From: Candidatus Acidiferrales bacterium
Lineage (GTDB): Bacteria > Acidobacteriota > Terriglobia > Acidiferrales > UBA7541
Direction: 5' to 3'
NCBI GenBank assembly: GCA_030037525.1
Contig: JASHRC010000105.1
Location: forward strand, 1-53,642
DNA length: 53,642 nucleotides
Positions within the stretch are counted from its first letter, which is position 1, and every line of letters begins with the position of its first letter. Below, in pieces: positions 1 through 53,642 of this stretch. The translations under genes and the position numbers were made by a program. Below the pieces are notes generated by a model that saw only the letters and a list, made by a program, of their open reading frames with translations, was not told the DNA's origin and searched no databases.

Positions 1-1092
1 GTGATCCGCGCTCAGCTCAAGCGCAACGGCGTTGCCATCTATCAAGGAACCGCCCGATTTGTCGATCCCCACACCGTCCAGATCAATGGCGACGGCGAGA
101 GAGCCCTGGTGCGGGGCGAGCAATTTCTGATCGCCTGCGGCACACGGCCGGCTCGCAGCCCGGACATACCTTTCGATGGCAAACGGATCCTGGACACCGA
201 CGAATTCACGTTCGCCACGACGCTGCCGCGCGAAGTCATTGTCGTTGGTGCGGGGGTGGTGGGGCTCGAATATGCGTCGTTTATGGCGGCGATCGGCGTC
301 GAGGTCACTCTCATCGACCAGCGGCCCCTGATCCTGGATTTTGTGGATCGCGAAATCGTCGAGGCACTCGCCTATCATCTCCGCCAAATGGGGACCACCT
401 TCCGCCTTGGCGAGAAAGTCACGCGCATCGGCTTGGATCAGCAGCGCGATCGTGTGTTCGCCGAACTCGAAAGCGGCAAAAAGGTCCAGGGGGACATGCT
501 TCTCTATGCTGTTGGACGCCAAGCCAATGGCGATGAGCTTGGAGTCGAGGCTGCCGGGCTGGGGACCGATCCCCGCGGCAAAATCAAAGTGAATGATTGC
601 TACCAGACCGACGTCCCGCATATCTACGCAGCCGGAGACGTCATCGGCTTTCCGGCTCTCGCCAGTACTTCGATGGAGCAGGGCCGGCTGGCCAGTTGTC
701 ACATGTTCGGCGCTCCGTCCCAGCATATGCCCGAACTGTTTCCGTACGGCATCTACACCATTCCGGAAATTTCGATGGTGGGCCAGACGGAAGAAAAGCT
801 GACTGCTGCGAGAGTTCCCTACGAAGTCGGCATTTCCAAGTATGCTGAGCTTGCCAAGAGCATGATGCTGGGTGACGAAACCGGCATGCTGAAAATGCTG
901 TTCGATCGCAACACACGAAAGCTGCTGGGCGTTCACATCATCGGCCAGCGCGCCACCGAGATCGTTCACATCGGCCAGGCTGTGCTCGCGCACGGTGGCA
1001 CAATCGAATACTTCCGCGACACCGTTTTCAACTACCCCACACTCGCCGAGGCCTACAAAGTTGCTGCCCTCGATGGCCTGAATAAACTCTGA
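1..1092 (+). CDS. sthA: Soluble NAD(P) transhydrogenase, 3' part
   Basis: C-terminal 363 residues of a Si-specific soluble pyridine nucleotide transhydrogenase, a cytoplasmic FAD flavoprotein that passes hydride between NADPH and NAD+. The frame opens at the window edge inside the segment that in SthA precedes the 'FVDPHT' stretch (about residues 21-26 here), so roughly 100 N-terminal residues with the first FAD-binding GxGxxG lie outside the window. Visible are the second Rossmann motif (VVGAGVVGLEYASF, about 81-94), the FAD-contacting 'YAAGDVIGFPALAS' stretch and the dimerisation domain ending in 'FNYPTLAEAYKVAALDGLNKL'-like sequence. Family assignment rests on this pattern; related lipoamide dehydrogenases are the main alternative. 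The first codon shown is not claimed to be the true start. Confidence 0.9.
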   Translation: MIRAQLKRNGVAIYQGTARFVDPHTVQINGDGERALVRGEQFLIACGTRPARSPDIPFDGKRILDTDEFTFATTLPREVIVVGAGVVGLEYASFMAAIGVEVTLIDQRPLILDFVDREIVEALAYHLRQMGTTFRLGEKVTRIGLDQQRDRVFAELESGKKVQGDMLLYAVGRQANGDELGVEAAGLGTDPRGKIKVNDCYQTDVPHIYAAGDVIGFPALASTSMEQGRLASCHMFGAPSQHMPELFPYGIYTIPEISMVGQTEEKLTAARVPYEVGISKYAELAKSMMLGDETGMLKMLFDRNTRKLLGVHIIGQRATEIVHIGQAVLAHGGTIEYFRDTVFNYPTLAEAYKVAALDGLNKL

Positions 1093-1191
1093 CTGGCCAC
1101 CTGGGGGCGGTCAAGCCGTTATCGGTCGCAACGATTCGTAGCAATCTGGAATGGTGGGAGGGCCCTAACGCTGTGCCACATGGGAATCGCG

Positions 1192-1200
1192 TGATAGAAT
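1192..1200 (+). promoter_or_regulatory. Possible extended -10 promoter of tRNA-Ile
   Basis: TGATAGAAT matches an extended -10 (TGn plus TAGAAT) and lies 28 bp before the tRNA-Ile gene. No good -35 is seen at 17 bp spacing. Confidence 0.3.
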
Positions 1201-1227
1201 TGCGGCGTTGCCCTGGGCTTTTCTCGC

Positions 1228-1304
1228 GGGCCTGTAGCTCAGGTGGCTAGAGCGCACCCCTGATAAGGGTGAGGTCGGTGGTTCAAGTCCACCCAGGCCC
1301 ACCA
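1228..1304 (+). tRNA. tRNA-Ile (GAT)
   Basis: A complete cloverleaf can be drawn: acceptor GGGCCTG pairs with CAGGCCC, the anticodon arm is CACCC-CTGATAA-GGGTG giving anticodon GAT, and the T-loop is TTCAAGT. The CCA end is encoded. It is a lone tRNA-Ile here, not inside an rRNA operon. Confidence 0.97.
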
Positions 1305-1376
1305 TTCCCCTGTGGGTCCGGCCCGGACACATGGGTTCTCGCTTCCGGGTGGTACATCGCGATCTCCCAATATCCC

Positions 1377-1961
1377 GTGCATGCGGGAGCCGTGTGCGGG
1401 TTGATCTTCGGGGCATTACTACTTCCTTGTTTCTCAGGGCCCCAACGGGTCGGACAACGAGGGTGGAAACAGTGGGTCGGCATCGCCTCGACAATCATCG
1501 CGTGTGGACTGTTGGTAGCCTACCCACTCCTTCCGAAACAGCCGGAGCAGTCTCTTGAACTGATTTTTGTCAGGGTAGTTCCGGGACCTCAAGACATCAC
1601 GGCTGGAGAAAATCCTGCGGGACTGACAGCAAGGGAACTGCAGGAATTGAAGGGGTTGGGTTTGTCAGGCTCCTTCCGTTTCGGACTTTCCCTGTACCGC
1701 GGCAGCGCTGGCACCAACGCGCGTGCCGTTATCGTTTGCACCATGGATCTGCCGTCAGTCGTCGAGCTTCGGGAGCCACGGGACACAAATGTCATGTACG
1801 TCCAGCGTGGCAATCAATGGGACATATATCCGACTGGGGCACCCACGTTGCGAAGCAAAATAAGATTCTGCCGTTCGGGTGGGGATTCTGGACAGATTGA
1901 GGTACAAGCAGGCTCTTCCCAAGGCTCCTTTTCCTGGTCTCCGCCGTCGGGGGATCGCTGA
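1377..1961 (+). CDS. Hypothetical membrane-anchored protein
   Basis: An open frame of about 195 codons directly behind tRNA-Ile; the frame is open back into the tRNA, so the true start must lie downstream. A GTG at 1377 places two hydrophobic segments at the N-terminus (about 'AVCGLIFGALLLPCF' and 'WVGIASTIIACGLLVAYPLL'), followed by a soluble domain of about 140 residues rich in Gly and Ser. No Shine-Dalgarno sequence is convincing, and GTG 1392 is an alternative. No family is recognised. The position between a tRNA and repeat copy A makes it possible accessory DNA, and it could be a truncated gene. Confidence 0.4.
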   Translation: MHAGAVCGLIFGALLLPCFSGPQRVGQRGWKQWVGIASTIIACGLLVAYPLLPKQPEQSLELIFVRVVPGPQDITAGENPAGLTARELQELKGLGLSGSFRFGLSLYRGSAGTNARAVIVCTMDLPSVVELREPRDTNVMYVQRGNQWDIYPTGAPTLRSKIRFCRSGGDSGQIEVQAGSSQGSFSWSPPSGDR

Positions 1962-2025
1962 GTCCTGTTCTGCTCTGCTGAGGGAACTCAGGGCCCAAAC
2001 GGTTGCAGAAGCGGGCCCTGAATAA

Positions 2026-2126
2026 GTTCTAAGATCGTCAACCAGGGCCCGCCAATCTTTTTAGTCAGTTAGCGCCTGCGGATTCCTGTTCGGCCGACGA
2101 GTGTGCCCACTTTTGTGCCCCACTCA
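2026..2126 (+). repeat. Dispersed ~101-bp repeat, copy A
   Basis: Starts with GTTCTAAGATCGTCAACCAG, continues into GGGCCCGCCAATCTTTT and ends with GTGTGCCCACTTTTGTGCCCC. Copies B (5357) and C (12708) share the start block, and the TTTTGT tail block sits 84-85 bp from the first base in all three. The tail holds two near-identical GTGCCCAC units. It fills most of the 376-bp gap before the molybdoenzyme; the rest shows no gene. Confidence 0.65.
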
Positions 2127-2337
2127 CCTGAAAACCAGTCTGTCCTGCATAAGAGTGCCGCCGGAACCGCGCCTCTGGCACTTAGGTGTGCTCCGGCGAC
2201 AAATTCCTTGTGTCGAGGGCGGAAGAGGTCTATTTTGCGGGTTGAGACGCCCCAAAATCGCAAATTCCGGATGATATTTGTACCATCCGGGAGCGCGCAG
2301 CGGGGCGCGTTGTGGCCGCAGAAGGGACAAGAAGCTT

Positions 2338-4485
2338 ATGGCAACGGTGCGCACGACCTGCCGAATTTGCCTCGTCCGTTGCGGGATGAACGTGGAGGTA
2401 CAGGACGGAAAAGTCATCCGGATCACCGGGGACAAAAAACATCCCTTGAGCAAGGGGTACCTTTGCGTTAAAGGACTGTCATCGTCGGACATCATGATGT
2501 CGCCGCGGCGGATCATTTATCCGCAGAAACGCGTAGGCGAAAGGGGCTCGAATCAATGGCAGCGCGTGAGCTGGGATGAGGCGCTTGACGACATCGCCGC
2601 CCGCCTGAACGCCATCATTGCGGAACACGGCGCCCGCGCCGTAGCGATGCAATCGTTGCCGCCGAAAGAATATTACGCGTATGACTTGTTCTGCGACGTG
2701 ATAGGCAGTCCGACGTTTTTCCGTCACGACTCGCATAGTTGCTTCAACCCGCAGCTGATTGCCGACACGCTTACCTTCGGCAACCTGCTCACTTATCCCG
2801 GATTTGCGGACCTGCAAGGATCGGACGTCCTCATGCTCTGGGGCGTCAACTTGCCCGAGACAAACGGCTCCAAGCATATGCGGGTCAAGGAAGCGGTGAA
2901 GAGAGGGGCACGAACGATCGTGGTCGACCCGCGCCCGACACTCCAGGCGCGCCAGAGCGACCTGTGGCTCCGCATACGGCCGGGAACCGACGCGGCGCTC
3001 GCTTACGGAATGATCAACGTCATGATCGCGAACGGGTGGTACGACGAGACATTTGTTCGCGACTGGACCGTTGGCTTTGAACAGCTCGCCGAACGCGCCT
3101 CGAAGTACACGCCCGAGCGGGTGTCCGAGATCACGTGGATACCCGCGAATGACATTCGGCGCGCCGCCGAGATGTTTGGCACCGCTTCCGCCGCGGCCAT
3201 GCATACCTTTATCGGCGCCAGCATGGGCGGCAATGTGATCGCGACCCTGAGACTCATGGGATTTCTCCCCGCCCTGACCGGCCGGATCGACCAGCCTGGC
3301 GGCAACTGCTTCTATCTTCCTCCTACGCTCGGCTTGCGGATGCCGGCCAACACCGGAGCGGCGATGGCCAAAGATCTCAGCGAACAGATCTCCGCCGACC
3401 GCTTCCCGCTGATGGCCGGGCCCAACGCCATCGTGACCGGCTACCCGCATCCGCGCCACGTGATTGACGCCATATTGACTGGCAAGCCGTATCCCGTGAG
3501 AGCCTTGTGGACGGATTGCAACCCGCTCATCGGTCTCGAAGATACTTCGCTTGTGGTGGAGGCGCTTAAGAAGCTGGACCTGCTGGTTGTTTCCGAGTTG
3601 TTCGAATCGCCGACGGCTCATCTCGCCGATTACATCCTCCCCATGACGATGCACCTGGAATCGAACGCGATCGCGGATTACTCCGGCCTTAACTTCGTCG
3701 CGGCGCGTACCCGGGCGGTGGAGCCGCGAGGAGAGGCGCGGGAAGAGGCAGAGCCCCTGCTCGATGTACTCAGACGCATGGGTTACGGAGATCGCCTGCC
3801 GGTGAATAGCTACGAGGAGATGCTCGACTTCCGCCTTCGCCCGCTGGAAATGGATTTTCGGACCTTCGCCCAAACGGGGATCTACGAGCGGCCACATGAG
3901 CCCTTGCAATACCGCAGCGGGAAGCTGCGGCCAGACGGCAAACCGGGATTTAATACGCCGTCCGGCAAGGTCGAGTTCAACTCATCGATCCTTGCCGAAT
4001 ATGGTCATGACCCGCTTCCGGATTTTCGAGAACCTCCGTACAGCCCGTATCGGACACCGGAGGTGGCGGTGAAGTACCCGTTTGTCGCCAGCACGGGCAC
4101 GCGTTCGATTGAGTACTACTCGACGCTGGGAATCGAGGTGCCGCGCCTCCGCAAACGCCGGCCATGGCCGGCGGTCGAGATGGCGCCGGAAGCGGCCGAC
4201 AAGCTCGGCCTCGCTGAAAATGACTGGGTGTTTGTGGAATCGCCGACCACGGATCGGCGGATTCTGCGGCGAGTTGCCTTGCTCGAGAACATGGACGCGC
4301 GCGTGATCAATGTCGAGGGACTTTGGTACATGCCCGGCATGGATCCAGTGAAGGGCACCTTGGCCGCGTCCGCGAACGTCCTAACGGAACTCCGCGACGA
4401 TTCCGATCCGATTATCGGCGGATCAAGTTGCCGCGCCATCCTGTGCCGTATTCACAAGGCCGAGGGAGTCCCATTGCCCGCCTAA
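2338..4485 (+). CDS. Molybdopterin-dependent oxidoreductase, DMSO reductase family
   Basis: A 715-residue protein with the full architecture of a bis-molybdopterin guanine dinucleotide enzyme. An N-terminal [4Fe-4S] site (CRICLVRC, Cys8, Cys11, Cys15, with a fourth Cys near 43) is followed by the catalytic region 'DSHSCF', whose Cys135 is the likely molybdenum ligand, and a C-terminal molydopterin-dinucleotide-binding domain that begins near 'YPFVASTGTRS'. ATG 2338 is chosen because it starts just before the Fe-S motif with AAGGGA upstream; the frame is open earlier. There is no Tat signal and no iron-sulfur or membrane partner gene nearby, so it is predicted to be cytoplasmic and stand-alone. 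The substrate (formate, thiosulfate, a hydratase-type reaction or other) cannot be set from sequence. Confidence 0.88.
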   Translation: MATVRTTCRICLVRCGMNVEVQDGKVIRITGDKKHPLSKGYLCVKGLSSSDIMMSPRRIIYPQKRVGERGSNQWQRVSWDEALDDIAARLNAIIAEHGARAVAMQSLPPKEYYAYDLFCDVIGSPTFFRHDSHSCFNPQLIADTLTFGNLLTYPGFADLQGSDVLMLWGVNLPETNGSKHMRVKEAVKRGARTIVVDPRPTLQARQSDLWLRIRPGTDAALAYGMINVMIANGWYDETFVRDWTVGFEQLAERASKYTPERVSEITWIPANDIRRAAEMFGTASAAAMHTFIGASMGGNVIATLRLMGFLPALTGRIDQPGGNCFYLPPTLGLRMPANTGAAMAKDLSEQISADRFPLMAGPNAIVTGYPHPRHVIDAILTGKPYPVRALWTDCNPLIGLEDTSLVVEALKKLDLLVVSELFESPTAHLADYILPMTMHLESNAIADYSGLNFVAARTRAVEPRGEAREEAEPLLDVLRRMGYGDRLPVNSYEEMLDFRLRPLEMDFRTFAQTGIYERPHEPLQYRSGKLRPDGKPGFNTPSGKVEFNSSILAEYGHDPLPDFREPPYSPYRTPEVAVKYPFVASTGTRSIEYYSTLGIEVPRLRKRRPWPAVEMAPEAADKLGLAENDWVFVESPTTDRRILRRVALLENMDARVINVEGLWYMPGMDPVKGTLAASANVLTELRDDSDPIIGGSSCRAILCRIHKAEGVPLPA

Positions 4486-4576
4486 CTGGGAATCGCCGGA
4501 GGCGCATAACGAAGGCGTTCCCGCGGTGCAATGCAGAACGCGAAGCGTATCTCTTGACTGCAGCCGTGCGTTCTGG

Positions 4577-5080
4577 CTATTTCGGAGGTGCCGGCATATT
4601 TGTCAGGTCGGTGTTGTGGATGATCTGAATGAGCCAGGAGCCGTCCGGTTGCCTAGCCATGACCCAATCAAGGAGGCCGTGGCGTTCCGGCCGTGGACGC
4701 CCGTCGGGAAAGGTCGCGCCCGTCATCTGCCAATCGACGTCTACCGCCGCCAGGTCAGAGGCAAGGAACCGAATGCTGCGGAGCTTTGCCGTCTGGTGGC
4801 TCTTCTTGAAAACGGTAGCGAACACCGGAGCATGGAACTTCTCGACGTTATCCCGTCCGTGGGCATGAGTTCCCCCAACGTTTGTGAAATCGCAATCCTC
4901 GGTGAAAGTCAGGGCGAAAGCGTGCGCGTCGTGGTTGTTCCACGAGTCGACGAATCGCTGAACGGTCTGCGCAATCGCGGTTTCGTCCTCGGGTTTATCC
5001 ATTGGTGGCCGCCCCTGAGCTATCGCGCAAGCCGCCACGAGAACGGTCCCAAGCAGTGAGTTCAAGACCGGCGCTCGCAC
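4577..5080 (-). CDS. Secreted SnoaL/DUF4440-like protein
   Basis: A 167-residue protein with an N-terminal signal peptide (hydrophobic 'LLGTVLVAACAIAQG') and a single NTF2-like alpha+beta domain: the start helix 'IAQTVQRFVDSWNNHDAHAF', then 'FTEDCDFTNVGG', and a terminal strand 'SWLIQIIHNTD'. This matches the SgcJ/EcaC and DUF4440 group of small exported proteins, most of which have no known reaction. It is convergent with the molybdoenzyme and stands alone. An internal Met at 'MDKPEDET' is an alternative start giving a cytoplasmic form. Confidence 0.75.
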   Translation of the reverse strand: MRAPVLNSLLGTVLVAACAIAQGRPPMDKPEDETAIAQTVQRFVDSWNNHDAHAFALTFTEDCDFTNVGGTHAHGRDNVEKFHAPVFATVFKKSHQTAKLRSIRFLASDLAAVDVDWQMTGATFPDGRPRPERHGLLDWVMARQPDGSWLIQIIHNTDLTNMPAPPK

Positions 5081-5356
5081 GTGCGGATGCCCCCCGGTGA
5101 AACGCTGTTAGCCGGGTCGGATTATCCCGCCATTCCCCTTTCCTGTCGACGTTTCGTGTGGGCTTTCCCTCGCGCCGGTTCTGGGCGGGCGGTTTCCGTC
5201 GCACTCGGGCGGTAGTAGAATCATGGAAACTAACGGGAACCTTGCCGCAGTCGAGGATTACCTAACCCAATCTATGCGAATCGGGTCTGAGCACCGCCTG
5301 TTCACCCTCCAACGGGGTGCCGGACACCTTCCCGCTCCAGGTCACCCAGCTGGAGA
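5081..5356. other. Gap with only a doubtful 46-codon ORF
   Basis: No recognisable gene. A 46-codon plus-strand frame (ATG 5223, stop 5361-5363) ends exactly in the GTTCTAA of repeat copy B; it has no clear ribosome binding site and no recognised family, so it is not called. Confidence 0.5.
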
Positions 5357-5457
5357 GTTCTAAGATCATCAACTAGGGCCCACCAATCAAATCAATCAGT
5401 TAGGGCGAGTCGTATTTTCGCCGTCCGGCGACTGTAGCGGATTTTGTACCACGTCCC
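5357..5457 (+). repeat. Dispersed ~101-bp repeat, copy B
   Basis: Starts GTTCTAAGATCATCAACTAG followed by GGCCCACCAATC and ends with GTAGCGGATTTTGTACCACG and TCCC. The tail is nearly identical to copy C (12708), and the total length is the same. Confidence 0.7.
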
Positions 5458-5569
5458 GCGCAGAACCCGGCTTGGCGATGGCGTCCAGGGCCGCGCGCTC
5501 GCCCTGCCGCCCGGGCCGGTCACGCAACAAAACGCAGAGACGAAAGGCTAGGCGCCGCTCTTGAAGACG

Positions 5570-5761
5570 CTAATTCTTGCCCAACCGAAAGCCCTCATAG
5601 GCAAGAGCCGCTGCTATCAGAAAAGCGACCGCACTCAACCACACGGGGGCAGGCCAACCGGCCAGTATCACCTCCCACTTGAAGACGAGCCTCAGAAGAT
5701 GAACAACTGCCACAAGGAGAAAGATCACTCCCGAAACCCGAAGGAATGTTTTCACACTCAT
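5570..5761 (-). CDS. Small two-helix membrane protein
   Basis: A 63-residue protein whose ATG at 5761 is preceded by a strong GGAGGT at about 10 bp. Two transmembrane helices are evident ('VSGVIFLLVAVVHLLRLVF' and 'VWLSAVAFLIAAALAYEGF') separated by a short Trp- and Pro-containing loop, with a basic C-terminus. No enzymatic motif is present. Similar small inner-membrane proteins without known function are common; nothing in the neighbourhood suggests a role. The frame is open 12 codons further upstream, but the ribosome binding site fixes the start. Confidence 0.65.
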   Translation of the reverse strand: MSVKTFLRVSGVIFLLVAVVHLLRLVFKWEVILAGWPAPVWLSAVAFLIAAALAYEGFRLGKN

Positions 5762-6126
5762 GGATCTTTTACCTCCGACAACCGCAAGAGAGAGCACTGA
5801 ATCGGGGACCCACCCATTACAAATGGTACCGGTTCCATCCTATCTATTACTATAATGAATAATTTCTTCCTGTTTGGCGTCGTTTGGGAACCCTCGCATC
5901 AACAAGCTTGCAACGCATCTTTCGCGCGAAGATCTCGCCATTTATTTATTCCAATCAACTTTGCCGTTGACCTTGGGATAGGGTGGATCAGAGTAATGAA
6001 CGTAATCCAATGGTTGATTGGTGATACCCTCCCGATAGGGATGTCTCGTCTTTCCCGGGAGTGCGTATCCGCGAATGGAAAAACGGACTGAGAGACTACA
6101 AAGCGCTGGCACTTAAGGGAGTAACA
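5762..6126. other. Intergenic, no gene seen
   Basis: AT-richer spacer between two divergent genes; short frames here lack ribosome binding sites and family resemblance. It presumably carries both promoters, but no clear -35/-10 pair was identified. Confidence 0.5.
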
Positions 6127-7209
6127 ATGCATTTTGGCTATTTCACGCTCAGCGACAACCACTATGAGAATAACAGCAGAGACCCCAACCAGTTCATTGC
6201 CGACATCCTTGATGAAGCGGTTTATGCAGAGCAGGTGGGCCTCCACTCGGCGTGGATCGGCGAACATCACTTCAGCACTCTGGGTGTGCTTTCCTGCCCA
6301 GACCTGGTGCTCGCCAATGTAGCCGCCCGAACCAAGCGGATCCGGCTGGCCCCCGCTGTTACGGTGTTACCGCTCCATCATCCCATCCGTGTAGCAGAGC
6401 AATGGGCAACGCTCGATCTGATCAGTGGCGGGCGGGTGGATTTCGCGGCCGGTCGCGGCTACGACCGGCGGGAGTATTTGCCATTCAACGTATCATTTGA
6501 CGACAACCAGGCGCTGTTTGAAGAGGGAATGGAGTTGGTCCGCCAACTGTGGTCGAGTGAAAGCCCGATTTCACATTATGGCAAATACTACCGCCTAGAT
6601 AAGATCTCCATTACGCCCCAACCGATTCAGCGGCCGATCCCTGCTTACGTGGCTTCGTTTTCCAAGCCATCCATCGAGCTGGCGGGAAGGCTTGGCTGCG
6701 GCTTGATAGTAGCTCCCTTCGCGGCCAGCATGACCTTGGGGGGGTTGGAGCGAGTGGCGCAGCTCTACAGGGAGTCGTGTGCACGGTACGGCCAGGCGAA
6801 TGGGCGCCTGATGTGCAGCTATTTCTTGCATTTCGCCGACAGCAAGGCGGAAGAAGACTCCGCGCGATTGCGCCAGATACGCTACTACAAGGAGTGCGCG
6901 ATCCCATCCCTTCCGGGCGATCCGCAGAGCGCACCCCCTAGCTACAGCTACTTCATCGATATGGTCGCGCGGCTCAAACAGCTGCAGCCAAAGGACCTGA
7001 CGGAGAATTCAGTACTGCTGGGCTCACCCGAGGGAATTGTCACGACGCTCAAGAAGGTGGAGGCCGCCGGTTTCGACGAAGTGATTCTCTATTTCAACGT
7101 CGGCCTGAAACCGCACGCGCAGGTGAAGGAAGAGATGGCACGCTTCATGTCCGAAGTGGCGCCCGCTTTCGAGGACGACCACCAAGCGCACCCGGCAGGG
7201 GCAGTGTGA
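6127..7209 (+). CDS. LLM-class flavin-dependent oxidoreductase
   Basis: A 360-residue luciferase-like monooxygenase with the typical (beta/alpha)8 pattern: the N-terminal strand 'FGYFTLSDNHYENN', the 'GEHHF' segment, 'RLAPAVTVLPLHHPIRVAEQWATLDLISGGR' region split over two strands and helices, and 'GRGYDRREY'. Such enzymes use FMNH2 or F420H2 with oxygen or a reducible substrate; the substrate is not predictable. ATG 6127 is chosen because AGGGAG lies about 7 bp upstream and the protein begins directly with the first barrel strand, although the frame is open to 6061. It appears monocistronic. Confidence 0.88.
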   Translation: MHFGYFTLSDNHYENNSRDPNQFIADILDEAVYAEQVGLHSAWIGEHHFSTLGVLSCPDLVLANVAARTKRIRLAPAVTVLPLHHPIRVAEQWATLDLISGGRVDFAAGRGYDRREYLPFNVSFDDNQALFEEGMELVRQLWSSESPISHYGKYYRLDKISITPQPIQRPIPAYVASFSKPSIELAGRLGCGLIVAPFAASMTLGGLERVAQLYRESCARYGQANGRLMCSYFLHFADSKAEEDSARLRQIRYYKECAIPSLPGDPQSAPPSYSYFIDMVARLKQLQPKDLTENSVLLGSPEGIVTTLKKVEAAGFDEVILYFNVGLKPHAQVKEEMARFMSEVAPAFEDDHQAHPAGAV

Positions 7210-7371
7210 TGTGGCCGAATCGCTTGTTCTTGGCACGTCAGAATCTGGGCCCGCCCCGGGCGTGCCCCGGGCGATGGTTTCCGCATATGCCATCGAAAGA
7301 ATATGTCTAAACTCCTTCTATACGTTGCCGGTATTCGGAGAACGCGGAACCAAAAGCGAGAGGGACCCAAG

Positions 7372-7915
7372 TCAGTCGGCGCGGACAAACGCCATTGCAA
7401 TAGCTGCCAGCGCAGGCCCAGCTGCGAGTACTGCGAACGCAACGTGGAATGATTCTGTTGCTTGGAATAGCGCTCCGACTACGACAGGCACTGTGACGCT
7501 GCCGATCTGCCATAGCGCATTCGTCAGCCCCGTTGCCGAAGCTGCGAACTCCACGCCGGCAACCTCTGCAATGATGGCGCCGAGCAGCAGCTATATGCGA
7601 AAGCGAAAACGCCGAGCACGGGTGCCAGATTGTGGAAGGCGCTTGCCGTGCCTCTCCACCCGAAGGCGAGCAAAGCCGGCCCGAAACCTCCCAAGCAAGC
7701 GAGCGTCAGGATCCTCTGCCGGCCGCCGAGCCAATCCGAGAGCAGGCCGATTAGCGGTTTCGCGACCACCGCACCGACACCGGAGAGACCATAATGCCCG
7801 CCCCCTCGGCCGCAGTAAGCCTGCGCCCCTTCACCATTAGGATTTCAAGCAGGAGTTGCAGATGTGCCACACGGAGCAACCGCGCCACGTTAATCCGCGA
7901 AAGTACACTTCAGCC
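7372..7915 (-). pseudogene. MFS transporter remnant, frameshifted
   Basis: Minus-strand segments in changing frames read as pieces of a major facilitator permease: 'LMVKGRRLTAAEGAGIM' near 7840-7785, then 'GVGAVVAKPLIGLLSDWLGG' (the MFS cytoplasmic loop motif) to about 7600, then 'LLLGAIIAEVAG' and 'GLTNALWQIGSVTVPVVVGAL' to a stop at 7372. At least two frameshifts, near 7787 and near 7590, break the frame, and only about the second half of the family is left. Plus-strand frames across this stretch are shadows. Confidence 0.7.
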
Positions 7916-8037
7916 TGCTTGGGGGTGTACGGAAGGCAAACACGGTAGGAGTCATGGCGGTGGACTCGGCTGCGAGAGACGCCTGTATCGATTTGAAAGA
8001 CCTTTAGGAGTCCGCAATGTACTCCCAACATTGCGAC

Positions 8038-9282
8038 TCAGTGCGCGACTTCGTCGGCGATCGTTTCGAGAACCGTCTCTTGCTCTTCGGCCAGCACGGA
8101 AGACACAGGTTCCGGCCAGGCGCTGGTCTGCACAATCACGATGTGCTTCGCGGGGTTCACGTAGATGCACTGACCGTAAATTCCTTCTGCCTCGAAGACG
8201 CCGTCGTTCCCCGGGGGAATCCACCACTGATACGCATAGCCCCAACCGCCGAGAGGGCCGCCCGGCTTCGGCGCGAGGTACGGCGCGTCAGGCGTCGTCG
8301 CGTCGTGAACCCATTGCGTCGCTATGACGCGCCTGCCTCCAAGCGCCCCGCCTCCAAGCATCATCAGTCCCACCCGCGCGTAATCCCGGACGGTGGCGTT
8401 GAAGCAAGCAAATGCGCACGTGTCGGGCTGATTCTTTGACTCGTAGAAGAACGCATCGCTCTGCGCGCCGATCTTTTTCCAAAGCTTCTCTTGCGCATAT
8501 TCGTTCAGCCGCTTGCCCGTCACGCTTTCGAGAAGAAGGCCCAGTACTTGCGTATTCACGCTCTGATATTCGAACTTCGTGCCGGGCCGAATGTCCGTCG
8601 GCTGAATGGATTGCGCGAAGCTCTTAAATGTGGGCTTGCCTGTAAGGAGCGCGGCTCCGATCAATGCAGCTCCCGACTTCGGGTCTTTGTAGTCCTCGCT
8701 GTAATTGACGCCGCTCGACATCTGCAGCAGGTTCTTCACAGTGACGTCGCGATAACCGCTCTGGGACAAGTATGGCAGATATGTCGCGACGCGATCGTTG
8801 ACGCTCTTGATCGTGCCTTCGCCTACGGCCGCACCGGTCAGAATCGAAACGATCGACTTCGAGACAGATTGCGAGACAAACCTCGAATTTCGATCCGCCC
8901 CATGAAAATATTTTTCAGCGATGATCTGATCGTCGTGGAGGACAAGAAACCCGGTGACGAAGTTTCTCTCGAAGTAGTCCTTCATTGAATATTCCCTGCC
9001 GTGGAGGTTGTACTGCAGCGTGAAACCCTTCGTCGGCTCGATGAGGGGGTAGACTCGATCGCCTCGCCAGATCCAATCCGTGCGCAGGCCGAGCTCGTCC
9101 ATGTGGTGGAAGTAATAGAAGCTGTAGGGCTGCGACATGTAGCTGTACTTCTCCACCAGCAGACCGGCAGGATTCATCTTGTTGATCTCGATCTTGCCCT
9201 CAGATTGCGCGAACAGAACGAAGCACAGCATCAGATCTCCCGTCGCCGCAAGAAGCACTCGAGACTTCCAAGTTCGAATCAT
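8038..9282 (-). CDS. Secreted serine hydrolase, class C beta-lactamase fold
   Basis: A 414-residue beta-lactamase/DD-peptidase-like hydrolase. An N-terminal hydrophobic segment ('VLLAATGDLMLCFVLFAQ') looks like a signal peptide. The nucleophile motif SxxK is Ser139-Val-Ser-Lys142, and a Tyr-based second motif is seen at 'FEYQSVNT'; the third motif is degenerate, as in esterase-type family members. ATG 9282 has AGGAGA 8 bp upstream; 19 further codons are open upstream. The next gene in the same direction upstream is a paralogue, and the pair probably arose by duplication. It could be an esterase, amidase or peptidase; resistance function is not implied. Confidence 0.85.
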   Translation of the reverse strand: MIRTWKSRVLLAATGDLMLCFVLFAQSEGKIEINKMNPAGLLVEKYSYMSQPYSFYYFHHMDELGLRTDWIWRGDRVYPLIEPTKGFTLQYNLHGREYSMKDYFERNFVTGFLVLHDDQIIAEKYFHGADRNSRFVSQSVSKSIVSILTGAAVGEGTIKSVNDRVATYLPYLSQSGYRDVTVKNLLQMSSGVNYSEDYKDPKSGAALIGAALLTGKPTFKSFAQSIQPTDIRPGTKFEYQSVNTQVLGLLLESVTGKRLNEYAQEKLWKKIGAQSDAFFYESKNQPDTCAFACFNATVRDYARVGLMMLGGGALGGRRVIATQWVHDATTPDAPYLAPKPGGPLGGWGYAYQWWIPPGNDGVFEAEGIYGQCIYVNPAKHIVIVQTSAWPEPVSSVLAEEQETVLETIADEVAH

Positions 9283-9377
9283 GCGATCTCTCCTAAAGAA
9301 GTCTTTTTCTCTCGGTTTCTCTCCGCACGCATCCCGCATCAGGCCGAAGGAGCGGCCGGTGAGAATCTGGCTTCAAA

Positions 9378-10595
9378 TCATCGCGACGGCTCCCAATGAG
9401 ACGCGGCGGCGAGAAAGCTGAGCGTCTCCTGCTCGGTGGCTAGCGCCGCAGGACCAACAGGGCCGTGGCTCAATTTCACAACTACCGTTTTGCTCGCCGG
9501 ATTGACGTAGATGAATTGTCCCTCGCCTCCCAATGCAGTGAATGCCTGTGAATGGAGTATCGGCCACCAAAAGTACGCGTAACCGAGATGAGGTTCTCCC
9601 GTTTCAGTGTCGCTGTTCGTCGAAGGTTTAGTGGATTCCGCGACGTACCACGCCGGCAGAATCTGTCGCCCATTTGCGCGGCCTTGATTCAACATCATGA
9701 GCCCAAGGCGGCCGTAGTCTCGCAACACGGCGTTGAATCCGCCGCCGGTGAACTCACGGCCAATTCCCGGCGGCCCGTCGATAACGTAGAAGCCGTACGA
9801 TTCCATGCCCGCCGGCTTCCAGACTCGCTCGCTCAGATATTCGCTTACGGGCATCTTAACGGCACGCTCGACTAGCAACCCGACGACTGCAGCGTCCATC
9901 GTGTTGTAGTTGAAAGTGGACCCAGGCGGATGCGCCCTGTTCGTATCTCGTGCTGCATCCGTGTAGCGCGCCTTGGCTTCGACCCACGCCGCCACGTGCG
10001 CCTTTCGGCCTGTTGTGCCTTCTGCAAAGAAGTTATCGTCCCAGTTGACTCCGGACCGCATCTCGAGCAAATTCTGAATGGTCGTTCCGTCGTAACCTGA
10101 GCCTCGCAATTCGGGAACATATTTCACGACCGGATCGAGGACGGACTGAATGCGCCCGTCGGCGAGCGCCAACCCCACCATGATCGAGTTGAAGGACTTG
10201 CTCATCGAATAGGAGTTAAAGTGTGTCGCGGCGTCGGCGCGATTGAGATAACGCTCGTAGATGATCTTGCTGTCCTTGATGACGAGTAGCGCGTCTGTGT
10301 CCGTATCCTCGAGGACATCTTCTGCCTTGTGCTTTGCGCCATTGAATTCGTAGGTGAAGTCCAGCTCAACTGTGGTCTTGGGCAAAATCCATGTCGGCTT
10401 TGCGTTTTCGACTTTCGCAGTATCAAACACCAACTCGATGGTGCGGTTCGCCAGGCTACGAAACGGCTCGTCGAACATGTGCAGACGGTAGTTCTCGATC
10501 GTCTTCGAAGTCTGCGCCTGTGCAATTGGCATCGCGGCCGGGCTGGTGAGAACCAGGAGCACAAACGTAGGGAGACGCAGCGCAGACCGCTTCAT
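9378..10595 (-). CDS. Secreted serine hydrolase, class C beta-lactamase fold (paralogue)
   Basis: A 405-residue paralogue of the following gene. The signal peptide is clear ('LPTFVLLVLTSPAAMPIAQAQ', cleavage after AQA). The SxxK motif is Ser130-Met-Ser-Lys133 and the second motif is Tyr-Asn-Tyr-Asn in 'STFNYNTMDAAVVG'. A Gly-rich 'GGEGQFIYVNP' segment near the C-terminus parallels 'EGIYGQCIYVNP' of its neighbour. About 95 bp separate the two genes, so co-transcription is possible. A long N-terminal extension of about 80 residues precedes the hydrolase domain. The substrate is unknown. Confidence 0.85.
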   Translation of the reverse strand: MKRSALRLPTFVLLVLTSPAAMPIAQAQTSKTIENYRLHMFDEPFRSLANRTIELVFDTAKVENAKPTWILPKTTVELDFTYEFNGAKHKAEDVLEDTDTDALLVIKDSKIIYERYLNRADAATHFNSYSMSKSFNSIMVGLALADGRIQSVLDPVVKYVPELRGSGYDGTTIQNLLEMRSGVNWDDNFFAEGTTGRKAHVAAWVEAKARYTDAARDTNRAHPPGSTFNYNTMDAAVVGLLVERAVKMPVSEYLSERVWKPAGMESYGFYVIDGPPGIGREFTGGGFNAVLRDYGRLGLMMLNQGRANGRQILPAWYVAESTKPSTNSDTETGEPHLGYAYFWWPILHSQAFTALGGEGQFIYVNPASKTVVVKLSHGPVGPAALATEQETLSFLAAASHWEPSR

Positions 10596-10642
10596 TGCTC
10601 CTCCTATGATGTTGGTCTACTCCGGTGTTTCGGAAGTTCGGT

Positions 10643-11003
10643 TCATGCTGCGATTTGTTCTTTCAGCACGAAATTTGGGAAATCTTCAAAGACCCAGTTG
10701 TTTTTCAGCGTGCGATAGATGATGCCGAGGAATTTACGGGCCAGGGCGATGATGGCGCCTCCCGTTCCTCGCCGAATGCCAATGTGTTCGTAGTAGCTGT
10801 TGAGATACGGGCTGTAGCGTTTGGCGATCAGGGCGCACTGCCCCAACGCCGTGCGGCCCAGCTTGCTGCCTCGCTTCGTAATTCGCCCAGAGCGTTCGGT
10901 CTCGTTGGAGTCGTGGATGCGCGGTACGATCCCGAAGTACGCGGCCAGTTTGCCTTCCTCAGGAAAATCCCGCACGTCACCGATCACCGCAGTAACAGCG
11001 CAA
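10643..11003 (-). mobile_element. IS110-family transposase, C-terminal fragment
   Basis: The minus-strand frame reads 'TAVIGDVRDFPEEGKLAAYF', then 'GIVPRIHDSNETERSGRITK', 'ALIAKRYSPYL', 'YYEHI' and 'GGAIIALARKFLGIIYRTL', the C-terminal transposase_20 domain of IS110-type elements. The N-terminal DEDD catalytic half is absent and upstream sequence runs into the vapC gene, so this is a dead remnant. Its last residues are intact to a stop at 10643. Confidence 0.8.
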
Positions 11004-11057
11004 CAGGCCCGTCCGCTTCTCAACCTTTGCCGTGGGAGCGCTTGGAACGATTGACCG

Positions 11058-11501
11058 TCATAGCCTAGCTTGATCCGGCGTTTTAACGCGGCCGGCGATC
11101 GCCGCAGGCAGCCGCAGAAAATCTTTCGTGTTCCAGGTGTAGAGCGTTTCGGCAGCGGCCTTGAGCGCGCACTGTCCGAGAAGCGCGTCGTAGATGGCGC
11201 CGCCGAGGAAGCCAGCGGCGGCCGACATTTCCAGCGTTTGGAAATACTCTTGCTCATCGAGTTCGACGAGCGTGAAGCGCTCGCGGATATTGCTGATGAA
11301 GAGAAGGGCCTGGTCGCCGCTCGCGCGCCGGGAGGCGACTCTCATGCCGGTGAGGGTGCCGTAGACTTCGGCGAGACTGTGCAGGCCGCAACAGGCGTCG
11401 TCTTTCTTGCAGCGGACGAAAAGATCGAAGCTCGACTCGTGGTGCGGGTGCTCGACGTGGAACGTGGCGATCAGCACGGAAGTATCGAGGAAAGATTTCA
11501 C
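11058..11501 (-). CDS. vapC: VapC-type PIN-domain toxin
   Basis: A 147-residue PIN-domain ribonuclease, the toxin of a type II toxin-antitoxin pair that cleaves specific RNAs. The first acidic residue lies in 'FLDTSVLIATFH' (Asp6), a Glu sits in 'HSLAEVYGTLTG', and the C-terminal acidic cluster is at 'GGAIYDALLG'. Its ATG overlaps the stop of the upstream antitoxin gene by 4 bp, so the two are translationally coupled, antitoxin first. Length and motif order are normal, so it is probably functional. Confidence 0.88.
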   Translation of the reverse strand: MKSFLDTSVLIATFHVEHPHHESSFDLFVRCKKDDACCGLHSLAEVYGTLTGMRVASRRASGDQALLFISNIRERFTLVELDEQEYFQTLEMSAAAGFLGGAIYDALLGQCALKAAAETLYTWNTKDFLRLPAAIAGRVKTPDQARL

Positions 11502-11770
11502 TTGGTCTCCCCGACGTTCTTCCGGTCGCGCTGTTCGCGCAGATCGTGGAGCGCTTCGGCTGTTTCGTCGGAGGTCATCGGCTTGCCGGTGCTGAAGACC
11601 CAGACGCCTTGCTTCTTTTGCAGAGGCGAGGAGCTGCGCCGTGGGCGCAACTTCACCTCGTCGCCCTGGACCGTAACGTCCAGAGTGTCACCTGGGGAGA
11701 GGTGCAGCTCGTCCCTAAGGTTCTTTGGAAGGACGACGCGGCCCGCTCGATCGAGGGTCACTTTGCTCAC
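11498..11770 (-). CDS. vapB: AbrB/MazE-fold antitoxin
   Basis: A 90-residue antitoxin with an N-terminal SpoVT/AbrB swapped-hairpin DNA-binding domain ('VTLDRAGRVVLPKNLRDEL', then 'LSPGDTLDVTVQGDEVKLRP') and a C-terminal tail that would bind the toxin. It starts with GTG at 11770. Upstream on the coding strand, TTGG and CCAA half-sites flank a 6-bp spacer (about 11788-11801), a possible autoregulatory site. It is coupled to the PIN toxin gene by a 4-bp overlap. Confidence 0.85.
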   Translation of the reverse strand: MSKVTLDRAGRVVLPKNLRDELHLSPGDTLDVTVQGDEVKLRPRRSSSPLQKKQGVWVFSTGKPMTSDETAEALHDLREQRDRKNVGETK

Positions 11771-11844
11771 AATCCCATTCTACATTGGACTGTGCCAATT
11801 GGGAAATGGTATCTCGTGATCCCACGGAGATTCGTCGGCGGACT

Positions 11845-11911
11845 GTATTGGCAGCGTTGGACCGCCGAATCCCCTGGCGCCTTCGTCATCACAAAGCCGG
11901 CATTCGGCGAA
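11845..11911 (+). pseudogene. vapC 3' tail remnant
   Basis: The stretch TTGGCAGCGTTGGACCGCCG and AATCCCC matches the 3' end of the intact PIN toxin gene at about 12628-12654, giving 'VLAALDRRIP' against 'LLATLDRRIP'. The similarity continues through the downstream GCTTCCAGT into the dispersed repeat. Only the last 20 or so codons of a second vapC copy remain. Confidence 0.65.
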
Positions 11912-11944
11912 AGAGCGCTAAACGGCTTAGCTTCCAGTTCCGTG

Positions 11945-11975
11945 GTTCGAAGATCGTCAATTAGGACCCACCAGC
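11945..11975 (+). repeat. Dispersed repeat, truncated copy D
   Basis: GTTCGAAGATCGTCAATTAG followed by GACCCACCAG matches the first block of copies A-C. The TTTTGT tail is missing. Confidence 0.55.
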
Positions 11976-11998
11976 CTCCTGGCGCGAACCTCATTTCT

Positions 11999-12015
11999 GG
12001 TAAGATCGTCTTACC
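11999..12015. promoter_or_regulatory. Palindrome at the vapB start, likely operator
   Basis: GGTAAGATCGTCTTACC is a perfect inverted repeat (7-bp arms, 3-bp centre) ending at the base before the GTG start of the second antitoxin gene. It occupies the Shine-Dalgarno position and contains a -10-like TAAGAT. Binding by the VapB/VapC complex is inferred from the usual autoregulation of these modules. Confidence 0.5.
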
Positions 12016-12273
12016 GTGCTCACAACACTTTCAACGAAGGGCCAAGTTGTCGTCCCCAGTAGGATCCGGCGCAAACTCGGACTGCAACCGGGGGACTCGC
12101 TGGAGGCCAGAGTCGAGGGACAGAATATTGTCCTGACCCCACGAAAGGTTCGTTCGCGAAAGGCACGTACTATTCGGGATCCAGTTACTGGATTGCCGGT
12201 TCTAACCGCCGGCCCTAAGGCTCCCAAGCTGACGAGCGCAGAGGTGCGCGAAATCTTTGCCGATTTTCCATGA
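12016..12273 (+). CDS. vapB: AbrB/MazE-fold antitoxin
   Basis: An 85-residue protein with an AbrB-type N-terminal domain ('LTTLSTKGQVVVPSRIRRKL', 'GLQPGDSLEARVEGQNIVLTP') and a basic C-terminal tail, the antitoxin of the second module. It starts with GTG at 12016, directly behind a perfect palindrome and without a visible Shine-Dalgarno, suggesting a leaderless or tightly controlled message. It overlaps the toxin start by 4 bp. It is not a close copy of the first antitoxin. Confidence 0.85.
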   Translation: MLTTLSTKGQVVVPSRIRRKLGLQPGDSLEARVEGQNIVLTPRKVRSRKARTIRDPVTGLPVLTAGPKAPKLTSAEVREIFADFP

Positions 12274-12686
12274 GATACCTATTGGACGTGAATACTCTGC
12301 TTGCGCTCATCGTATTGGAGCATGAGTTTCATGCGCGGGTTGCACGCTGGATCGAATACCTCGGCGCAAGCGGCGTTCCGCAACTGGCGACCTGTTCGAT
12401 CACCGAATTGGGCTTTGTGCGTGTGCTAGGACAGGCTCAACATTACGGCGCTTCCATCGCGCAGGCCCGCCAGCTCCTGCTCGAAGTGAAAAATAGCAAA
12501 GGGATTCACTGGACTTTCATTCCCGATGGCCACGATGTCTCCCATCTGCCCCGGTGGGTGCGAACTGCAAAACAAACCACCGACGGTCACCTTGCAGAAC
12601 TTGCCAGGGCCAACCACGCCCTTTTGGCAACGCTGGACCGCCGAATCCCCAGTGCATTCTTCATCCCCCCAAGCCGCCATTCCTAA
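12270..12686 (+). CDS. vapC: VapC-type PIN-domain toxin
   Basis: A 138-residue PIN-domain toxin. 'YLLDVNTLLALIV' carries the first catalytic Asp6, 'SITELGFVRVL' the Glu, and 'TTDGHLAELARANHALLATL' the third acidic residue with the following conserved 'LDRRIP' strand. The ATG overlaps the antitoxin stop (ATGA). The subtype (TTDxxLAxLA) differs from the first toxin of this window, so the two modules were acquired separately. Its 3' end and downstream sequence are partly duplicated at 11845-11975. Confidence 0.88.
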   Translation: MRYLLDVNTLLALIVLEHEFHARVARWIEYLGASGVPQLATCSITELGFVRVLGQAQHYGASIAQARQLLLEVKNSKGIHWTFIPDGHDVSHLPRWVRTAKQTTDGHLAELARANHALLATLDRRIPSAFFIPPSRHS

Positions 12687-12707
12687 GAGGAAGCTTCCAG
12701 TGCCTCG

Positions 12708-12808
12708 GTTCTAAAATCGTCAACTAGGGCCCACCAATCTTTTCAGCTAGCGATAGCGGTTCTTCCCTCGACAGGCTGTGAGTGTAGCGGATTTTGTAAC
12801 ACGTCCCC
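12708..12808 (+). repeat. Dispersed ~101-bp repeat, copy C
   Basis: Starts GTTCTAAAATCGTCAACTAG, continues GGCCCACCAATCTTTT and ends with GTAGCGGATTTTGTAACACG and TCCCC. It lies 22 bp behind the second vapC gene, as copy D lies behind the vapC remnant. Confidence 0.7.
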
Positions 12809-12870
12809 AGCAAAAACGAGCTCGCCGCCAGTATTGAAAAATCGCAATTTGTATACCTATACTGTCCGGA

Positions 12871-13029
12871 CTTAGCGAACCGAACGAGATTTTGAACACG
12901 GAAATCTTCAAGTTCGTGGATGGCGAGATCTCGCGCGTCGAGGCCGTATTCGAAGGCCCGCAGGCCTACAAACGTGGCACAGGCTGGCCGGGCGGCACCA
13001 AAGCTGAATCTCGGCCGGTTGGGCGGTGA
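12871..13029 (+). pseudogene. Probable NTF2/SnoaL-like C-terminal fragment
   Basis: An open frame without a start reads 'TEIFKFVDGEISRVEAVFEG' and ends at TGA 13027. The pattern (strand, 'DG.I..VEA.F') is that of the last hairpin of SnoaL-like proteins. The rest of the domain is missing upstream, where repeat C lies. The assignment is by eye. Confidence 0.35.
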
Positions 13030-13048
13030 GAAATCCAAGAGGAAGAAA

Positions 13049-13117
13049 ATGCGCGTGGAAGCAATCCATATCGGACGGCCGAACGTCCGAAGGTTGTCGT
13101 GGAGCCGCAAGGATTGA
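13049..13117 (+). pseudogene. MOSC-domain gene, 5' fragment
   Basis: ATG 13049, preceded by AGAGGAAG, opens a 22-codon frame 'MRVEAIHIGRPNVRRLSWSR' that matches the invariant N-terminus of MOSC-domain molybdenum-sulfur carrier proteins and then stops. Nothing of the remaining domain follows, so this is a truncated leftover that keeps its ribosome binding site. Confidence 0.5.
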
Positions 13118-13299
13118 GGTGCTACGCGCTCAGGGGCTCTCTGGCGCATCCTTTGCTAAAGGACGGTCTGTCCGGTAACGGCCGTAGACTGATACGAGGA
13201 CATGACTCGACTCCTGATCTGGAGTAGTAACACAGGAATAATCCGAGCGCCTTCGCGCGCTGCTTTTAGTACGACTCCGGCAAGAGGAGATTCACGCTC

Positions 13300-14412
13300 A
13301 TGTCAGACCCCGACGTATTGTCGTTATTTTGCCGCTGTTTGCACCACGCCGCCGATCGCTTGCAGCCGGGCGATCCCGCCGAACCGCCGATTGTGGCTTC
13401 GAGCGTGTACTTTCTGCCAGGAGAGCCCACCGCGGTGCATCAATATGGTCGGTGGACCAACCCGACATGGAGCGCTCTGGAAGAGGCTCTTTCGGTGTTG
13501 GAGGACGCCGAGACGATCGTTTTTCCTTCCGGCATGGCCGCGATTACCGCGATTTTTTATACGCAGCTCAAAACGGGGGACCGCGTCCTGCTGCCGTCGG
13601 ACGGCTACTACACTACGCGGGCGCTGGCGGAAAAGCACTTGGCGCCGTTCGGCGTGAGCGTGGTCACCCGCGTGACAACAGACTACGACGCAACCGACTT
13701 CAGCGACCTCCGGCTCGTGTGGGTGGAGTCGCCGTCGAACCCTGGGTTGGACCTCTGCGACATCCGCAACGTAGCCATGAAGGCAAAGCAGGCGGGAGCG
13801 CTGGTGGTGGCGGACAACACGACACTCACCCCACTGGGTCAGCGTCCTCTCGATCTGGGAGCCGACGTCGTGGTCTGTTCCGACACCAAGGTTTTGAACG
13901 GGCACTCCGATGTGCTTTCGGCCCACGTGGCTTCCCGAAATGTTGGCGTGATCGCGCGCATACGCGACTGGAGAACACATACAGGCGCAATCCCCGGACC
14001 GTTCGAGGCATGGCTGGTACACAGGGGTCTTGAGTCTTTGGAGGTACGCTTCGACCGGATGTGCAGAAATGCAGAGACGATTGCCCGAAGGCTCATGGAG
14101 CATCCGAAAGTACAAGACGTGAGGTTTCCGGGTCTCGCGTCTGGTGCTGCTCAAGCCATTGCTGCCAAGCAGATGCTACGATTCGGCACGATGATCGGCG
14201 TGATGTTCGCGAGCAAGGAGCAAGCCGAGCGGTTCATCGATGAATGCAAGTTCATCCGCCCGACGACAAGTTTTGGCGGTGTGCATTCTTCAGCCGAACG
14301 GCGGGCGCGGTGGGGTGACAACGTGCCTGATGGTTATGTGCGCCTGTCGGTTGGATGCGAGCCGGCTGAGGTACTTTGGAGCGATATGAAGCGAGTGCTG
14401 GATTCGTTGTGA
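13300..14412 (+). CDS. Trans-sulfuration PLP enzyme (cystathionine gamma-lyase type)
   Basis: A 370-residue Cys/Met-metabolism PLP-dependent enzyme of fold type I. The active-site signature 'SDTKVLNGHSDVL' places the PLP-binding lysine at Lys197; the N-terminal 'YGRWTNPTWSALEEAL' and 'FPSGMAAITA' segments, and the C-terminal 'IRPTTSFGGVHSSAERRARW' are typical. Members act as cystathionine gamma-lyase, gamma-synthase or methionine gamma-lyase in the cytoplasm; the sequence does not decide between them with certainty. It is slightly shorter than the usual 380-400 residues but all core motifs are there. No other sulfur-metabolism gene adjoins it. Confidence 0.88.
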   Translation: MSDPDVLSLFCRCLHHAADRLQPGDPAEPPIVASSVYFLPGEPTAVHQYGRWTNPTWSALEEALSVLEDAETIVFPSGMAAITAIFYTQLKTGDRVLLPSDGYYTTRALAEKHLAPFGVSVVTRVTTDYDATDFSDLRLVWVESPSNPGLDLCDIRNVAMKAKQAGALVVADNTTLTPLGQRPLDLGADVVVCSDTKVLNGHSDVLSAHVASRNVGVIARIRDWRTHTGAIPGPFEAWLVHRGLESLEVRFDRMCRNAETIARRLMEHPKVQDVRFPGLASGAAQAIAAKQMLRFGTMIGVMFASKEQAERFIDECKFIRPTTSFGGVHSSAERRARWGDNVPDGYVRLSVGCEPAEVLWSDMKRVLDSL

Positions 14413-14600
14413 GATTACGCCGAAGACGTGTCCAGCCAATGATGCGTACAACCTGGAGTGCGACAGCCGGTCTGGATTCCAAGACTCAATTCAATATGCA
14501 CGTATAGGCCGGCACACCTTACATGTTGCTTTTGCCGAGTCAGCTACTCTGTAAATGAGCCCCCAAGCAGGTGGTTGTTCGCTCCAACTGGTCGGGACTT

Positions 14601-17063
14601 CTATTCATGACGTAGCGCGGCCATGGGATCGACACGCGTCGCACGGCGAGCCGGAACGTAGCAAGCCAAAAGGGCTACTGAGGTCACAACAATCGCGACC
14701 GTCGCCAGCGTTAGCGGATCGTTTGCGCCGATCCCGAAAAGCAGACGGGCGACGAGGCGACCCGCCAGGAGCGCTGCGACCATTCCCGCCGCAAGACCAA
14801 TCAGCACGGGAGTCATCCCTTGGCGAAGGACCATGCCGACCAAACCTCGGAGGTTCGCCCCAAGCGCGATCCGGATGCCGAGTTCCTGCTGCCGCTGCTC
14901 CACCGAATAGCGCACCACGCCGTAAATTCCCAGCGAAGCGGCCAGAAGGGCAGACACCGCAAAGAACATCGCCAAGAACATGGGAAACCGGCGCGGGTCC
15001 ACCGAGTGGGACACGATCTCTGACATCGGATTCAGGGTCGTGATTGGAACATCCGCGTCAATTTTATGGATCAATTGACGTATGGGGCCTGCATAGTTCG
15101 AGGGGTCGTTCTCTGTGCGGAGAACAATCGCGGCAAAAGCAGGGACACTAATGCTGTTAAACCAATGCGGCACGTAAACCATCATCAGGGGAGGTTCGTC
15201 GAGTTGCACAGTGCGAATGTCGCCGACAACTCCGACGACTTCCGCAGGAGTATCCTCGCCCCATTGCGTAATGCAGATTTGGCCGATGGGACTCTTCCCG
15301 GGCCAGAAGCGGTCGGCGACACTCTGCGACACGATGACGATTTTGTGCCCCGCGTCGGCTGGCCCGAATATCCTGCCTCCCAGCAAAGGAATTCCCATGG
15401 CGGAGAAATAGTCCGGACTAACAGGGCGATAATTGGCTATCGGCGTTTCCTCTTGACGCTGCGGGCCGCCTGGTACGGTGATGCCGGTGACGCTGCCCTC
15501 GCCTCCGAGCGGAGGAATGCTGACCCAGCCAGCGGCGCGAACCCCCGGCAAGGATTGAATGCCTGCGAGGACATTGTCGTAAAAATGAAGGCGATTCTGC
15601 GGCTGTGAATAGCTCTGCGGAGGCAAGTCGACCCTTGCGATGAGGACGTCCTCCACGGCAAACCCGGTGTGAATGTGTAGAAGCCGACCAAGACTGGCCA
15701 TCAATAATCCTGCCAGGATCAAAAGTAGCGTCGTAAGCCCTACCTCGAAGCTCACCAGGCTGTGCCGCAAGCGACGCGTGCGGCGACTTTCCGTTGTGGC
15801 TGCCGTTCCGGTTTTAAGAGCTTCGACAGGCTGCGAACGAACCACACGCCACGCTGGGATTACGCCGAGGATCGCGCCCGTGGCCAGCGAGACGACCAGA
15901 GCAAACAGCAGTACCCGCGCGTCCATGTGAGCTTCGTCAAGACGCGGAATCCCGGGCGGCGCTAAGTGAACCAGCCACTGCAGCGCGAAAGTGGCTATCA
16001 AAATGCTCAGCGCCCCTCCGGTACAGCTGAGCAGCAGAGTCTCCGCAAGTAACTGCTGAATCAGGCGCCCCGGTGTGGCTCCCAGCGACATGCGAATCGC
16101 CGCCTCGCGCATGCGACCGGGGACACGCGCCAGCAACAGGCTGGCGAGATTGGCGCACACGATCAGAAGAACCGCGAAGACAGCGGCCAGAAGGAAGAGA
16201 AGGCCGCGACGAGCCGGGCCAACCACTTCGTCTTCCAATGGCACAAGCAGACCTTTCAAGTCCAGACCTTCGTTGGCCTGCCTGGCAATCTGCGCCTGCA
16301 CGACATTGAGTTCTGCAAGGGCTTGCTGTGGAGTTATGCCCGACCTGAGCCGCGCCACAGCGTCGAAATCAAATTCGCCTAGGAGTCCCTGCTCATACTG
16401 TGCCGGGCCGTTCAGCGGCTTGAAGAAGGCGATGCGCGAGTAGCTTTCAAGGCCACCTAACGCCGCCGGGAATCGAAAGGAGGGCGGGAGCACGCCAATA
16501 ATTTCGTGAGGGATACCATCGAGAGTGATCGTTTTCCCGATGGCGGACGGATCCTTATGGAAACGACTGAGCCAGAACGTGTCTGTAAGGATCACCACAT
16601 TGCCCCGGCCGGACTCATCTTCGTCTGGACGAAAGCTTCCGCCCAAAGCAGGGCTCGCGCCAAGGACAGAGAAAATGTTCGCGGAAGCGCGCACGCCGCG
16701 CAGAACTTCGGGCGGTCCCTGGCCAGTCAGATTCGCACTGGTCGATTCGGCAATGGCCACGTCTTCAAACGAGCGGACCTGTTTCTGCCATATACGAAAA
16801 TCGGGCAAGTTTGCGGCCAGCGTGGGGTAAAACTTGGCCATTTGCGGCACAATTTCGCGCACCAAATAAAGCTGTTGCGGGTCGCGATAGGCCAGAGGGC
16901 GAAGGAGTGCGGAATTGACGACGGAAAAAATTGCGGTGGTGGCACCGATGCCGGTGGCGAGAGTAAAGATAGCAATGGTCGTGAAAACCGGGGACCTTCG
17001 GAGTTGGCGGAGAGCGAAGCGGATGTCTTGCCTCAACTGCTCGAGCCACACCATACTCCACAC
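14601..17063 (-). CDS. ADOP-type ABC permease (MacB/FtsX family)
   Basis: An 820-residue permease with two MacB_PCD periplasmic domains and two FtsX domains, thus the duplicated layout of acidobacterial orphan permeases. It starts with the conserved 'WLEQLRQDIRFALRQLRRSP' and a first helix ('TIAIFTLATGIGATTAIFSVV'); the two FtsX units end in 'PVEALKTG' and 'DPMAALRHE'. No ATPase gene is near. In this group an extra N-terminal region of roughly 80-90 residues precedes the part seen here; that region is present but out of frame upstream (17064-17183), so the protein is N-terminally shortened. Starts at 17063 or at the Met three codons in are both possible. Whether it is still functional is open. 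Confidence 0.82.
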   Translation of the reverse strand: MWSMVWLEQLRQDIRFALRQLRRSPVFTTIAIFTLATGIGATTAIFSVVNSALLRPLAYRDPQQLYLVREIVPQMAKFYPTLAANLPDFRIWQKQVRSFEDVAIAESTSANLTGQGPPEVLRGVRASANIFSVLGASPALGGSFRPDEDESGRGNVVILTDTFWLSRFHKDPSAIGKTITLDGIPHEIIGVLPPSFRFPAALGGLESYSRIAFFKPLNGPAQYEQGLLGEFDFDAVARLRSGITPQQALAELNVVQAQIARQANEGLDLKGLLVPLEDEVVGPARRGLLFLLAAVFAVLLIVCANLASLLLARVPGRMREAAIRMSLGATPGRLIQQLLAETLLLSCTGGALSILIATFALQWLVHLAPPGIPRLDEAHMDARVLLFALVVSLATGAILGVIPAWRVVRSQPVEALKTGTAATTESRRTRRLRHSLVSFEVGLTTLLLILAGLLMASLGRLLHIHTGFAVEDVLIARVDLPPQSYSQPQNRLHFYDNVLAGIQSLPGVRAAGWVSIPPLGGEGSVTGITVPGGPQRQEETPIANYRPVSPDYFSAMGIPLLGGRIFGPADAGHKIVIVSQSVADRFWPGKSPIGQICITQWGEDTPAEVVGVVGDIRTVQLDEPPLMMVYVPHWFNSISVPAFAAIVLRTENDPSNYAGPIRQLIHKIDADVPITTLNPMSEIVSHSVDPRRFPMFLAMFFAVSALLAASLGIYGVVRYSVEQRQQELGIRIALGANLRGLVGMVLRQGMTPVLIGLAAGMVAALLAGRLVARLLFGIGANDPLTLATVAIVVTSVALLACYVPARRATRVDPMAALRHE

Positions 17064-17270
17064 CTCTCTCGCATCTTCTTTGACGCGTGTTACGTTCTTA
17101 CGCTCCCGAACTTTCGCAACGCCGCGTACCGCGCCGCCCCCGGCGTCATCCCGCGATCGATATTCTCTTGCGTCGCCGGTTCGCTATGCTTGATCCACCT
17201 GTAACACTTCGTTGGAGCGGAACTCAATCGCTTTGGCGATGGCGTGCCCGTGCGCCGGCCCAAACAACAG
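17064..17270 (-). pseudogene. PadR regulator fragment joined to ADOP 5' fragment
   Basis: On the minus strand, 17270-17184 reads '[20 protein letters not shown]' and 'EVLQVDQA' then stop, the first part of a PadR winged-helix repressor. It is followed at once, in another frame, by 'EPATQENIDRGMTPGAARYA' and 'ALRKFGS', the normal N-terminal region of the downstream ADOP permease. A deletion has therefore joined padR to the permease gene. About 8 extra bases (GTAAGAAC) near 17100 shift the frame before 'VTRVKEDAREVW'. Confidence 0.6.
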
Positions 17271-17793
17271 CGATCGACATCGATACGTGTCTGCCGCCAG
17301 ATTGCTCGATGATCCTCATCAAGCAGCCTCCACGATTGCTGGTCCGCAGAAGCCTGCCAGGCCCGCCTTGAAACAGGCGAAATGCGAACTGTGGTGCCGA
17401 GGAACCTACAAGGGCCAGGCCTCTTGTGAACGTCTGGTTGAGCAGCAAGGCATACCGTGCACCTGCTTAAAAGAAAAATCTGCCTTTGGCGGTTTCTTTC
17501 GCGTTGGTGTAAACCTACGTTGCTACCAACGTACCACACTCATGGGCCCGCTGGTCTCAAGAAGAGCAGGGGGCGCACGAACACACTCGAGTTCTCGACA
17601 ATGGTGAGCCTTGGATTCAGGAGGAGCCAAGACCAATCAATGAGATAGCTAAACGCATTCTTCCTTTGAGGGACACACTCAAACGATTCCCCGGAGCCTG
17701 GTCAAACGATTAGTCGCGGAAGGAATCGTGAGTTACACTCGGGCTGCGAATAGTTCGGAGGCAGGCGAGATTTGTGGGGGGGGGAGGAATTTC
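17271..17793. other. Intergenic, no gene seen
   Basis: About 520 bp between the padR remnant and the quinoprotein gene. Only short frames without family resemblance were found. It must hold the promoter of the downstream gene, but no convincing promoter was identified. Confidence 0.5.
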
Positions 17794-19833
17794 ATGAAAA
17801 TAATTGTGAAGCTGGGCCTATTGCTGGCGGTTATCGCGGCTCCCGTTTTTGCGGCGAGCGAGTGGTCGACCGTTGACGGCAACCAAAGCAACACGCGCTA
17901 CTCGTCGCTCTCGCAGATCAACGCACAGAACGTCACGAAATTGGGCGGAGCGTGGGTGTCGGACAAGATCACGCCGGCGCCAAGCTCCCGCGCGATGCCC
18001 GTGATCGATAACGGGCTGATGATCTTCACTGCCCCGCCGTTTATTTATGCGGTCAACATCAGCAATGGACAGATCGCGTGGAAATATCGCACGGCGCCCG
18101 GCGAGGGAGGCCTGTTTGGACCTCCTGGTTCTCCGGCGCGAGAAGGCGTCGCGGTCAGCGAAGGCCTCGTGTTTGCGGGCCTTTCGGATTCGAGTCTGAT
18201 TGCGCTTCGCGAGCAGACGGGCGAGCTCGTCTGGAGAGTTAGCCTCACGGCGCCATCGGGCGAGCCAACCGGTGCGCCCTCAGGCGCGCCGCTCTATGCT
18301 GATGGACTCGTCTCGATCGGCACGAACGCGGACTACGGATATCGCGGCCAGATCATCGCTGTCGACGCAAAGACTGGGAAGGAAGCATGGCGTTTCTTCG
18401 TGGTACCGTCGCCGGGCGAGCCGGGATTCGACACGTGGCCGAAAAACAACAACGCATGGAAGCACGGCGGCGGCGCCGTCTGGCTGGTTGGTACGTTCGA
18501 CCCGGAATTGGATGAGGTGTTCTACGCGACCGGCAACGCGGTCCCGCAGTACGGCGGCGAAAACCGGCCAGGCGATAATTTGTTCACCGATTCGGTAGTT
18601 GCGCTCGAAGCCAAAACCGGCAAGCTGCGCTGGCATTATCAAATCGTCCGGCATGACATCTGGGAAGCCGATGTCGCGGAGCCGCCGATTTTGTTCGATG
18701 CGCAGGTCAACGGGCAAACCCACAAGGCCGTTGCTGCGATGCGCACGGACGGCTACCTCTTCATGGTCGATCGCGTGACCGGCAAGCCGCTCGGCAAGAC
18801 TGAAGACCGGCGCGTGCCGCAGGATGCCTTCCAGAAGACTTCGCCAACGCAGCCTTATCCCGTGGGCGCGCAGCCCGTCCTGCCGGATTGCGACTACTGG
18901 AAGACGCAGTCGCTGCCGAAAGGCTTCGAATTGGGCTGCTTCTTCACACCCGCATCCGCAGAGAAACCGAATGTGCTGGCGCCGGTGTATGGCATGCGCG
19001 CCACGCCGATGGCATTCGATCCGCAGACTCAATTTTTCTACGCGACCGGAAATGCCGCGCTACAGTGGTTCCGGCGCGCGGAGGATCCGGACTTCTTCAG
19101 TCTCACCTTTAGCCAGCGTGTGCCCGGCTTGAACAAGCTGGGTTATGGAGTGCTCGCAGCGATCGATAGCCGCACGGACAAGATCGCCTGGAAGAAGGAA
19201 TTTCACGGCTCCGGACGCCCGAGCGGCGCACTCGCAACCGGCGGCGACCTCGTCTTCCAGATGCCCGGTGATGGAAATATACAAGCCTACGATGCGTCCA
19301 CGGGCGAGCTCTTGTGGCAGTTCCAGACGGGCGCTGCGGGCGGAAGTCCGCCGATCTCGTTTGAGAACGCAGGCGAACAGTACATCGCCACGGTTGTCGG
19401 CGGAAACGTATGGGCGTTCAAACTGGGCGGTACTCTCGCGCCGCGTCCGGCTCCTCCGACGCCGCCCGAAGCAGACTTCGCCGGAGCAGTCACGGACACG
19501 ACGACGATCGAGACCACCTCGCTGGACGCGGATATGGGTCTCACCGGCCACCACTATTTGACCGACGAATACGAGTTCAATCCGTATCGAGCACGCGTCA
19601 AAGCGGGAACGACGGTTCGATGGAGGAATAATGGCACGATCGACCACACCATCGTCGCGGTGGACGGATCTTGGACGACCGGCCTGCTGCATCCTCTCGA
19701 TATCGGCATGGTGACGTTCGATAAGCCCGGCACGTACACCTATATCTGCAAGGAACATCCCTGGGTCTACGGCCAGATCATCGTTGAACCCGCTCAAGAG
19801 TCGAAACAGCTATCCGGCAAAACGGAACCGTAG
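17794..19833 (+). CDS. PQQ-propeller quinoprotein fused to a cupredoxin domain
   Basis: A 679-residue exported protein. A signal peptide ('LGLLLAVIAAPVFAA') leads into an eight-bladed PQQ dehydrogenase-like propeller starting 'DGNQSNTRYSSLSQINAQNV' and carrying repeated 'D.KTGKEAWRF'-type blade motifs up to about residue 545. The C-terminal ~110 residues form a plastocyanin-like domain with probable copper ligands His618, Cys652 and His655 ('YICKEHPW'). The usual axial Met position is occupied by Tyr659. I infer periplasmic oxidation of an alcohol or sugar with electrons leaving through the copper domain. ATG 17794 follows a GGGGGGAGG ribosome binding site. Confidence 0.87.
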   Translation: MKIIVKLGLLLAVIAAPVFAASEWSTVDGNQSNTRYSSLSQINAQNVTKLGGAWVSDKITPAPSSRAMPVIDNGLMIFTAPPFIYAVNISNGQIAWKYRTAPGEGGLFGPPGSPAREGVAVSEGLVFAGLSDSSLIALREQTGELVWRVSLTAPSGEPTGAPSGAPLYADGLVSIGTNADYGYRGQIIAVDAKTGKEAWRFFVVPSPGEPGFDTWPKNNNAWKHGGGAVWLVGTFDPELDEVFYATGNAVPQYGGENRPGDNLFTDSVVALEAKTGKLRWHYQIVRHDIWEADVAEPPILFDAQVNGQTHKAVAAMRTDGYLFMVDRVTGKPLGKTEDRRVPQDAFQKTSPTQPYPVGAQPVLPDCDYWKTQSLPKGFELGCFFTPASAEKPNVLAPVYGMRATPMAFDPQTQFFYATGNAALQWFRRAEDPDFFSLTFSQRVPGLNKLGYGVLAAIDSRTDKIAWKKEFHGSGRPSGALATGGDLVFQMPGDGNIQAYDASTGELLWQFQTGAAGGSPPISFENAGEQYIATVVGGNVWAFKLGGTLAPRPAPPTPPEADFAGAVTDTTTIETTSLDADMGLTGHHYLTDEYEFNPYRARVKAGTTVRWRNNGTIDHTIVAVDGSWTTGLLHPLDIGMVTFDKPGTYTYICKEHPWVYGQIIVEPAQESKQLSGKTEP

Positions 19834-20202
19834 GTTCCGTCGATCGCCGAGGCAGTCTGAGCTGTGTGACGGATAGCGCCGTTCGTTGCTCTGGCGGTTT
19901 TGGTTCACCGTTGGCGGGATCTGCGCGGCTGCTAGCCGGACGCATACCAACGGCCGCTGGTGGCGGAAGGCCTGACATATCCATATCATTGTTCGAACGC
20001 TTTCACCTGAAATTCCCGTTAGCTCCCCCCTAACATGCGCCAGCCTGCCAAACTTTCGCCTGCACACATACCGTCTGCAGAGACATCGCCTGACGCTCCT
20101 CACTTGTCGCAGGGGCAAGTTGCGGGCACTCGACACCTTTCACAACACAGAAAGGTAGGTGAATGCTACCATACGCGACAATTCAGGTCCCGGAGCCAAT
20201 CG
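19834..20202. other. Intergenic, no gene seen
   Basis: No supported gene. The frame of the following cyclase is open back to 20035 but its upstream part is low-complexity and lacks a ribosome binding site. Confidence 0.5.
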
Positions 20203-21957
20203 ATGCCCGACAGCCCCAATAAACTGGATCCGCAGCCTAATTCCCCGCAGCCGGGCACTCAGTCAGGATCGCAAGTCATTGAGCGCAAACTAGCCACGAT
20301 TCTTTCCGCCGACGTTGCGGAATTCAGCCGCTTGATGAATGAAGACGAAGAGCAGACTCTTCGCACGTTTCGAGGTCACAAGAAAACCTTCGAGGCTCTG
20401 GTTCTCAACCATCACGGCCGCGTTTTCAACACTGCCGGTGACGCCATCCTTGCCGAATTCGCAAGCGCAGTAGAAGCAGTCCGCTGCGCGACTGACGTTC
20501 AGTCTGCCCTGCGCACGCGCAACGACCAGTTGCCGCCTCTCCGGCAGGTGCGGTTCCGCATCGGCATCAATCTCGGCGACGTGATGATCCAGGGCCAGGA
20601 TCTGCTAGGCGACGGCGTCAACGTGGCCGCTCGTCTGCAGACCGCGGCCGAACCGGGCGGCATCTGCATTTCCGGCAGCGTTCACGATCAGATCCGCAAC
20701 AAGCTTTCGCTCTCGTTCCAGTCGTTGGGTGAGCGAAGTTACAAGAATATCCCCCAGCCGGTGCGAACTTTTTCCATCGTGGAGGCCGAGGGCGGTGCGA
20801 CTCTTCCCAGTCCCAAACCCTCAAGCGCTTGGAAAAATCCCGCGATTTGGGTGGTTGCGGGTCTTCTGATCGTCGCCGGAGTTGCTTATGCGGCGTATGC
20901 GATTCACCAGCGCGGCAAAAACCGAACTGTGCCCCCAGCCGCTGCCACTGTTCCGCCGGCGTCTGCACCCACACCCTTAGCAGCGGTGTCCCCTGCGCCG
21001 AATTCAAGTACGGAGAAACCGGCAGTTGGCCAGCCCGAACCGAGCACGAACACCGCTCGGCCGGCCCAGCCCGAGGCAGCCGCAGACTCAACCGCTGCCA
21101 AGTCAGGTCTCTCGGCAGGCCATTCAACGCGCCTCGCCGACTCGGCGGAGCCGACAGCTTCCGTTCCTGCTAAATCGCCGCATCCAAACGCACGCGCCGG
21201 TCACTTCGATGGCCTCTACTCCGGGCCAGTTTGCTACGGCAAGACTCCAAAACTGCCCGTGAGCTGTTACCCGGCGCAGGGCACCGTTCGTGGCCACAGA
21301 ATTACCGGCAAGTGGCCGATGCCCAATGAACCCGGCGTCACGATGTTTCTGGAAGGCGAGATCAGTCCTTCCGGCGAACTCACCATCGTGATGCACAGCG
21401 ACCAAGCAGACGGCACCCGTGTAACAACCATCAATCTTAGCGGCAGGGTCCACGATGGCCTGCTCGAAGCACAAGGCAATTTCCTCAGGGGACGCCCAGC
21501 AAACCTGAACTGGCTTTTGACCAGCCACGACTCCCCGGTGCAACCGTCTGGAGTCGCCGGCCTGCAGCCGACGAGACCGGCGCAACCCGTCCAGCCGTCC
21601 CAAAGCTTTGGAGGCACCTGGGAACTCGTGAGCAGCACATTGAACGGTGCAACGCAGACCATCAAGCCAACTCGCATCACCATCACACAGAGTGGACCGC
21701 TGGTACGAATTAGCAATCAGGAGCTTCGCCTGACGAGCGAGGGCACCCTAACATACAAGCAATTTTACGCGCGCGACGGGCAACACGGACATAAGGTCGA
21801 GACGCAAGACCAAGCAGACCTGATCGACACTTTTAGCTGGAGAATTGAGGGTTCCGTGCTCGTTTTCGAGACAGTGTTCGACTACAGGACGCCGAACTAC
21901 GGCCATCCTGTGGGTAAGCTAGTTCGAATCATGGAATACCGCCGGGTCACTCCTTGA
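20203..21957 (+). CDS. Membrane class III adenylate/guanylate cyclase
   Basis: A 584-residue protein. Residues about 27-200 are a class III nucleotidyl cyclase domain of the bacterial 'ATILSADVAEFSRLM' subgroup: metal-binding Asp37 and Asp80 ('NTAGDAILAEF'), then 'INLGDVMIQGQDLLGDGVNV' with the purine/transition-state region. A single transmembrane helix follows ('IWVVAGLLIVAGVAYAAYAI'), then a Pro/Ala/Ser-rich linker of about 100 residues and a periplasmic C-terminal part with two beta-rich segments ('FDGLYSGPVCYG' and 'FGGTWELVSSTLNG'). The catalytic domain is thus cytoplasmic and N-terminal, with a possible sensor outside, the reverse of the common order. It probably makes cAMP or cGMP. 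ATG 20203 has GGAG upstream. Confidence 0.85.
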   Translation: MPDSPNKLDPQPNSPQPGTQSGSQVIERKLATILSADVAEFSRLMNEDEEQTLRTFRGHKKTFEALVLNHHGRVFNTAGDAILAEFASAVEAVRCATDVQSALRTRNDQLPPLRQVRFRIGINLGDVMIQGQDLLGDGVNVAARLQTAAEPGGICISGSVHDQIRNKLSLSFQSLGERSYKNIPQPVRTFSIVEAEGGATLPSPKPSSAWKNPAIWVVAGLLIVAGVAYAAYAIHQRGKNRTVPPAAATVPPASAPTPLAAVSPAPNSSTEKPAVGQPEPSTNTARPAQPEAAADSTAAKSGLSAGHSTRLADSAEPTASVPAKSPHPNARAGHFDGLYSGPVCYGKTPKLPVSCYPAQGTVRGHRITGKWPMPNEPGVTMFLEGEISPSGELTIVMHSDQADGTRVTTINLSGRVHDGLLEAQGNFLRGRPANLNWLLTSHDSPVQPSGVAGLQPTRPAQPVQPSQSFGGTWELVSSTLNGATQTIKPTRITITQSGPLVRISNQELRLTSEGTLTYKQFYARDGQHGHKVETQDQADLIDTFSWRIEGSVLVFETVFDYRTPNYGHPVGKLVRIMEYRRVTP

Positions 21958-22024
21958 GCGGAACCGCGACGCGCAGGTGGTCCAGGGCGGACAGCAATAT
22001 CCCGGATTCAATGAAACATCGTTT

Positions 22025-22363
22025 TTCGGACTATCGAACGTGGTGGTAGCCGAACACTCCGCCGCGCGCGGAATTCCCGAAGGAGTGCCCGAGGAACAGC
22101 GAATCACGCAGAAGGAGGCTGCGGAGAGGAGCGGGTTGCATCGGACCCACTAAACCGGAATTGAACGTGGGACTAGGGACGTGTCGCTGGTGAATATCGA
22201 GAGGATCTCCAAAGCGCTGAAGAGGAGCCTGCCTGAAGCAAGCCCTCAGACTATTGCCAGGACCATAGGAGGCATGCGGGCGAAAGAGAATCATGATCCA
22301 AAACAGCGTGAACTCGGTATAATCCGCCAGCCCGACTGGGGCAGCAGCAACCTCAATCCATAG
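22025..22363 (+). pseudogene. XRE-family helix-turn-helix regulator, decayed
   Basis: One frame reads 'VVVAEHSAARGI', then 'ITQKEAAERSGLHRTH', a TAA where the family has Ile or Val, then 'GIERGTRDVSLVNIERISKA' and 'LKRSLPE', which is a complete Cro/CI-type helix-turn-helix. An insertion of 8-9 residues sits before the recognition helices. The TAA at about 22150 and the unrelated tail after 22245 show decay. It occupies the gap between the cyclase gene and the next hypothetical. Confidence 0.6.
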
Positions 22364-22377
22364 CAAAGGAGCACTCC

Positions 22378-22809
22378 ATGCTTGGTCCGCAGATCGAAGA
22401 AGGGCAGGGCAAGCGCACGGGACGCCGCATCATCGCCACCGAGCCCGAGCCGAAATTCGAGGCTACCGCCGAGGAGACGCAGAAGCTATTGGGCGTCGAA
22501 GGGATGACCATCATCACCTATACAGCCTCGATCAAGCCTGACGGAAGCCTCCACGGCGAAGGCGAGGGCGTCTTTCTGTCGCCCCAGGGAGATCGGGTCA
22601 CTTGGAAAGGCATCGGCGTCGGGAGGCTTACGGAGGGTGGCGCGATTCATTATTGCGGCTCGCTCAGCTTCACCACCACGTCCCAGAAGCTCGCCAAGCT
22701 GAATGGGATCTCCGGGGTGTTTCAATGGGAGATCGACGCCCAGGGCAACACGCATTCCAAGATCTGGGAGTATGCACCGGCGGGGGTCGGCCGGGGCGCG
22801 GCAGCCTAG
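22378..22809 (+). CDS. Conserved hypothetical, beta-barrel-like
   Basis: A 143-residue cytoplasmic protein with AGGAG 7 bp before its ATG. The sequence alternates short beta strands and turns ('IITYTASIKPDGSLHGEGEG', 'GDRVTWKGIGVGRL', 'IHYCGSLSFTTTS', 'GVFQWEIDAQGNTHSKIWEY'), suggesting a small closed barrel of the allene-oxide-cyclase or lipocalin type. I recognise no named family and no catalytic motif. No signal peptide is present. It is likely a real gene because of its ribosome binding site and strand pattern; function unknown. Confidence 0.65.
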   Translation: MLGPQIEEGQGKRTGRRIIATEPEPKFEATAEETQKLLGVEGMTIITYTASIKPDGSLHGEGEGVFLSPQGDRVTWKGIGVGRLTEGGAIHYCGSLSFTTTSQKLAKLNGISGVFQWEIDAQGNTHSKIWEYAPAGVGRGAAA

Positions 22810-22870
22810 ATTCAACGTGGAAGAGGCAGGCCGAAGATAATCCGCCGCCGATGTAAGGTAGGAGCTGTCG

Positions 22871-23059
22871 GTGGACGAGTCGATCTCTGAAAGCTCCGCC
22901 TGGCAGCTCGCGGTCGCACAAGCGATCGAAGTGCTCGTGAACGGCGGAGCAGGAATGTGGGTTCACGTGGCGAAAATTTCGCGGGCTGGAGCTCTGCCGT
23001 CAGATACATTTGACTTACCTGGGCACGAATGGCATCGCGTCACCGACACGGTGAGGTAG
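22871..23059 (+). CDS. Possible small protein, unknown
   Basis: A 62-codon frame starting with GTG at 22871, 7 bp after AGGAG. The product is acidic at the N-terminus and contains an amphipathic helix ('AWQLAVAQAIEVLVNGGAGM'). No family is recognised. It fills the 314-bp gap between two convergent genes; the ribosome binding site is the main support. Confidence 0.3.
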   Translation: MDESISESSAWQLAVAQAIEVLVNGGAGMWVHVAKISRAGALPSDTFDLPGHEWHRVTDTVR

Positions 23060-23123
23060 GTCATCACTCACTTCAGAATGGGAATACAAGGATCGGCATC
23101 CTTCCAAGCGGCGCGGGCCCTTC

Positions 23124-24032
23124 TTAAAGGACCTTGTCAAGAAACTCCGAGAGTACTTGGGCAAAGACGCGGGGGTTGTCCCCCTGCACTGTATGCCCTG
23201 CCTCGCCCACCTGCGCATAATGCCCGTCGGAGAACTGAGTGGCCAGCTTCTGCGCATCCTCGCTGGTGAATATATCGCTGAGGCTGCCCTGCACGATGAG
23301 CGTTGGACAGCTCACCTGTTTGGCTTGCCCGAAGCGTTCCGTTAGCCGTTCACGTTCGTGTTCCCGTTTACGGATGTCATGCCACATCCGGAGATCATTT
23401 TTCCTCACCCATTTCCCGCTGGGTTTTTGACGAAAATTGTGCAGCAGACTGCGCCGCAAGAGCCGCGGATCGCGGCGTGGGTTGAACTCCATGGCTTTCC
23501 GAAGGATCTCTTCGAAGGAATCCAGTTCCGCGGTTTCGTTTACGAAGTCAACAATTCGCCTGGCGCCTTTCACCAGCATGGTTGGTCCGGCATCTACGAG
23601 CACCAGAGCGGCGAGACGGTGGCTGTGGTGGAAGGCGTAGTTAAAGGCGTTGAAGCCACCCATGGAATGGCCCACCAGCACAAACTGATCGAGGTTCAGG
23701 TGATCCGCGAACGCTTCGAGATCTCCACGGTGGGCATCGCCACTGTAGTCGGCATCCTCAGACCAAGCGCTTTCACCGTGCCCACGGTGGTCAACGGCAA
23801 GGCAATGATACTGTTGCCGCAACGCCAGGCACACAACGTCCCAGGTGTGCGCATTGAGAGCTGCTCCATGGAGAAATACGATGGGCCGACGCCCGGCAGT
23901 ACCCCAGTCCAAATAGTGGAGCCGCATCCGTGATATGGTAATTTCGAGGCTTTTCGGCAATACGATCTCGGCTTCGACGCCTGATATTTTGGCTGCAAGT
24001 GCCAAATGCTCCAACTCTTCTGTTGACGCCAT
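23124..24032 (-). CDS. Alpha/beta hydrolase
   Basis: A 302-residue alpha/beta-fold hydrolase. The oxyanion-hole motif 'FLHGAALNAHTW' lies near residue 53, the nucleophile elbow is 'GHSMGG' with Ser123, the acid is in 'GSLSDIFTSEDAQ' and the histidine in 'GEAGHTVQGDNP'. There is no signal peptide, so it is cytoplasmic. The family covers esterases, lactonases, haloperoxidase-like and C-C hydrolases, and the substrate is not predictable. It is transcribed alone and converges on the small ORF downstream. Confidence 0.88.
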   Translation of the reverse strand: MASTEELEHLALAAKISGVEAEIVLPKSLEITISRMRLHYLDWGTAGRRPIVFLHGAALNAHTWDVVCLALRQQYHCLAVDHRGHGESAWSEDADYSGDAHRGDLEAFADHLNLDQFVLVGHSMGGFNAFNYAFHHSHRLAALVLVDAGPTMLVKGARRIVDFVNETAELDSFEEILRKAMEFNPRRDPRLLRRSLLHNFRQKPSGKWVRKNDLRMWHDIRKREHERERLTERFGQAKQVSCPTLIVQGSLSDIFTSEDAQKLATQFSDGHYAQVGEAGHTVQGDNPRVFAQVLSEFLDKVL

Positions 24033-24173
24033 GACCGGCTTTCCTACTTGCTCGACTTCGCTCCCTCGGCTCTCAGTTCCTTAACGAGACATCGGGCGGC
24101 ATTGGAACTGATCGCAAACGGCTCTCCAACATACATCACATTCTGGGAATAGCATCTTTTACTTCCTTCCCGA

Positions 24174-24550
24174 TTAACGGTGTTTCCTCCAGTTGCTTGC
24201 CGCACCAGACCAAGTTTCGTACACCTCTCCGGTCACCCACAATCGATGCAGCAGGACCGCCAACTTTCGCGCTACCGCCACTACCGCCCATTTCTTGGCC
24301 TTTTTCCCTCCTCGCGCCGCAAGCTTCCGTCCCCACCGCCGTCAACAGTCGACTCCCCAGGGAGAATGCGTTCCGGTCTCCATCGCTATACGACTCCGCG
24401 GCATCCTTCCAAAGGTCTGCTTCATCGCTTCCAAGGTTGTCGACCCCTTCCGTTCCAGGAGCATTTCGCCTGCTTCATCCAAAACGCACACGAACTGGAA
24501 CGATCTCCCAAATCCAGCCCAATCGTGAGCTGCCTGTCGAAAACGTGCAT
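24174..24550 (-). mobile_element. IS110-family element, internally deleted
   Basis: Starting at ATG 24550, the minus strand reads 'FDRQLTIGLDLGDRSSS', then in shifted frame 'DEAGEMLLE' and 'MPRSRIAMETGTHSPW', the N-terminal DEDD region of an IS110 transposase. Directly after 'SRLLTAVGTEA' it jumps to 'WAVVAVARKLAVLLHRLWVT' and 'GEVYE', the family's C-terminus, ending at TAA 24174. About 200 central codons are missing and at least two frameshifts are present. Confidence 0.75.
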
Positions 24551-24662
24551 TGCCGGTCTCCTTTTCTTTGTGCCTCGAGCACGTCCACTCCTCCCACCGT
24601 GATCCCTCCCGGAATCACCGTGTCGGGAGTGCCGGGAGTGGCCGGGACGCAAGGCTCGACTT

Positions 24663-25076
24663 TCACTGTGAAAGACCGATTCGTCGCACAACCTCCTTGA
24701 AACGGGAATCCGAGTGCAGAACGTCGAATTCGGGATCGCTCGTTACAAATGTTAAAAGCATCGATCGGTCGGAATAGGCTTTCTCGAGCATCCCCAGTGC
24801 CCGCTCCCTGTTGCCAATGCCTACATACACTTCGGCGAAGTTGTAGGCAGGCACATAGGTCTTTTTCGACCTTGCCTCAAGTTCTTCTAGAACATTTTCT
24901 GCATCACGCTTCCTGCCCGACGCCGCGTAGACGTGACCGAGCTCAGCCAGCGGCCTAGGTATCGAGTGTTCGGCCTCACGGGCTTTCTCACACTCTACAA
25001 TGGCACGTGGAAAGTCTCCCATGGCTTCGTAGGTTAACCCCAGAAGCATTCGGCCAAGCCAGTAATGTGAGTCCAT
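24663..25076 (-). CDS. TPR-repeat protein fragment
   Basis: A 137-residue protein made of about three tetratricopeptide repeats ('HYWLGRMLLGLTYEAMGDFP', 'IPRPLAELGHVYAASGRKRD', 'VPAYNFAEVYVGIGNRERAL') ending with 'DPEFDVLHSDSRFKEVVRRI', the usual C-terminus of long TPR proteins that carry an N-terminal signalling or DNA-binding domain. That N-terminal part is absent: in-frame stops lie just upstream of ATG 25076. It has an AGGAGG about 13 bp upstream. It is most likely the 3' remnant of a larger gene, though still an open frame. Confidence 0.6.
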   Translation of the reverse strand: MDSHYWLGRMLLGLTYEAMGDFPRAIVECEKAREAEHSIPRPLAELGHVYAASGRKRDAENVLEELEARSKKTYVPAYNFAEVYVGIGNRERALGMLEKAYSDRSMLLTFVTSDPEFDVLHSDSRFKEVVRRIGLSQ

Positions 25077-25175
25077 GCGTGCCTTGCTCGCTCCTCCTTT
25101 TCTCGCTTATCTGGTTCAGCCCGTTTCTCTAGCGCAATTCCCATCATTCCCGGCGACGCATGGGCGGTGGCTCTG

Positions 25176-26099
25176 CTATAACGGCGCGGCCACTCTCTTG
25201 GCCGGAGCCGTTGTGATGGCGATGACACTTATCAGCACTAGCAGCGTACCGAGAATGGTACGCAAGCCGAGAGATTCGCCCGCAAGGAAATATCCGAGGA
25301 GCACCGCGACGACCGGATTGACGTAAGCGTACGTGCCGACTTTCGTCGGCGACTCGTGGTGGACCAGCCAGAGGTACGCCGTAAACGCGACGATCGAGCC
25401 CGCGACAATCAGATACACAAGCGAAAACCACGCCGCGCGCGAAATCGCGGCAGGATGAAAATTCCGAAATTCGCCGAGCGCCGCGGAGGCAAGCGCAAGA
25501 AGGGTTCCGCCTGCCAGCATTTGCGCTCCGGAACTCACTATCTTCGAGGACGGAAGCGTGAGCTTGCGCGCCATGACGGTTCCGAAGCCCCAGCTCATCG
25601 ATGCGCCGATGAGCGCGAGCGCGCCGATTCTGTCGATCGGCTGCCCGCCTAGATTCAGCGAGCGACTCACCAGCACGGCGACTCCGGTGATGCCGCTCAG
25701 CAGCGCGAATGCGAGCCAAAGCGTCAATCTTTGCGTTCGCAGGAAAATAATTTCGGAGAGCGCGATAAAAATGGGGATGCCCGCCATCATCACGGCAGTG
25801 AGTCCCGAAGGCACGCGCTGCTCGGCCCAGAAGACTAAACCGTAGTCGAGCAGGAAAAACAGAATTGCGAGCACGCCGATTGCTCGCCACTGGCGACGAT
25901 CCGGTGGGCGTTCGCCGGTCGCGAACGTCCAGAGGCACACGGTGCCTCCGGCGATCAAGAATCGCAGCGCGGCCATCAGGAGCGGCGGAAATTCGCGGAC
26001 TCCGATGCGAATCGCGAGGTACGTCGAGCCCCAGACGAAATAGATGATGGCGAATGCGAGGAGCGTCTTCCACGTAGAGCGATGCGTGTGGGGGTACAT
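25176..26099 (-). CDS. EamA/DMT-family transporter
   Basis: A 307-residue inner-membrane permease with ten predicted helices in two EamA repeats; the first starts 'LLAFAIIYFVWGSTYLAIRI' and the second near 'GALALIGASMSWGFGTVMAR'. The motif 'VWGSTYLAI' is typical of the YedA/RhaT-like drug/metabolite exporter group. Substrate unknown. The frame is open 15 codons upstream (Met at 26144), but those residues are Pro-rich and unlike the family, so ATG 26099 is preferred; neither start has a good ribosome binding site. Monocistronic. Confidence 0.88.
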   Translation of the reverse strand: MYPHTHRSTWKTLLAFAIIYFVWGSTYLAIRIGVREFPPLLMAALRFLIAGGTVCLWTFATGERPPDRRQWRAIGVLAILFFLLDYGLVFWAEQRVPSGLTAVMMAGIPIFIALSEIIFLRTQRLTLWLAFALLSGITGVAVLVSRSLNLGGQPIDRIGALALIGASMSWGFGTVMARKLTLPSSKIVSSGAQMLAGGTLLALASAALGEFRNFHPAAISRAAWFSLVYLIVAGSIVAFTAYLWLVHHESPTKVGTYAYVNPVVAVLLGYFLAGESLGLRTILGTLLVLISVIAITTAPAKRVAAPL

Positions 26100-26167
26100 G
26101 AATGATTCTGGCGGCCAGTATGACGCAGGAGGAATCCGAGGCATAGAGCCGCGTCGAAACAGGAAGC

Positions 26168-26639
26168 GGCCAATTTGGATTCAGCAAGATGTTCTGGGCC
26201 AGCCGCTTGAGACACCTGGCACATCTCAAATGCCGTCCATCGCGGCCATGCTCAGGACATTCGTTGGGCGTCGAACTTCAGGTTTCCTGTTTTGCTCGAA
26301 GAATGGGAAACCTCTCCTGCAATCGAATATCCTGAGGCGCTGGCTCCGTCCGCTTCTGGACGAAGCCAGGCAGCCAAAAGCGGGCGCACATGCCTTCCGG
26401 CGATTTCGGACTACACAATAGAGACGGCGTTAAGGAAGCAGCATACGCCTGAAGACTTGATCCGCTTTTGGCTTGGCCATGCCAACCGCAGTATCACCGG
26501 TGCGTATTCGAAGCTCCACGAGGATGTGGCGTTTCGGAAAAAAGTTGCGGAGCAAGTGGGAATCGGTTTTGATCTTCCGGCTGAAAAGCTCGAGGTTGCA
26601 CCCAATTGCACCAGCGAACTGTTGTCAACTTTCGCGTAA
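26168..26639 (+). pseudogene. Tyrosine recombinase, C-terminal remnant, frameshifted
   Basis: Plus-strand sequence reads 'SGFLFCSKNGKPLLQSNILR' and 'HAFRRFRTT' (His-x-x-Arg box) in one frame, then after a shift near 26410 'EDLIRFWLGHANRSITGAYS' (second His and catalytic Tyr) to the stop at 26637-26639. This is the catalytic domain of a phage or island integrase without its N-terminal half. It ends 25 bp before the duplicated tRNA-Asn 3' segment. Confidence 0.75.
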
Positions 26640-26664
26640 GGAACTGAAATCAAAGAGGAAGAAT

Positions 26665-26711
26665 GGCTCCCCGGGCAAGACTCGAACTTGCAACCCTTCG
26701 GTTAACAGCCT
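26665..26711 (-). repeat. attachment-site duplication (tRNA-Asn 3' part)
   Basis: 47 bp identical to 28972-29018, that is, the tRNA-Asn gene from the anticodon loop through the CCA end, in the same orientation. Identity stops abruptly at the anticodon stem. This is the expected right-end attachment scar of an element that used the anticodon-loop region of tRNA-Asn. Confidence 0.85.
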
Positions 26712-26849
26712 TGAGACCAAATTCACTACAATTTGCCGGAGCCGAGACAAATCGATGGGAACTAGCAAGCTGTGGCAAAACGGGGTGAATCAGATTCACC
26801 TTCTCTTCTCAGTGTCTGTTCACCATTTGCTGAGATTTATCGCCATTCG

Positions 26850-26868
26850 CATGACACTGGCATGACAC
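26850..26868 (+). repeat. Paired CATGACAC repeats, left end
   Basis: CATGACACTGGCATGACAC: two CATGACAC units with an 11-bp period, about 140 bp inside the att duplication. The same arrangement is at 28889-28907. Candidate integrase arm-type sites. The rest of 26712-27031 shows no gene. Confidence 0.5.
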
Positions 26869-27031
26869 CGGCGTCGGTAGCCGGAATCGCTAATCCCGAA
26901 AGCACGCTGGCAGCTTCGACTTCATCTAGCCTGTCCGGCCGGTGCCGTTGTTGCCATCCTGCCCCTTCGCAACCTCCCGTGGATTCTTCACGAAATCTTG
27001 CCGGGAATGCCCCCGCGATCGGCTCATGCTC

Positions 27032-27538
27032 TCACCGAGGCACCACGCGAAGAAAATATATATTTTCGGGGTGAACGTTTTCGGGGTCTTTGGGGTTTTT
27101 TTCCCGATAGACCTCAAACACTGCGTCGGACTCGGCCTTGTCGGTGACGAGAAACGCCTTGCCATCGAACACCTGATTGCCCAACTTTACCCGCACTTTG
27201 GGGTTGCGACCGACATTAGCGGTCCAGACTTTGCCGCTGGGAAATGTCCCAGGGGCATAAAGCGGCGGACCATAATCGACATGCAAATAGAGGTTGCCTT
27301 GAAAAGTCACAAAAGCGATGGTCACCGAGTGAGGAATGAGGTACCAGGGGTAGGTCTCGACCTTAAGCGTTCGATACTTATCCGCGAACGTCCAGTCGGC
27401 GGGGAAGTTCTGCACGTCCCCTTTTAGCCACAGCCCAGCCCTGCGCTGATGGGGATCGAGGCCGGTGATGCTGAGGACCGCCAGCGCCAGGATCACGCAC
27501 ACGACGATCGCCCCGGCAACTTTCAGCATTATCTTCAT
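27032..27538 (-). CDS. Membrane-anchored FMN/F420-binding split-barrel-like protein
   Basis: A 168-residue protein with an N-terminal helix ('VAGAIVVCVILALAVLSITG') and a soluble domain with 'YLHVDYGPPLYAPGTFPSGK', 'VWTANVGRNPKVRVKLGN' and 'GKAFLVTDKAESDAVFEVYR'. The order of strands and the 'VGRNP.VRV..G' motif resemble deazaflavin-dependent nitroreductase (DUF385) and pyridoxamine-oxidase-like split barrels, so a redox role is possible but unproven. ATG 27538 has GGAG 8 bp upstream; the frame is open 18 codons further. It is cargo between the two tRNA-Asn att copies. Confidence 0.6.
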   Translation of the reverse strand: MKIMLKVAGAIVVCVILALAVLSITGLDPHQRRAGLWLKGDVQNFPADWTFADKYRTLKVETYPWYLIPHSVTIAFVTFQGNLYLHVDYGPPLYAPGTFPSGKVWTANVGRNPKVRVKLGNQVFDGKAFLVTDKAESDAVFEVYREKNPKDPENVHPENIYFLRVVPR

Positions 27539-27639
27539 CGTTGGCTCCAAAACCCTGTGGCTCGCCAAAAATCTGTCCGGCTTTAAAATCAACAGGATAG
27601 CTCTTGTCTTCCACAGGCTGCTTGCGATAGCACGCCGCC

Positions 27640-28671
27640 ATGTTACACGTCATCGGCCTGCTCCTCACCTCACTTCTTCGCTCCTTTCGCTCACGTCAAA
27701 GCCTGCTCCTTGAAAACCTCGTCCTCCGCCAGCAGCTCGCCGTGCTCAAACGCAAGCATCCTCCGCCCCGACTGGCCCCTGCTGACGAGTTGTTCCGTGT
27801 ACTGGCGCGTCGATTCTGGTCTGGCTGGAAGCGAGCCCTCATCCTTGTGAGTCCCGACACTGTTGTCCGCTGGCACCGCGCTGGATTCAAACTCTATTGG
27901 CGAGCGATCTCCAGATTCCGCCGCACGATCGGCAGAAAGTATGTCTCTAAGGAAGTCCGCGATCTGATCTTCCGCATGGTCGCGGAGAATCCGACCTGGG
28001 GCGCACCGCATATCCACGGTGAGCTCATGTTCCTCGGATTCGATGTCTCGGAGCGAACCATTTCTCGATGGATGCGGCGGGCGCCCAGAGAACCTGGCCC
28101 CGCCAAGCGCTGGCTGGCCTTCCTGAGGAATCATCGCGAAGCCATCGCCGCGATGGATTTCTTCACGGTTCCCACCATCACGTTCGGCGTCTTCTACTGC
28201 TTGTTCATGATCGGCCATGATCGTCGGCGGATTCTGCACTTCAACGTCACCAAGTATCCCACGAGCGCTTGGGTCATTCAGCAGTTGCGAGAAGCGTTCC
28301 CGTTTCAAGCCGCGCAGCGATTCTTAATCTTCGACCGTGACGGGAAATATGGTTTGGAAACTCCGATCGCGGTCCGCTCGATGAGCCTCACCCGGGTCCG
28401 AACCTCGTTTGGAAGTCCTTGGCAGAACGGAGTCGCGGAACGATGGATTGAAAGCTGTCGTCGCGATCTGTTGGACCACATCATTGCGGTCAATGAGCAG
28501 CACTTGAAACGACTGCTTTCTGCGTACGTCCGCTACTACCACGAAGACCGAACGCATCTCGGGCTGAACAAAGAAACTCCAGAGAAGAGAGCCCACTCCA
28601 CGAGTCGAGGGCTGGTGATTGCCTTCCCGCGACTCGGTGGATTGCATCATCGCTACGAACGAGCCGCATAA
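27640..28671 (+). mobile_element. Integrase-core (rve) transposase
   Basis: A 343-residue DDE transposase, apparently intact. An N-terminal helical region ('LENLVLRQQLAVLKRKHPPP') is followed by a helix-turn-helix ('NPTWGAPHIHGELMFLGFDV') and the rve catalytic core: Asp in 'AAMDFFTVPT', Asp in 'LIFDRDGKYG' and Glu in 'NGVAERWIES', ending 'YYHEDRTHLGLNKETPE'. This is the IS481/IS3-like family common as lone copies in soil bacteria. I could not identify terminal inverted repeats or a target duplication. It sits inside the tRNA-Asn-flanked segment. Confidence 0.82.
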
Positions 28672-28888
28672 GGTCCCAGTTGGACCACGAAGCTGAGTGT
28701 CGCGTGGCCTGGGGGAGAGGTGTGTTGCTTCAGCGCAAATTCTTCCGCGAAACCAATTTAGCTCTCGGCCGCGGCAGGTAAGCGGGGGTGAAAACGGGTC
28801 GCGATGGGCTGAATTCGTACGACCTTAGCGACGGATGGAATTCTGGCGAGGGACAGGCGAGCGTGTCTCGGTCAACTGAGCGCTTTTA

Positions 28889-28907
28889 CATGACACCTAC
28901 ATGACAC
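28889..28907 (+). repeat. Paired CATGACAC repeats, right end
   Basis: CATGACACCTACATGACAC: two CATGACAC units with an 11-bp period, about 65 bp inside the intact tRNA-Asn gene, matching the pair at 26850-26868. The 300-bp spacer around it (28672-28971) has no gene. Confidence 0.5.
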
Positions 28908-28971
28908 TGCGAATACCACAGCTGAAACGCGAGAATGACCGTTTGTAACTTACTGAGAGAGAAGGAGAATT

Positions 28972-29046
28972 TGGCTCCCCGGGCAAGACTCGAACTTGCA
29001 ACCCTTCGGTTAACAGCCGAACGCTCTACCATTGAGCTACCGGGGA
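28972..29046 (-). tRNA. tRNA-Asn (GTT)
   Basis: Complete cloverleaf on the minus strand: acceptor TCCCCGG pairs with CCGGGGA, D-arm AGCTCAATGGTAGAGC, anticodon loop CTGTTAA giving GTT, T-loop TTCGAGT, and encoded CCA. Its 3' 47 bp are duplicated at 26665-26711, so it is the insertion target of integrative elements. Confidence 0.97.
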
Positions 29047-29079
29047 ACTGCACCGGCTATCTTCGCCAATTGTAACAGC

Positions 29080-29436
29080 TTACGCAGCACTTTCAACCAA
29101 AGGGCCCTGGTCCAACTTAGCCCCATTAGTCCCAAGTGAAAAGCCCAGGCCGACTTTCTCAGCCCACTCTTGCCGGTATTCGAGATCGCACTTCAGCTGG
29201 TCGGCGTACTTGTCCGTGACGTCTTTGTTCGCGTGGCCAATCCAGAACTTTTCCAAGTCCCAGGGTGCGCGAGCTTTTCTCAACCAAGACGTTCGGAAGC
29301 GTCGAAACGTGTGGAACCCCTCGACGTTCAGTTTGCCGAGCGAATCTCGGATGATGTTCGTTTGCAGCAAAGGAAAGCCGCTGTCGGACTGAAAGAGAGG
29401 CCCGCGTCCGCCGCAACCACGGGCAGCTTCGTTCAA
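29080..29436 (-). pseudogene. Tyrosine recombinase, C-terminal fragment
   Basis: About 118 codons read as the catalytic end of an integrase: 'GPLFQSDSGFPLLQTNIIRD', 'FHTFRRFRTSWL' (His-x-x-Arg), 'DLEKFWIGHANKDVTDKYAD' (His and nucleophile Tyr). The N-terminal domains and the first catalytic Arg are missing. It ends 33 bp from the 5' end of tRNA-Asn. It is related to, but not identical with, the remnant at 26168-26639. Confidence 0.72.
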
Positions 29437-29788
29437 ACGCCTTTATCGAAGGCCCGCCGAAGCCTCGCTCATGCAGAGACGCCTCCGAATGCGCGCCTCC
29501 GATAAAGCGCTAACGTTTCTAGCCCGCTGCGGTCATTTGTCCGATTACGCTACACGTCCACTTGCAGCGAATCGTAATAACACCAGCGAAATCTACGTGG
29601 TAGGTACTTTGGGAAGAGGCATCACCAAGGAGACGTGGGTGAACCTCGTACGCTGCTGTCCCCCCTCTCGTGCGGATCTATTGCGAGCGCGGCGTAGCAT
29701 AATGATTTTTGCACGAATGGGCCTCCTGACATCGTGCTAACCAAGGCCGTCAACATCATGGAATCCATACAATCGAAATTGGAAGAAC
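29437..29788. other. Intergenic, no gene seen
   Basis: Spacer behind the integrase fragment and the 3' end of the radical SAM gene; no frame with a recognisable product. Confidence 0.5.
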
Positions 29789-31384
29789 CTATGGCCTACC
29801 GAGGAGGCGCAAACGATCTTCCGCACGCTGCGCCCCGACCGTGAGAGCGGAGCCAGCTGTAGGTCCGGCGGCTGGTACTGGACGGCGCCAGGCTGCGAGC
29901 CCCTCTTTGACAAGGCCGAAGATGGTACGGCGATTTTGAGTTATCAGCTTCAGCCAAGCAAAGCGGCTCATTTGAGGAAAGTAGATTCCGCGAAAACACA
30001 TTCGTGCGATGAAGATGTTTATTCGATGGTCGAGCGGCTTGTGAGCTAGCGCCTGGACGGCTTTTTCCAATGCCTCCGGGTTATAGGAATTGGCCCAGGC
30101 GTACTTCAACTCCGCGTGAGCTTCTGCGATCGTCATCTTCAGCGGCTCATGGGACATCTCAAAAGGTATGAACTCCAGCCAATGTTTCGGCCGGGTGAGT
30201 CGCCCCGCGGCCTCTAGCCTCCTGTATAGAGGCGTCGCCGGTAACGGTGTGAGTAAACCAAAGATCGGGAGCCCAGGGGGCCAGGTACGAATCTCCCGAA
30301 GCGTCCGCTCGGCGACCCCGGGCGTGTCGTTATCCATGCCGAAGATGAACGAAGTGATCGCATAAACGTCGCGCTGGGCGAGCCTTTCAAGCACGGTCGC
30401 ATACTCAGCCGGCTTGTTGAAACCCTTCTTCACGTCGGCAAGATTGGCAGCATCGATTGATTCCATGCCGATAAAGATCCACTTGCCGCCCGATGCCGCA
30501 ATGAGGTCAACGAGTTCCTCGTCGCGCAACAAGTTGGCGCTGATCTGCGCAATCCAGTGCACCTGTGCCCCAGCCGCGATGATATCCCGCAACAATGATT
30601 TCGTCCGCTTGACGTTGATCGCGAAGTTGTCGTCGATGAAGAACACGACAATTTGACCGCGCTCGCTCCGCGCGCGAGCCTTCAAAAGCAGCAACTCATC
30701 CACGATACTCTTGTTTGTGCGGAACCGGATCGAGTCACCGAAGAAGCCAGTGACCGTGCAAAATTCGCAGCCATAAGGGCACCCGCGCCCTGATTCCATG
30801 GGAATGATTCGAAATGTGCCCCAGCCGTCCCCGACACGCTGCAGCATACTTTTCGCGAATTTCGGAACCAGGTTGAACTGGTCGAGATTTAGCGTGTCCC
30901 ACGGAATCGCGGGATATGACTGGAGCCCGGGCTTGCGTTCCTTGCCAGATTCGTCGACCGGAGCGTAGATGTCTTTGAGTTGGCCCCGCGCAGCATCCTC
31001 GACGATCATCGGCCAGGTTTCATCCGCCTCGCCTAGAGCCACGGCGTCGGCATGGCGCGCGCCACCGTTCCGACCGAGTGCCTCGTCTGCCATCTCTGTC
31101 ACGTGAGGTCCGCCCATCACAACCGGGACACCCATGGCACGGACAGCGTCGGCGACCCTGTACGCCTTTGCGATCATCCGGGTCATTGCCCCGATCCCAA
31201 CCAGTCCGATGTTTTGTTCCCCCATGAATCGCGCGATGCCAGCTTCATCCATTGGTGTCACGTTGCCATCGATGAGTAGAACTTCGTGGTCCGAGGGAGT
31301 CAATGACTGAAGGAGAAACATCCAAAGATGCGGCATGAAATTGCGTGTGACGCCATTGTCCGGATTGTAGAGTAAAATTCGCAT
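29789..31384 (-). CDS. B12-binding radical SAM protein
   Basis: A 531-residue protein with an N-terminal cobalamin-binding Rossmann domain (about 1-150: 'MRILLYNPDNGVTRNF', 'HEVLLIDGNVTPMD', 'VPVVMGGPHVTEMADEAL') and a radical SAM domain with the 4Fe-4S motif Cys202-x3-Cys206-x2-Cys209 ('CPYGCEFC'). A glycine-rich SAM motif ('FIGMESIDAANL') and a DUF4070-like C-terminal region follow. Related proteins include hopanoid and bacteriochlorophyll-type methylases and other B12-dependent radical SAM enzymes; the substrate here is unknown. ATG 31384 starts exactly at the first strand; the frame is open 14 codons upstream. It is monocistronic. Confidence 0.88.
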   Translation of the reverse strand: MRILLYNPDNGVTRNFMPHLWMFLLQSLTPSDHEVLLIDGNVTPMDEAGIARFMGEQNIGLVGIGAMTRMIAKAYRVADAVRAMGVPVVMGGPHVTEMADEALGRNGGARHADAVALGEADETWPMIVEDAARGQLKDIYAPVDESGKERKPGLQSYPAIPWDTLNLDQFNLVPKFAKSMLQRVGDGWGTFRIIPMESGRGCPYGCEFCTVTGFFGDSIRFRTNKSIVDELLLLKARARSERGQIVVFFIDDNFAINVKRTKSLLRDIIAAGAQVHWIAQISANLLRDEELVDLIAASGGKWIFIGMESIDAANLADVKKGFNKPAEYATVLERLAQRDVYAITSFIFGMDNDTPGVAERTLREIRTWPPGLPIFGLLTPLPATPLYRRLEAAGRLTRPKHWLEFIPFEMSHEPLKMTIAEAHAELKYAWANSYNPEALEKAVQALAHKPLDHRINIFIARMCFRGIYFPQMSRFAWLKLITQNRRTIFGLVKEGLAAWRRPVPAAGPTAGSALTVGAQRAEDRLRLLGRP

Positions 31385-31798
31385 CAGCTCTTCTTTATTT
31401 AAAAGCCGCTTCGTCGTGCAGGACAAGCCACGATCTCAACGCCGATCTCCGATGGAGCGCACAGCAAGACGACGCCTAACACACCACGTCCGTCATTCAT
31501 TCTGCGCCGGTGAATCAGGCAATACAAGCAACAGCCTTTGGACAACGAGAAATCAGCATGCTGCGGGATAAACACCGAGACATGAACATGCTCTACATGG
31601 AGCTAACTTTACGGCCAAGTGGCTTCAACGAGAAATCCTATGCACCTCATGGAAATCTCGTTTGATTTCTGACGCTGGTGCTACTGCTTCGAGAGGTTTT
31701 GGCTGCGCCGCGCACCGACGCGCCTGCTCGCCGCAAGACGATGGATTCGCCCAGGGAGTGAGCGTCGCAAAACAAGGACGCCCATTCACAAAAGCCGT
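31385..31798. other. Intergenic, no gene seen
   Basis: About 410 bp with no supported coding frame on either strand; it presumably contains the promoter of the radical SAM gene. Confidence 0.5.
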
Positions 31799-32323
31799 TT
31801 ACTTCACCCTCTTAAGATGAGCGACGGTGTAGATTTCAAATTCCTTCTCTGGTGGCGCCAGCCAAAATGTTTCTTCGAACTCGTCGGCGGAAAGCACGCG
31901 ATATGATTTCTTCGCTCTCCAGCCCGGTGGAAGATTTTCAATCCGTACGGTCACGAATTCGAAGGACTTACCATCGGCGTTTACGGACTCCAATCGGTAT
32001 TCGTTGACAAGGCCTTCGCTGTGGAATTGCCGCCACACGATTTTCTTCACAAATTTGTCGTAACTGAAGTATCCGAAATCCTCGCGAACCTTGGGAGCCG
32101 CGTCGGGTGACGTCGGCTCGTAAACCGAATGATCGTGCTGCCACAGGAAAGCGCCATTGGATACAAACTGATACTCGCGGGAGGTGAACTGCTTGCCCGG
32201 TTTTCCGGTGACTGACCCTTCCCATTTTCCGTCGAAGACGCGCAGAGGCGCCCATGGATCCGACTGGCCCCGCGCATTGAGCCCAAACAGGAAGAAAAGC
32301 AAAAGAATTCGCGCGCTCTTCAT
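31799..32323 (-). CDS. Small secreted beta-barrel protein (DUF1579-like)
   Basis: A 174-residue exported protein: signal peptide 'ARILLLFFLFGLNARGQ', then 'FDGKWEGSVTGKPG' and a series of strands ('REYQFVSNGAFLWQHDHSVY', 'FGYFSYDKFVKKIVWRQFHS', 'EEFEETFWLAPPEKEFEIYT' pattern) typical of ligand-binding barrels of the DUF1579/THAP4-like type that start with 'G.W.G'. Function unknown. It is the last of a set of small secreted proteins on the minus strand (34389 to 31799), each separated by short gaps but without overlap. Confidence 0.75.
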   Translation of the reverse strand: MKSARILLLFFLFGLNARGQSDPWAPLRVFDGKWEGSVTGKPGKQFTSREYQFVSNGAFLWQHDHSVYEPTSPDAAPKVREDFGYFSYDKFVKKIVWRQFHSEGLVNEYRLESVNADGKSFEFVTVRIENLPPGWRAKKSYRVLSADEFEETFWLAPPEKEFEIYTVAHLKRVK

Positions 32324-32505
32324 GATGTCCTCCGCGAAGTACCCTGTCTCGGCGGGTCAGAGATCGTACACCTATCGTCCCGGTAGGATCATTACGAAGC
32401 CAGGAACGAGCAGAGCATAGCCCGAAGGTATTACCGGTTGCTACTCTTTTGAACGCCAAGGTGCCTGCCCTGAGGCTGATCTCCGCGGCGGCACCAGGGG
32501 CGGTG

Positions 32506-33387
32506 CTAGCGGCCAGTTGACTCAGTTGGCGTCGTAGGAGCTGGCTTTGTGATGGTCTCAAACCGGCCATTCACGATCGGATTCCGGTCGTTTGCTGGGT
32601 CGTCGCAGTCATCCGCATTTTGTTCCATGCGGTTAATGTCTTTGACGCGTTCCCAGGTGAGCGTTACGTTAACAGGCTTCGTCAGCGCGATTGGATCTTC
32701 CAACGTGAACTGAATCTGCATCTGATTTTGGTTGACCATGCGAATCCGCTCGACGCTATGCAGTTGGTTGCTCATCGGCACGAAAGGGACTTCTGCCCTT
32801 CTCGCCAGTGTTGGTAGATATATCGGTGTCCTTATCGCTACGGTGTCGACCACCAACGTGGCGCCCTGCCAGTGTCCGATTGAATCGCCCTGGCTCGTGG
32901 GCCATACCTCATCCTTTGGCGGATGCGGACGACCGTCGGTATAGATGTGTCGCACTGAGCCAAGAAGGCTGATGAGCGTAGTTTCTTCAGGGGTCACCCT
33001 CCACTCATACGTCCCAGGTAACATGGTGGCCGGAAACCCAGGCACCCACCCGCACCCTCCGTATCCCTCATATGCGGGCGGGTTGTTAGGGTCTGCGGCT
33101 CTGGCGGCATCTGCCGCCTTTCTTAGCTGATCAATCTTGGGCTGCCATGCAGAAGTGAAGGTGGCTTCCATGGCGGCGGCATAAGCTTTCGTCTTGCGCA
33201 ATCCCTCCGGACCCATTTGCTGCCCATCCAATTCGTCAGTCCAAACATCAAACTGCCAAAGTCCCGACCAATCCGGCAGCTTGGCGAAGGCCTTGATGCG
33301 TGCTTTCGAAGATGTTTGCGCCCGTGCGACGTGGACGCAGCCTGCCCACAGCAGCATCGCCACCACTGCAATCGCCCGGCGAATCAC
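32506..33387 (-). CDS. Secreted protein of unknown function
   Basis: A 293-residue exported protein with a signal peptide ('AIAVVAMLLWAGCVHVARAQ', possible lipobox-like Cys near 17). The mature part opens with 'LPDWSGLWQFDVWTDELDGQ' and contains 'GGCGWVPGFPATMLPGTYEW', 'GDSIGHWQGATLVVDTVAIR' and 'SNQLHSVERIRMVNQNQMQI'. The 'W.G.TLVVDT' and 'H..ERI' motifs are those of a large group of secreted proteins frequent in Acidobacteriota and Proteobacteria, often beside DUF6152 proteins, as here. No catalytic residues are known to me. Confidence 0.75.
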   Translation of the reverse strand: MIRRAIAVVAMLLWAGCVHVARAQTSSKARIKAFAKLPDWSGLWQFDVWTDELDGQQMGPEGLRKTKAYAAAMEATFTSAWQPKIDQLRKAADAARAADPNNPPAYEGYGGCGWVPGFPATMLPGTYEWRVTPEETTLISLLGSVRHIYTDGRPHPPKDEVWPTSQGDSIGHWQGATLVVDTVAIRTPIYLPTLARRAEVPFVPMSNQLHSVERIRMVNQNQMQIQFTLEDPIALTKPVNVTLTWERVKDINRMEQNADDCDDPANDRNPIVNGRFETITKPAPTTPTESTGR

Positions 33388-33410
33388 GGTTGATCCTCCC
33401 GCAGTCTCCT

Positions 33411-33812
33411 CTATTTGCTGTTTGTTTCCGGCACCGCGCCGATTGGCTTGCCGTCTGCACCCATTGCGGAAACGATCTGACCTGCCGGTCGGCCATCGCG
33501 CAATGGATTTACGACCACCGTAATCTTGTCTCCGGGCTTCACACTGCTAGGCCTCCAGCCGTGACGAATCAGCTGGATTGGCGCGCCCATCTCAACACCC
33601 CATTCGACGGGTGCGGCGTTCGGGTCGTTCGGATCCGGCACGAGCAATTGAATCCAGCAATGGGGATTGTTCCACTGGAATTCCTTCACCGTGCCGACCA
33701 GCGTCACTTGCTTGTCGGTATCGAACATCGCGTGCGAGTGATGAGCAGACGCGGAGCTCGCCATCAGCATAGCGCCGACGGAGATGAGGCTATAATTCAG
33801 CAGCCTGCGCAT
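33411..33812 (-). CDS. DUF6152-family secreted protein
   Basis: A 133-residue exported protein: signal peptide 'LISVGAMLMASSASA' followed by the diagnostic 'HHSHAMFDTDKQVTLVGTVK' and 'EFQWNNPHCWIQL', with a terminal beta domain ('VKPGDKITVVVNPLRDG'). This HHS...F and NPH pattern defines DUF6152. The family has no proven function; the His-rich N-terminus could bind metal. It lies 23 bp before the related secreted gene, so the two form an operon. The frame is open far upstream but the signal peptide fixes ATG 33812. Confidence 0.82.
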   Translation of the reverse strand: MRRLLNYSLISVGAMLMASSASAHHSHAMFDTDKQVTLVGTVKEFQWNNPHCWIQLLVPDPNDPNAAPVEWGVEMGAPIQLIRHGWRPSSVKPGDKITVVVNPLRDGRPAGQIVSAMGADGKPIGAVPETNSK

Positions 33813-34104
33813 CCGCGCTAACCGCGTATATCCCGCCCACCATACTTCCTTCCGGCAGCCGTTCGCAACCGTAGAATACAAGCGCATCCTAAATAGCCGT
33901 CCCCGGCTTTGACTGTGCTTGGATCGATCCATATTTGGGAAACAGCAACGATTGCCGTCATCAAACAACTGCCCAGCTCCACGGGACGTTGAAATTTTAC
34001 GCCGGCGAGAATCGACGTGCGGAGCCGGCTTGCCGCGCCCAATCGCGAGTGGCATTCCAGGCAATCTTGTCGAAGACGGGCATGAGACGGCAGACGCGAA
34101 TATG

Positions 34105-34389
34105 CTACTGAATTCTTTGGGACCTGGTGTCACGGCCGATGAGGTTTTCGAAAATGGCCAGGACATGACGGCGGTACTCGACGACGCGTTCGAGCATCGA
34201 GCGAAGGTGAGGCTCGCGCTGCGATTCACGGTCCCATTTGGCGAGCACGGCGGCGGGTACGCCGATATCGCGGCGGAGCTCTTCGGGCTTGTGGCCACGC
34301 AAAAAGAGGCCATAAAAAAACGCGGCTTCTCGCTGCGGGAACTGGAAATCCTGCAGGACCTCTTCAATCGGACTGGGCTGCGTGGCCAT
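34105..34389 (-). CDS. Small helical, HTH-like protein
   Basis: A 94-residue all-helical protein. 'QREAAFFYGLFLRGHKPEEL' and 'RRDIGVPAAVLAKWDRE' look like a helix-turn-helix of the sigma-region or transposase-orfA type ('GH.PEELRRDI.V....LAKW'), and 'LERVVEYRRHVLAIFENL' forms a last amphipathic helix. It is probably a small cytoplasmic DNA- or RNA-associated protein. The start has no clear ribosome binding site. The longer plus-strand frame across this region is judged a shadow. Confidence 0.5.
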   Translation of the reverse strand: MATQPSPIEEVLQDFQFPQREAAFFYGLFLRGHKPEELRRDIGVPAAVLAKWDRESQREPHLRSMLERVVEYRRHVLAIFENLIGRDTRSQRIQ

Positions 34390-34839
34390 ATCGAAAAGGG
34401 CAGTTTACAGATTTCGTCGTTGCCGTCAAGTGTTCGGACGGGCATATTCAAATAAACAGTCATTGATTGTTTGTGTTCTGGCGCAACTTTCCGCAGCCGA
34501 GTGGGTTAAACCGATCACTGCCGATGGCTGGGCGCGCCGGGACACGCACCGAGCCGCTCGGCTGGTTGTATCTCCCGATGTACCCCCGAAGGAGGGTCGG
34601 CCACCCGACCCTCCTCCCCCTCCCGAAGTTGCTGCAAGTCGATAGAGATACATGAGTCCGAGGGGATAAGGACGATTGCCCTCGCTGCCGATGACGTTGC
34701 TCAGATCCGCCTGAGGCGACGCGGCCGCGGCTCCCCCGGGAAGGGACGCATACAGTGAACTATTGATTGCGCCCACCGCTATTTCTGTATATAGGACGAA
34801 AGCTCGCCGCAAGCAGGCTTGAAGTTCTGAGTGTCTTAA
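34390..34839. other. Intergenic region with a perfect GC hairpin
   Basis: No gene is supported. A 10-bp perfect inverted repeat, GGAGGGTCGG and CCGACCCTCC, with a 4-base loop lies at 34591-34614; no T-run follows on either strand, so it is not a standard intrinsic terminator. A long minus-strand frame here has no family resemblance. Confidence 0.45.
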
Positions 34840-34842
34840 GGC

Positions 34843-35224
34843 GTGCGAAAAGCGCTGAGTGCAGCTATCGATCCCCTAGCGGCTCATCGGAGCCAGCCGA
34901 GAACTGCTGTGGACGAACATGCCAATTCCAGCGGCCAGCTGGATCTCGGCCCCAACCTATTCCGTTCCTTGCTGGACAGTCTGCAAGTCGGCGTGGCGCT
35001 CATGTTTGACTCCGCACGGTTACGTCAATGGGAAGCACACCATCCGCATTGTGGCCACGGAAGTCACCGACCTGATGGTCGCCCGCGATGCCCTGAGGCA
35101 ATCACAAGCCTTGCTGCGCACCATGTCGGCGCGCCTTCTGCAGTTGCAGGATGAGGAACGGAGGCGGATGGCCCGGGACCTGCATGATGTGACGGGCCAG
35201 GAGCTGGCAGTCTGCGTGATCTAG
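34843..35224 (+). pseudogene. Sensor histidine kinase remnant
   Basis: A first frame reads 'GPNLFRSLLDSLQVGVALMF', the start of a PAS domain. After a large deletion and frame change near 35000, the sequence reads 'RIVATEVTDLMVARDALRQS' and 'DEERRRMARDLHDVTGQELA', the HisKA_3 dimerisation helix with the phosphoacceptor His, then stops at 35222-35224. The ATPase domain is absent. Confidence 0.65.
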
Positions 35225-35485
35225 CGCAGGACCCTATCGAGATCTGAAAACATCCGTACCAAGCGGCGCAATTTCTGTCAATTTCGGGATTCGATTTTGG
35301 GGCCGCGCGGGCACGGCCCAGCGTGCGCGAGGCGGCAGTGAACGCATGCCAAGTGTGGGCGGCGTTGCGCTCCGCCTTCGGCGGGAAAGAGCCATTGCGC
35401 AGAACGTGATCGCCAGCTCCAATTCCGTGCTTATAAACTGAAGGCGCAGCGCGTCGTGCTGTTCACGCAGTGCGTCTGCGTCCAT
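35225..35485 (-). pseudogene. Small helical protein, frameshifted
   Basis: ATG 35485 opens 'MDADALREQHDALRLQFIST' and 'ELELAITFCAMALS', after which the meaningful reading moves to another frame: 'AERNAAHTWHAFTAASRTLG' and 'PEIDRNCAAW'. Both parts are helical and together look like one conserved short cytoplasmic protein broken by a single-base shift near 35390. I do not know its function. Confidence 0.45.
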
Positions 35486-35637
35486 TCGTCATGCCAGTCA
35501 GTTAGCTCCGTTTGAGGCCGTACGGCGTTTGATGTAGGTGCATCACACCAACCCAGATCTTCTTCGGCTTGGGCGCGCCCACCCTCACCAAGCCAAGGTG
35601 GAGCACCCGGAACCCGCCTGCACGCCGATGGCGATGG

Positions 35638-36279
35638 TCAGTGTTTCGCAGCGGAGAAGTTGTCTGCCACTTGCGCCCAGTTGATCGTGTTCCACCAGGC
35701 CTCGATATATTCGGGGCGGCGATTCTGATACTTCAAGTAGTAGGCGTGCTCCCAGACGTCGAGGCCGAAGAACGCCCTGCCGCCGTCCATGATGGGACTG
35801 TCCTGATTGGCGCTGGATTCAATCACGAGTTTGCCGTCCCGGAAAAGGAGCCAAGCCCAGCCCGAGCCGAAGCGCGTGGTGGCCGCTTGGGTGAATTTCG
35901 CTTTGAAATCAGCGAAGGTGCCGAAAGCCTTCTTGATGGCCTCGGCGAGATCGCCAGAAGGCTCGCCCCCTCCGCCCTTCTTCATAATCTTCCAGAACAT
36001 CGAGTGATTCATGTGGCCGCCGCCATTATTGCGGACGGCGGTGCGAATACTTTCGGGAACTTTGTTGATCTGCGCGAGCAGCTCCTCAACAGTCAGCCTT
36101 TGCAGGTCAGCGTGCCCTTCCAGCGCCTTGTTGAGATTGGTGACGTAAGCGCCGTGGTGCTTGTCGTGATGGATTTCCATGGTCTTGGCGTCGATGTAGG
36201 GCTCCAGAGCGTCGAACGGGTACGGGAGATTCGGCAAAGTGTAGCTCATCTGATGAGCGGCTCCTTGTCCTGATGACAT
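35638..36279 (-). CDS. sodA: Superoxide dismutase, Mn type
   Basis: A 213-residue Fe/Mn superoxide dismutase that converts superoxide to oxygen and hydrogen peroxide in the cytoplasm. Metal ligands by position are His37 ('MEIHHDKHH'), His92 ('[10 protein letters not shown]'), Asp174 and His178 ('[12 protein letters not shown]'). The outer-sphere Gln in 'SANQDSPIM' is placed as in manganese enzymes, so Mn is the likely metal. ATG 36279 has GGAGGT 6 bp upstream; a second in-frame Met ten codons later also has AAGGAG. A perfect TATAAT lies about 36 bp upstream. It is divergent from the VIT transporter gene. Confidence 0.95.
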
Positions 36280-36314
36280 TATCTACCTCCGGATTTCAGG
36301 TTCCTGCAGGCATA

Positions 36315-36320
36315 ATTATA
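36315..36320 (-). promoter_or_regulatory. -10 box of sodA
   Basis: TATAAT on the minus strand, 35 bp before the sodA start. The -35 region at 17 bp (TTCGAC) is weak. Confidence 0.45.
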
Positions 36321-36406
36321 CGCGTCTGGTGGGAAAGGTCGAATACGTGGAAGAACGGATTTCGGGCCAGCACCTCGGGTCCGATCTTTAAGCTCTAGGA
36401 GGACTC

Positions 36407-37120
36407 ATGCCTGCGGTTGAACACCTCCATGACGAGAAGCATTTCACAGCGAGAGCGATGGTACGCGATATTGTCATCGGAATGTCGGACGGGCTGACGG
36501 TGCCGTTCGCGCTGGCGGCGGGGCTGACGAGCGCAGCGGCGGCGGTGGCCAAAGGCACAGGAATTATCGTTACGGCGGGATTCGCTGAAATCGCTGCGGG
36601 CTCGATCGCCATGGGACTGGGAGGTTATCTCGCTGCGCAAACCGACCAGGAGCACTACGCGGCGGAGCTCGATCGCGAGTACCGCGAGACCGTGGAGCTG
36701 CCTCTGATTGAAACCGAAGAAGTGGCGAAGGTCTTTCGCGATTACGGGCTGACGGAGGAGCAGATGGCGCCCGTGGTGCGGGCGATCACCGGAAATCAGA
36801 AGCGCTGGGTCGATTTCATGATGCGCTTCGAGCTCGGTCTGGAAGAGCCAGAGCCGGCCCGCGCCGGTCGCAGCGCGGCAACGATTGCGGGGTCGTATAT
36901 CGTAGGTGGGCTGGTTCCGCTGACGCCGTACATCGTGATGCACACGGTCCGCCCGGCGCTGTGGGTTTCCGTGGGCGTGACGTTGTGTGCGTTGTTCGTT
37001 TTTGGCGCGATCAAGGGGCATTACACCGGAGTGAATCCCTGGCGCGGCGGAGCGCAAACCGTGCTGGTCGGAGGGCTGGCGGCGGCTGCGGCCTTCTTCA
37101 TCGCACGGCTGATCAGCTGA
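36407..37120 (+). CDS. VIT1/CCC1-family iron/manganese transporter
   Basis: A 237-residue membrane protein with the VIT-family layout: helix 1 carries 'VIGMSDGLTVPFALAAGLTS', helix 2 'VTAGFAEIAAGSIAMGLGGY', then a cytoplasmic metal-binding helical domain of about 85 residues rich in Glu ('QEHYAAELDREYRETVELPL', 'EEVAKVFRDYGLTEEQM') and three C-terminal helices. Members export or store Fe2+ or Mn2+. GGAGG lies 6 bp before the ATG. The divergent neighbour is the Mn-type superoxide dismutase, so a shared link to metal and oxidative stress is plausible. Confidence 0.9.
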   Translation: MPAVEHLHDEKHFTARAMVRDIVIGMSDGLTVPFALAAGLTSAAAAVAKGTGIIVTAGFAEIAAGSIAMGLGGYLAAQTDQEHYAAELDREYRETVELPLIETEEVAKVFRDYGLTEEQMAPVVRAITGNQKRWVDFMMRFELGLEEPEPARAGRSAATIAGSYIVGGLVPLTPYIVMHTVRPALWVSVGVTLCALFVFGAIKGHYTGVNPWRGGAQTVLVGGLAAAAAFFIARLIS

Positions 37121-37395
37121 AGACGGCTAGTTCTGCGGCTGCGATTTCTCCGATAGTCCTCGAAGGCCACAGGGCCGTAGCCTTCCAGAAAGCTCTCCAT
37201 GTTTTGCCGGCGAGCCGGTGTGAGGTTTTTCGCCAGGGCATCGCGATCACCCTCGGAATTGCAGCACGGACTTCCACCCGAGACCCTCAGCGCCGAGTCG
37301 GAATTGACATTCCCGCGAGCGGTGACTATCGTGAGGGCACTTTCCCCGCCGGCATTCGGAGTGAGTGCATGAGATGCGGGGCGGGGGGGCAGACC

Positions 37396-39198
37396 ATGAC
37401 GACAAAGCGAAGTTGGTTTTTGACCGCTGCGCTGCTGGTGAGCGGCTTGTGCCTGGCCGCGACAGCTTCCGCGCAGGTGACGCTGGAAGTGATGAATCCG
37501 CGGGGCGAAATTCCTCCGCCGAAAACGCTGGGGATCAGCCCGCGTGGGTCGAGTCTCGATGGACGGAAGATCGTCCTGATCGACAACGGCAAGTTCGGGG
37601 CGAGCAATTTCCTTGACGCGCTCGCCGAGATGCTGAAGCAAAAATATCCGACGGTGACTGTCGTGATGTATCCGAAGCCGGCAGCCCAAACGATTACCGA
37701 CTTGCCGAAGTGGTATCCCACCGTCAAGCAGCAGGGCGACCTTTTTGTTTTCGGTGTCGGTGATTGAGGGAGCTGCACGTGGTGGGGTTCCCACGACACG
37801 ATCGAAATTGAAAAGACAGGAATGCCGGGCGTTTATTTCACAACCACCGAATTTCTGGAGGACGCCAAATCCGCAGCCCGCGATCGCGGCATGCCGGGGA
37901 TCCGCATGCTGGCGCTTCCAGCTGACAAGTATTACGTTGCACGCGGGAGCAAAGAAGTTTTGCAGCCGATTGCCGATCAGTTTTTCCCCAAAATGGTCGA
38001 CGACCTCACGCGGTCGCTCACGCCGGAAGAGGCTCATCCCGCCCAGGCGCAGAAGCTGCTGGAAAGCGCGAACATCCAGGTGACCGGCAAAGACCTTCTG
38101 GACGCCTCGGAGCGGGTAAACGACCTCTTCCTAGCCAGCCACTGGGCTGACGGCTTGCCGATCGTCCCGCCAACCCCTGAGTTAGTGAGGAAGATGGAAG
38201 CGGGAACGACGCTTTCGCCACAGACGGTGATCGGACAAGTCGCACCGAAGAACGGCACGGCTACTGTCGAGAAGATCGCGATCAACTCCGTGATGGCGGG
38301 AGCGAAGCCGGAATATTTCCCCGTGATTTTGGCGGCGATGGAAGGCTTCACGGACAAGCACTACGACCTGACGCACGTGGTGGCATCCACGGGATCCTTC
38401 ACGCCGGTGGTGCTGGTGGATGGTCCGGTCGCGCAGGAGCTCGGATTCAACTCCGGCATCGGCATGCTGGGGATTGGATGGCAAGCGAACAGCACGGTAG
38501 GCCGGGCCATCCAGCTTTCTCTGCTGAATCTCGGGCAGACTTGGCCGCAAGTGAACTTTATGGGTCTCACGGGGCGGCTCGAGGGCTACACCTTCTACAC
38601 CTTTGCGGAGGACACGGCCAAGAGCCCGTGGGAGCCCTACCACGTGAGCCAGGGCTTCCAAACCGGAGACAGCACAGTGACCGTGTCGTCGTCGGGGAAT
38701 CCCGTTGTTTTTGGCGGCGGCGCGGTAGCGCCATGGACCGCGCAGGGCGTGATCGATCAGATGGTCGCGCAAATTCGGAACCGGGGAGTGGTGTGGCCGC
38801 ACGCTCAGAAGCACATCCTGGTGCTGCATCCGGATTGCGCGGTCGAGCTTGCAAATCACGGCTACACGCGAGGGAGCCTGCAGGAATACCTCTACGAGCA
38901 AACCCGCGTACCCTATGAGAAGTTGGCGAGCCAAGTCTCATTCGGGCAGGGCACCGAAGAGGATTTCATCCGGGCGTCGATCGCCGACGGCCGAATCCGG
39001 CCCGATCGGGCCCAGATTTTCCTGGACAATCTCAAGCCCGGCGGGCGGATCCCAGTCGTGCAGAGCCCCGCCGATTTTCACATCGTCGTGGCGGGCGGCT
39101 CGCCCGGATATGATCTGCTGTTTACCTACCCGGGAACGAACTGGGCGCACCAAACGGTGAAAATCACGGGCGCCACGCTAACCAAAGCGGGCCGATAG
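37396..39198 (+). CDS. UGSC-family selenoprotein (in-frame TGA read as Sec)
   Basis: Read through one TGA at 37765-37767, this is a 600-residue exported protein. It has a signal peptide ('FLTAALLVSGLCLAATASAQ') and a UGSC domain in which Sec124-Gly-Ser-Cys127 ('GVGD-U-GSCTWWGSHD') forms a thioredoxin-like redox pair. A second domain of about 370 residues starts near 'ERVNDLFLASHWADGLPIVP'. Frame is kept for 477 codons after the TGA with no other stop, and a SECIS-like hairpin starts 10 bases behind it. Without Sec insertion the gene would look like two frames, 37396-37767 and one from 37822. The UGSC family is named for this motif; its reaction is unknown. A nonsense mutation is the alternative, less likely. 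sel genes are not in the window. It heads a cluster with a diheme cytochrome c and a quinoprotein. Confidence 0.85.
37778..37800 (+). promoter_or_regulatory. SECIS-like hairpin after the Sec codon
   Basis: A lower stem CGTG/CACG and an upper stem GTGGG/CCCAC enclose a GTT triloop, with a two-base GA bulge on the 3' side. The loop G is 20 bases from the TGA, within the bacterial SECIS distance, and a GU in the apical loop is the SelB recognition feature. It lies inside the coding sequence, as bacterial SECIS elements do. Confidence 0.65.
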
Positions 39199-39257
39199 CG
39201 CCACCGAAACCTTCGGTGAGCACGGTGCGTCTTTGTAGGTAACGGGGGAGTGCGCAT

Positions 39258-40076
39258 TTGAAAAAATTCGCGGTTGTCGCGATTCTGGTTCTTGCCGCTG
39301 TGGTGTTGCTCAAGGCGCAAGAAGGTGCGGCGCCTCCGGCCCAGGGTGGACCGGGCGCTCGGAACCCTGCGGCGGAGGCGACGCTCGCTGCGGCCACCGA
39401 ACGCGGGCGCGCACTGTTCAAGGACAACTGCGCTGCCTGCCATGGGGAAGACGCTACCGGCGGCAGAGGCACTGATCTGATCCGTTCGACGCTTATTCGT
39501 CACGACAAGAACGGCGAACTCATCGGTCCGGTGGTCACGGGTGGCCGCCTGGAAAAGGCCATGCCCGCTTTTCCATCGCTGATGGAATCGCAGGTTTCCG
39601 ACATCGTCGCCTTTTTGCACGCGCAGATCACGCTGTTTGATCTGCATACGCGCTTCGGTCCTTATCCGAACGACATTCCGGCTGCGCGCCTCGCTACCGG
39701 TAGCGTCGAAGCGGGCAAGGCCTATTTTTATGGCGCGGGCGGATGCTCGAATTGCCATTCGCCCACAGGCGACCTCGCGGGCATCGCCAGCAAATATAAT
39801 CCGCCCGACCTGGAAGTGCGCTTCCTCTATCCCTCCGGCACGCCGTCCACGGCGGTCGTCACGCCCCCCGACGGCGAGAAATATGAGGGCACGCTCTTGC
39901 TGAATGACGGCTTCAACGTCGCGATTCAAGCCAAAGACGGCTGGTATCACTCCTGGCCGGCCAGCTCCGTCAAAATAGAAGTGCATGACCCGCTAGCCGC
40001 CCACGCCGCGCTCCTTGATAAGTACACCGACGCGGACATGCACAACATCTTCACCTACCTGGAGACCTTGAAGTGA
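39258..40076 (+). CDS. Diheme cytochrome c
   Basis: A 272-residue exported cytochrome. The signal peptide 'KKFAVVAILVLAAVVLLKAQ' is followed by two c-heme domains: Cys58-x2-Cys61-His62 ('NCAACHGED') and Cys163-x2-Cys166-His167 ('GCSNCHSPTG'). A Met in 'EKAMPAFPSLMESQVSDIVA' is the likely sixth ligand of the first heme. It starts at TTG 39258 with GGGGGAG upstream. Its stop overlaps the start of the PQQ dehydrogenase by 4 bp, so it very probably accepts electrons from that enzyme in the periplasm. The second domain carries an extra beta insertion of about 80 residues. Confidence 0.88.
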   Translation: MKKFAVVAILVLAAVVLLKAQEGAAPPAQGGPGARNPAAEATLAAATERGRALFKDNCAACHGEDATGGRGTDLIRSTLIRHDKNGELIGPVVTGGRLEKAMPAFPSLMESQVSDIVAFLHAQITLFDLHTRFGPYPNDIPAARLATGSVEAGKAYFYGAGGCSNCHSPTGDLAGIASKYNPPDLEVRFLYPSGTPSTAVVTPPDGEKYEGTLLLNDGFNVAIQAKDGWYHSWPASSVKIEVHDPLAAHAALLDKYTDADMHNIFTYLETLK

Positions 40077-41707
40077 AAGTGACCAGGTTTTTGGTTCTGA
40101 TTTTGCTCGGGTGTTCTTTCGCGGCGTGCCTGGCCGCTCAGGAACTGGACCCCTCCGAGCTTCTGAAGCCGTTATCGACCGACTGGCCGACCTACAACGG
40201 CGATTATTCCGGACGCCGCTTCAGCCTCCTCAAGCAGATCAACCTTGACAATGTCGGATCCATCACGCTGGCTTGGGCATTTCAGACCCACGGCCACAGC
40301 CTGCAATCGATGCCCATCGAAGTCGGCGGAATCATGTACATTTCCGCCGGAAATGAGATCTGGGCGGTGGACGCGCGCAATGGCCGGCAGGTCTGGCATT
40401 TCACGCGCCCCGGAGCTCCTGTCGGTGGAAGCAATAAGGGGGTCGCAATGTGGCGGGACCGCCTCTACATGACGACTCCCGATGACCAGCTGCTTTGCGT
40501 GGATGCGCGCAACGGCAAAATGCTTTGGCAGATTCAGATCGATGATCCGACGTTCAAAGCGTTCGGGGCCGTTGCGCCGCTGGTCGTCCGCGATCACATT
40601 ATCGTTGGCACCTCCGGCGACACGGCGGACCTGCCCGGTTTCCTTGAATCGGTCGATCCTATGACCGGCAAAATTCAGTGGCGCTGGGATGTCATGCCGG
40701 AAAAGAGCGACACGGTCGCGTGGAACAGCTGGCCGCACGATACCAACGTGAGCACCCGTGGCGGGGGGATGACCTGGATCACCGGCACCTACGATCCCGA
40801 GCTGAATCTCCTCTATTGGGGCACCGGCAATCCGCATCCGGTCGAGAATGGCGAAGCGCGAATCGGCGCGAATCTTTATACCTGCTCGATCGTAGCGCTC
40901 AATCCCGACACCGGGAAACTCGTCTGGTATTTTCAGTCGTCACCCCACGACACGCACGATTGGGACACGGTCATGACGCCCGTGCTCTTCGACGGCGCCT
41001 TCCAGGGCAAACCGCGCAAGATGCTTGCGCAGGCGAATAAGAACGGACTGTTCTTTGTTTTGGACCGCACCGACGGCAAAGCTCTCATCTCTGAAGCCTT
41101 CGTCCCGGCGAATTGGGTGGAGGGCTACGACGCGCGCGGCCAGCCGATTCCGCGCCAGGACAAAGATCCGCAACCGGACGGTGTGCTGGTCAGCGGCGGC
41201 GTGGGAACGAACTGGCAGGCCCCCAGCTACGATCCTGAAACCGGGCTCTTCTACGTCAACTCACGCGAGACGATGGGCGTCTTTTATCTCACCATGCCCG
41301 GAAAGTCCGCCGAGGGTTGGGCGGGCCGCGATTTCTTCCTGAGGTCTAAGTCGATGCTGAAGGCCATCGACGTAAAGACTGGCAAGACTCGTTGGACCGC
41401 CGACACCGAGGGTCGCGGAGGCCAGTCTGGCATCCTTTCAACTGCCGGCCATCTTGTGTTTACCGCAGACATGTCGCAAAACCTGGTCGCGCTCGACGCC
41501 TCGACCGGCAAGACTCTTTGGCACATGTATCCGGGAGGCTCGTTCGGCACCGGCCCGATGACTTACCAGCTCGACGGCCGCCAATATGTCGTCTTCCTCG
41601 ACGATAGTGTGGCCTACGCGTTCGCTTTGCCCTGGCGGCCGGCGGCCACCCAGTCAGCGCACCAGAGCTTGTCCCCCGGCACACTCCACGCCAAGTCCAA
41701 TCCATAG
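40073..41707 (+). CDS. PQQ-dependent alcohol dehydrogenase-type quinoprotein
   Basis: A 544-residue exported eight-bladed propeller. After a signal peptide ('FLVLILLGCSFAACLAAQ', possible lipoprotein Cys) comes 'DWPTYNGDYSGRRFSLLKQI', the standard start of this family, and repeated blade motifs such as 'DARNGRQVWHF' and 'DVKTGKTRWTA'. The acidic catalytic residue expected near the PQQ carbonyl lies in 'HDTHDWDTVMTPVL'. Size and lack of a C-terminal heme domain match quinoproteins that pair with a separate cytochrome c, here the upstream gene, which overlaps by 4 bp (GTGA). PQQ and a metal ion are the expected cofactors; alcohol is the likely substrate class. Confidence 0.88.
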   Translation: MKVTRFLVLILLGCSFAACLAAQELDPSELLKPLSTDWPTYNGDYSGRRFSLLKQINLDNVGSITLAWAFQTHGHSLQSMPIEVGGIMYISAGNEIWAVDARNGRQVWHFTRPGAPVGGSNKGVAMWRDRLYMTTPDDQLLCVDARNGKMLWQIQIDDPTFKAFGAVAPLVVRDHIIVGTSGDTADLPGFLESVDPMTGKIQWRWDVMPEKSDTVAWNSWPHDTNVSTRGGGMTWITGTYDPELNLLYWGTGNPHPVENGEARIGANLYTCSIVALNPDTGKLVWYFQSSPHDTHDWDTVMTPVLFDGAFQGKPRKMLAQANKNGLFFVLDRTDGKALISEAFVPANWVEGYDARGQPIPRQDKDPQPDGVLVSGGVGTNWQAPSYDPETGLFYVNSRETMGVFYLTMPGKSAEGWAGRDFFLRSKSMLKAIDVKTGKTRWTADTEGRGGQSGILSTAGHLVFTADMSQNLVALDASTGKTLWHMYPGGSFGTGPMTYQLDGRQYVVFLDDSVAYAFALPWRPAATQSAHQSLSPGTLHAKSNP

Positions 41708-41849
41708 GACGGCACGCCGGTTCGATACCAGACCAAGCTGGAGGCCGCTATAATTCGCGCTGGTGCCTGCTGAAAAACGGCAGGCACGGTTTGAAGGGGG
41801 TATCATGGCCGAGGGCCGTCCTCAGGGCGGCACAGGGCCATGAGCTACA

Positions 41850-43124
41850 ATGAGCAGCCCCAGCCTGAGCCGCATCGCGAGCCATCACCATCAGGCGCAC
41901 CGGTGCAGTTTCGATCCGGACCGGCAGGACCTCTACCTTCGCCTCGGCACCGTGAGCGTTTTGGTGCGCGATCAGGAGCGCAGCCTCAAATTCTACTTGG
42001 ACCAGCTGGGATTTGAACTCACGCTCAACACAGAGTCCGAGTCCGGCGAGCGTGTGGTTGCCGTCGCGCCGCCCGACGGCACCGCCATGCTGGCTCTGGT
42101 TGCTCCCCGGCCCGGCTCGGATGAATACCAACTCATTGGCCGGCCCACGCAAATCGCGTTCCTCACCGAGGATGTCTTCGGCAAGTACCAGGAATGGAGC
42201 AAGCGCGGCGTCACCTTCCTTCGGCCGCCGCAGGCCGAATCTTCGGGAAACGTCTGCGCTACCTTTCAAGATGTGGACGGCAACTCCTTCACCCTAACCT
42301 CGGACGAATCGGTGATCCGCGAGCTCGAAGCGCATCGCCGCGAGCATCTGGAAAGATTCGAGGCGGAGCGCCGCAGCGCTCAGGAGCTGGAGCATGCCCG
42401 AGAAGTGCAAGCGCGGCTGTTTCCCCAGGTACATCCTAAAGTTGCCACGCTTCAATACGACGGCCTCTGCATGCAAGCGCGCACGGTCGGCGGCGATTAC
42501 TACGATTTTCTCGATCTCGGCCGCGAGCGCTTTGGTCTGGTGATCAGCGATGTTTCGGGCAAGGGCACCGCCGCGGCTTTGCTGATGGCGAACTTGCAGG
42601 CGCATCTGCGCAATTTGTCGACGACCTATTCGAGCCGGCCATTCACCCCGTTCGCTCTGGCGCAGCCGCAGCGCCTCTTGCACGCCGTCAACCGGCTTTT
42701 CTGCGAGAACACGGCCGATAACTCCTTCGCGACGCTGTTTTTTTCCGAGTACGATGACACTGCACGCCGCTTACGCTACGTCAATTGCGGGCATTTGCCT
42801 GCTCTGCTCCTGCGCACCGACGATGCCCTCGAGCGCCTGGACGCCACCAGCACCGTCGTCGGCCTTTTCAGGGATTGGGAATGTTCGGTCGTCGAACGCC
42901 AGCTCGTTGCCGGTGATACCGTCGTGTTCTACACCGACGGAGTGACCGAGTCGTTCAACGCTGCCGGGGAGCAGTTCGGAGAGGAGCGCCTGGTTACCGC
43001 CCTGCGCAGGAACCGCGCACTCGGTTCCGCCTCCCTGCTTCGCTCCTTGGTTCACGAAGTTCGCCAGTTCAGCGGCGATCGGCAGCACGACGACATCACC
43101 TTCATAGTGGCGAAGTGCCGATAG
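41850..43124 (+). CDS. VOC domain - PP2C (SpoIIE/RsbU) phosphatase fusion
   Basis: A 424-residue cytoplasmic protein with two domains. Residues about 30-150 are a glyoxalase/VOC domain ('LRLGTVSVLVRDQERSLKFY', 'QDVDGNSFTLTSDESVI'). A coiled helix rich in Glu and Arg follows ('ELEAHRREHLERFEAERRSA'), then a SpoIIE-type serine phosphatase: 'ARTVGGDYYDFLDL', 'LVISDVSGKGTAAALLMA', 'YVNCGHLPALLLR', 'TVVFYTDGVTESF' and 'DRQHDDITFIV'. Phosphatases of this class dephosphorylate anti-sigma antagonists; the VOC domain in the usual sensor position is unusual. No RsbV/W-type partner is in the window. It lies between two quinoprotein operons and may regulate them, which is inference. Confidence 0.85.
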   Translation: MSSPSLSRIASHHHQAHRCSFDPDRQDLYLRLGTVSVLVRDQERSLKFYLDQLGFELTLNTESESGERVVAVAPPDGTAMLALVAPRPGSDEYQLIGRPTQIAFLTEDVFGKYQEWSKRGVTFLRPPQAESSGNVCATFQDVDGNSFTLTSDESVIRELEAHRREHLERFEAERRSAQELEHAREVQARLFPQVHPKVATLQYDGLCMQARTVGGDYYDFLDLGRERFGLVISDVSGKGTAAALLMANLQAHLRNLSTTYSSRPFTPFALAQPQRLLHAVNRLFCENTADNSFATLFFSEYDDTARRLRYVNCGHLPALLLRTDDALERLDATSTVVGLFRDWECSVVERQLVAGDTVVFYTDGVTESFNAAGEQFGEERLVTALRRNRALGSASLLRSLVHEVRQFSGDRQHDDITFIVAKCR

Positions 43125-43212
43125 CGCGGTGGCCTGAAAGCCTCAATGAAACCCGCTTGGCAGGAAAACGTCTAAATAATCGGGAAATCTGAAGCGCCCT
43201 AAGTGTGGTCGA

Positions 43213-43240
43213 TTGACAGGCTTGGGCGACGTAGTAATGT
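43213..43240 (+). promoter_or_regulatory. Possible promoter of the rhodanese operon
   Basis: TTGACA at 43213 is followed after 16 bp by TAATGT at 43235, about 58 bp before the rhodanese gene start. The -10 match is weak. Confidence 0.3.
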
Positions 43241-43298
43241 AAGCCCGTGAGGTCGAGATGCCCGTCCCGGCCAGTCGGATTCGAGGAGGTTCCCGTTC

Positions 43299-44399
43299 AT
43301 GAAAGAGATGGCAAGGTGGCTGGCTCTGGGAGCCCTGGTGCTGCTGGTATCTGTAGCTTCGCCGCGGCCGGCTCGAGCGCAAGACGATTCTGGATTTGAG
43401 GATCCCACCGCGCAGGCTCCGCCACCGCAATTCATCACACCGGCTGAAGTCAAGAAGATGATCGACGACCACGACAAGGGCTTCGCTCTGGTGGATACCC
43501 AGCCCGAGGAGGCCTATGCCGAAGGGCACATTCCCGGGGCCATCAATTACCCCTGGGTTCCCCAAGTGAAGCCGCCGGTTCCGCTTCCCCGCAACAAGAT
43601 GCTGATCTTTTACTGTCCCTGTCAGCACGACGAAGATTCGATCGACATGTACAAGAAGCTTGTCGAGTTCGGTTATCTGAACACCAAGATTCTCGAGGGC
43701 GGCTGGTACAAGTGGGTTGCGCTCAAGTACCCGGTTGAGGGCACCGACGCCGCGAACGCCATCAAGGAAGCTGAAGCGGCGGCAGCGAATGGCAGCACAG
43801 GCGGCGCCCGTTCTTCGGCAGCCGCCAACCCGAGCGCGAACGCCCCTGCGCAACCCGCTGCGGCGTCCGCCAATGCTTCGGCTCAGCCCGCCACAGCCTC
43901 CGGCCCGATTACGTCCGGCCGTCCGGTGGGAGCCGTTACGCCATCCCTGCGCGTTATCGATGTCACCGGGAAATACAAAGGCCAGGACACCTGTTACGTT
44001 TGCGAGTACGGCCCTGCGCCGACTGTCATCGGTTTCTTCAGTAAACCGAGCGATCAGGCGGCCGATTTGATCGTTAAGCTCGACCAGCTCGTGAAGTCAC
44101 AGAAGAATCTGAAGGGCTTCGTCGTAATGACCGAGGGCGCTGCCTCGAAGGAATGGCTCGAGAAGCTAGCGGCCGATAAGGGCATCGAGGTTCCGCTCGT
44201 CTATTTCGCCAGGGGTGTTCAGGATTCCGGCATGCGCGTCTACAAGCTGAATCCCGCGGCGGACAACACAATTCTGGTGAACGACAATCGTCAGGTCGTC
44301 GCCAATTTTGTCAACATCACCGACTCCACGTTCGACCAGGTGCGGGAGGCTTCCCTCAAAATGCTGGCATCGGCGGCGCCCGCCGGAAGCGGCCAGTGA
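43299..44399 (+). CDS. Exported rhodanese - thioredoxin-like fusion
   Basis: A 366-residue exported protein. Signal peptide 'LALGALVLLVSVASPRPARA'; rhodanese domain at about 42-150 ('ITPAEVKKMIDDHDKGFALV', 'YAEGHIPGAINYPW') with 'FYCPCQHDED' as the active loop (Cys106, Cys108); a low-complexity Ala/Ser/Pro linker of about 65 residues; then a thioredoxin-like domain with 'TCYVCEYG' (Cys232, Cys235) and 'ADNTILVNDNRQVVANFVNI'. The Cys-x-x-Cys pair and fold suggest periplasmic thiol or persulfide chemistry. Its stop overlaps the next start by 4 bp. The rhodanese loop has one residue between two cysteines instead of the usual single Cys. Confidence 0.82.
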   Translation: MKEMARWLALGALVLLVSVASPRPARAQDDSGFEDPTAQAPPPQFITPAEVKKMIDDHDKGFALVDTQPEEAYAEGHIPGAINYPWVPQVKPPVPLPRNKMLIFYCPCQHDEDSIDMYKKLVEFGYLNTKILEGGWYKWVALKYPVEGTDAANAIKEAEAAAANGSTGGARSSAAANPSANAPAQPAAASANASAQPATASGPITSGRPVGAVTPSLRVIDVTGKYKGQDTCYVCEYGPAPTVIGFFSKPSDQAADLIVKLDQLVKSQKNLKGFVVMTEGAASKEWLEKLAADKGIEVPLVYFARGVQDSGMRVYKLNPAADNTILVNDNRQVVANFVNITDSTFDQVREASLKMLASAAPAGSGQ

Positions 44400-44935
44400 C
44401 CATGGCTTCGTCGCTGAGACCGACTTGGCTCGCACTGGGCGCGTTGTGTGTTTTGGCTCTCGCCGTGCGCGGCATCGGCGCACAGTCCACGGCACAGAAC
44501 GATTTGAAAGCTGTCGACCCGAAGGATATCAAGAACCTCATCGGGGCGAATAAGGGCAAGGTCGTCTTCCTGAACTTCATGGCCACCTATTGCGTCCCGT
44601 GCCACACTGAGTTTCCCGACATCATCAAGCTGCAGACAAAATACAAGGATTCGCTCCAGGTCATCGAGGTTTCGATGAATGACCGCAGCGATGCGGCTGA
44701 GACCACAGAATTGACCAAATATATCGCTGACTTGAAGCCGCCGTTCACGGTCTACATTGCCACCTCCACCGACGATCAGTATTACAAGGACGTCGACGCA
44801 CGCTGGGCCCAAAGCGAGGCTCTCCCGATGACCATGATTTTCGATCGCGAAGGGAAAGAGATCCACTTCTACCAGAAAGCGCTGACGCTCGCCGATATGG
44901 AGCGCGACGTCACTCCTCTGCTTGCGGCCAAATAG
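44396..44935 (+). CDS. TlpA/ResA-like periplasmic thioredoxin
   Basis: A 179-residue exported thioredoxin-fold protein with signal peptide 'TWLALGALCVLALAVRGIGA' and active site Cys66-Val-Pro-Cys69 ('NFMATYCVPCHTEFPDI'). The cis-Pro loop is at 'EALPMTMIFDREGKE'. Such proteins reduce disulfides on apocytochromes or other exported partners. It starts at GTG 44396 (an ATG lies two codons later) overlapping the rhodanese gene, and its stop lies inside the start region of the next quinoprotein, so three genes form one coupled operon. Confidence 0.88.
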   Translation: MTMASSLRPTWLALGALCVLALAVRGIGAQSTAQNDLKAVDPKDIKNLIGANKGKVVFLNFMATYCVPCHTEFPDIIKLQTKYKDSLQVIEVSMNDRSDAAETTELTKYIADLKPPFTVYIATSTDDQYYKDVDARWAQSEALPMTMIFDREGKEIHFYQKALTLADMERDVTPLLAAK

Positions 44936-46865
44936 CAACGTTCGGTGCCTGCCGACTGCACGGAGAGTCCATGGCTCCGAGCACCGCACGGAATCGGGGC
45001 TCCTGGCGGCTGCCTTTCGCGATTGGCAACGGCGGTTTCTCTCGACAGCGCTCCTGGCGCTTTTCTTGGCGTCCGCTCCCCTGGGCGCCCAATCGCAGGG
45101 CGATTGGCCCGTGGCCGGGCAGGATCCCGGCTCTCAGCGCTTTTCTCCGCTGAAGCAAATCAACCCGCACAACGTCACCAGGCTTCGCCGCGCCTGGACA
45201 TTTCATACCGGCAATCCAAGCGAGGATGTCAATTCCGAAGGCGCGCCTCTGGTGATTGATGGCGTGATGTATTTCGACGCCGGCAAGAATGTCTACGCGC
45301 TTGATCCCGTCACCGGCCGGCTGATTTGGAAATTCGAAACCAAAGGTACGTCTCGCCGCGGCGTCGCCTACTGGCCCGGTGACGAGAGAGCCGGCCCGCG
45401 CATCGTCGTCGGCGTTGCCGGAAGGCAAATGCTTGCACTCGATGCCAAGACAGGCAGGCCCGTTGCGGAATTTGGCAGCGGCGGTTTCGTTTCCGACGAA
45501 AGCCCCTCCTCATCGCCGGTCATCTACCGCAACCTGATCATCACCGGGGATAACGGCGTCCAGATGATCCGCGCCTATGACGCGCACGACGGCAAGCTGG
45601 TTTGGACCTTCCATACGCGCGCCGAGCCCGGGGATCCCGGGCATGATTCGTGGAAGGACGACAGCTGGAATCTCGCTCGTGGCGGCGACGATGTCTGGTC
45701 GTTCATGACCCTCGACGATCGGCGCGGCATCGTCTATTGCCCGATCGCGCCCACCGGCGGCCCGGATTTCTACGGTGGCATGCGTCTGGGCAATACGCTC
45801 TACGGCGATAGTGTCGTCGCGCTCGATGCCTCGACGGGCAAGCTGCTCTGGTATCAGCAGCTCGTCCATCACGATCTTTGGGATTGGGACGTGTCCGGCG
45901 CGCCGACCCTCTTCGATATCCGGCGCAACGGCAAAACGATTCCCGCCGTCGCCGAATTCAGCAAGCAAGGCCTGCTTTACATCTTCAATCGCACCAACGG
46001 CACTCCCGTCTTCGGCATGGAGGAGCGTCCAGTACCGCAATCGGATGTTCCGGGCGAACAGACTTCCGCAACCGAGCCTTTTCCGCTGAAGCCGCCGCCG
46101 CTAGCGCCCATGAGCGTCACCAAAGCCGATATCGTCGACCTCACGCCGGAGCACGCCTCCTATTGCCAAGCCTTGTGGGACGACAACCACATGTCGAACG
46201 ACGGGCCCTTCACCGTGTACAGCACCGACCCGAACAAAATGGCCGTGATTTTTCCGGGGCGCGAGGGCGCGGGGAATTGGGGCGGTGTGGCCTTCGATCC
46301 CAAGCTCGGCTACCTGTTCGGCACCACCGCCTTCAATGCCGGCCAGATCGGCCGCCTGGTCAAAAGCGAAAAGCCGAATCCTCGGGGAGGCCCCTACGAC
46401 AAGGTCTTTCCCAATGGCCCTTCGCCCTATCAGAGCCGCTTCTGGGATCCCCGCAACGGCTGGCCGTGCATCAAGCCGCCTTGGGCTGAAATCTTCGCGG
46501 TCAATGCAAAAACGGGCGACATTGTTTGGCGCGAACCGTTCGGCACCGTGGATGCCCTGGCCGCCCAGGGCTTCCCGAATACGGGCGCGCCCAATACCGG
46601 CGCTATGGTCATCACCGCGGGCGGCCTGATTTTTATCGGCGGCACGAACGATGGTCGCTTCCGTGCCTTTGATGCTCGCACCGGCAAGAACTTGTGGACT
46701 GAGAAAATCGACGCCAGCGCTCACACCATTCCAATCACCTATATGGGCCATGACGGCAAGCAGTATGTTGTCGTGGAAGCTTTCGGCGGTCCCGGCATCG
46801 TTGCAATCAGCGGCTACTTCCACGACGCCCCTGGTGACTCCGTCATCGCCTTCGCTTTACCCTAA
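44922..46865 (+). CDS. PQQ-dependent quinoprotein dehydrogenase
   Basis: A 647-residue exported quinoprotein of the glucose/alcohol dehydrogenase superfamily. The frame starts at TTG 44922, 14 bp inside the preceding gene, and an N-terminal extension of about 35 residues precedes the signal peptide ('FLSTALLALFLASAPLGAQ'); no later standard start precedes that signal. The mature part opens 'DWPVAGQDPGSQRFSPLKQI' and shows blade motifs 'DPVTGRLIWKF', 'DASTGKLLWYQQLVHHDLWD' and 'DARTGKNLWTEK'. No heme or copper domain is attached, so electrons must go to a separate acceptor. It differs clearly from the two other quinoproteins of the window. Confidence 0.87.
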   Translation: MRPNSNVRCLPTARRVHGSEHRTESGLLAAAFRDWQRRFLSTALLALFLASAPLGAQSQGDWPVAGQDPGSQRFSPLKQINPHNVTRLRRAWTFHTGNPSEDVNSEGAPLVIDGVMYFDAGKNVYALDPVTGRLIWKFETKGTSRRGVAYWPGDERAGPRIVVGVAGRQMLALDAKTGRPVAEFGSGGFVSDESPSSSPVIYRNLIITGDNGVQMIRAYDAHDGKLVWTFHTRAEPGDPGHDSWKDDSWNLARGGDDVWSFMTLDDRRGIVYCPIAPTGGPDFYGGMRLGNTLYGDSVVALDASTGKLLWYQQLVHHDLWDWDVSGAPTLFDIRRNGKTIPAVAEFSKQGLLYIFNRTNGTPVFGMEERPVPQSDVPGEQTSATEPFPLKPPPLAPMSVTKADIVDLTPEHASYCQALWDDNHMSNDGPFTVYSTDPNKMAVIFPGREGAGNWGGVAFDPKLGYLFGTTAFNAGQIGRLVKSEKPNPRGGPYDKVFPNGPSPYQSRFWDPRNGWPCIKPPWAEIFAVNAKTGDIVWREPFGTVDALAAQGFPNTGAPNTGAMVITAGGLIFIGGTNDGRFRAFDARTGKNLWTEKIDASAHTIPITYMGHDGKQYVVVEAFGGPGIVAISGYFHDAPGDSVIAFALP

Positions 46866-46903
46866 GTTCATCGCGCACCCACTGGTCGACAGCGAACCGA
46901 TTC

Positions 46904-47160
46904 CTACCGCTCGAGAATATCCTTGTAGGCATTCAGCGCAACTTTCTTTGGCTGAGGGTCCAGGTCGAACACGACGTTTCTCGTAGAATTTCCCAGCATC
47001 TCTACCTGCCCGAGTCGCACCATCCCATTTCCGAAATCGCCGAAGACAGCCTTCCGACAGCCACAGATCGTGCTACGAGGCCCAGCCGACGGCGTGACCG
47101 AACCACTGGTGAGCCACTTCGTGTGGCGTTACCTCGCGGACGACCAGGGAGCTCACTGAG
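46904..47160 (-). pseudogene. M1 aminopeptidase remnant
   Basis: The minus strand reads 'VTPHEVAHQWFGHAVGWAS' (gluzincin HExxH), a TAG in place of the family Tyr, then 'HDLWLSEG' with the third zinc-ligand Glu. After a deletion the other frame gives 'GNGMVRLGQVEMLGNSTRNV' and 'PKKVALNAYKDILER' up to the stop at 46904, the typical C-terminus. About 250 or more codons between and everything upstream are gone. Confidence 0.65.
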
Positions 47161-47330
47161 CCGTTACACGGCGTGTCGCACGCCGCTCGTGGGCTGGGTC
47201 GCGGCGAGCACTTTGCCTCCGATCGGTAAGGAAAAAGCTGGAAGGGATTATCGTCGAAATGAATTTATCAACAAAGGCAGCAGATCGCGTAATTGCAAGG
47301 CCGCGGCGCGAGACTTTAAACTACCTCCGA

Positions 47331-48149
47331 ATGTTCGAGCGATACACCGAGATGGCCCGACGGGTGATTTTCTTTGCCCGGCACGAAGCCGGCCACTATG
47401 GCAGCCTCGTGATCGACACGGAGCATTTGCTCCTCGGATTGCTGCGCGTAGATAAGCACCTGGCTGCTCGTCTTCTCGGCGCCGCCGAGCAGATTCGAGC
47501 GGAGATCGACAAAGGAACGCCGCGAGGCGAGCGCGTTCCTCCATCGGTCACAATTCCGTTGAGCGAACGGGTAAAACAGATACTCGGTTTCGCGGCGGAG
47601 GAGGCGGGCCGATTGGGCCATCGGCGGGTTGGAACCGAACACCTCTTCCTGGGCGTGCTGAGGAGCGAGGGGTCTTTCACTGCCCAGATCCTGGCGACGA
47701 GAGGTGTCAAACTGGAAGCCGTCCGGCGCCAGCTTCAGGCGGGTGCTCGAGCGAGCGGCGTCGAGGTGGAGGCCCGGGCCGATGCCGTATCACAACCAGC
47801 CGTCGAGAGGTTTCTTGCTGCGCTCGAACACTCCAGCACAGCCGCGATCTCTTCATTCTTTGCGGAGGACGCGCAGATTGTCGATTGCCAGGGCAGACTT
47901 TGGCAAGGACTCGACGAAATTGATCTGGAAGCGTTTTTTGCGCCTTATGCCGGACGGAACGTCAGGCACACGGTCGCTACGCGTAGCTGGGGACAGGCCG
48001 GCTCTCTAGTAGCGAACATCGTGTGGGAGAATGTTGTCATCTCCGGCGAATCCAAGCGGGCGAAACACCGCATGATCATTTTGTTTGTTCCCAAACCTGA
48101 ATTCCGATCGGCGATCTTCTTCCTGCAGGTCACACCTGTTGCCGTCTAA
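47331..48149 (+). CDS. Clp_N domain - NTF2-like fusion protein
   Basis: A 272-residue protein. Residues 1-150 hold two ClpA/ClpC N-terminal repeats ('FERYTEMARRVIFFARHEAG', 'DTEHLLLGLLR' and 'ERVKQILGFAAEEAGRLGHR', 'GTEHLFLGVLRSEG'), which bind substrates or adaptors of Clp ATPases. The C-terminal 110 residues are a SnoaL/NTF2-like domain ('VERFLAALEHSSTAAISSFF' to 'IFFLQVTPVAV'). No ATPase domain is present. The start is placed at ATG 47331 because ClpC proteins begin in the same way; ATG 47259 with AAGGGA upstream is an alternative. It may act as an adaptor or decoy for ClpC. Confidence 0.8.
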   Translation: MFERYTEMARRVIFFARHEAGHYGSLVIDTEHLLLGLLRVDKHLAARLLGAAEQIRAEIDKGTPRGERVPPSVTIPLSERVKQILGFAAEEAGRLGHRRVGTEHLFLGVLRSEGSFTAQILATRGVKLEAVRRQLQAGARASGVEVEARADAVSQPAVERFLAALEHSSTAAISSFFAEDAQIVDCQGRLWQGLDEIDLEAFFAPYAGRNVRHTVATRSWGQAGSLVANIVWENVVISGESKRAKHRMIILFVPKPEFRSAIFFLQVTPVAV

Positions 48150-48263
48150 GCCTTCCCCAAGCAATCGATACCAAGAAGGCGTAGCGCAGAAGAGGTCCAC
48201 GTCCTGGCGTGTGGTTTCTCAGGTTCCCTGGTCATTAGAACCCGGAGCACAGCAGACGAACGC

Positions 48264-48770
48264 TCAGACCCATGCGAACTCGACCTTCGCGATCGTCCAA
48301 GTATCGCAGGCCTTCACATATTCGACCTTCAGCAGGCGGCGCTCGGTCCGGCGAACGAAGCCGCCGCCTTGCGCGTGCGCCATCCGGGCCAGCGTGCAGT
48401 CCTGGGGGATGGTGGTCTGGATTTCCACGGCGCAAGGGAACCGTCCGGCAGCGCTCTTGCCGTCCGGCGAGACCTCGATCGTATCCGGTTCCCCGCTGTG
48501 ATCCGCCGCGATGCTGTGCACCCTTTCGCCGAACGCGGTGCCTTCCGGATCAGCGAACAACGGTCTCGGAGCGTCGCCTGCTCCGGCGTTGACCTGCCGC
48601 AGCCAACCTTGATGCAGTTTGCGGATCGCGGCTTCGTCCTCCAGCCGCGCCAGACGCGCCTTCCACCCGTCATCCCCCAGCACCGCAGCGGGCGCAGCAG
48701 CCAAAGGCGCGGCCAAGATGGCACCGCTCTTCAAGAAGGACCGGCGCGTGGAATTCATGTCCTTGCTCAT
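48264..48770 (-). CDS. Tat-exported SnoaL-like protein
   Basis: A 168-residue protein with a twin-arginine signal ('NSTRRSFLKSGAILAAPLAA') and a mature part with 'RLEDEAAIRKLHQGWLRQVN' as first helix and a beta segment ending 'CDTWTIAKVEFAWV', consistent with a degenerate NTF2-like fold. Tat export suggests folding or cofactor binding before export. Its ATG overlaps the stop of the MoaF-like gene (ATGA), so the two are translationally coupled. Function unknown. Confidence 0.72.
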   Translation of the reverse strand: MSKDMNSTRRSFLKSGAILAAPLAAAPAAVLGDDGWKARLARLEDEAAIRKLHQGWLRQVNAGAGDAPRPLFADPEGTAFGERVHSIAADHSGEPDTIEVSPDGKSAAGRFPCAVEIQTTIPQDCTLARMAHAQGGGFVRRTERRLLKVEYVKACDTWTIAKVEFAWV

Positions 48771-50527
48771 GCGATCCCTCCCGATGCCTTCACCTGATAG
48801 AAGCGCTTGACGTTGAACTGGCCAGCGAGCCGCTCGTGTGCGCCGAGGGCGCTCATGTTCAGACCGTTTGTGCCGCAGTTATATCCGATGCCGACGTCGC
48901 GCATGGTGTGCAAGTTGACCAGGATGGTGCCGAGCGTGCCGTTGCACGCCTCCTCGAGCCAATACATGAAGAAGAGGCCATCGCGGATTTTCACGTACGC
49001 CGCGGGCCCGCTCCACTCCAACCCGCCGGCATCGGAGCCGGTAAAGATGATCCAGGAGAGCGAATGTGGCGTCGAGTATAGGTGCATGGATGTCAGGCCC
49101 GGTGCGTAGTTTTGGCTGACCGCGCGCCCGACCATCTCATCGGTGAAGTAGTGGCGGCGATACTTCGGCGGAATCAGGCCTTCCATCTCGATGACACCGA
49201 AGAGCGTCTTCACGCCCGCCTCGTTGGCGAAATAGGGCGTGTTCAGATACCCGTTGAAACAAGTCACGAGTCCCTGATGGAAATCCGCAACAACCGAATG
49301 TCCGTCATGATTCGGCGTGCCTTCCAGCAGATGACCAAACAGAATCACCCCCGGCATCGATTCCCAGGCCTGGTAGCGCGCCTTGGTCCAGTGGCTGTCG
49401 CCTTCCTTGCGCCAGTCGAGCGTTTCGGCGTCCTCGAAGCGATATTCCATGGCGGCCGCGTTATCGTAGCGAAGCGTGAACGTCTTGCCCGCCAGCCAGC
49501 CCGTGTTCGGTCCGAGATTACCGGCCATCGACGCACCAGGACCGCTCGCGGCGCGCACGAATGACGTCGTCCTCTTGGCGCAGGTTGCATCGACTTCGGC
49601 CTTCGTCATTTTCGCCATCGTCTTAAACGGCCGATAGACGCGACGCGCGCCTCTCGCTGGAGTCTGGCCTTCGGCAGCCGCGGGAACCGGCGAGCCGGTC
49701 TCATCGCCGAACTTTTCGAACTGGGCGATCTGCCCCAGCCACTCGCCCTTGCCGCGAAACAGATCGTATTCCAGCAGGTCGTTGGCGTTGAAGCCGAGCC
49801 TCATCCCGATCTGTTCGATGCGGTTCAGGTCCATCACGTACAGCGTGAAAGTGCCGGAGAACTCGCATTCGGTGCGCGTGTAGATATACAGGCCGTCGTT
49901 GATCTTGATGTAGTCGGATGGTCCGCAGAAGCTGAGTTCGCCGCCCAGTCGCGACAACTCGACAAAGTTCGAATACGCCGCAGAGGGATAAAACTCGAGC
50001 GTCTCCGCGCCGGTATCCTGCTTCCAATAGAAGCCCTTTCCCTCGACGCGGTTCGTCGTCGCATGCCGAGCGGTCGGCGCTTGCTGGCCCGCCTGATCGA
50101 CGTAGCCGTAGTAAATCTCGCGCTGGACTTCGCGATTGTCCTCATAGCCGCTGAACCACAGCTCGCATACCGTCACCAGGTTCGTGTCCTGGTCGATCAC
50201 GACGACGTAGCCGCGCTGCGTGCCCGGGATCATATGCGAGAAGAAAGCGACGCTACCGAGGGTCAGCGCGCCATATCCCGCCTCCACCCCGCTGCCACCG
50301 TTCTCAGCTACGGAAAGGCGGTCGGCCCGGCCGAACGTATAGGCGAGAGCCGGCCCTTTGTCGGTGACGATCCGGAACGATTTGCCGACGAATATGTCGG
50401 ATCGCGGCCCTACGCTGGCCGGTCCGCTCACAGCGACGGTGCTCAGCTTGTCTAGAATCTGGCGCTCCGAAAGCTTCGTGTAAACGATGCGATGCATCTG
50501 TTCTTTCGGATACGGTGTTGCCGGCAT
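48767..50527 (-). CDS. Large MoaF-like protein with internal duplication
   Basis: A 586-residue cytoplasmic protein with two similar halves. Each has a segment like 'LAGKTFTLRYDNAAAMEYRF' (first half 'FVGKSFRIVTDKGPALAYTF'), a middle 'GYVVVIDQDTNLVTVCE' / 'HSVVADFHQGLVTCFNGY', and an end 'GTFTLYVMDLNRIEQIGMRL' / 'GTLGTILVNLHTMRDVGIGY'. These are features of MoaF-type lipocalin-like barrels, usually about 250 residues long in total. The name reflects similarity only; a role in molybdenum cofactor metabolism is not shown. ATG 50527 has GGGAGG 6 bp upstream. It forms an operon with the Tat-exported protein downstream. Confidence 0.65.
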   Translation of the reverse strand: MPATPYPKEQMHRIVYTKLSERQILDKLSTVAVSGPASVGPRSDIFVGKSFRIVTDKGPALAYTFGRADRLSVAENGGSGVEAGYGALTLGSVAFFSHMIPGTQRGYVVVIDQDTNLVTVCELWFSGYEDNREVQREIYYGYVDQAGQQAPTARHATTNRVEGKGFYWKQDTGAETLEFYPSAAYSNFVELSRLGGELSFCGPSDYIKINDGLYIYTRTECEFSGTFTLYVMDLNRIEQIGMRLGFNANDLLEYDLFRGKGEWLGQIAQFEKFGDETGSPVPAAAEGQTPARGARRVYRPFKTMAKMTKAEVDATCAKRTTSFVRAASGPGASMAGNLGPNTGWLAGKTFTLRYDNAAAMEYRFEDAETLDWRKEGDSHWTKARYQAWESMPGVILFGHLLEGTPNHDGHSVVADFHQGLVTCFNGYLNTPYFANEAGVKTLFGVIEMEGLIPPKYRRHYFTDEMVGRAVSQNYAPGLTSMHLYSTPHSLSWIIFTGSDAGGLEWSGPAAYVKIRDGLFFMYWLEEACNGTLGTILVNLHTMRDVGIGYNCGTNGLNMSALGAHERLAGQFNVKRFYQVKASGGIA

Positions 50528-50653
50528 AGGTCCCTCCCCATCGGTCCGTCCTGCTTCGGACCGCTGATGCTATCTCTCGGGGTAATAGTTTTCAATGGGT
50601 GGCGAAGGGTACCTCGGAAACAAGGCCGTCAAAACCAGGGGGCCGCGATCGCA

Positions 50654-51718
50654 TCACCGGAGCGCATCGTACACGGCGTCCCCTCGATGGAAAAGGGGCG
50701 TCGTCGCCGCTCTGGTCTGATCGAGCATGGCGGGCGTGAGATCGAGGGTCAGGCGCACCCAGCGATCCTGGTGAGTGAGCTTCGCTTGGTTGAGCACCGC
50801 GCTCAGAAAGGCAGCCTGCTCCTTGGTCATCTCCCGGCGTGTCTTGGGATCGGCAAGCACCACCGAGCCAAACAAGCGCAGGCCATCGACGACCGTCGAC
50901 AGTTCGACAGCGTCAGTCATGGAGTCGCATTCGGCGTCCAGCGTCAGGTGGATCAAGTTCCCGTCGGGCTGACCCGCAAGCATCAGCGCTTCGATCGTGC
51001 GAGCGCGCGCCTGGAGCTCGGGCATGCTGCGCAGGTTGTCGTAGAAATGTGCGGGCAATTTATCGGTGCGGGCCACGGCAAAAATGGGCGCCCCCGATAC
51101 GCGCTCGATGCGCTCGTGCGTTGCCCGGTCAGCTGGCATCCGGTTGGGCGGGATGAGCAGGTGCTCGGCGTCGGGCCCGCTGGCGAGCGCAATTCGAGTC
51201 TCACTGAGGAATTCAAGCGCGACCGGCGGGTGGCCCGGCACGGCATAGAGCGAGTGGCCCGCGTCCGCTACGGTTTTTCCGGTGCGCAGCGCGTAGGCCT
51301 TGATTTTGCCCAGATCGAAGCGGCCATCGGCCACCGCGAGGGTGCGATTGTTCTCGGGGTCCCCTGCTGTTGCCAGATTCGACGGCCAGAAGGCAACGCC
51401 GACGCGATCCAGATCGCGGGTGTAATCGAAGCCGGTATCGCGCACGAAGTTCTGGTAATCGCGGTCTTCGCGCGGATTCCCGCCGGCAAGTCCCAGCATG
51501 GCCGTGAGCGGAGAGCTGGGGAGCCTCCTGAGTGCCGCGACATCCAGATACGCAACAATGGGCGCATCGCCAGGAAGCTGCTTGAGGATCTCTGGCGCAG
51601 TTCCGGTGTCGGCGCCCTCCATGGGCCGGTGCCAGCGGTAAATGAGCACGCCGGCGCAGCTGGCTGCCGCGCACACGAGCACGGCAACAGCAAGGATGGC
51701 TCGCTTGCGAAAAGACAT
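50654..51718 (-). CDS. Membrane-anchored hypothetical protein
   Basis: A 354-residue protein with one N-terminal membrane helix ('AILAVAVLVCAAASCAGVLI') and a periplasmic domain of about 320 residues. Strands such as 'DAPIVAYLDVAALRRLPSSP', 'VGVAFWPSNLATAGDPENNR' and 'LRLFGSVVLADPKTRREMTK' suggest a repeated alpha/beta fold like that of DUF3352-type exported proteins, but I do not assign a family. ATG 51718 is chosen because the helix follows directly; 34 upstream codons are open but overlap the divergent promoter region. Divergent from the lipoprotein-sorting-like gene. Confidence 0.65.
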   Translation of the reverse strand: MSFRKRAILAVAVLVCAAASCAGVLIYRWHRPMEGADTGTAPEILKQLPGDAPIVAYLDVAALRRLPSSPLTAMLGLAGGNPREDRDYQNFVRDTGFDYTRDLDRVGVAFWPSNLATAGDPENNRTLAVADGRFDLGKIKAYALRTGKTVADAGHSLYAVPGHPPVALEFLSETRIALASGPDAEHLLIPPNRMPADRATHERIERVSGAPIFAVARTDKLPAHFYDNLRSMPELQARARTIEALMLAGQPDGNLIHLTLDAECDSMTDAVELSTVVDGLRLFGSVVLADPKTRREMTKEQAAFLSAVLNQAKLTHQDRWVRLTLDLTPAMLDQTRAATTPLFHRGDAVYDALR

Positions 51719-51797
51719 CGGCACCAGAGAAAGCGTAACCCGTTTTGCTAGGCTTCGTCCAATGTTGGGAGTAGATAGCAATCGCACCGAGCTTCCG

Positions 51798-52568
51798 ATG
51801 ATCGCTTCGAGCGCCAGCAAGACGCGAGCGGCACTGGCGATGGCCTGCGCTTGCTTAGCTCTTTCACTTCCGGCAACTGCGCAAGCCCCGCCGGCGGCCG
51901 GTACCCAACTACCGACCGCGGACCAAATTCTCGATCGCTACCTTCAAGCCGAGGGCGGGCGGGCTGCTTTTGAGAAACTGACTTCTCGGGTAGTGATCGG
52001 GACGATCCGTGTTCCGTCGATGTCGCTCGTTGGCACAGTCGAGTTTCGCTCGAAAGCGCCCAACCGGTCGTTCGGCATTGTTACCATTAATGGCATATCG
52101 TATCGGCAGGGATTTGACGGAACTGCCGGATGGACCGACGAACCCCCAAACGGCTTGCGCGACCAGACCGGGCCGGAGCTCGAGGAAGCTCGGCGCGAGT
52201 CCGACTTTTACCATACGCTCGATCTGCATAAGCTCTATTCGAAATTTACGCTCGCGGGAAAGGAACAGATCGGCGACCACGAAGCCTATCTCGTCGAGGC
52301 AGCCGTGCCCGAAGGTGGTCCCCCGGAGAGGATGTACTTCGATACACAGAGCGGGCTGCTGTTGCGCGATTCCAGCCAGCGTTATGGGCCCGATAAGGTC
52401 AGCGAGGTTCAGCAGGACTATGAGGATTACCGGCAGGTCGACGGAATCGAGCTGCCGCACACGATCCGCCAGACGACTGAAGGTACACTGGTAATAATTA
52501 CCATCACGGAGTATCATCATAACGTGCAGCTGGATGACGCGGGGTTCGCCAAGCCGGCTCAACCGTAG
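51798..52568 (+). CDS. Exported LolA/outer-membrane-lipoprotein-sorting-like protein
   Basis: A 256-residue exported protein. The signal peptide is 'ALAMACACLALSLPATAQA'; the mature domain starts 'TADQILDRYLQAEGGRAAFE' with alternating strands ('GTVEFRSKAPNRSFGIVTIN', 'GERMYFDTQSGLLLRDSSQ'-like segment) that match the LolA/LppX half-barrel group often seen in Acidobacteriota. These proteins bind a lipid or hydrophobic ligand in the periplasm; the ligand here is unknown. ATG 51798 is the start nearest the signal peptide. Seventy-nine base pairs separate it from the divergent neighbour. Confidence 0.75.
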   Translation: MIASSASKTRAALAMACACLALSLPATAQAPPAAGTQLPTADQILDRYLQAEGGRAAFEKLTSRVVIGTIRVPSMSLVGTVEFRSKAPNRSFGIVTINGISYRQGFDGTAGWTDEPPNGLRDQTGPELEEARRESDFYHTLDLHKLYSKFTLAGKEQIGDHEAYLVEAAVPEGGPPERMYFDTQSGLLLRDSSQRYGPDKVSEVQQDYEDYRQVDGIELPHTIRQTTEGTLVIITITEYHHNVQLDDAGFAKPAQP

Positions 52569-52639
52569 GGCATGGCCCCTGTGGAGGGTCATGGGGCGCC
52601 TGAGTGGCACAACGATTTTGGTGATGATTTTCAGCCTGC

Positions 52640-52668
52640 TTGCAATTTGATTGCCGGTGTGATATTTT
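52640..52668 (+). promoter_or_regulatory. Promoter of the tRNA-tuf operon
   Basis: TTGCAA (52640-52645) and TATTTT (52663-52668) are separated by 17 bp, 17 bp before the first tRNA. This fits a sigma-70-type promoter for the tRNA cluster and tuf. Confidence 0.55.
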
Positions 52669-52685
52669 TTTGAGGTTTGGGCAGC

Positions 52686-52758
52686 GCTGGCGTAGCTCAG
52701 CTGGTAGAGCATCTGATTTGTAATCAGAGGGTCGGGGGTTCAATTCCCTCCGCCAGCT
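52686..52758 (+). tRNA. tRNA-Thr (TGT)
   Basis: Acceptor GCTGGCG pairs with CGCCAGC; anticodon arm TCTGA-TTTGTAA-TCAGA gives TGT; T-loop TTCAATT. CCA is not encoded. First gene of the tRNA-tuf cluster. Confidence 0.95.
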
Positions 52759-52951
52759 GATTTCTGAGGGAGCCGGGATTTTTCAGTTTGGGATACGGAC
52801 GGATTCCTCGCGAGAGAAGCGAACAGGGTTCGTGTCTTCGGACGCGAGCCTTTTCTGCATTTCGAGACACCCCGTAGAGCCGAGTTCCGGAGTCTTGTGC
52901 CCGGAGTCTTTGATGCCCGGACGCGGTGTTGGCGTCACGCATGGTTTCGCG

Positions 52952-53040
52952 GGACGGGTGGGTGAGTGGCTAAAACCAGCAGACTGTAAATCTGCCGCTC
53001 CTTGCGGGCTACGGAGGTTCGAATCCTCCCCCGTCCACCA
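52952..53040 (+). tRNA. tRNA-Tyr (GTA)
   Basis: Class II tRNA with a long variable arm (CCGCTCCTTGCGGGCTAC region). Acceptor GGACGGG pairs with CCCGTCC; anticodon loop CTGTAAA gives GTA; CCA encoded. Confidence 0.96.
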
Positions 53041-53071
53041 GCGTCCCCGACAGAAAGCCGGGAACCGTCGG

Positions 53072-53147
<76 letters not shown>

Positions 53148-53166
53148 CGTGGTATGCCGTGGATGA

Positions 53167-53241
53167 GCGGGGGTAACTCAGGGGTAGAGTCTCTGCCTTC
53201 CAAGCAGATGGTCGCGGGTTCGAATCCCGTCCCCCGCTCCA
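53167..53241 (+). tRNA. tRNA-Gly (TCC)
   Basis: Acceptor GCGGGGG pairs with CCCCCGC; anticodon arm CTGC-CTTCCAA-GCAG gives TCC; T-loop TTCGAAT; CCA encoded. Confidence 0.96.
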
Positions 53242-53465
53242 TCTGGCTGGGTCGCGGAGGTTCGGCAACGTAATTTTTCTAGTGCTGGAAGGGAACGGGA
53301 AGAAATCGTCGGGATTTCGTTGTGCCTGGCGATGACCCACCGCGAGTTTGGGGAACACACCCGGCTGGGCCGTCCGAGTGACGTTTACCGGGAGATAAAG
53401 GGAAGGTCGCTCGTTTCGGCGTAGGCAGCGTTCGCGGCGGAAGTTCCCGAGGAGCGGAGACAGGC

Positions 53466-53642
53466 ATGGCCAAGGAGAAATTCGAACGGAGCAAGCCGCA
53501 CGTCAACGTGGGGACGATCGGGCACATCGATCATGGCAAGACCACCCTGACGGCGGCGATCACCAAAGTGCTGAGCAAGAGCAACCCCAAGGTGGCGTTC
53601 CGGGCGTTTGACACAATTGACAACGCGCCGGAAGAGCGGGAG
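53466..53642 (+). CDS. tuf: Elongation factor Tu, 5' part
   Basis: The first 59 residues of EF-Tu, the GTPase that delivers aminoacyl-tRNA to the ribosome: '[20 protein letters not shown]' followed by the P-loop 'GHIDHGKTT'. The frame runs off the window end. GGAG lies 6 bp before the ATG. Being directly downstream of four tRNA genes is the classical tufB arrangement, so co-transcription is likely. 'DHGKTT' and the start are fully conserved. Confidence 0.97.

Follow-up and report, generated by a model that had tools for sequence, protein, structure and literature searches.

The question raised by this locus is whether a TGA codon, lying inside an otherwise open frame, ends a gene or is read as selenocysteine (Sec), and what kind of protein would be made in the latter case. 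The window, by which the whole analyzed stretch of 53,642 nucleotides from a Candidatus Acidiferrales genome is meant, was studied around this frame. The original prediction had described two frames in the same register which are split by a single TGA, and the coordinates and the frame agree with it: one frame starts at ATG 37396, runs for 600 codons and is closed by TAG 39196-39198, its sole interruption being the TGA at 37765-37767, and 476 codons follow 3′ of it. Position 37822, given earlier as the start of the second frame, is merely the first ATG 3′ of the TGA, and the frame is open directly from the TGA. When the TGA is translated as Sec, the motif U124-G-S-C127 appears in a 600-aa product, as had also been predicted. 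We consider the locus to be one intact selenoprotein gene having a two-domain anatomy with Sec124, with a probability of about 0.88, and the TGA itself is almost certainly read as Sec. Frame continuity, sel genes, Sec/Cys interchange, freezing of synonymous sites, linkage with a partner domain and cluster synteny rest on sequence; the actual Sec insertion and the export and chemistry of the product are what we infer. The features are collected in Table 1.

Table 1. Features of the UGSC locus and of the cluster downstream of it, in window positions.
Feature	Position	Strand	Basis
Predicted UGSC fusion selenoprotein gene, 600 aa, Sec124	37396..39198	+	translation, Pfam, genus-specific profile
Probable Sec-type signal peptide, cleavage near ASA-Q	37396..37473	+	by eye
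UGSC domain, PF24696 positions 1-171, unbroken over the TGA	37486..38010	+	profile search
In-frame TGA, predicted to be read as selenocysteine U124	37765..37767	+	sequence and relatives
Cys127, second UxxC residue, presumed resolving partner	37774..37776	+	no variation at either UxxC position in 25 aligned domains
SECIS-like hairpin; apical stem 37783-37786/37790-37793, loop GTT 37787-37789	37778..37800	+	sequence, codon freezing
C-terminal partner-domain region, about 370-400 aa	37990..39195	+	without convincing Pfam/NCBIfam/PDB match; elsewhere a separate neighbouring gene
Cytochrome c, cluster member	39258..40076	+	annotation, synteny
PQQ-dependent dehydrogenase, cluster member	40073..41707	+	annotation, synteny
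Rhodanese-domain protein, cluster member	43299..44399	+	annotation, synteny
Thioredoxin/redoxin-like protein, cluster member	44396..44935	+	annotation, synteny
Second PQQ-dependent dehydrogenase, cluster member	44922..46865	+	annotation, synteny

The family of the protein was assigned by profiles. Residues 31-205 are matched by the Pfam UGSC profile PF24696 with 114.5 bits, over a cut-off of 25, and the separate halves around the TGA give 46.2 and 17.6 bits, the latter falling below this cut-off; as the match runs unbroken over the TGA and the whole scores higher than the halves, the continuity is far beyond chance. The NCBIfam equivalog NF041046 gives 91.8 bits against a cut-off of 125. The family call of the original prediction hence stood at the level of Pfam and did not extend to the equivalog, of which the protein is a divergent relative. 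Judged by its sequence, it is a divergent, fused UGSC subfamily. The U/C-x-x-C motif has the form UGSC in the window, and its two motif positions are invariant in 25 aligned domains. No relative was found in viral contigs.

The window's genome is a MAG of 4.22 Mb in 286 contigs, 92.98% complete and 3.23% contaminated. Lack of sel genes, named earlier as the case against Sec decoding, is not what this genome presents: selA (561.5 bits), selB (365), selD (367) and tRNA-Sec (70.2) all lie over their curated cut-offs, and the anticodon of the tRNA-Sec is TCA by ARAGORN (UCA in the RNA). selA is present in 53 of 61 genomes of relatives and in all 13 genus genomes with UGSC genes, and being so widespread it is permissive and not discriminating. 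Among the UGSC genes of the own genome that were read out, 5 of 11 have TGA also as their true stop, so TGA is not simply reassigned.

The other case against it was that close relatives might keep an ordinary stop with a separate second start. From 144 Pfam-profile matches, 136 genes in 15 genomes were read out (six partial fragments and the genes G001:C20 and G017:C133 were omitted); the site is TGA within one frame in 132 of them and TGC (Cys) in 4, which together with the sel genes supports the Sec decoding. The Sec motifs are USTC (57), UGSC (18), UGGC (14), UDGC (12), UHGC (8), USYC (6), UPGC (6), USSC (5), UEAC (3), USGC (2) and UNGC (1), and those of the Cys copies are CSTC (2), CAGC (1) and CSTY (1). 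In a tree of 115 full proteins, made by a quick method with SH-aLRT support, the four Cys copies represent three changes nested in Sec clades, which is also obtained on the well-supported branches alone; the window gene pairs with its orthologue in genome G010, and its subfamily stands well apart from the others. Cys at the Sec position is also found in Natrinema, Neorhizobium, Variovorax and Embleya. Between the window gene and the G010 orthologue the part 3′ of the TGA has 52, 32 and 214 changes at codon positions 1, 2 and 3, with 172 synonymous and 72 non-synonymous codons. The sole close relative in named genome contigs, a Candidatus Acidiferrales MAG taken as the same record as G010:C102, has 84% identity in the downstream part and keeps the TGA. 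Fused homologues of Sporomusa termitida (L273 6980-8704) and Vibrio europaeus (L276 6992-8677) carry MGTS in place of UxxC; both redox residues are lost in them, and they adjoin aconitase X and DUF126 genes.

For the partner region (residue 199 onward) no PDB relative came up at E values up to 10, and searches of the partner domain against Pfam and NCBIfam gave scattered weak matches, each confined to one or two of the 20 members searched. Among 20 aligned partner domains there is no invariant Cys. For the linkage of both domains 31 loci were chosen for short UGSC genes, and L199 was dropped as a fusion by its open frame. The partner domain lies in the same stretch in 17 of the 30 short-UGSC loci, flanking the gene on either side and twice encoded on the opposite strand, and since the stretches reach only about 1.5 kb out, the misses are not absences. 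In Natrinema and Paracoccus the two domains are encoded by separate genes, in Embleya by separate genes in reversed order, and in Neorhizobium VafX2 the annotation has two CDS, whereas Acidovorax sp. T1 (with TGA) and Variovorax (with Cys) have them fused. The gene break of Paracoccus, Natrinema and Embleya is outside the UGSC domain and not at the Sec site. Truncation of such genes by annotation, which had been foreseen, is seen in Acidovorax sp. T1, where the deposited CDS ends exactly at the TGA. This UGSC-TGA fusion is carried by the conjugative IncP plasmid p2-T1 (L271 6971-8506), with transposase genes a few kb away, and on plasmid pFER4 of Paracoccus ferrooxidans (L275 7007-13688) the UGSC-TGA gene and the partner gene are separate, selB following some 3 kb further downstream.

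A bacterial SECIS is a hairpin just 3′ of the UGA, with its loop about 16-37 nt off and a G among the first two loop bases. The predicted hairpin is found in the sequence as claimed and agrees with this rule, having a TGGG/CCCA stem, the loop GTT and the loop G at 20 bases past the TGA; a lower stem 37778-37781/37797-37800 is possible. An Rfam search gave no SECIS match and the unconstrained fold of the stretch favours a different hairpin, so that the hairpin alone proves little. Folding energy was compared with synonymous reshuffles in 63 of 126 distinct genes, and it gave no SECIS signal, the mean z being -0.05 over the 14 codons directly 3′ of the TGA; it was higher than in the reshuffles for windows starting 7 and 14 codons past the TGA (z +0.81 and +0.55). 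With RNAalifold, the subfamilies did not yield one shared consensus. These 63 genes also have a dip in folding energy (mean z -0.78) about 14 codons 5′ of the TGA.

Codon usage was then compared at conserved columns, in which at least 90% of the genes share an amino acid that has degenerate codons, a frozen column being one with a single codon in every gene. The window subfamily (15 genes) has frozen columns at 6 of 8 places from +1 to +12 and at 4 of 99 elsewhere (p 3e-6, with kinship ignored); its hairpin stem is invariant and hence offers no covariation. The largest subfamily, H, with 84 genes (78 distinct), has 6 of 7 columns frozen after the TGA and 2 of 36 elsewhere (p 3e-5, again with kinship ignored). 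Its Pro+5 is CCA in 72/78 (background 7%), Ala+6 is GCG in 77/78 (45%), Thr+7 is ACC in 70/70 (37%) and Gly+9 is GGT in 62/70 (11%). The stem of subfamily H reads GACC-GUC-GGUC with the loop G 22 nt past the UGA, and of its pairs the outermost is kept in 75/76, the next two in 76/76 and the innermost (24-28) in 68/76. Positions 22 and 30 covary, being A-U in 70 and G-C in 8 of 78 and never mixed: a change from Thr to Val (GTC) goes with a change of the Gly codon to GGC, and this is seen in three separate parts of the tree, namely in the USYC group, in G017:C36 and in G052. In most other subfamilies a different stem is possible by eye at a similar distance. All four Cys copies have two hairpin codons changed, with CCG or CCC at Pro+5 and GGC or AAC at Gly+9, and GCG is still kept in three and ACC in two of them. 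The codons 3′ of the TGA do show constraint, which we regard as natural evidence for a SECIS in the coding region. As a side observation, the base before the UGA (37764 in the window) is U in all 127 distinct long-form TGA genes, one of them being from G052 outside the genus (GAU 15, CAU 82, GGU 30), and in 22/22 of a second genus, against a background of 14% T at third positions. In the short-gene set it is T in 15 and C in 19, 3 of these 34 sites not being UxxC. No single helix accounts for this U, which is kept by three of the four Cys copies.

Two other readings of the TGA have to be weighed against these data. If it were an ordinary stop, as the default reading by table 11 has it, 37396-37767 and 37822-39198 would be two genes or a decayed gene, and two-gene versions of the pair do occur in Paracoccus, Natrinema and Embleya; but the break in these relatives falls outside the UGSC domain, whose profile in the window runs across the TGA, and with one TGA kept in 13 of 13 paralogues of the own genome, protein-like evolution of the part 3′ of the TGA and codon freezing directly behind it, we find this reading highly improbable. 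Passage of the TGA without selenium, as Trp or by near-cognate suppression, draws on the free energy, which gives the hairpin no support, but it is scarcely credible in a genome with complete Sec machinery where 5 of the 11 UGSC genes use TGA as a normal stop, and the alternative residue in relatives is Cys, both in the 4 of 136 genes and in the four named genera given above. Under the preferred reading of one selenoprotein gene, SelB and tRNA-Sec would decode UGA 37765 as Sec, guided by the short hairpin within the coding sequence, and the product would have two domains and probably be exported, with the UGSC domain holding Sec124 and Cys127 and the partner domain having about 370 aa.

Export was assessed by an N-terminus heuristic in which the starts were chosen mechanically and may be wrong. 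In subfamily H (71 full proteins), 64 carry RR within the first 12 residues and 67 have a hydrophobic stretch near the start, which we take for a Tat-like look. Such a stretch is missing from all 17 proteins in the UDGC/UEAC and UPGC groups and occurs in 5 of the 14 full proteins in the window's subfamily, and the N-terminus of the window gene resembles by eye a Sec-type signal peptide. From these N-termini the family would seem to act on either side of the membrane.

The genes downstream in the window are, in order, cytochrome c, PQQ dehydrogenase, glyoxalase/SpoIIE, rhodanese, thioredoxin-like and second PQQ dehydrogenase, and without the glyoxalase/SpoIIE gene this order is kept in five genomes, the window's own, G017, G001, G009 and G010 (in G010 it was followed until the stretch ends inside the rhodanese gene). 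Of 7 loci of the window's subfamily beyond the window, 3 lack the cluster, and in the second genus a PQQ gene is near UGSC in 0 of 20 loci, so the cluster is not a general partner. In the own genus 17 of 28 loci, many of them orthologues, have a PQQ gene within 2 kb of the UGSC gene, as do 4 of 12 copies in the own genome (C76:13095 was left out), at a random expectation of about 3% from the 22 PQQ genes of the genome. Other copies adjoin hydantoinase A genes, a UroD-like gene or a split PEP-synthase-like pair, and in proteobacterial plasmids, Sporomusa and Natrinema the UGSC genes adjoin tricarboxylate-transporter binding proteins, PEP mutase, aconitase X or CoA enzymes. These neighbourhoods point to the catabolism of small organic compounds, with a substrate that would differ by copy. 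On contig C200 of the own genome (L061 14043-18582, L062 676-1689) the UGSC genes are interspersed with two hydantoinase A genes and a UroD-like gene. A B12-binding radical SAM protein at 29789-31426 of the window is without link to the UGSC gene.

The own genome carries 11 UGSC genes by the Pfam profile and 13 UGSC-type genes by a genus-specific profile, which was made from 25 domains of the own genome and relatives, and exactly one TGA is present in each of the 13; the 12 sister genes had been missed earlier, as had the partner domain. Six copies are on the single 51.6-kb contig C200. Searched with the genus-specific profile, 12 of the 20 genomes of the genus yield 5-18 matches, counts which take in some contig-edge and frame-broken fragments, while one has a single match and seven have none. 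No UGSC match was found in 17 genomes of other genera of the family or in 6 others of the order, and 2 of 18 other genomes of the class have matches. In a sample of the phylum, with at most 8 candidates scored per genome, 41 of 396 genomes match, 30 of them with one or two matches that are mostly short frames. The second genus is a distant acidobacterial one (g74, family f38; e.g. G171, G331), in which 10 genomes, searched in full, have 10-28 matches each; among the matches listed most have TGA, some are without stop and a few have two TGAs or TGA with TAA. The copies fall into subfamilies common to several genomes. It would appear that the lineage multiplied the UGSC enzyme, probably for different substrates.

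The UGSC domain was compared with the selenoproteins of glycine and proline reductase, GrdB/PrdB (PF07355). With hhalign, 25 UGSC domains against 9 GrdB/PrdB Sec segments gave a probability of 96.8 over 75 columns, in which the Sec residues are aligned with each other, a link made by this single profile pair of 25 and 9 sequences. PF07355 itself has no match in the 25 UGSC domains at E up to 10, and the partner domain against the GrdB segment gave a profile probability of 0.1. On the profile evidence the UGSC domain is rather probably related to GrdB/PrdB. Comparison with the cluster's own thioredoxin, a weak control of one sequence, gave a probability of 0.15. AlphaFold reached a pLDDT of 36 for the full-length protein from one sequence and 68 for the UGSC domain with one orthologue, where the other four models stay at or below 42 and the Sec region is below 50. 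This weak model (pLDDT 68) has five alternating strands and helices, and Foldseek ranks lumazine synthases, flavodiiron proteins and flavodoxin-type folds highest, at TM about 0.5 or less, with no thioredoxin in the 50 rows listed. A thioredoxin-like fold, which was guessed for UGSC in PMC2398784, is made somewhat less likely by this weak model. For the chemistry, we suggest as the likeliest course that Sec would be the nucleophile in a GrdB/PrdB-like active site with a small organic substrate held by the partner domain, that the Se-S or Se-substrate state may be reset by the thioredoxin encoded in the same cluster, and that the product may be handed to the neighbouring PQQ dehydrogenases and cytochrome c, though the scheme is rather unlikely to hold in every detail.

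The function and the copy numbers could each be read differently. The protein may be a real selenoprotein and yet a thioredoxin-like general thiol reductase or peroxidase, and not a GrdB-like catabolic enzyme. This was the guess of the 2008 survey for UGSC (PMC2398784), and it suits the UxxC motif and the rhodanese and thioredoxin of the cluster; the lack of profile similarity to that thioredoxin in the one-sequence control, the lumazine-synthase/flavodoxin-type alpha/beta look of the weak model, the seemingly catabolic neighbourhoods and the MGTS of two named homologues in place of UxxC argue against it, and we hold it to be rather unlikely. Inflation of the genus copy numbers by mis-binned contigs of several species would fit a MAG of 286 contigs with 3.23% contamination, the 7% contamination of G331 and the fragments among the counts, but it is very improbable, as G001 (30 contigs, 93% complete, 1% contaminated) has 9 copies by the Pfam profile with five on one 524-kb contig, G017 (96%/1%) has 14 by the same profile, six own-genome copies share one contig and the subfamilies are shared across genomes. 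With the reading of a multiplied catabolic selenoenzyme we tentatively propose, at odds somewhat short of even, that two lineages of Acidobacteriota possess numerous two-domain selenoenzymes, some exported and some cytoplasmic, most of the members sampled having 5-28 paralogues of this one family in their genome. These enzymes would join a GrdB-like Sec nucleophile with a private substrate domain, act on many substrates and be partly coupled to PQQ dehydrogenases. This would be Sec-based catabolism in soil bacteria which are probably aerobic and which stand apart from the selenoprotein-rich groups, these being mostly anaerobic.

The UGSC protein is named in PMC13188914, PMC2398784, PMC9312934, PMC5029168, PMC9402790, PMC7435645 and PMC7539508, and an acidobacterium with 3 selenoprotein genes is given in PMC12013277. 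Organisms are called selenoprotein-rich from six genes up and are mostly anaerobic Deltaproteobacteria, Clostridia and Synergistetes, and the largest bacterial selenoproteome counted has 39 genes (PMC5029168, PMC9312934); the UGSC row of the table in PMC5029168 reads '26 33' over more than 5200 genomes, which we take as organisms and genes. The UGSC family and its fusion with "Unknown_1" are already known. The accessible text of the open literature on the UGSC protein, a scope outside which subscription papers and supplements fall, held no mention of an acidobacterial expansion, which is likely, though not proven, to be new. In the accessible open text we also found neither the partner domain of about 370 aa as a separate neighbouring gene, nor a likeness of UGSC to the GrdB/PrdB active-site segment, nor a conserved cluster of cytochrome c, PQQ dehydrogenase, rhodanese and thioredoxin. 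One family alone accounts for 13 genes in this genome and up to 28 matches in another, most of the matches listed being with TGA, and annotation which takes TGA as a stop is expected to cut each gene into a short and a headless protein, as in Acidovorax. With its many Sec copies, few Cys copies and tight codon constraint, the family is well suited as a natural experiment on the reasons for retaining Sec and on the requirements of a SECIS. The interest thus lies in the multiplication of the family, the partner domain and the SECIS constraint in the coding region, the single gene being a divergent member of a known family.

Compared with known systems, the likeness to GrdB/PrdB is a shared profile around Sec, with UxxC and then ExxGIPtv, and the differences are that the UGSC domains are without direct PF07355 match and that the partner domain is unlike the GrdB segment. 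A UGSC selenoprotein fused to the conserved domain Unknown_1 was described from the Global Ocean Sampling survey (PMC2398784), which is the same architecture of a UGSC selenoprotein with a conserved unknown domain; the fused domains reported there usually carry conserved Cys, whereas the 20 aligned partner domains here have no invariant one, and Unknown_1 may or may not be identical with the partner domain. With the UGSC family (PF24696/NF041046; the 'UGSC-containing protein' of Zhang and Gladyshev) the window protein shares the UxxC, the profile over the Sec site and the interchange of Sec and Cys. It differs from this family in lying below the NF041046 cut-off and in its fusion to the partner domain, the match to a 147-position model sitting within a 600-aa protein, and here the genomes hold many paralogues with varied motifs.
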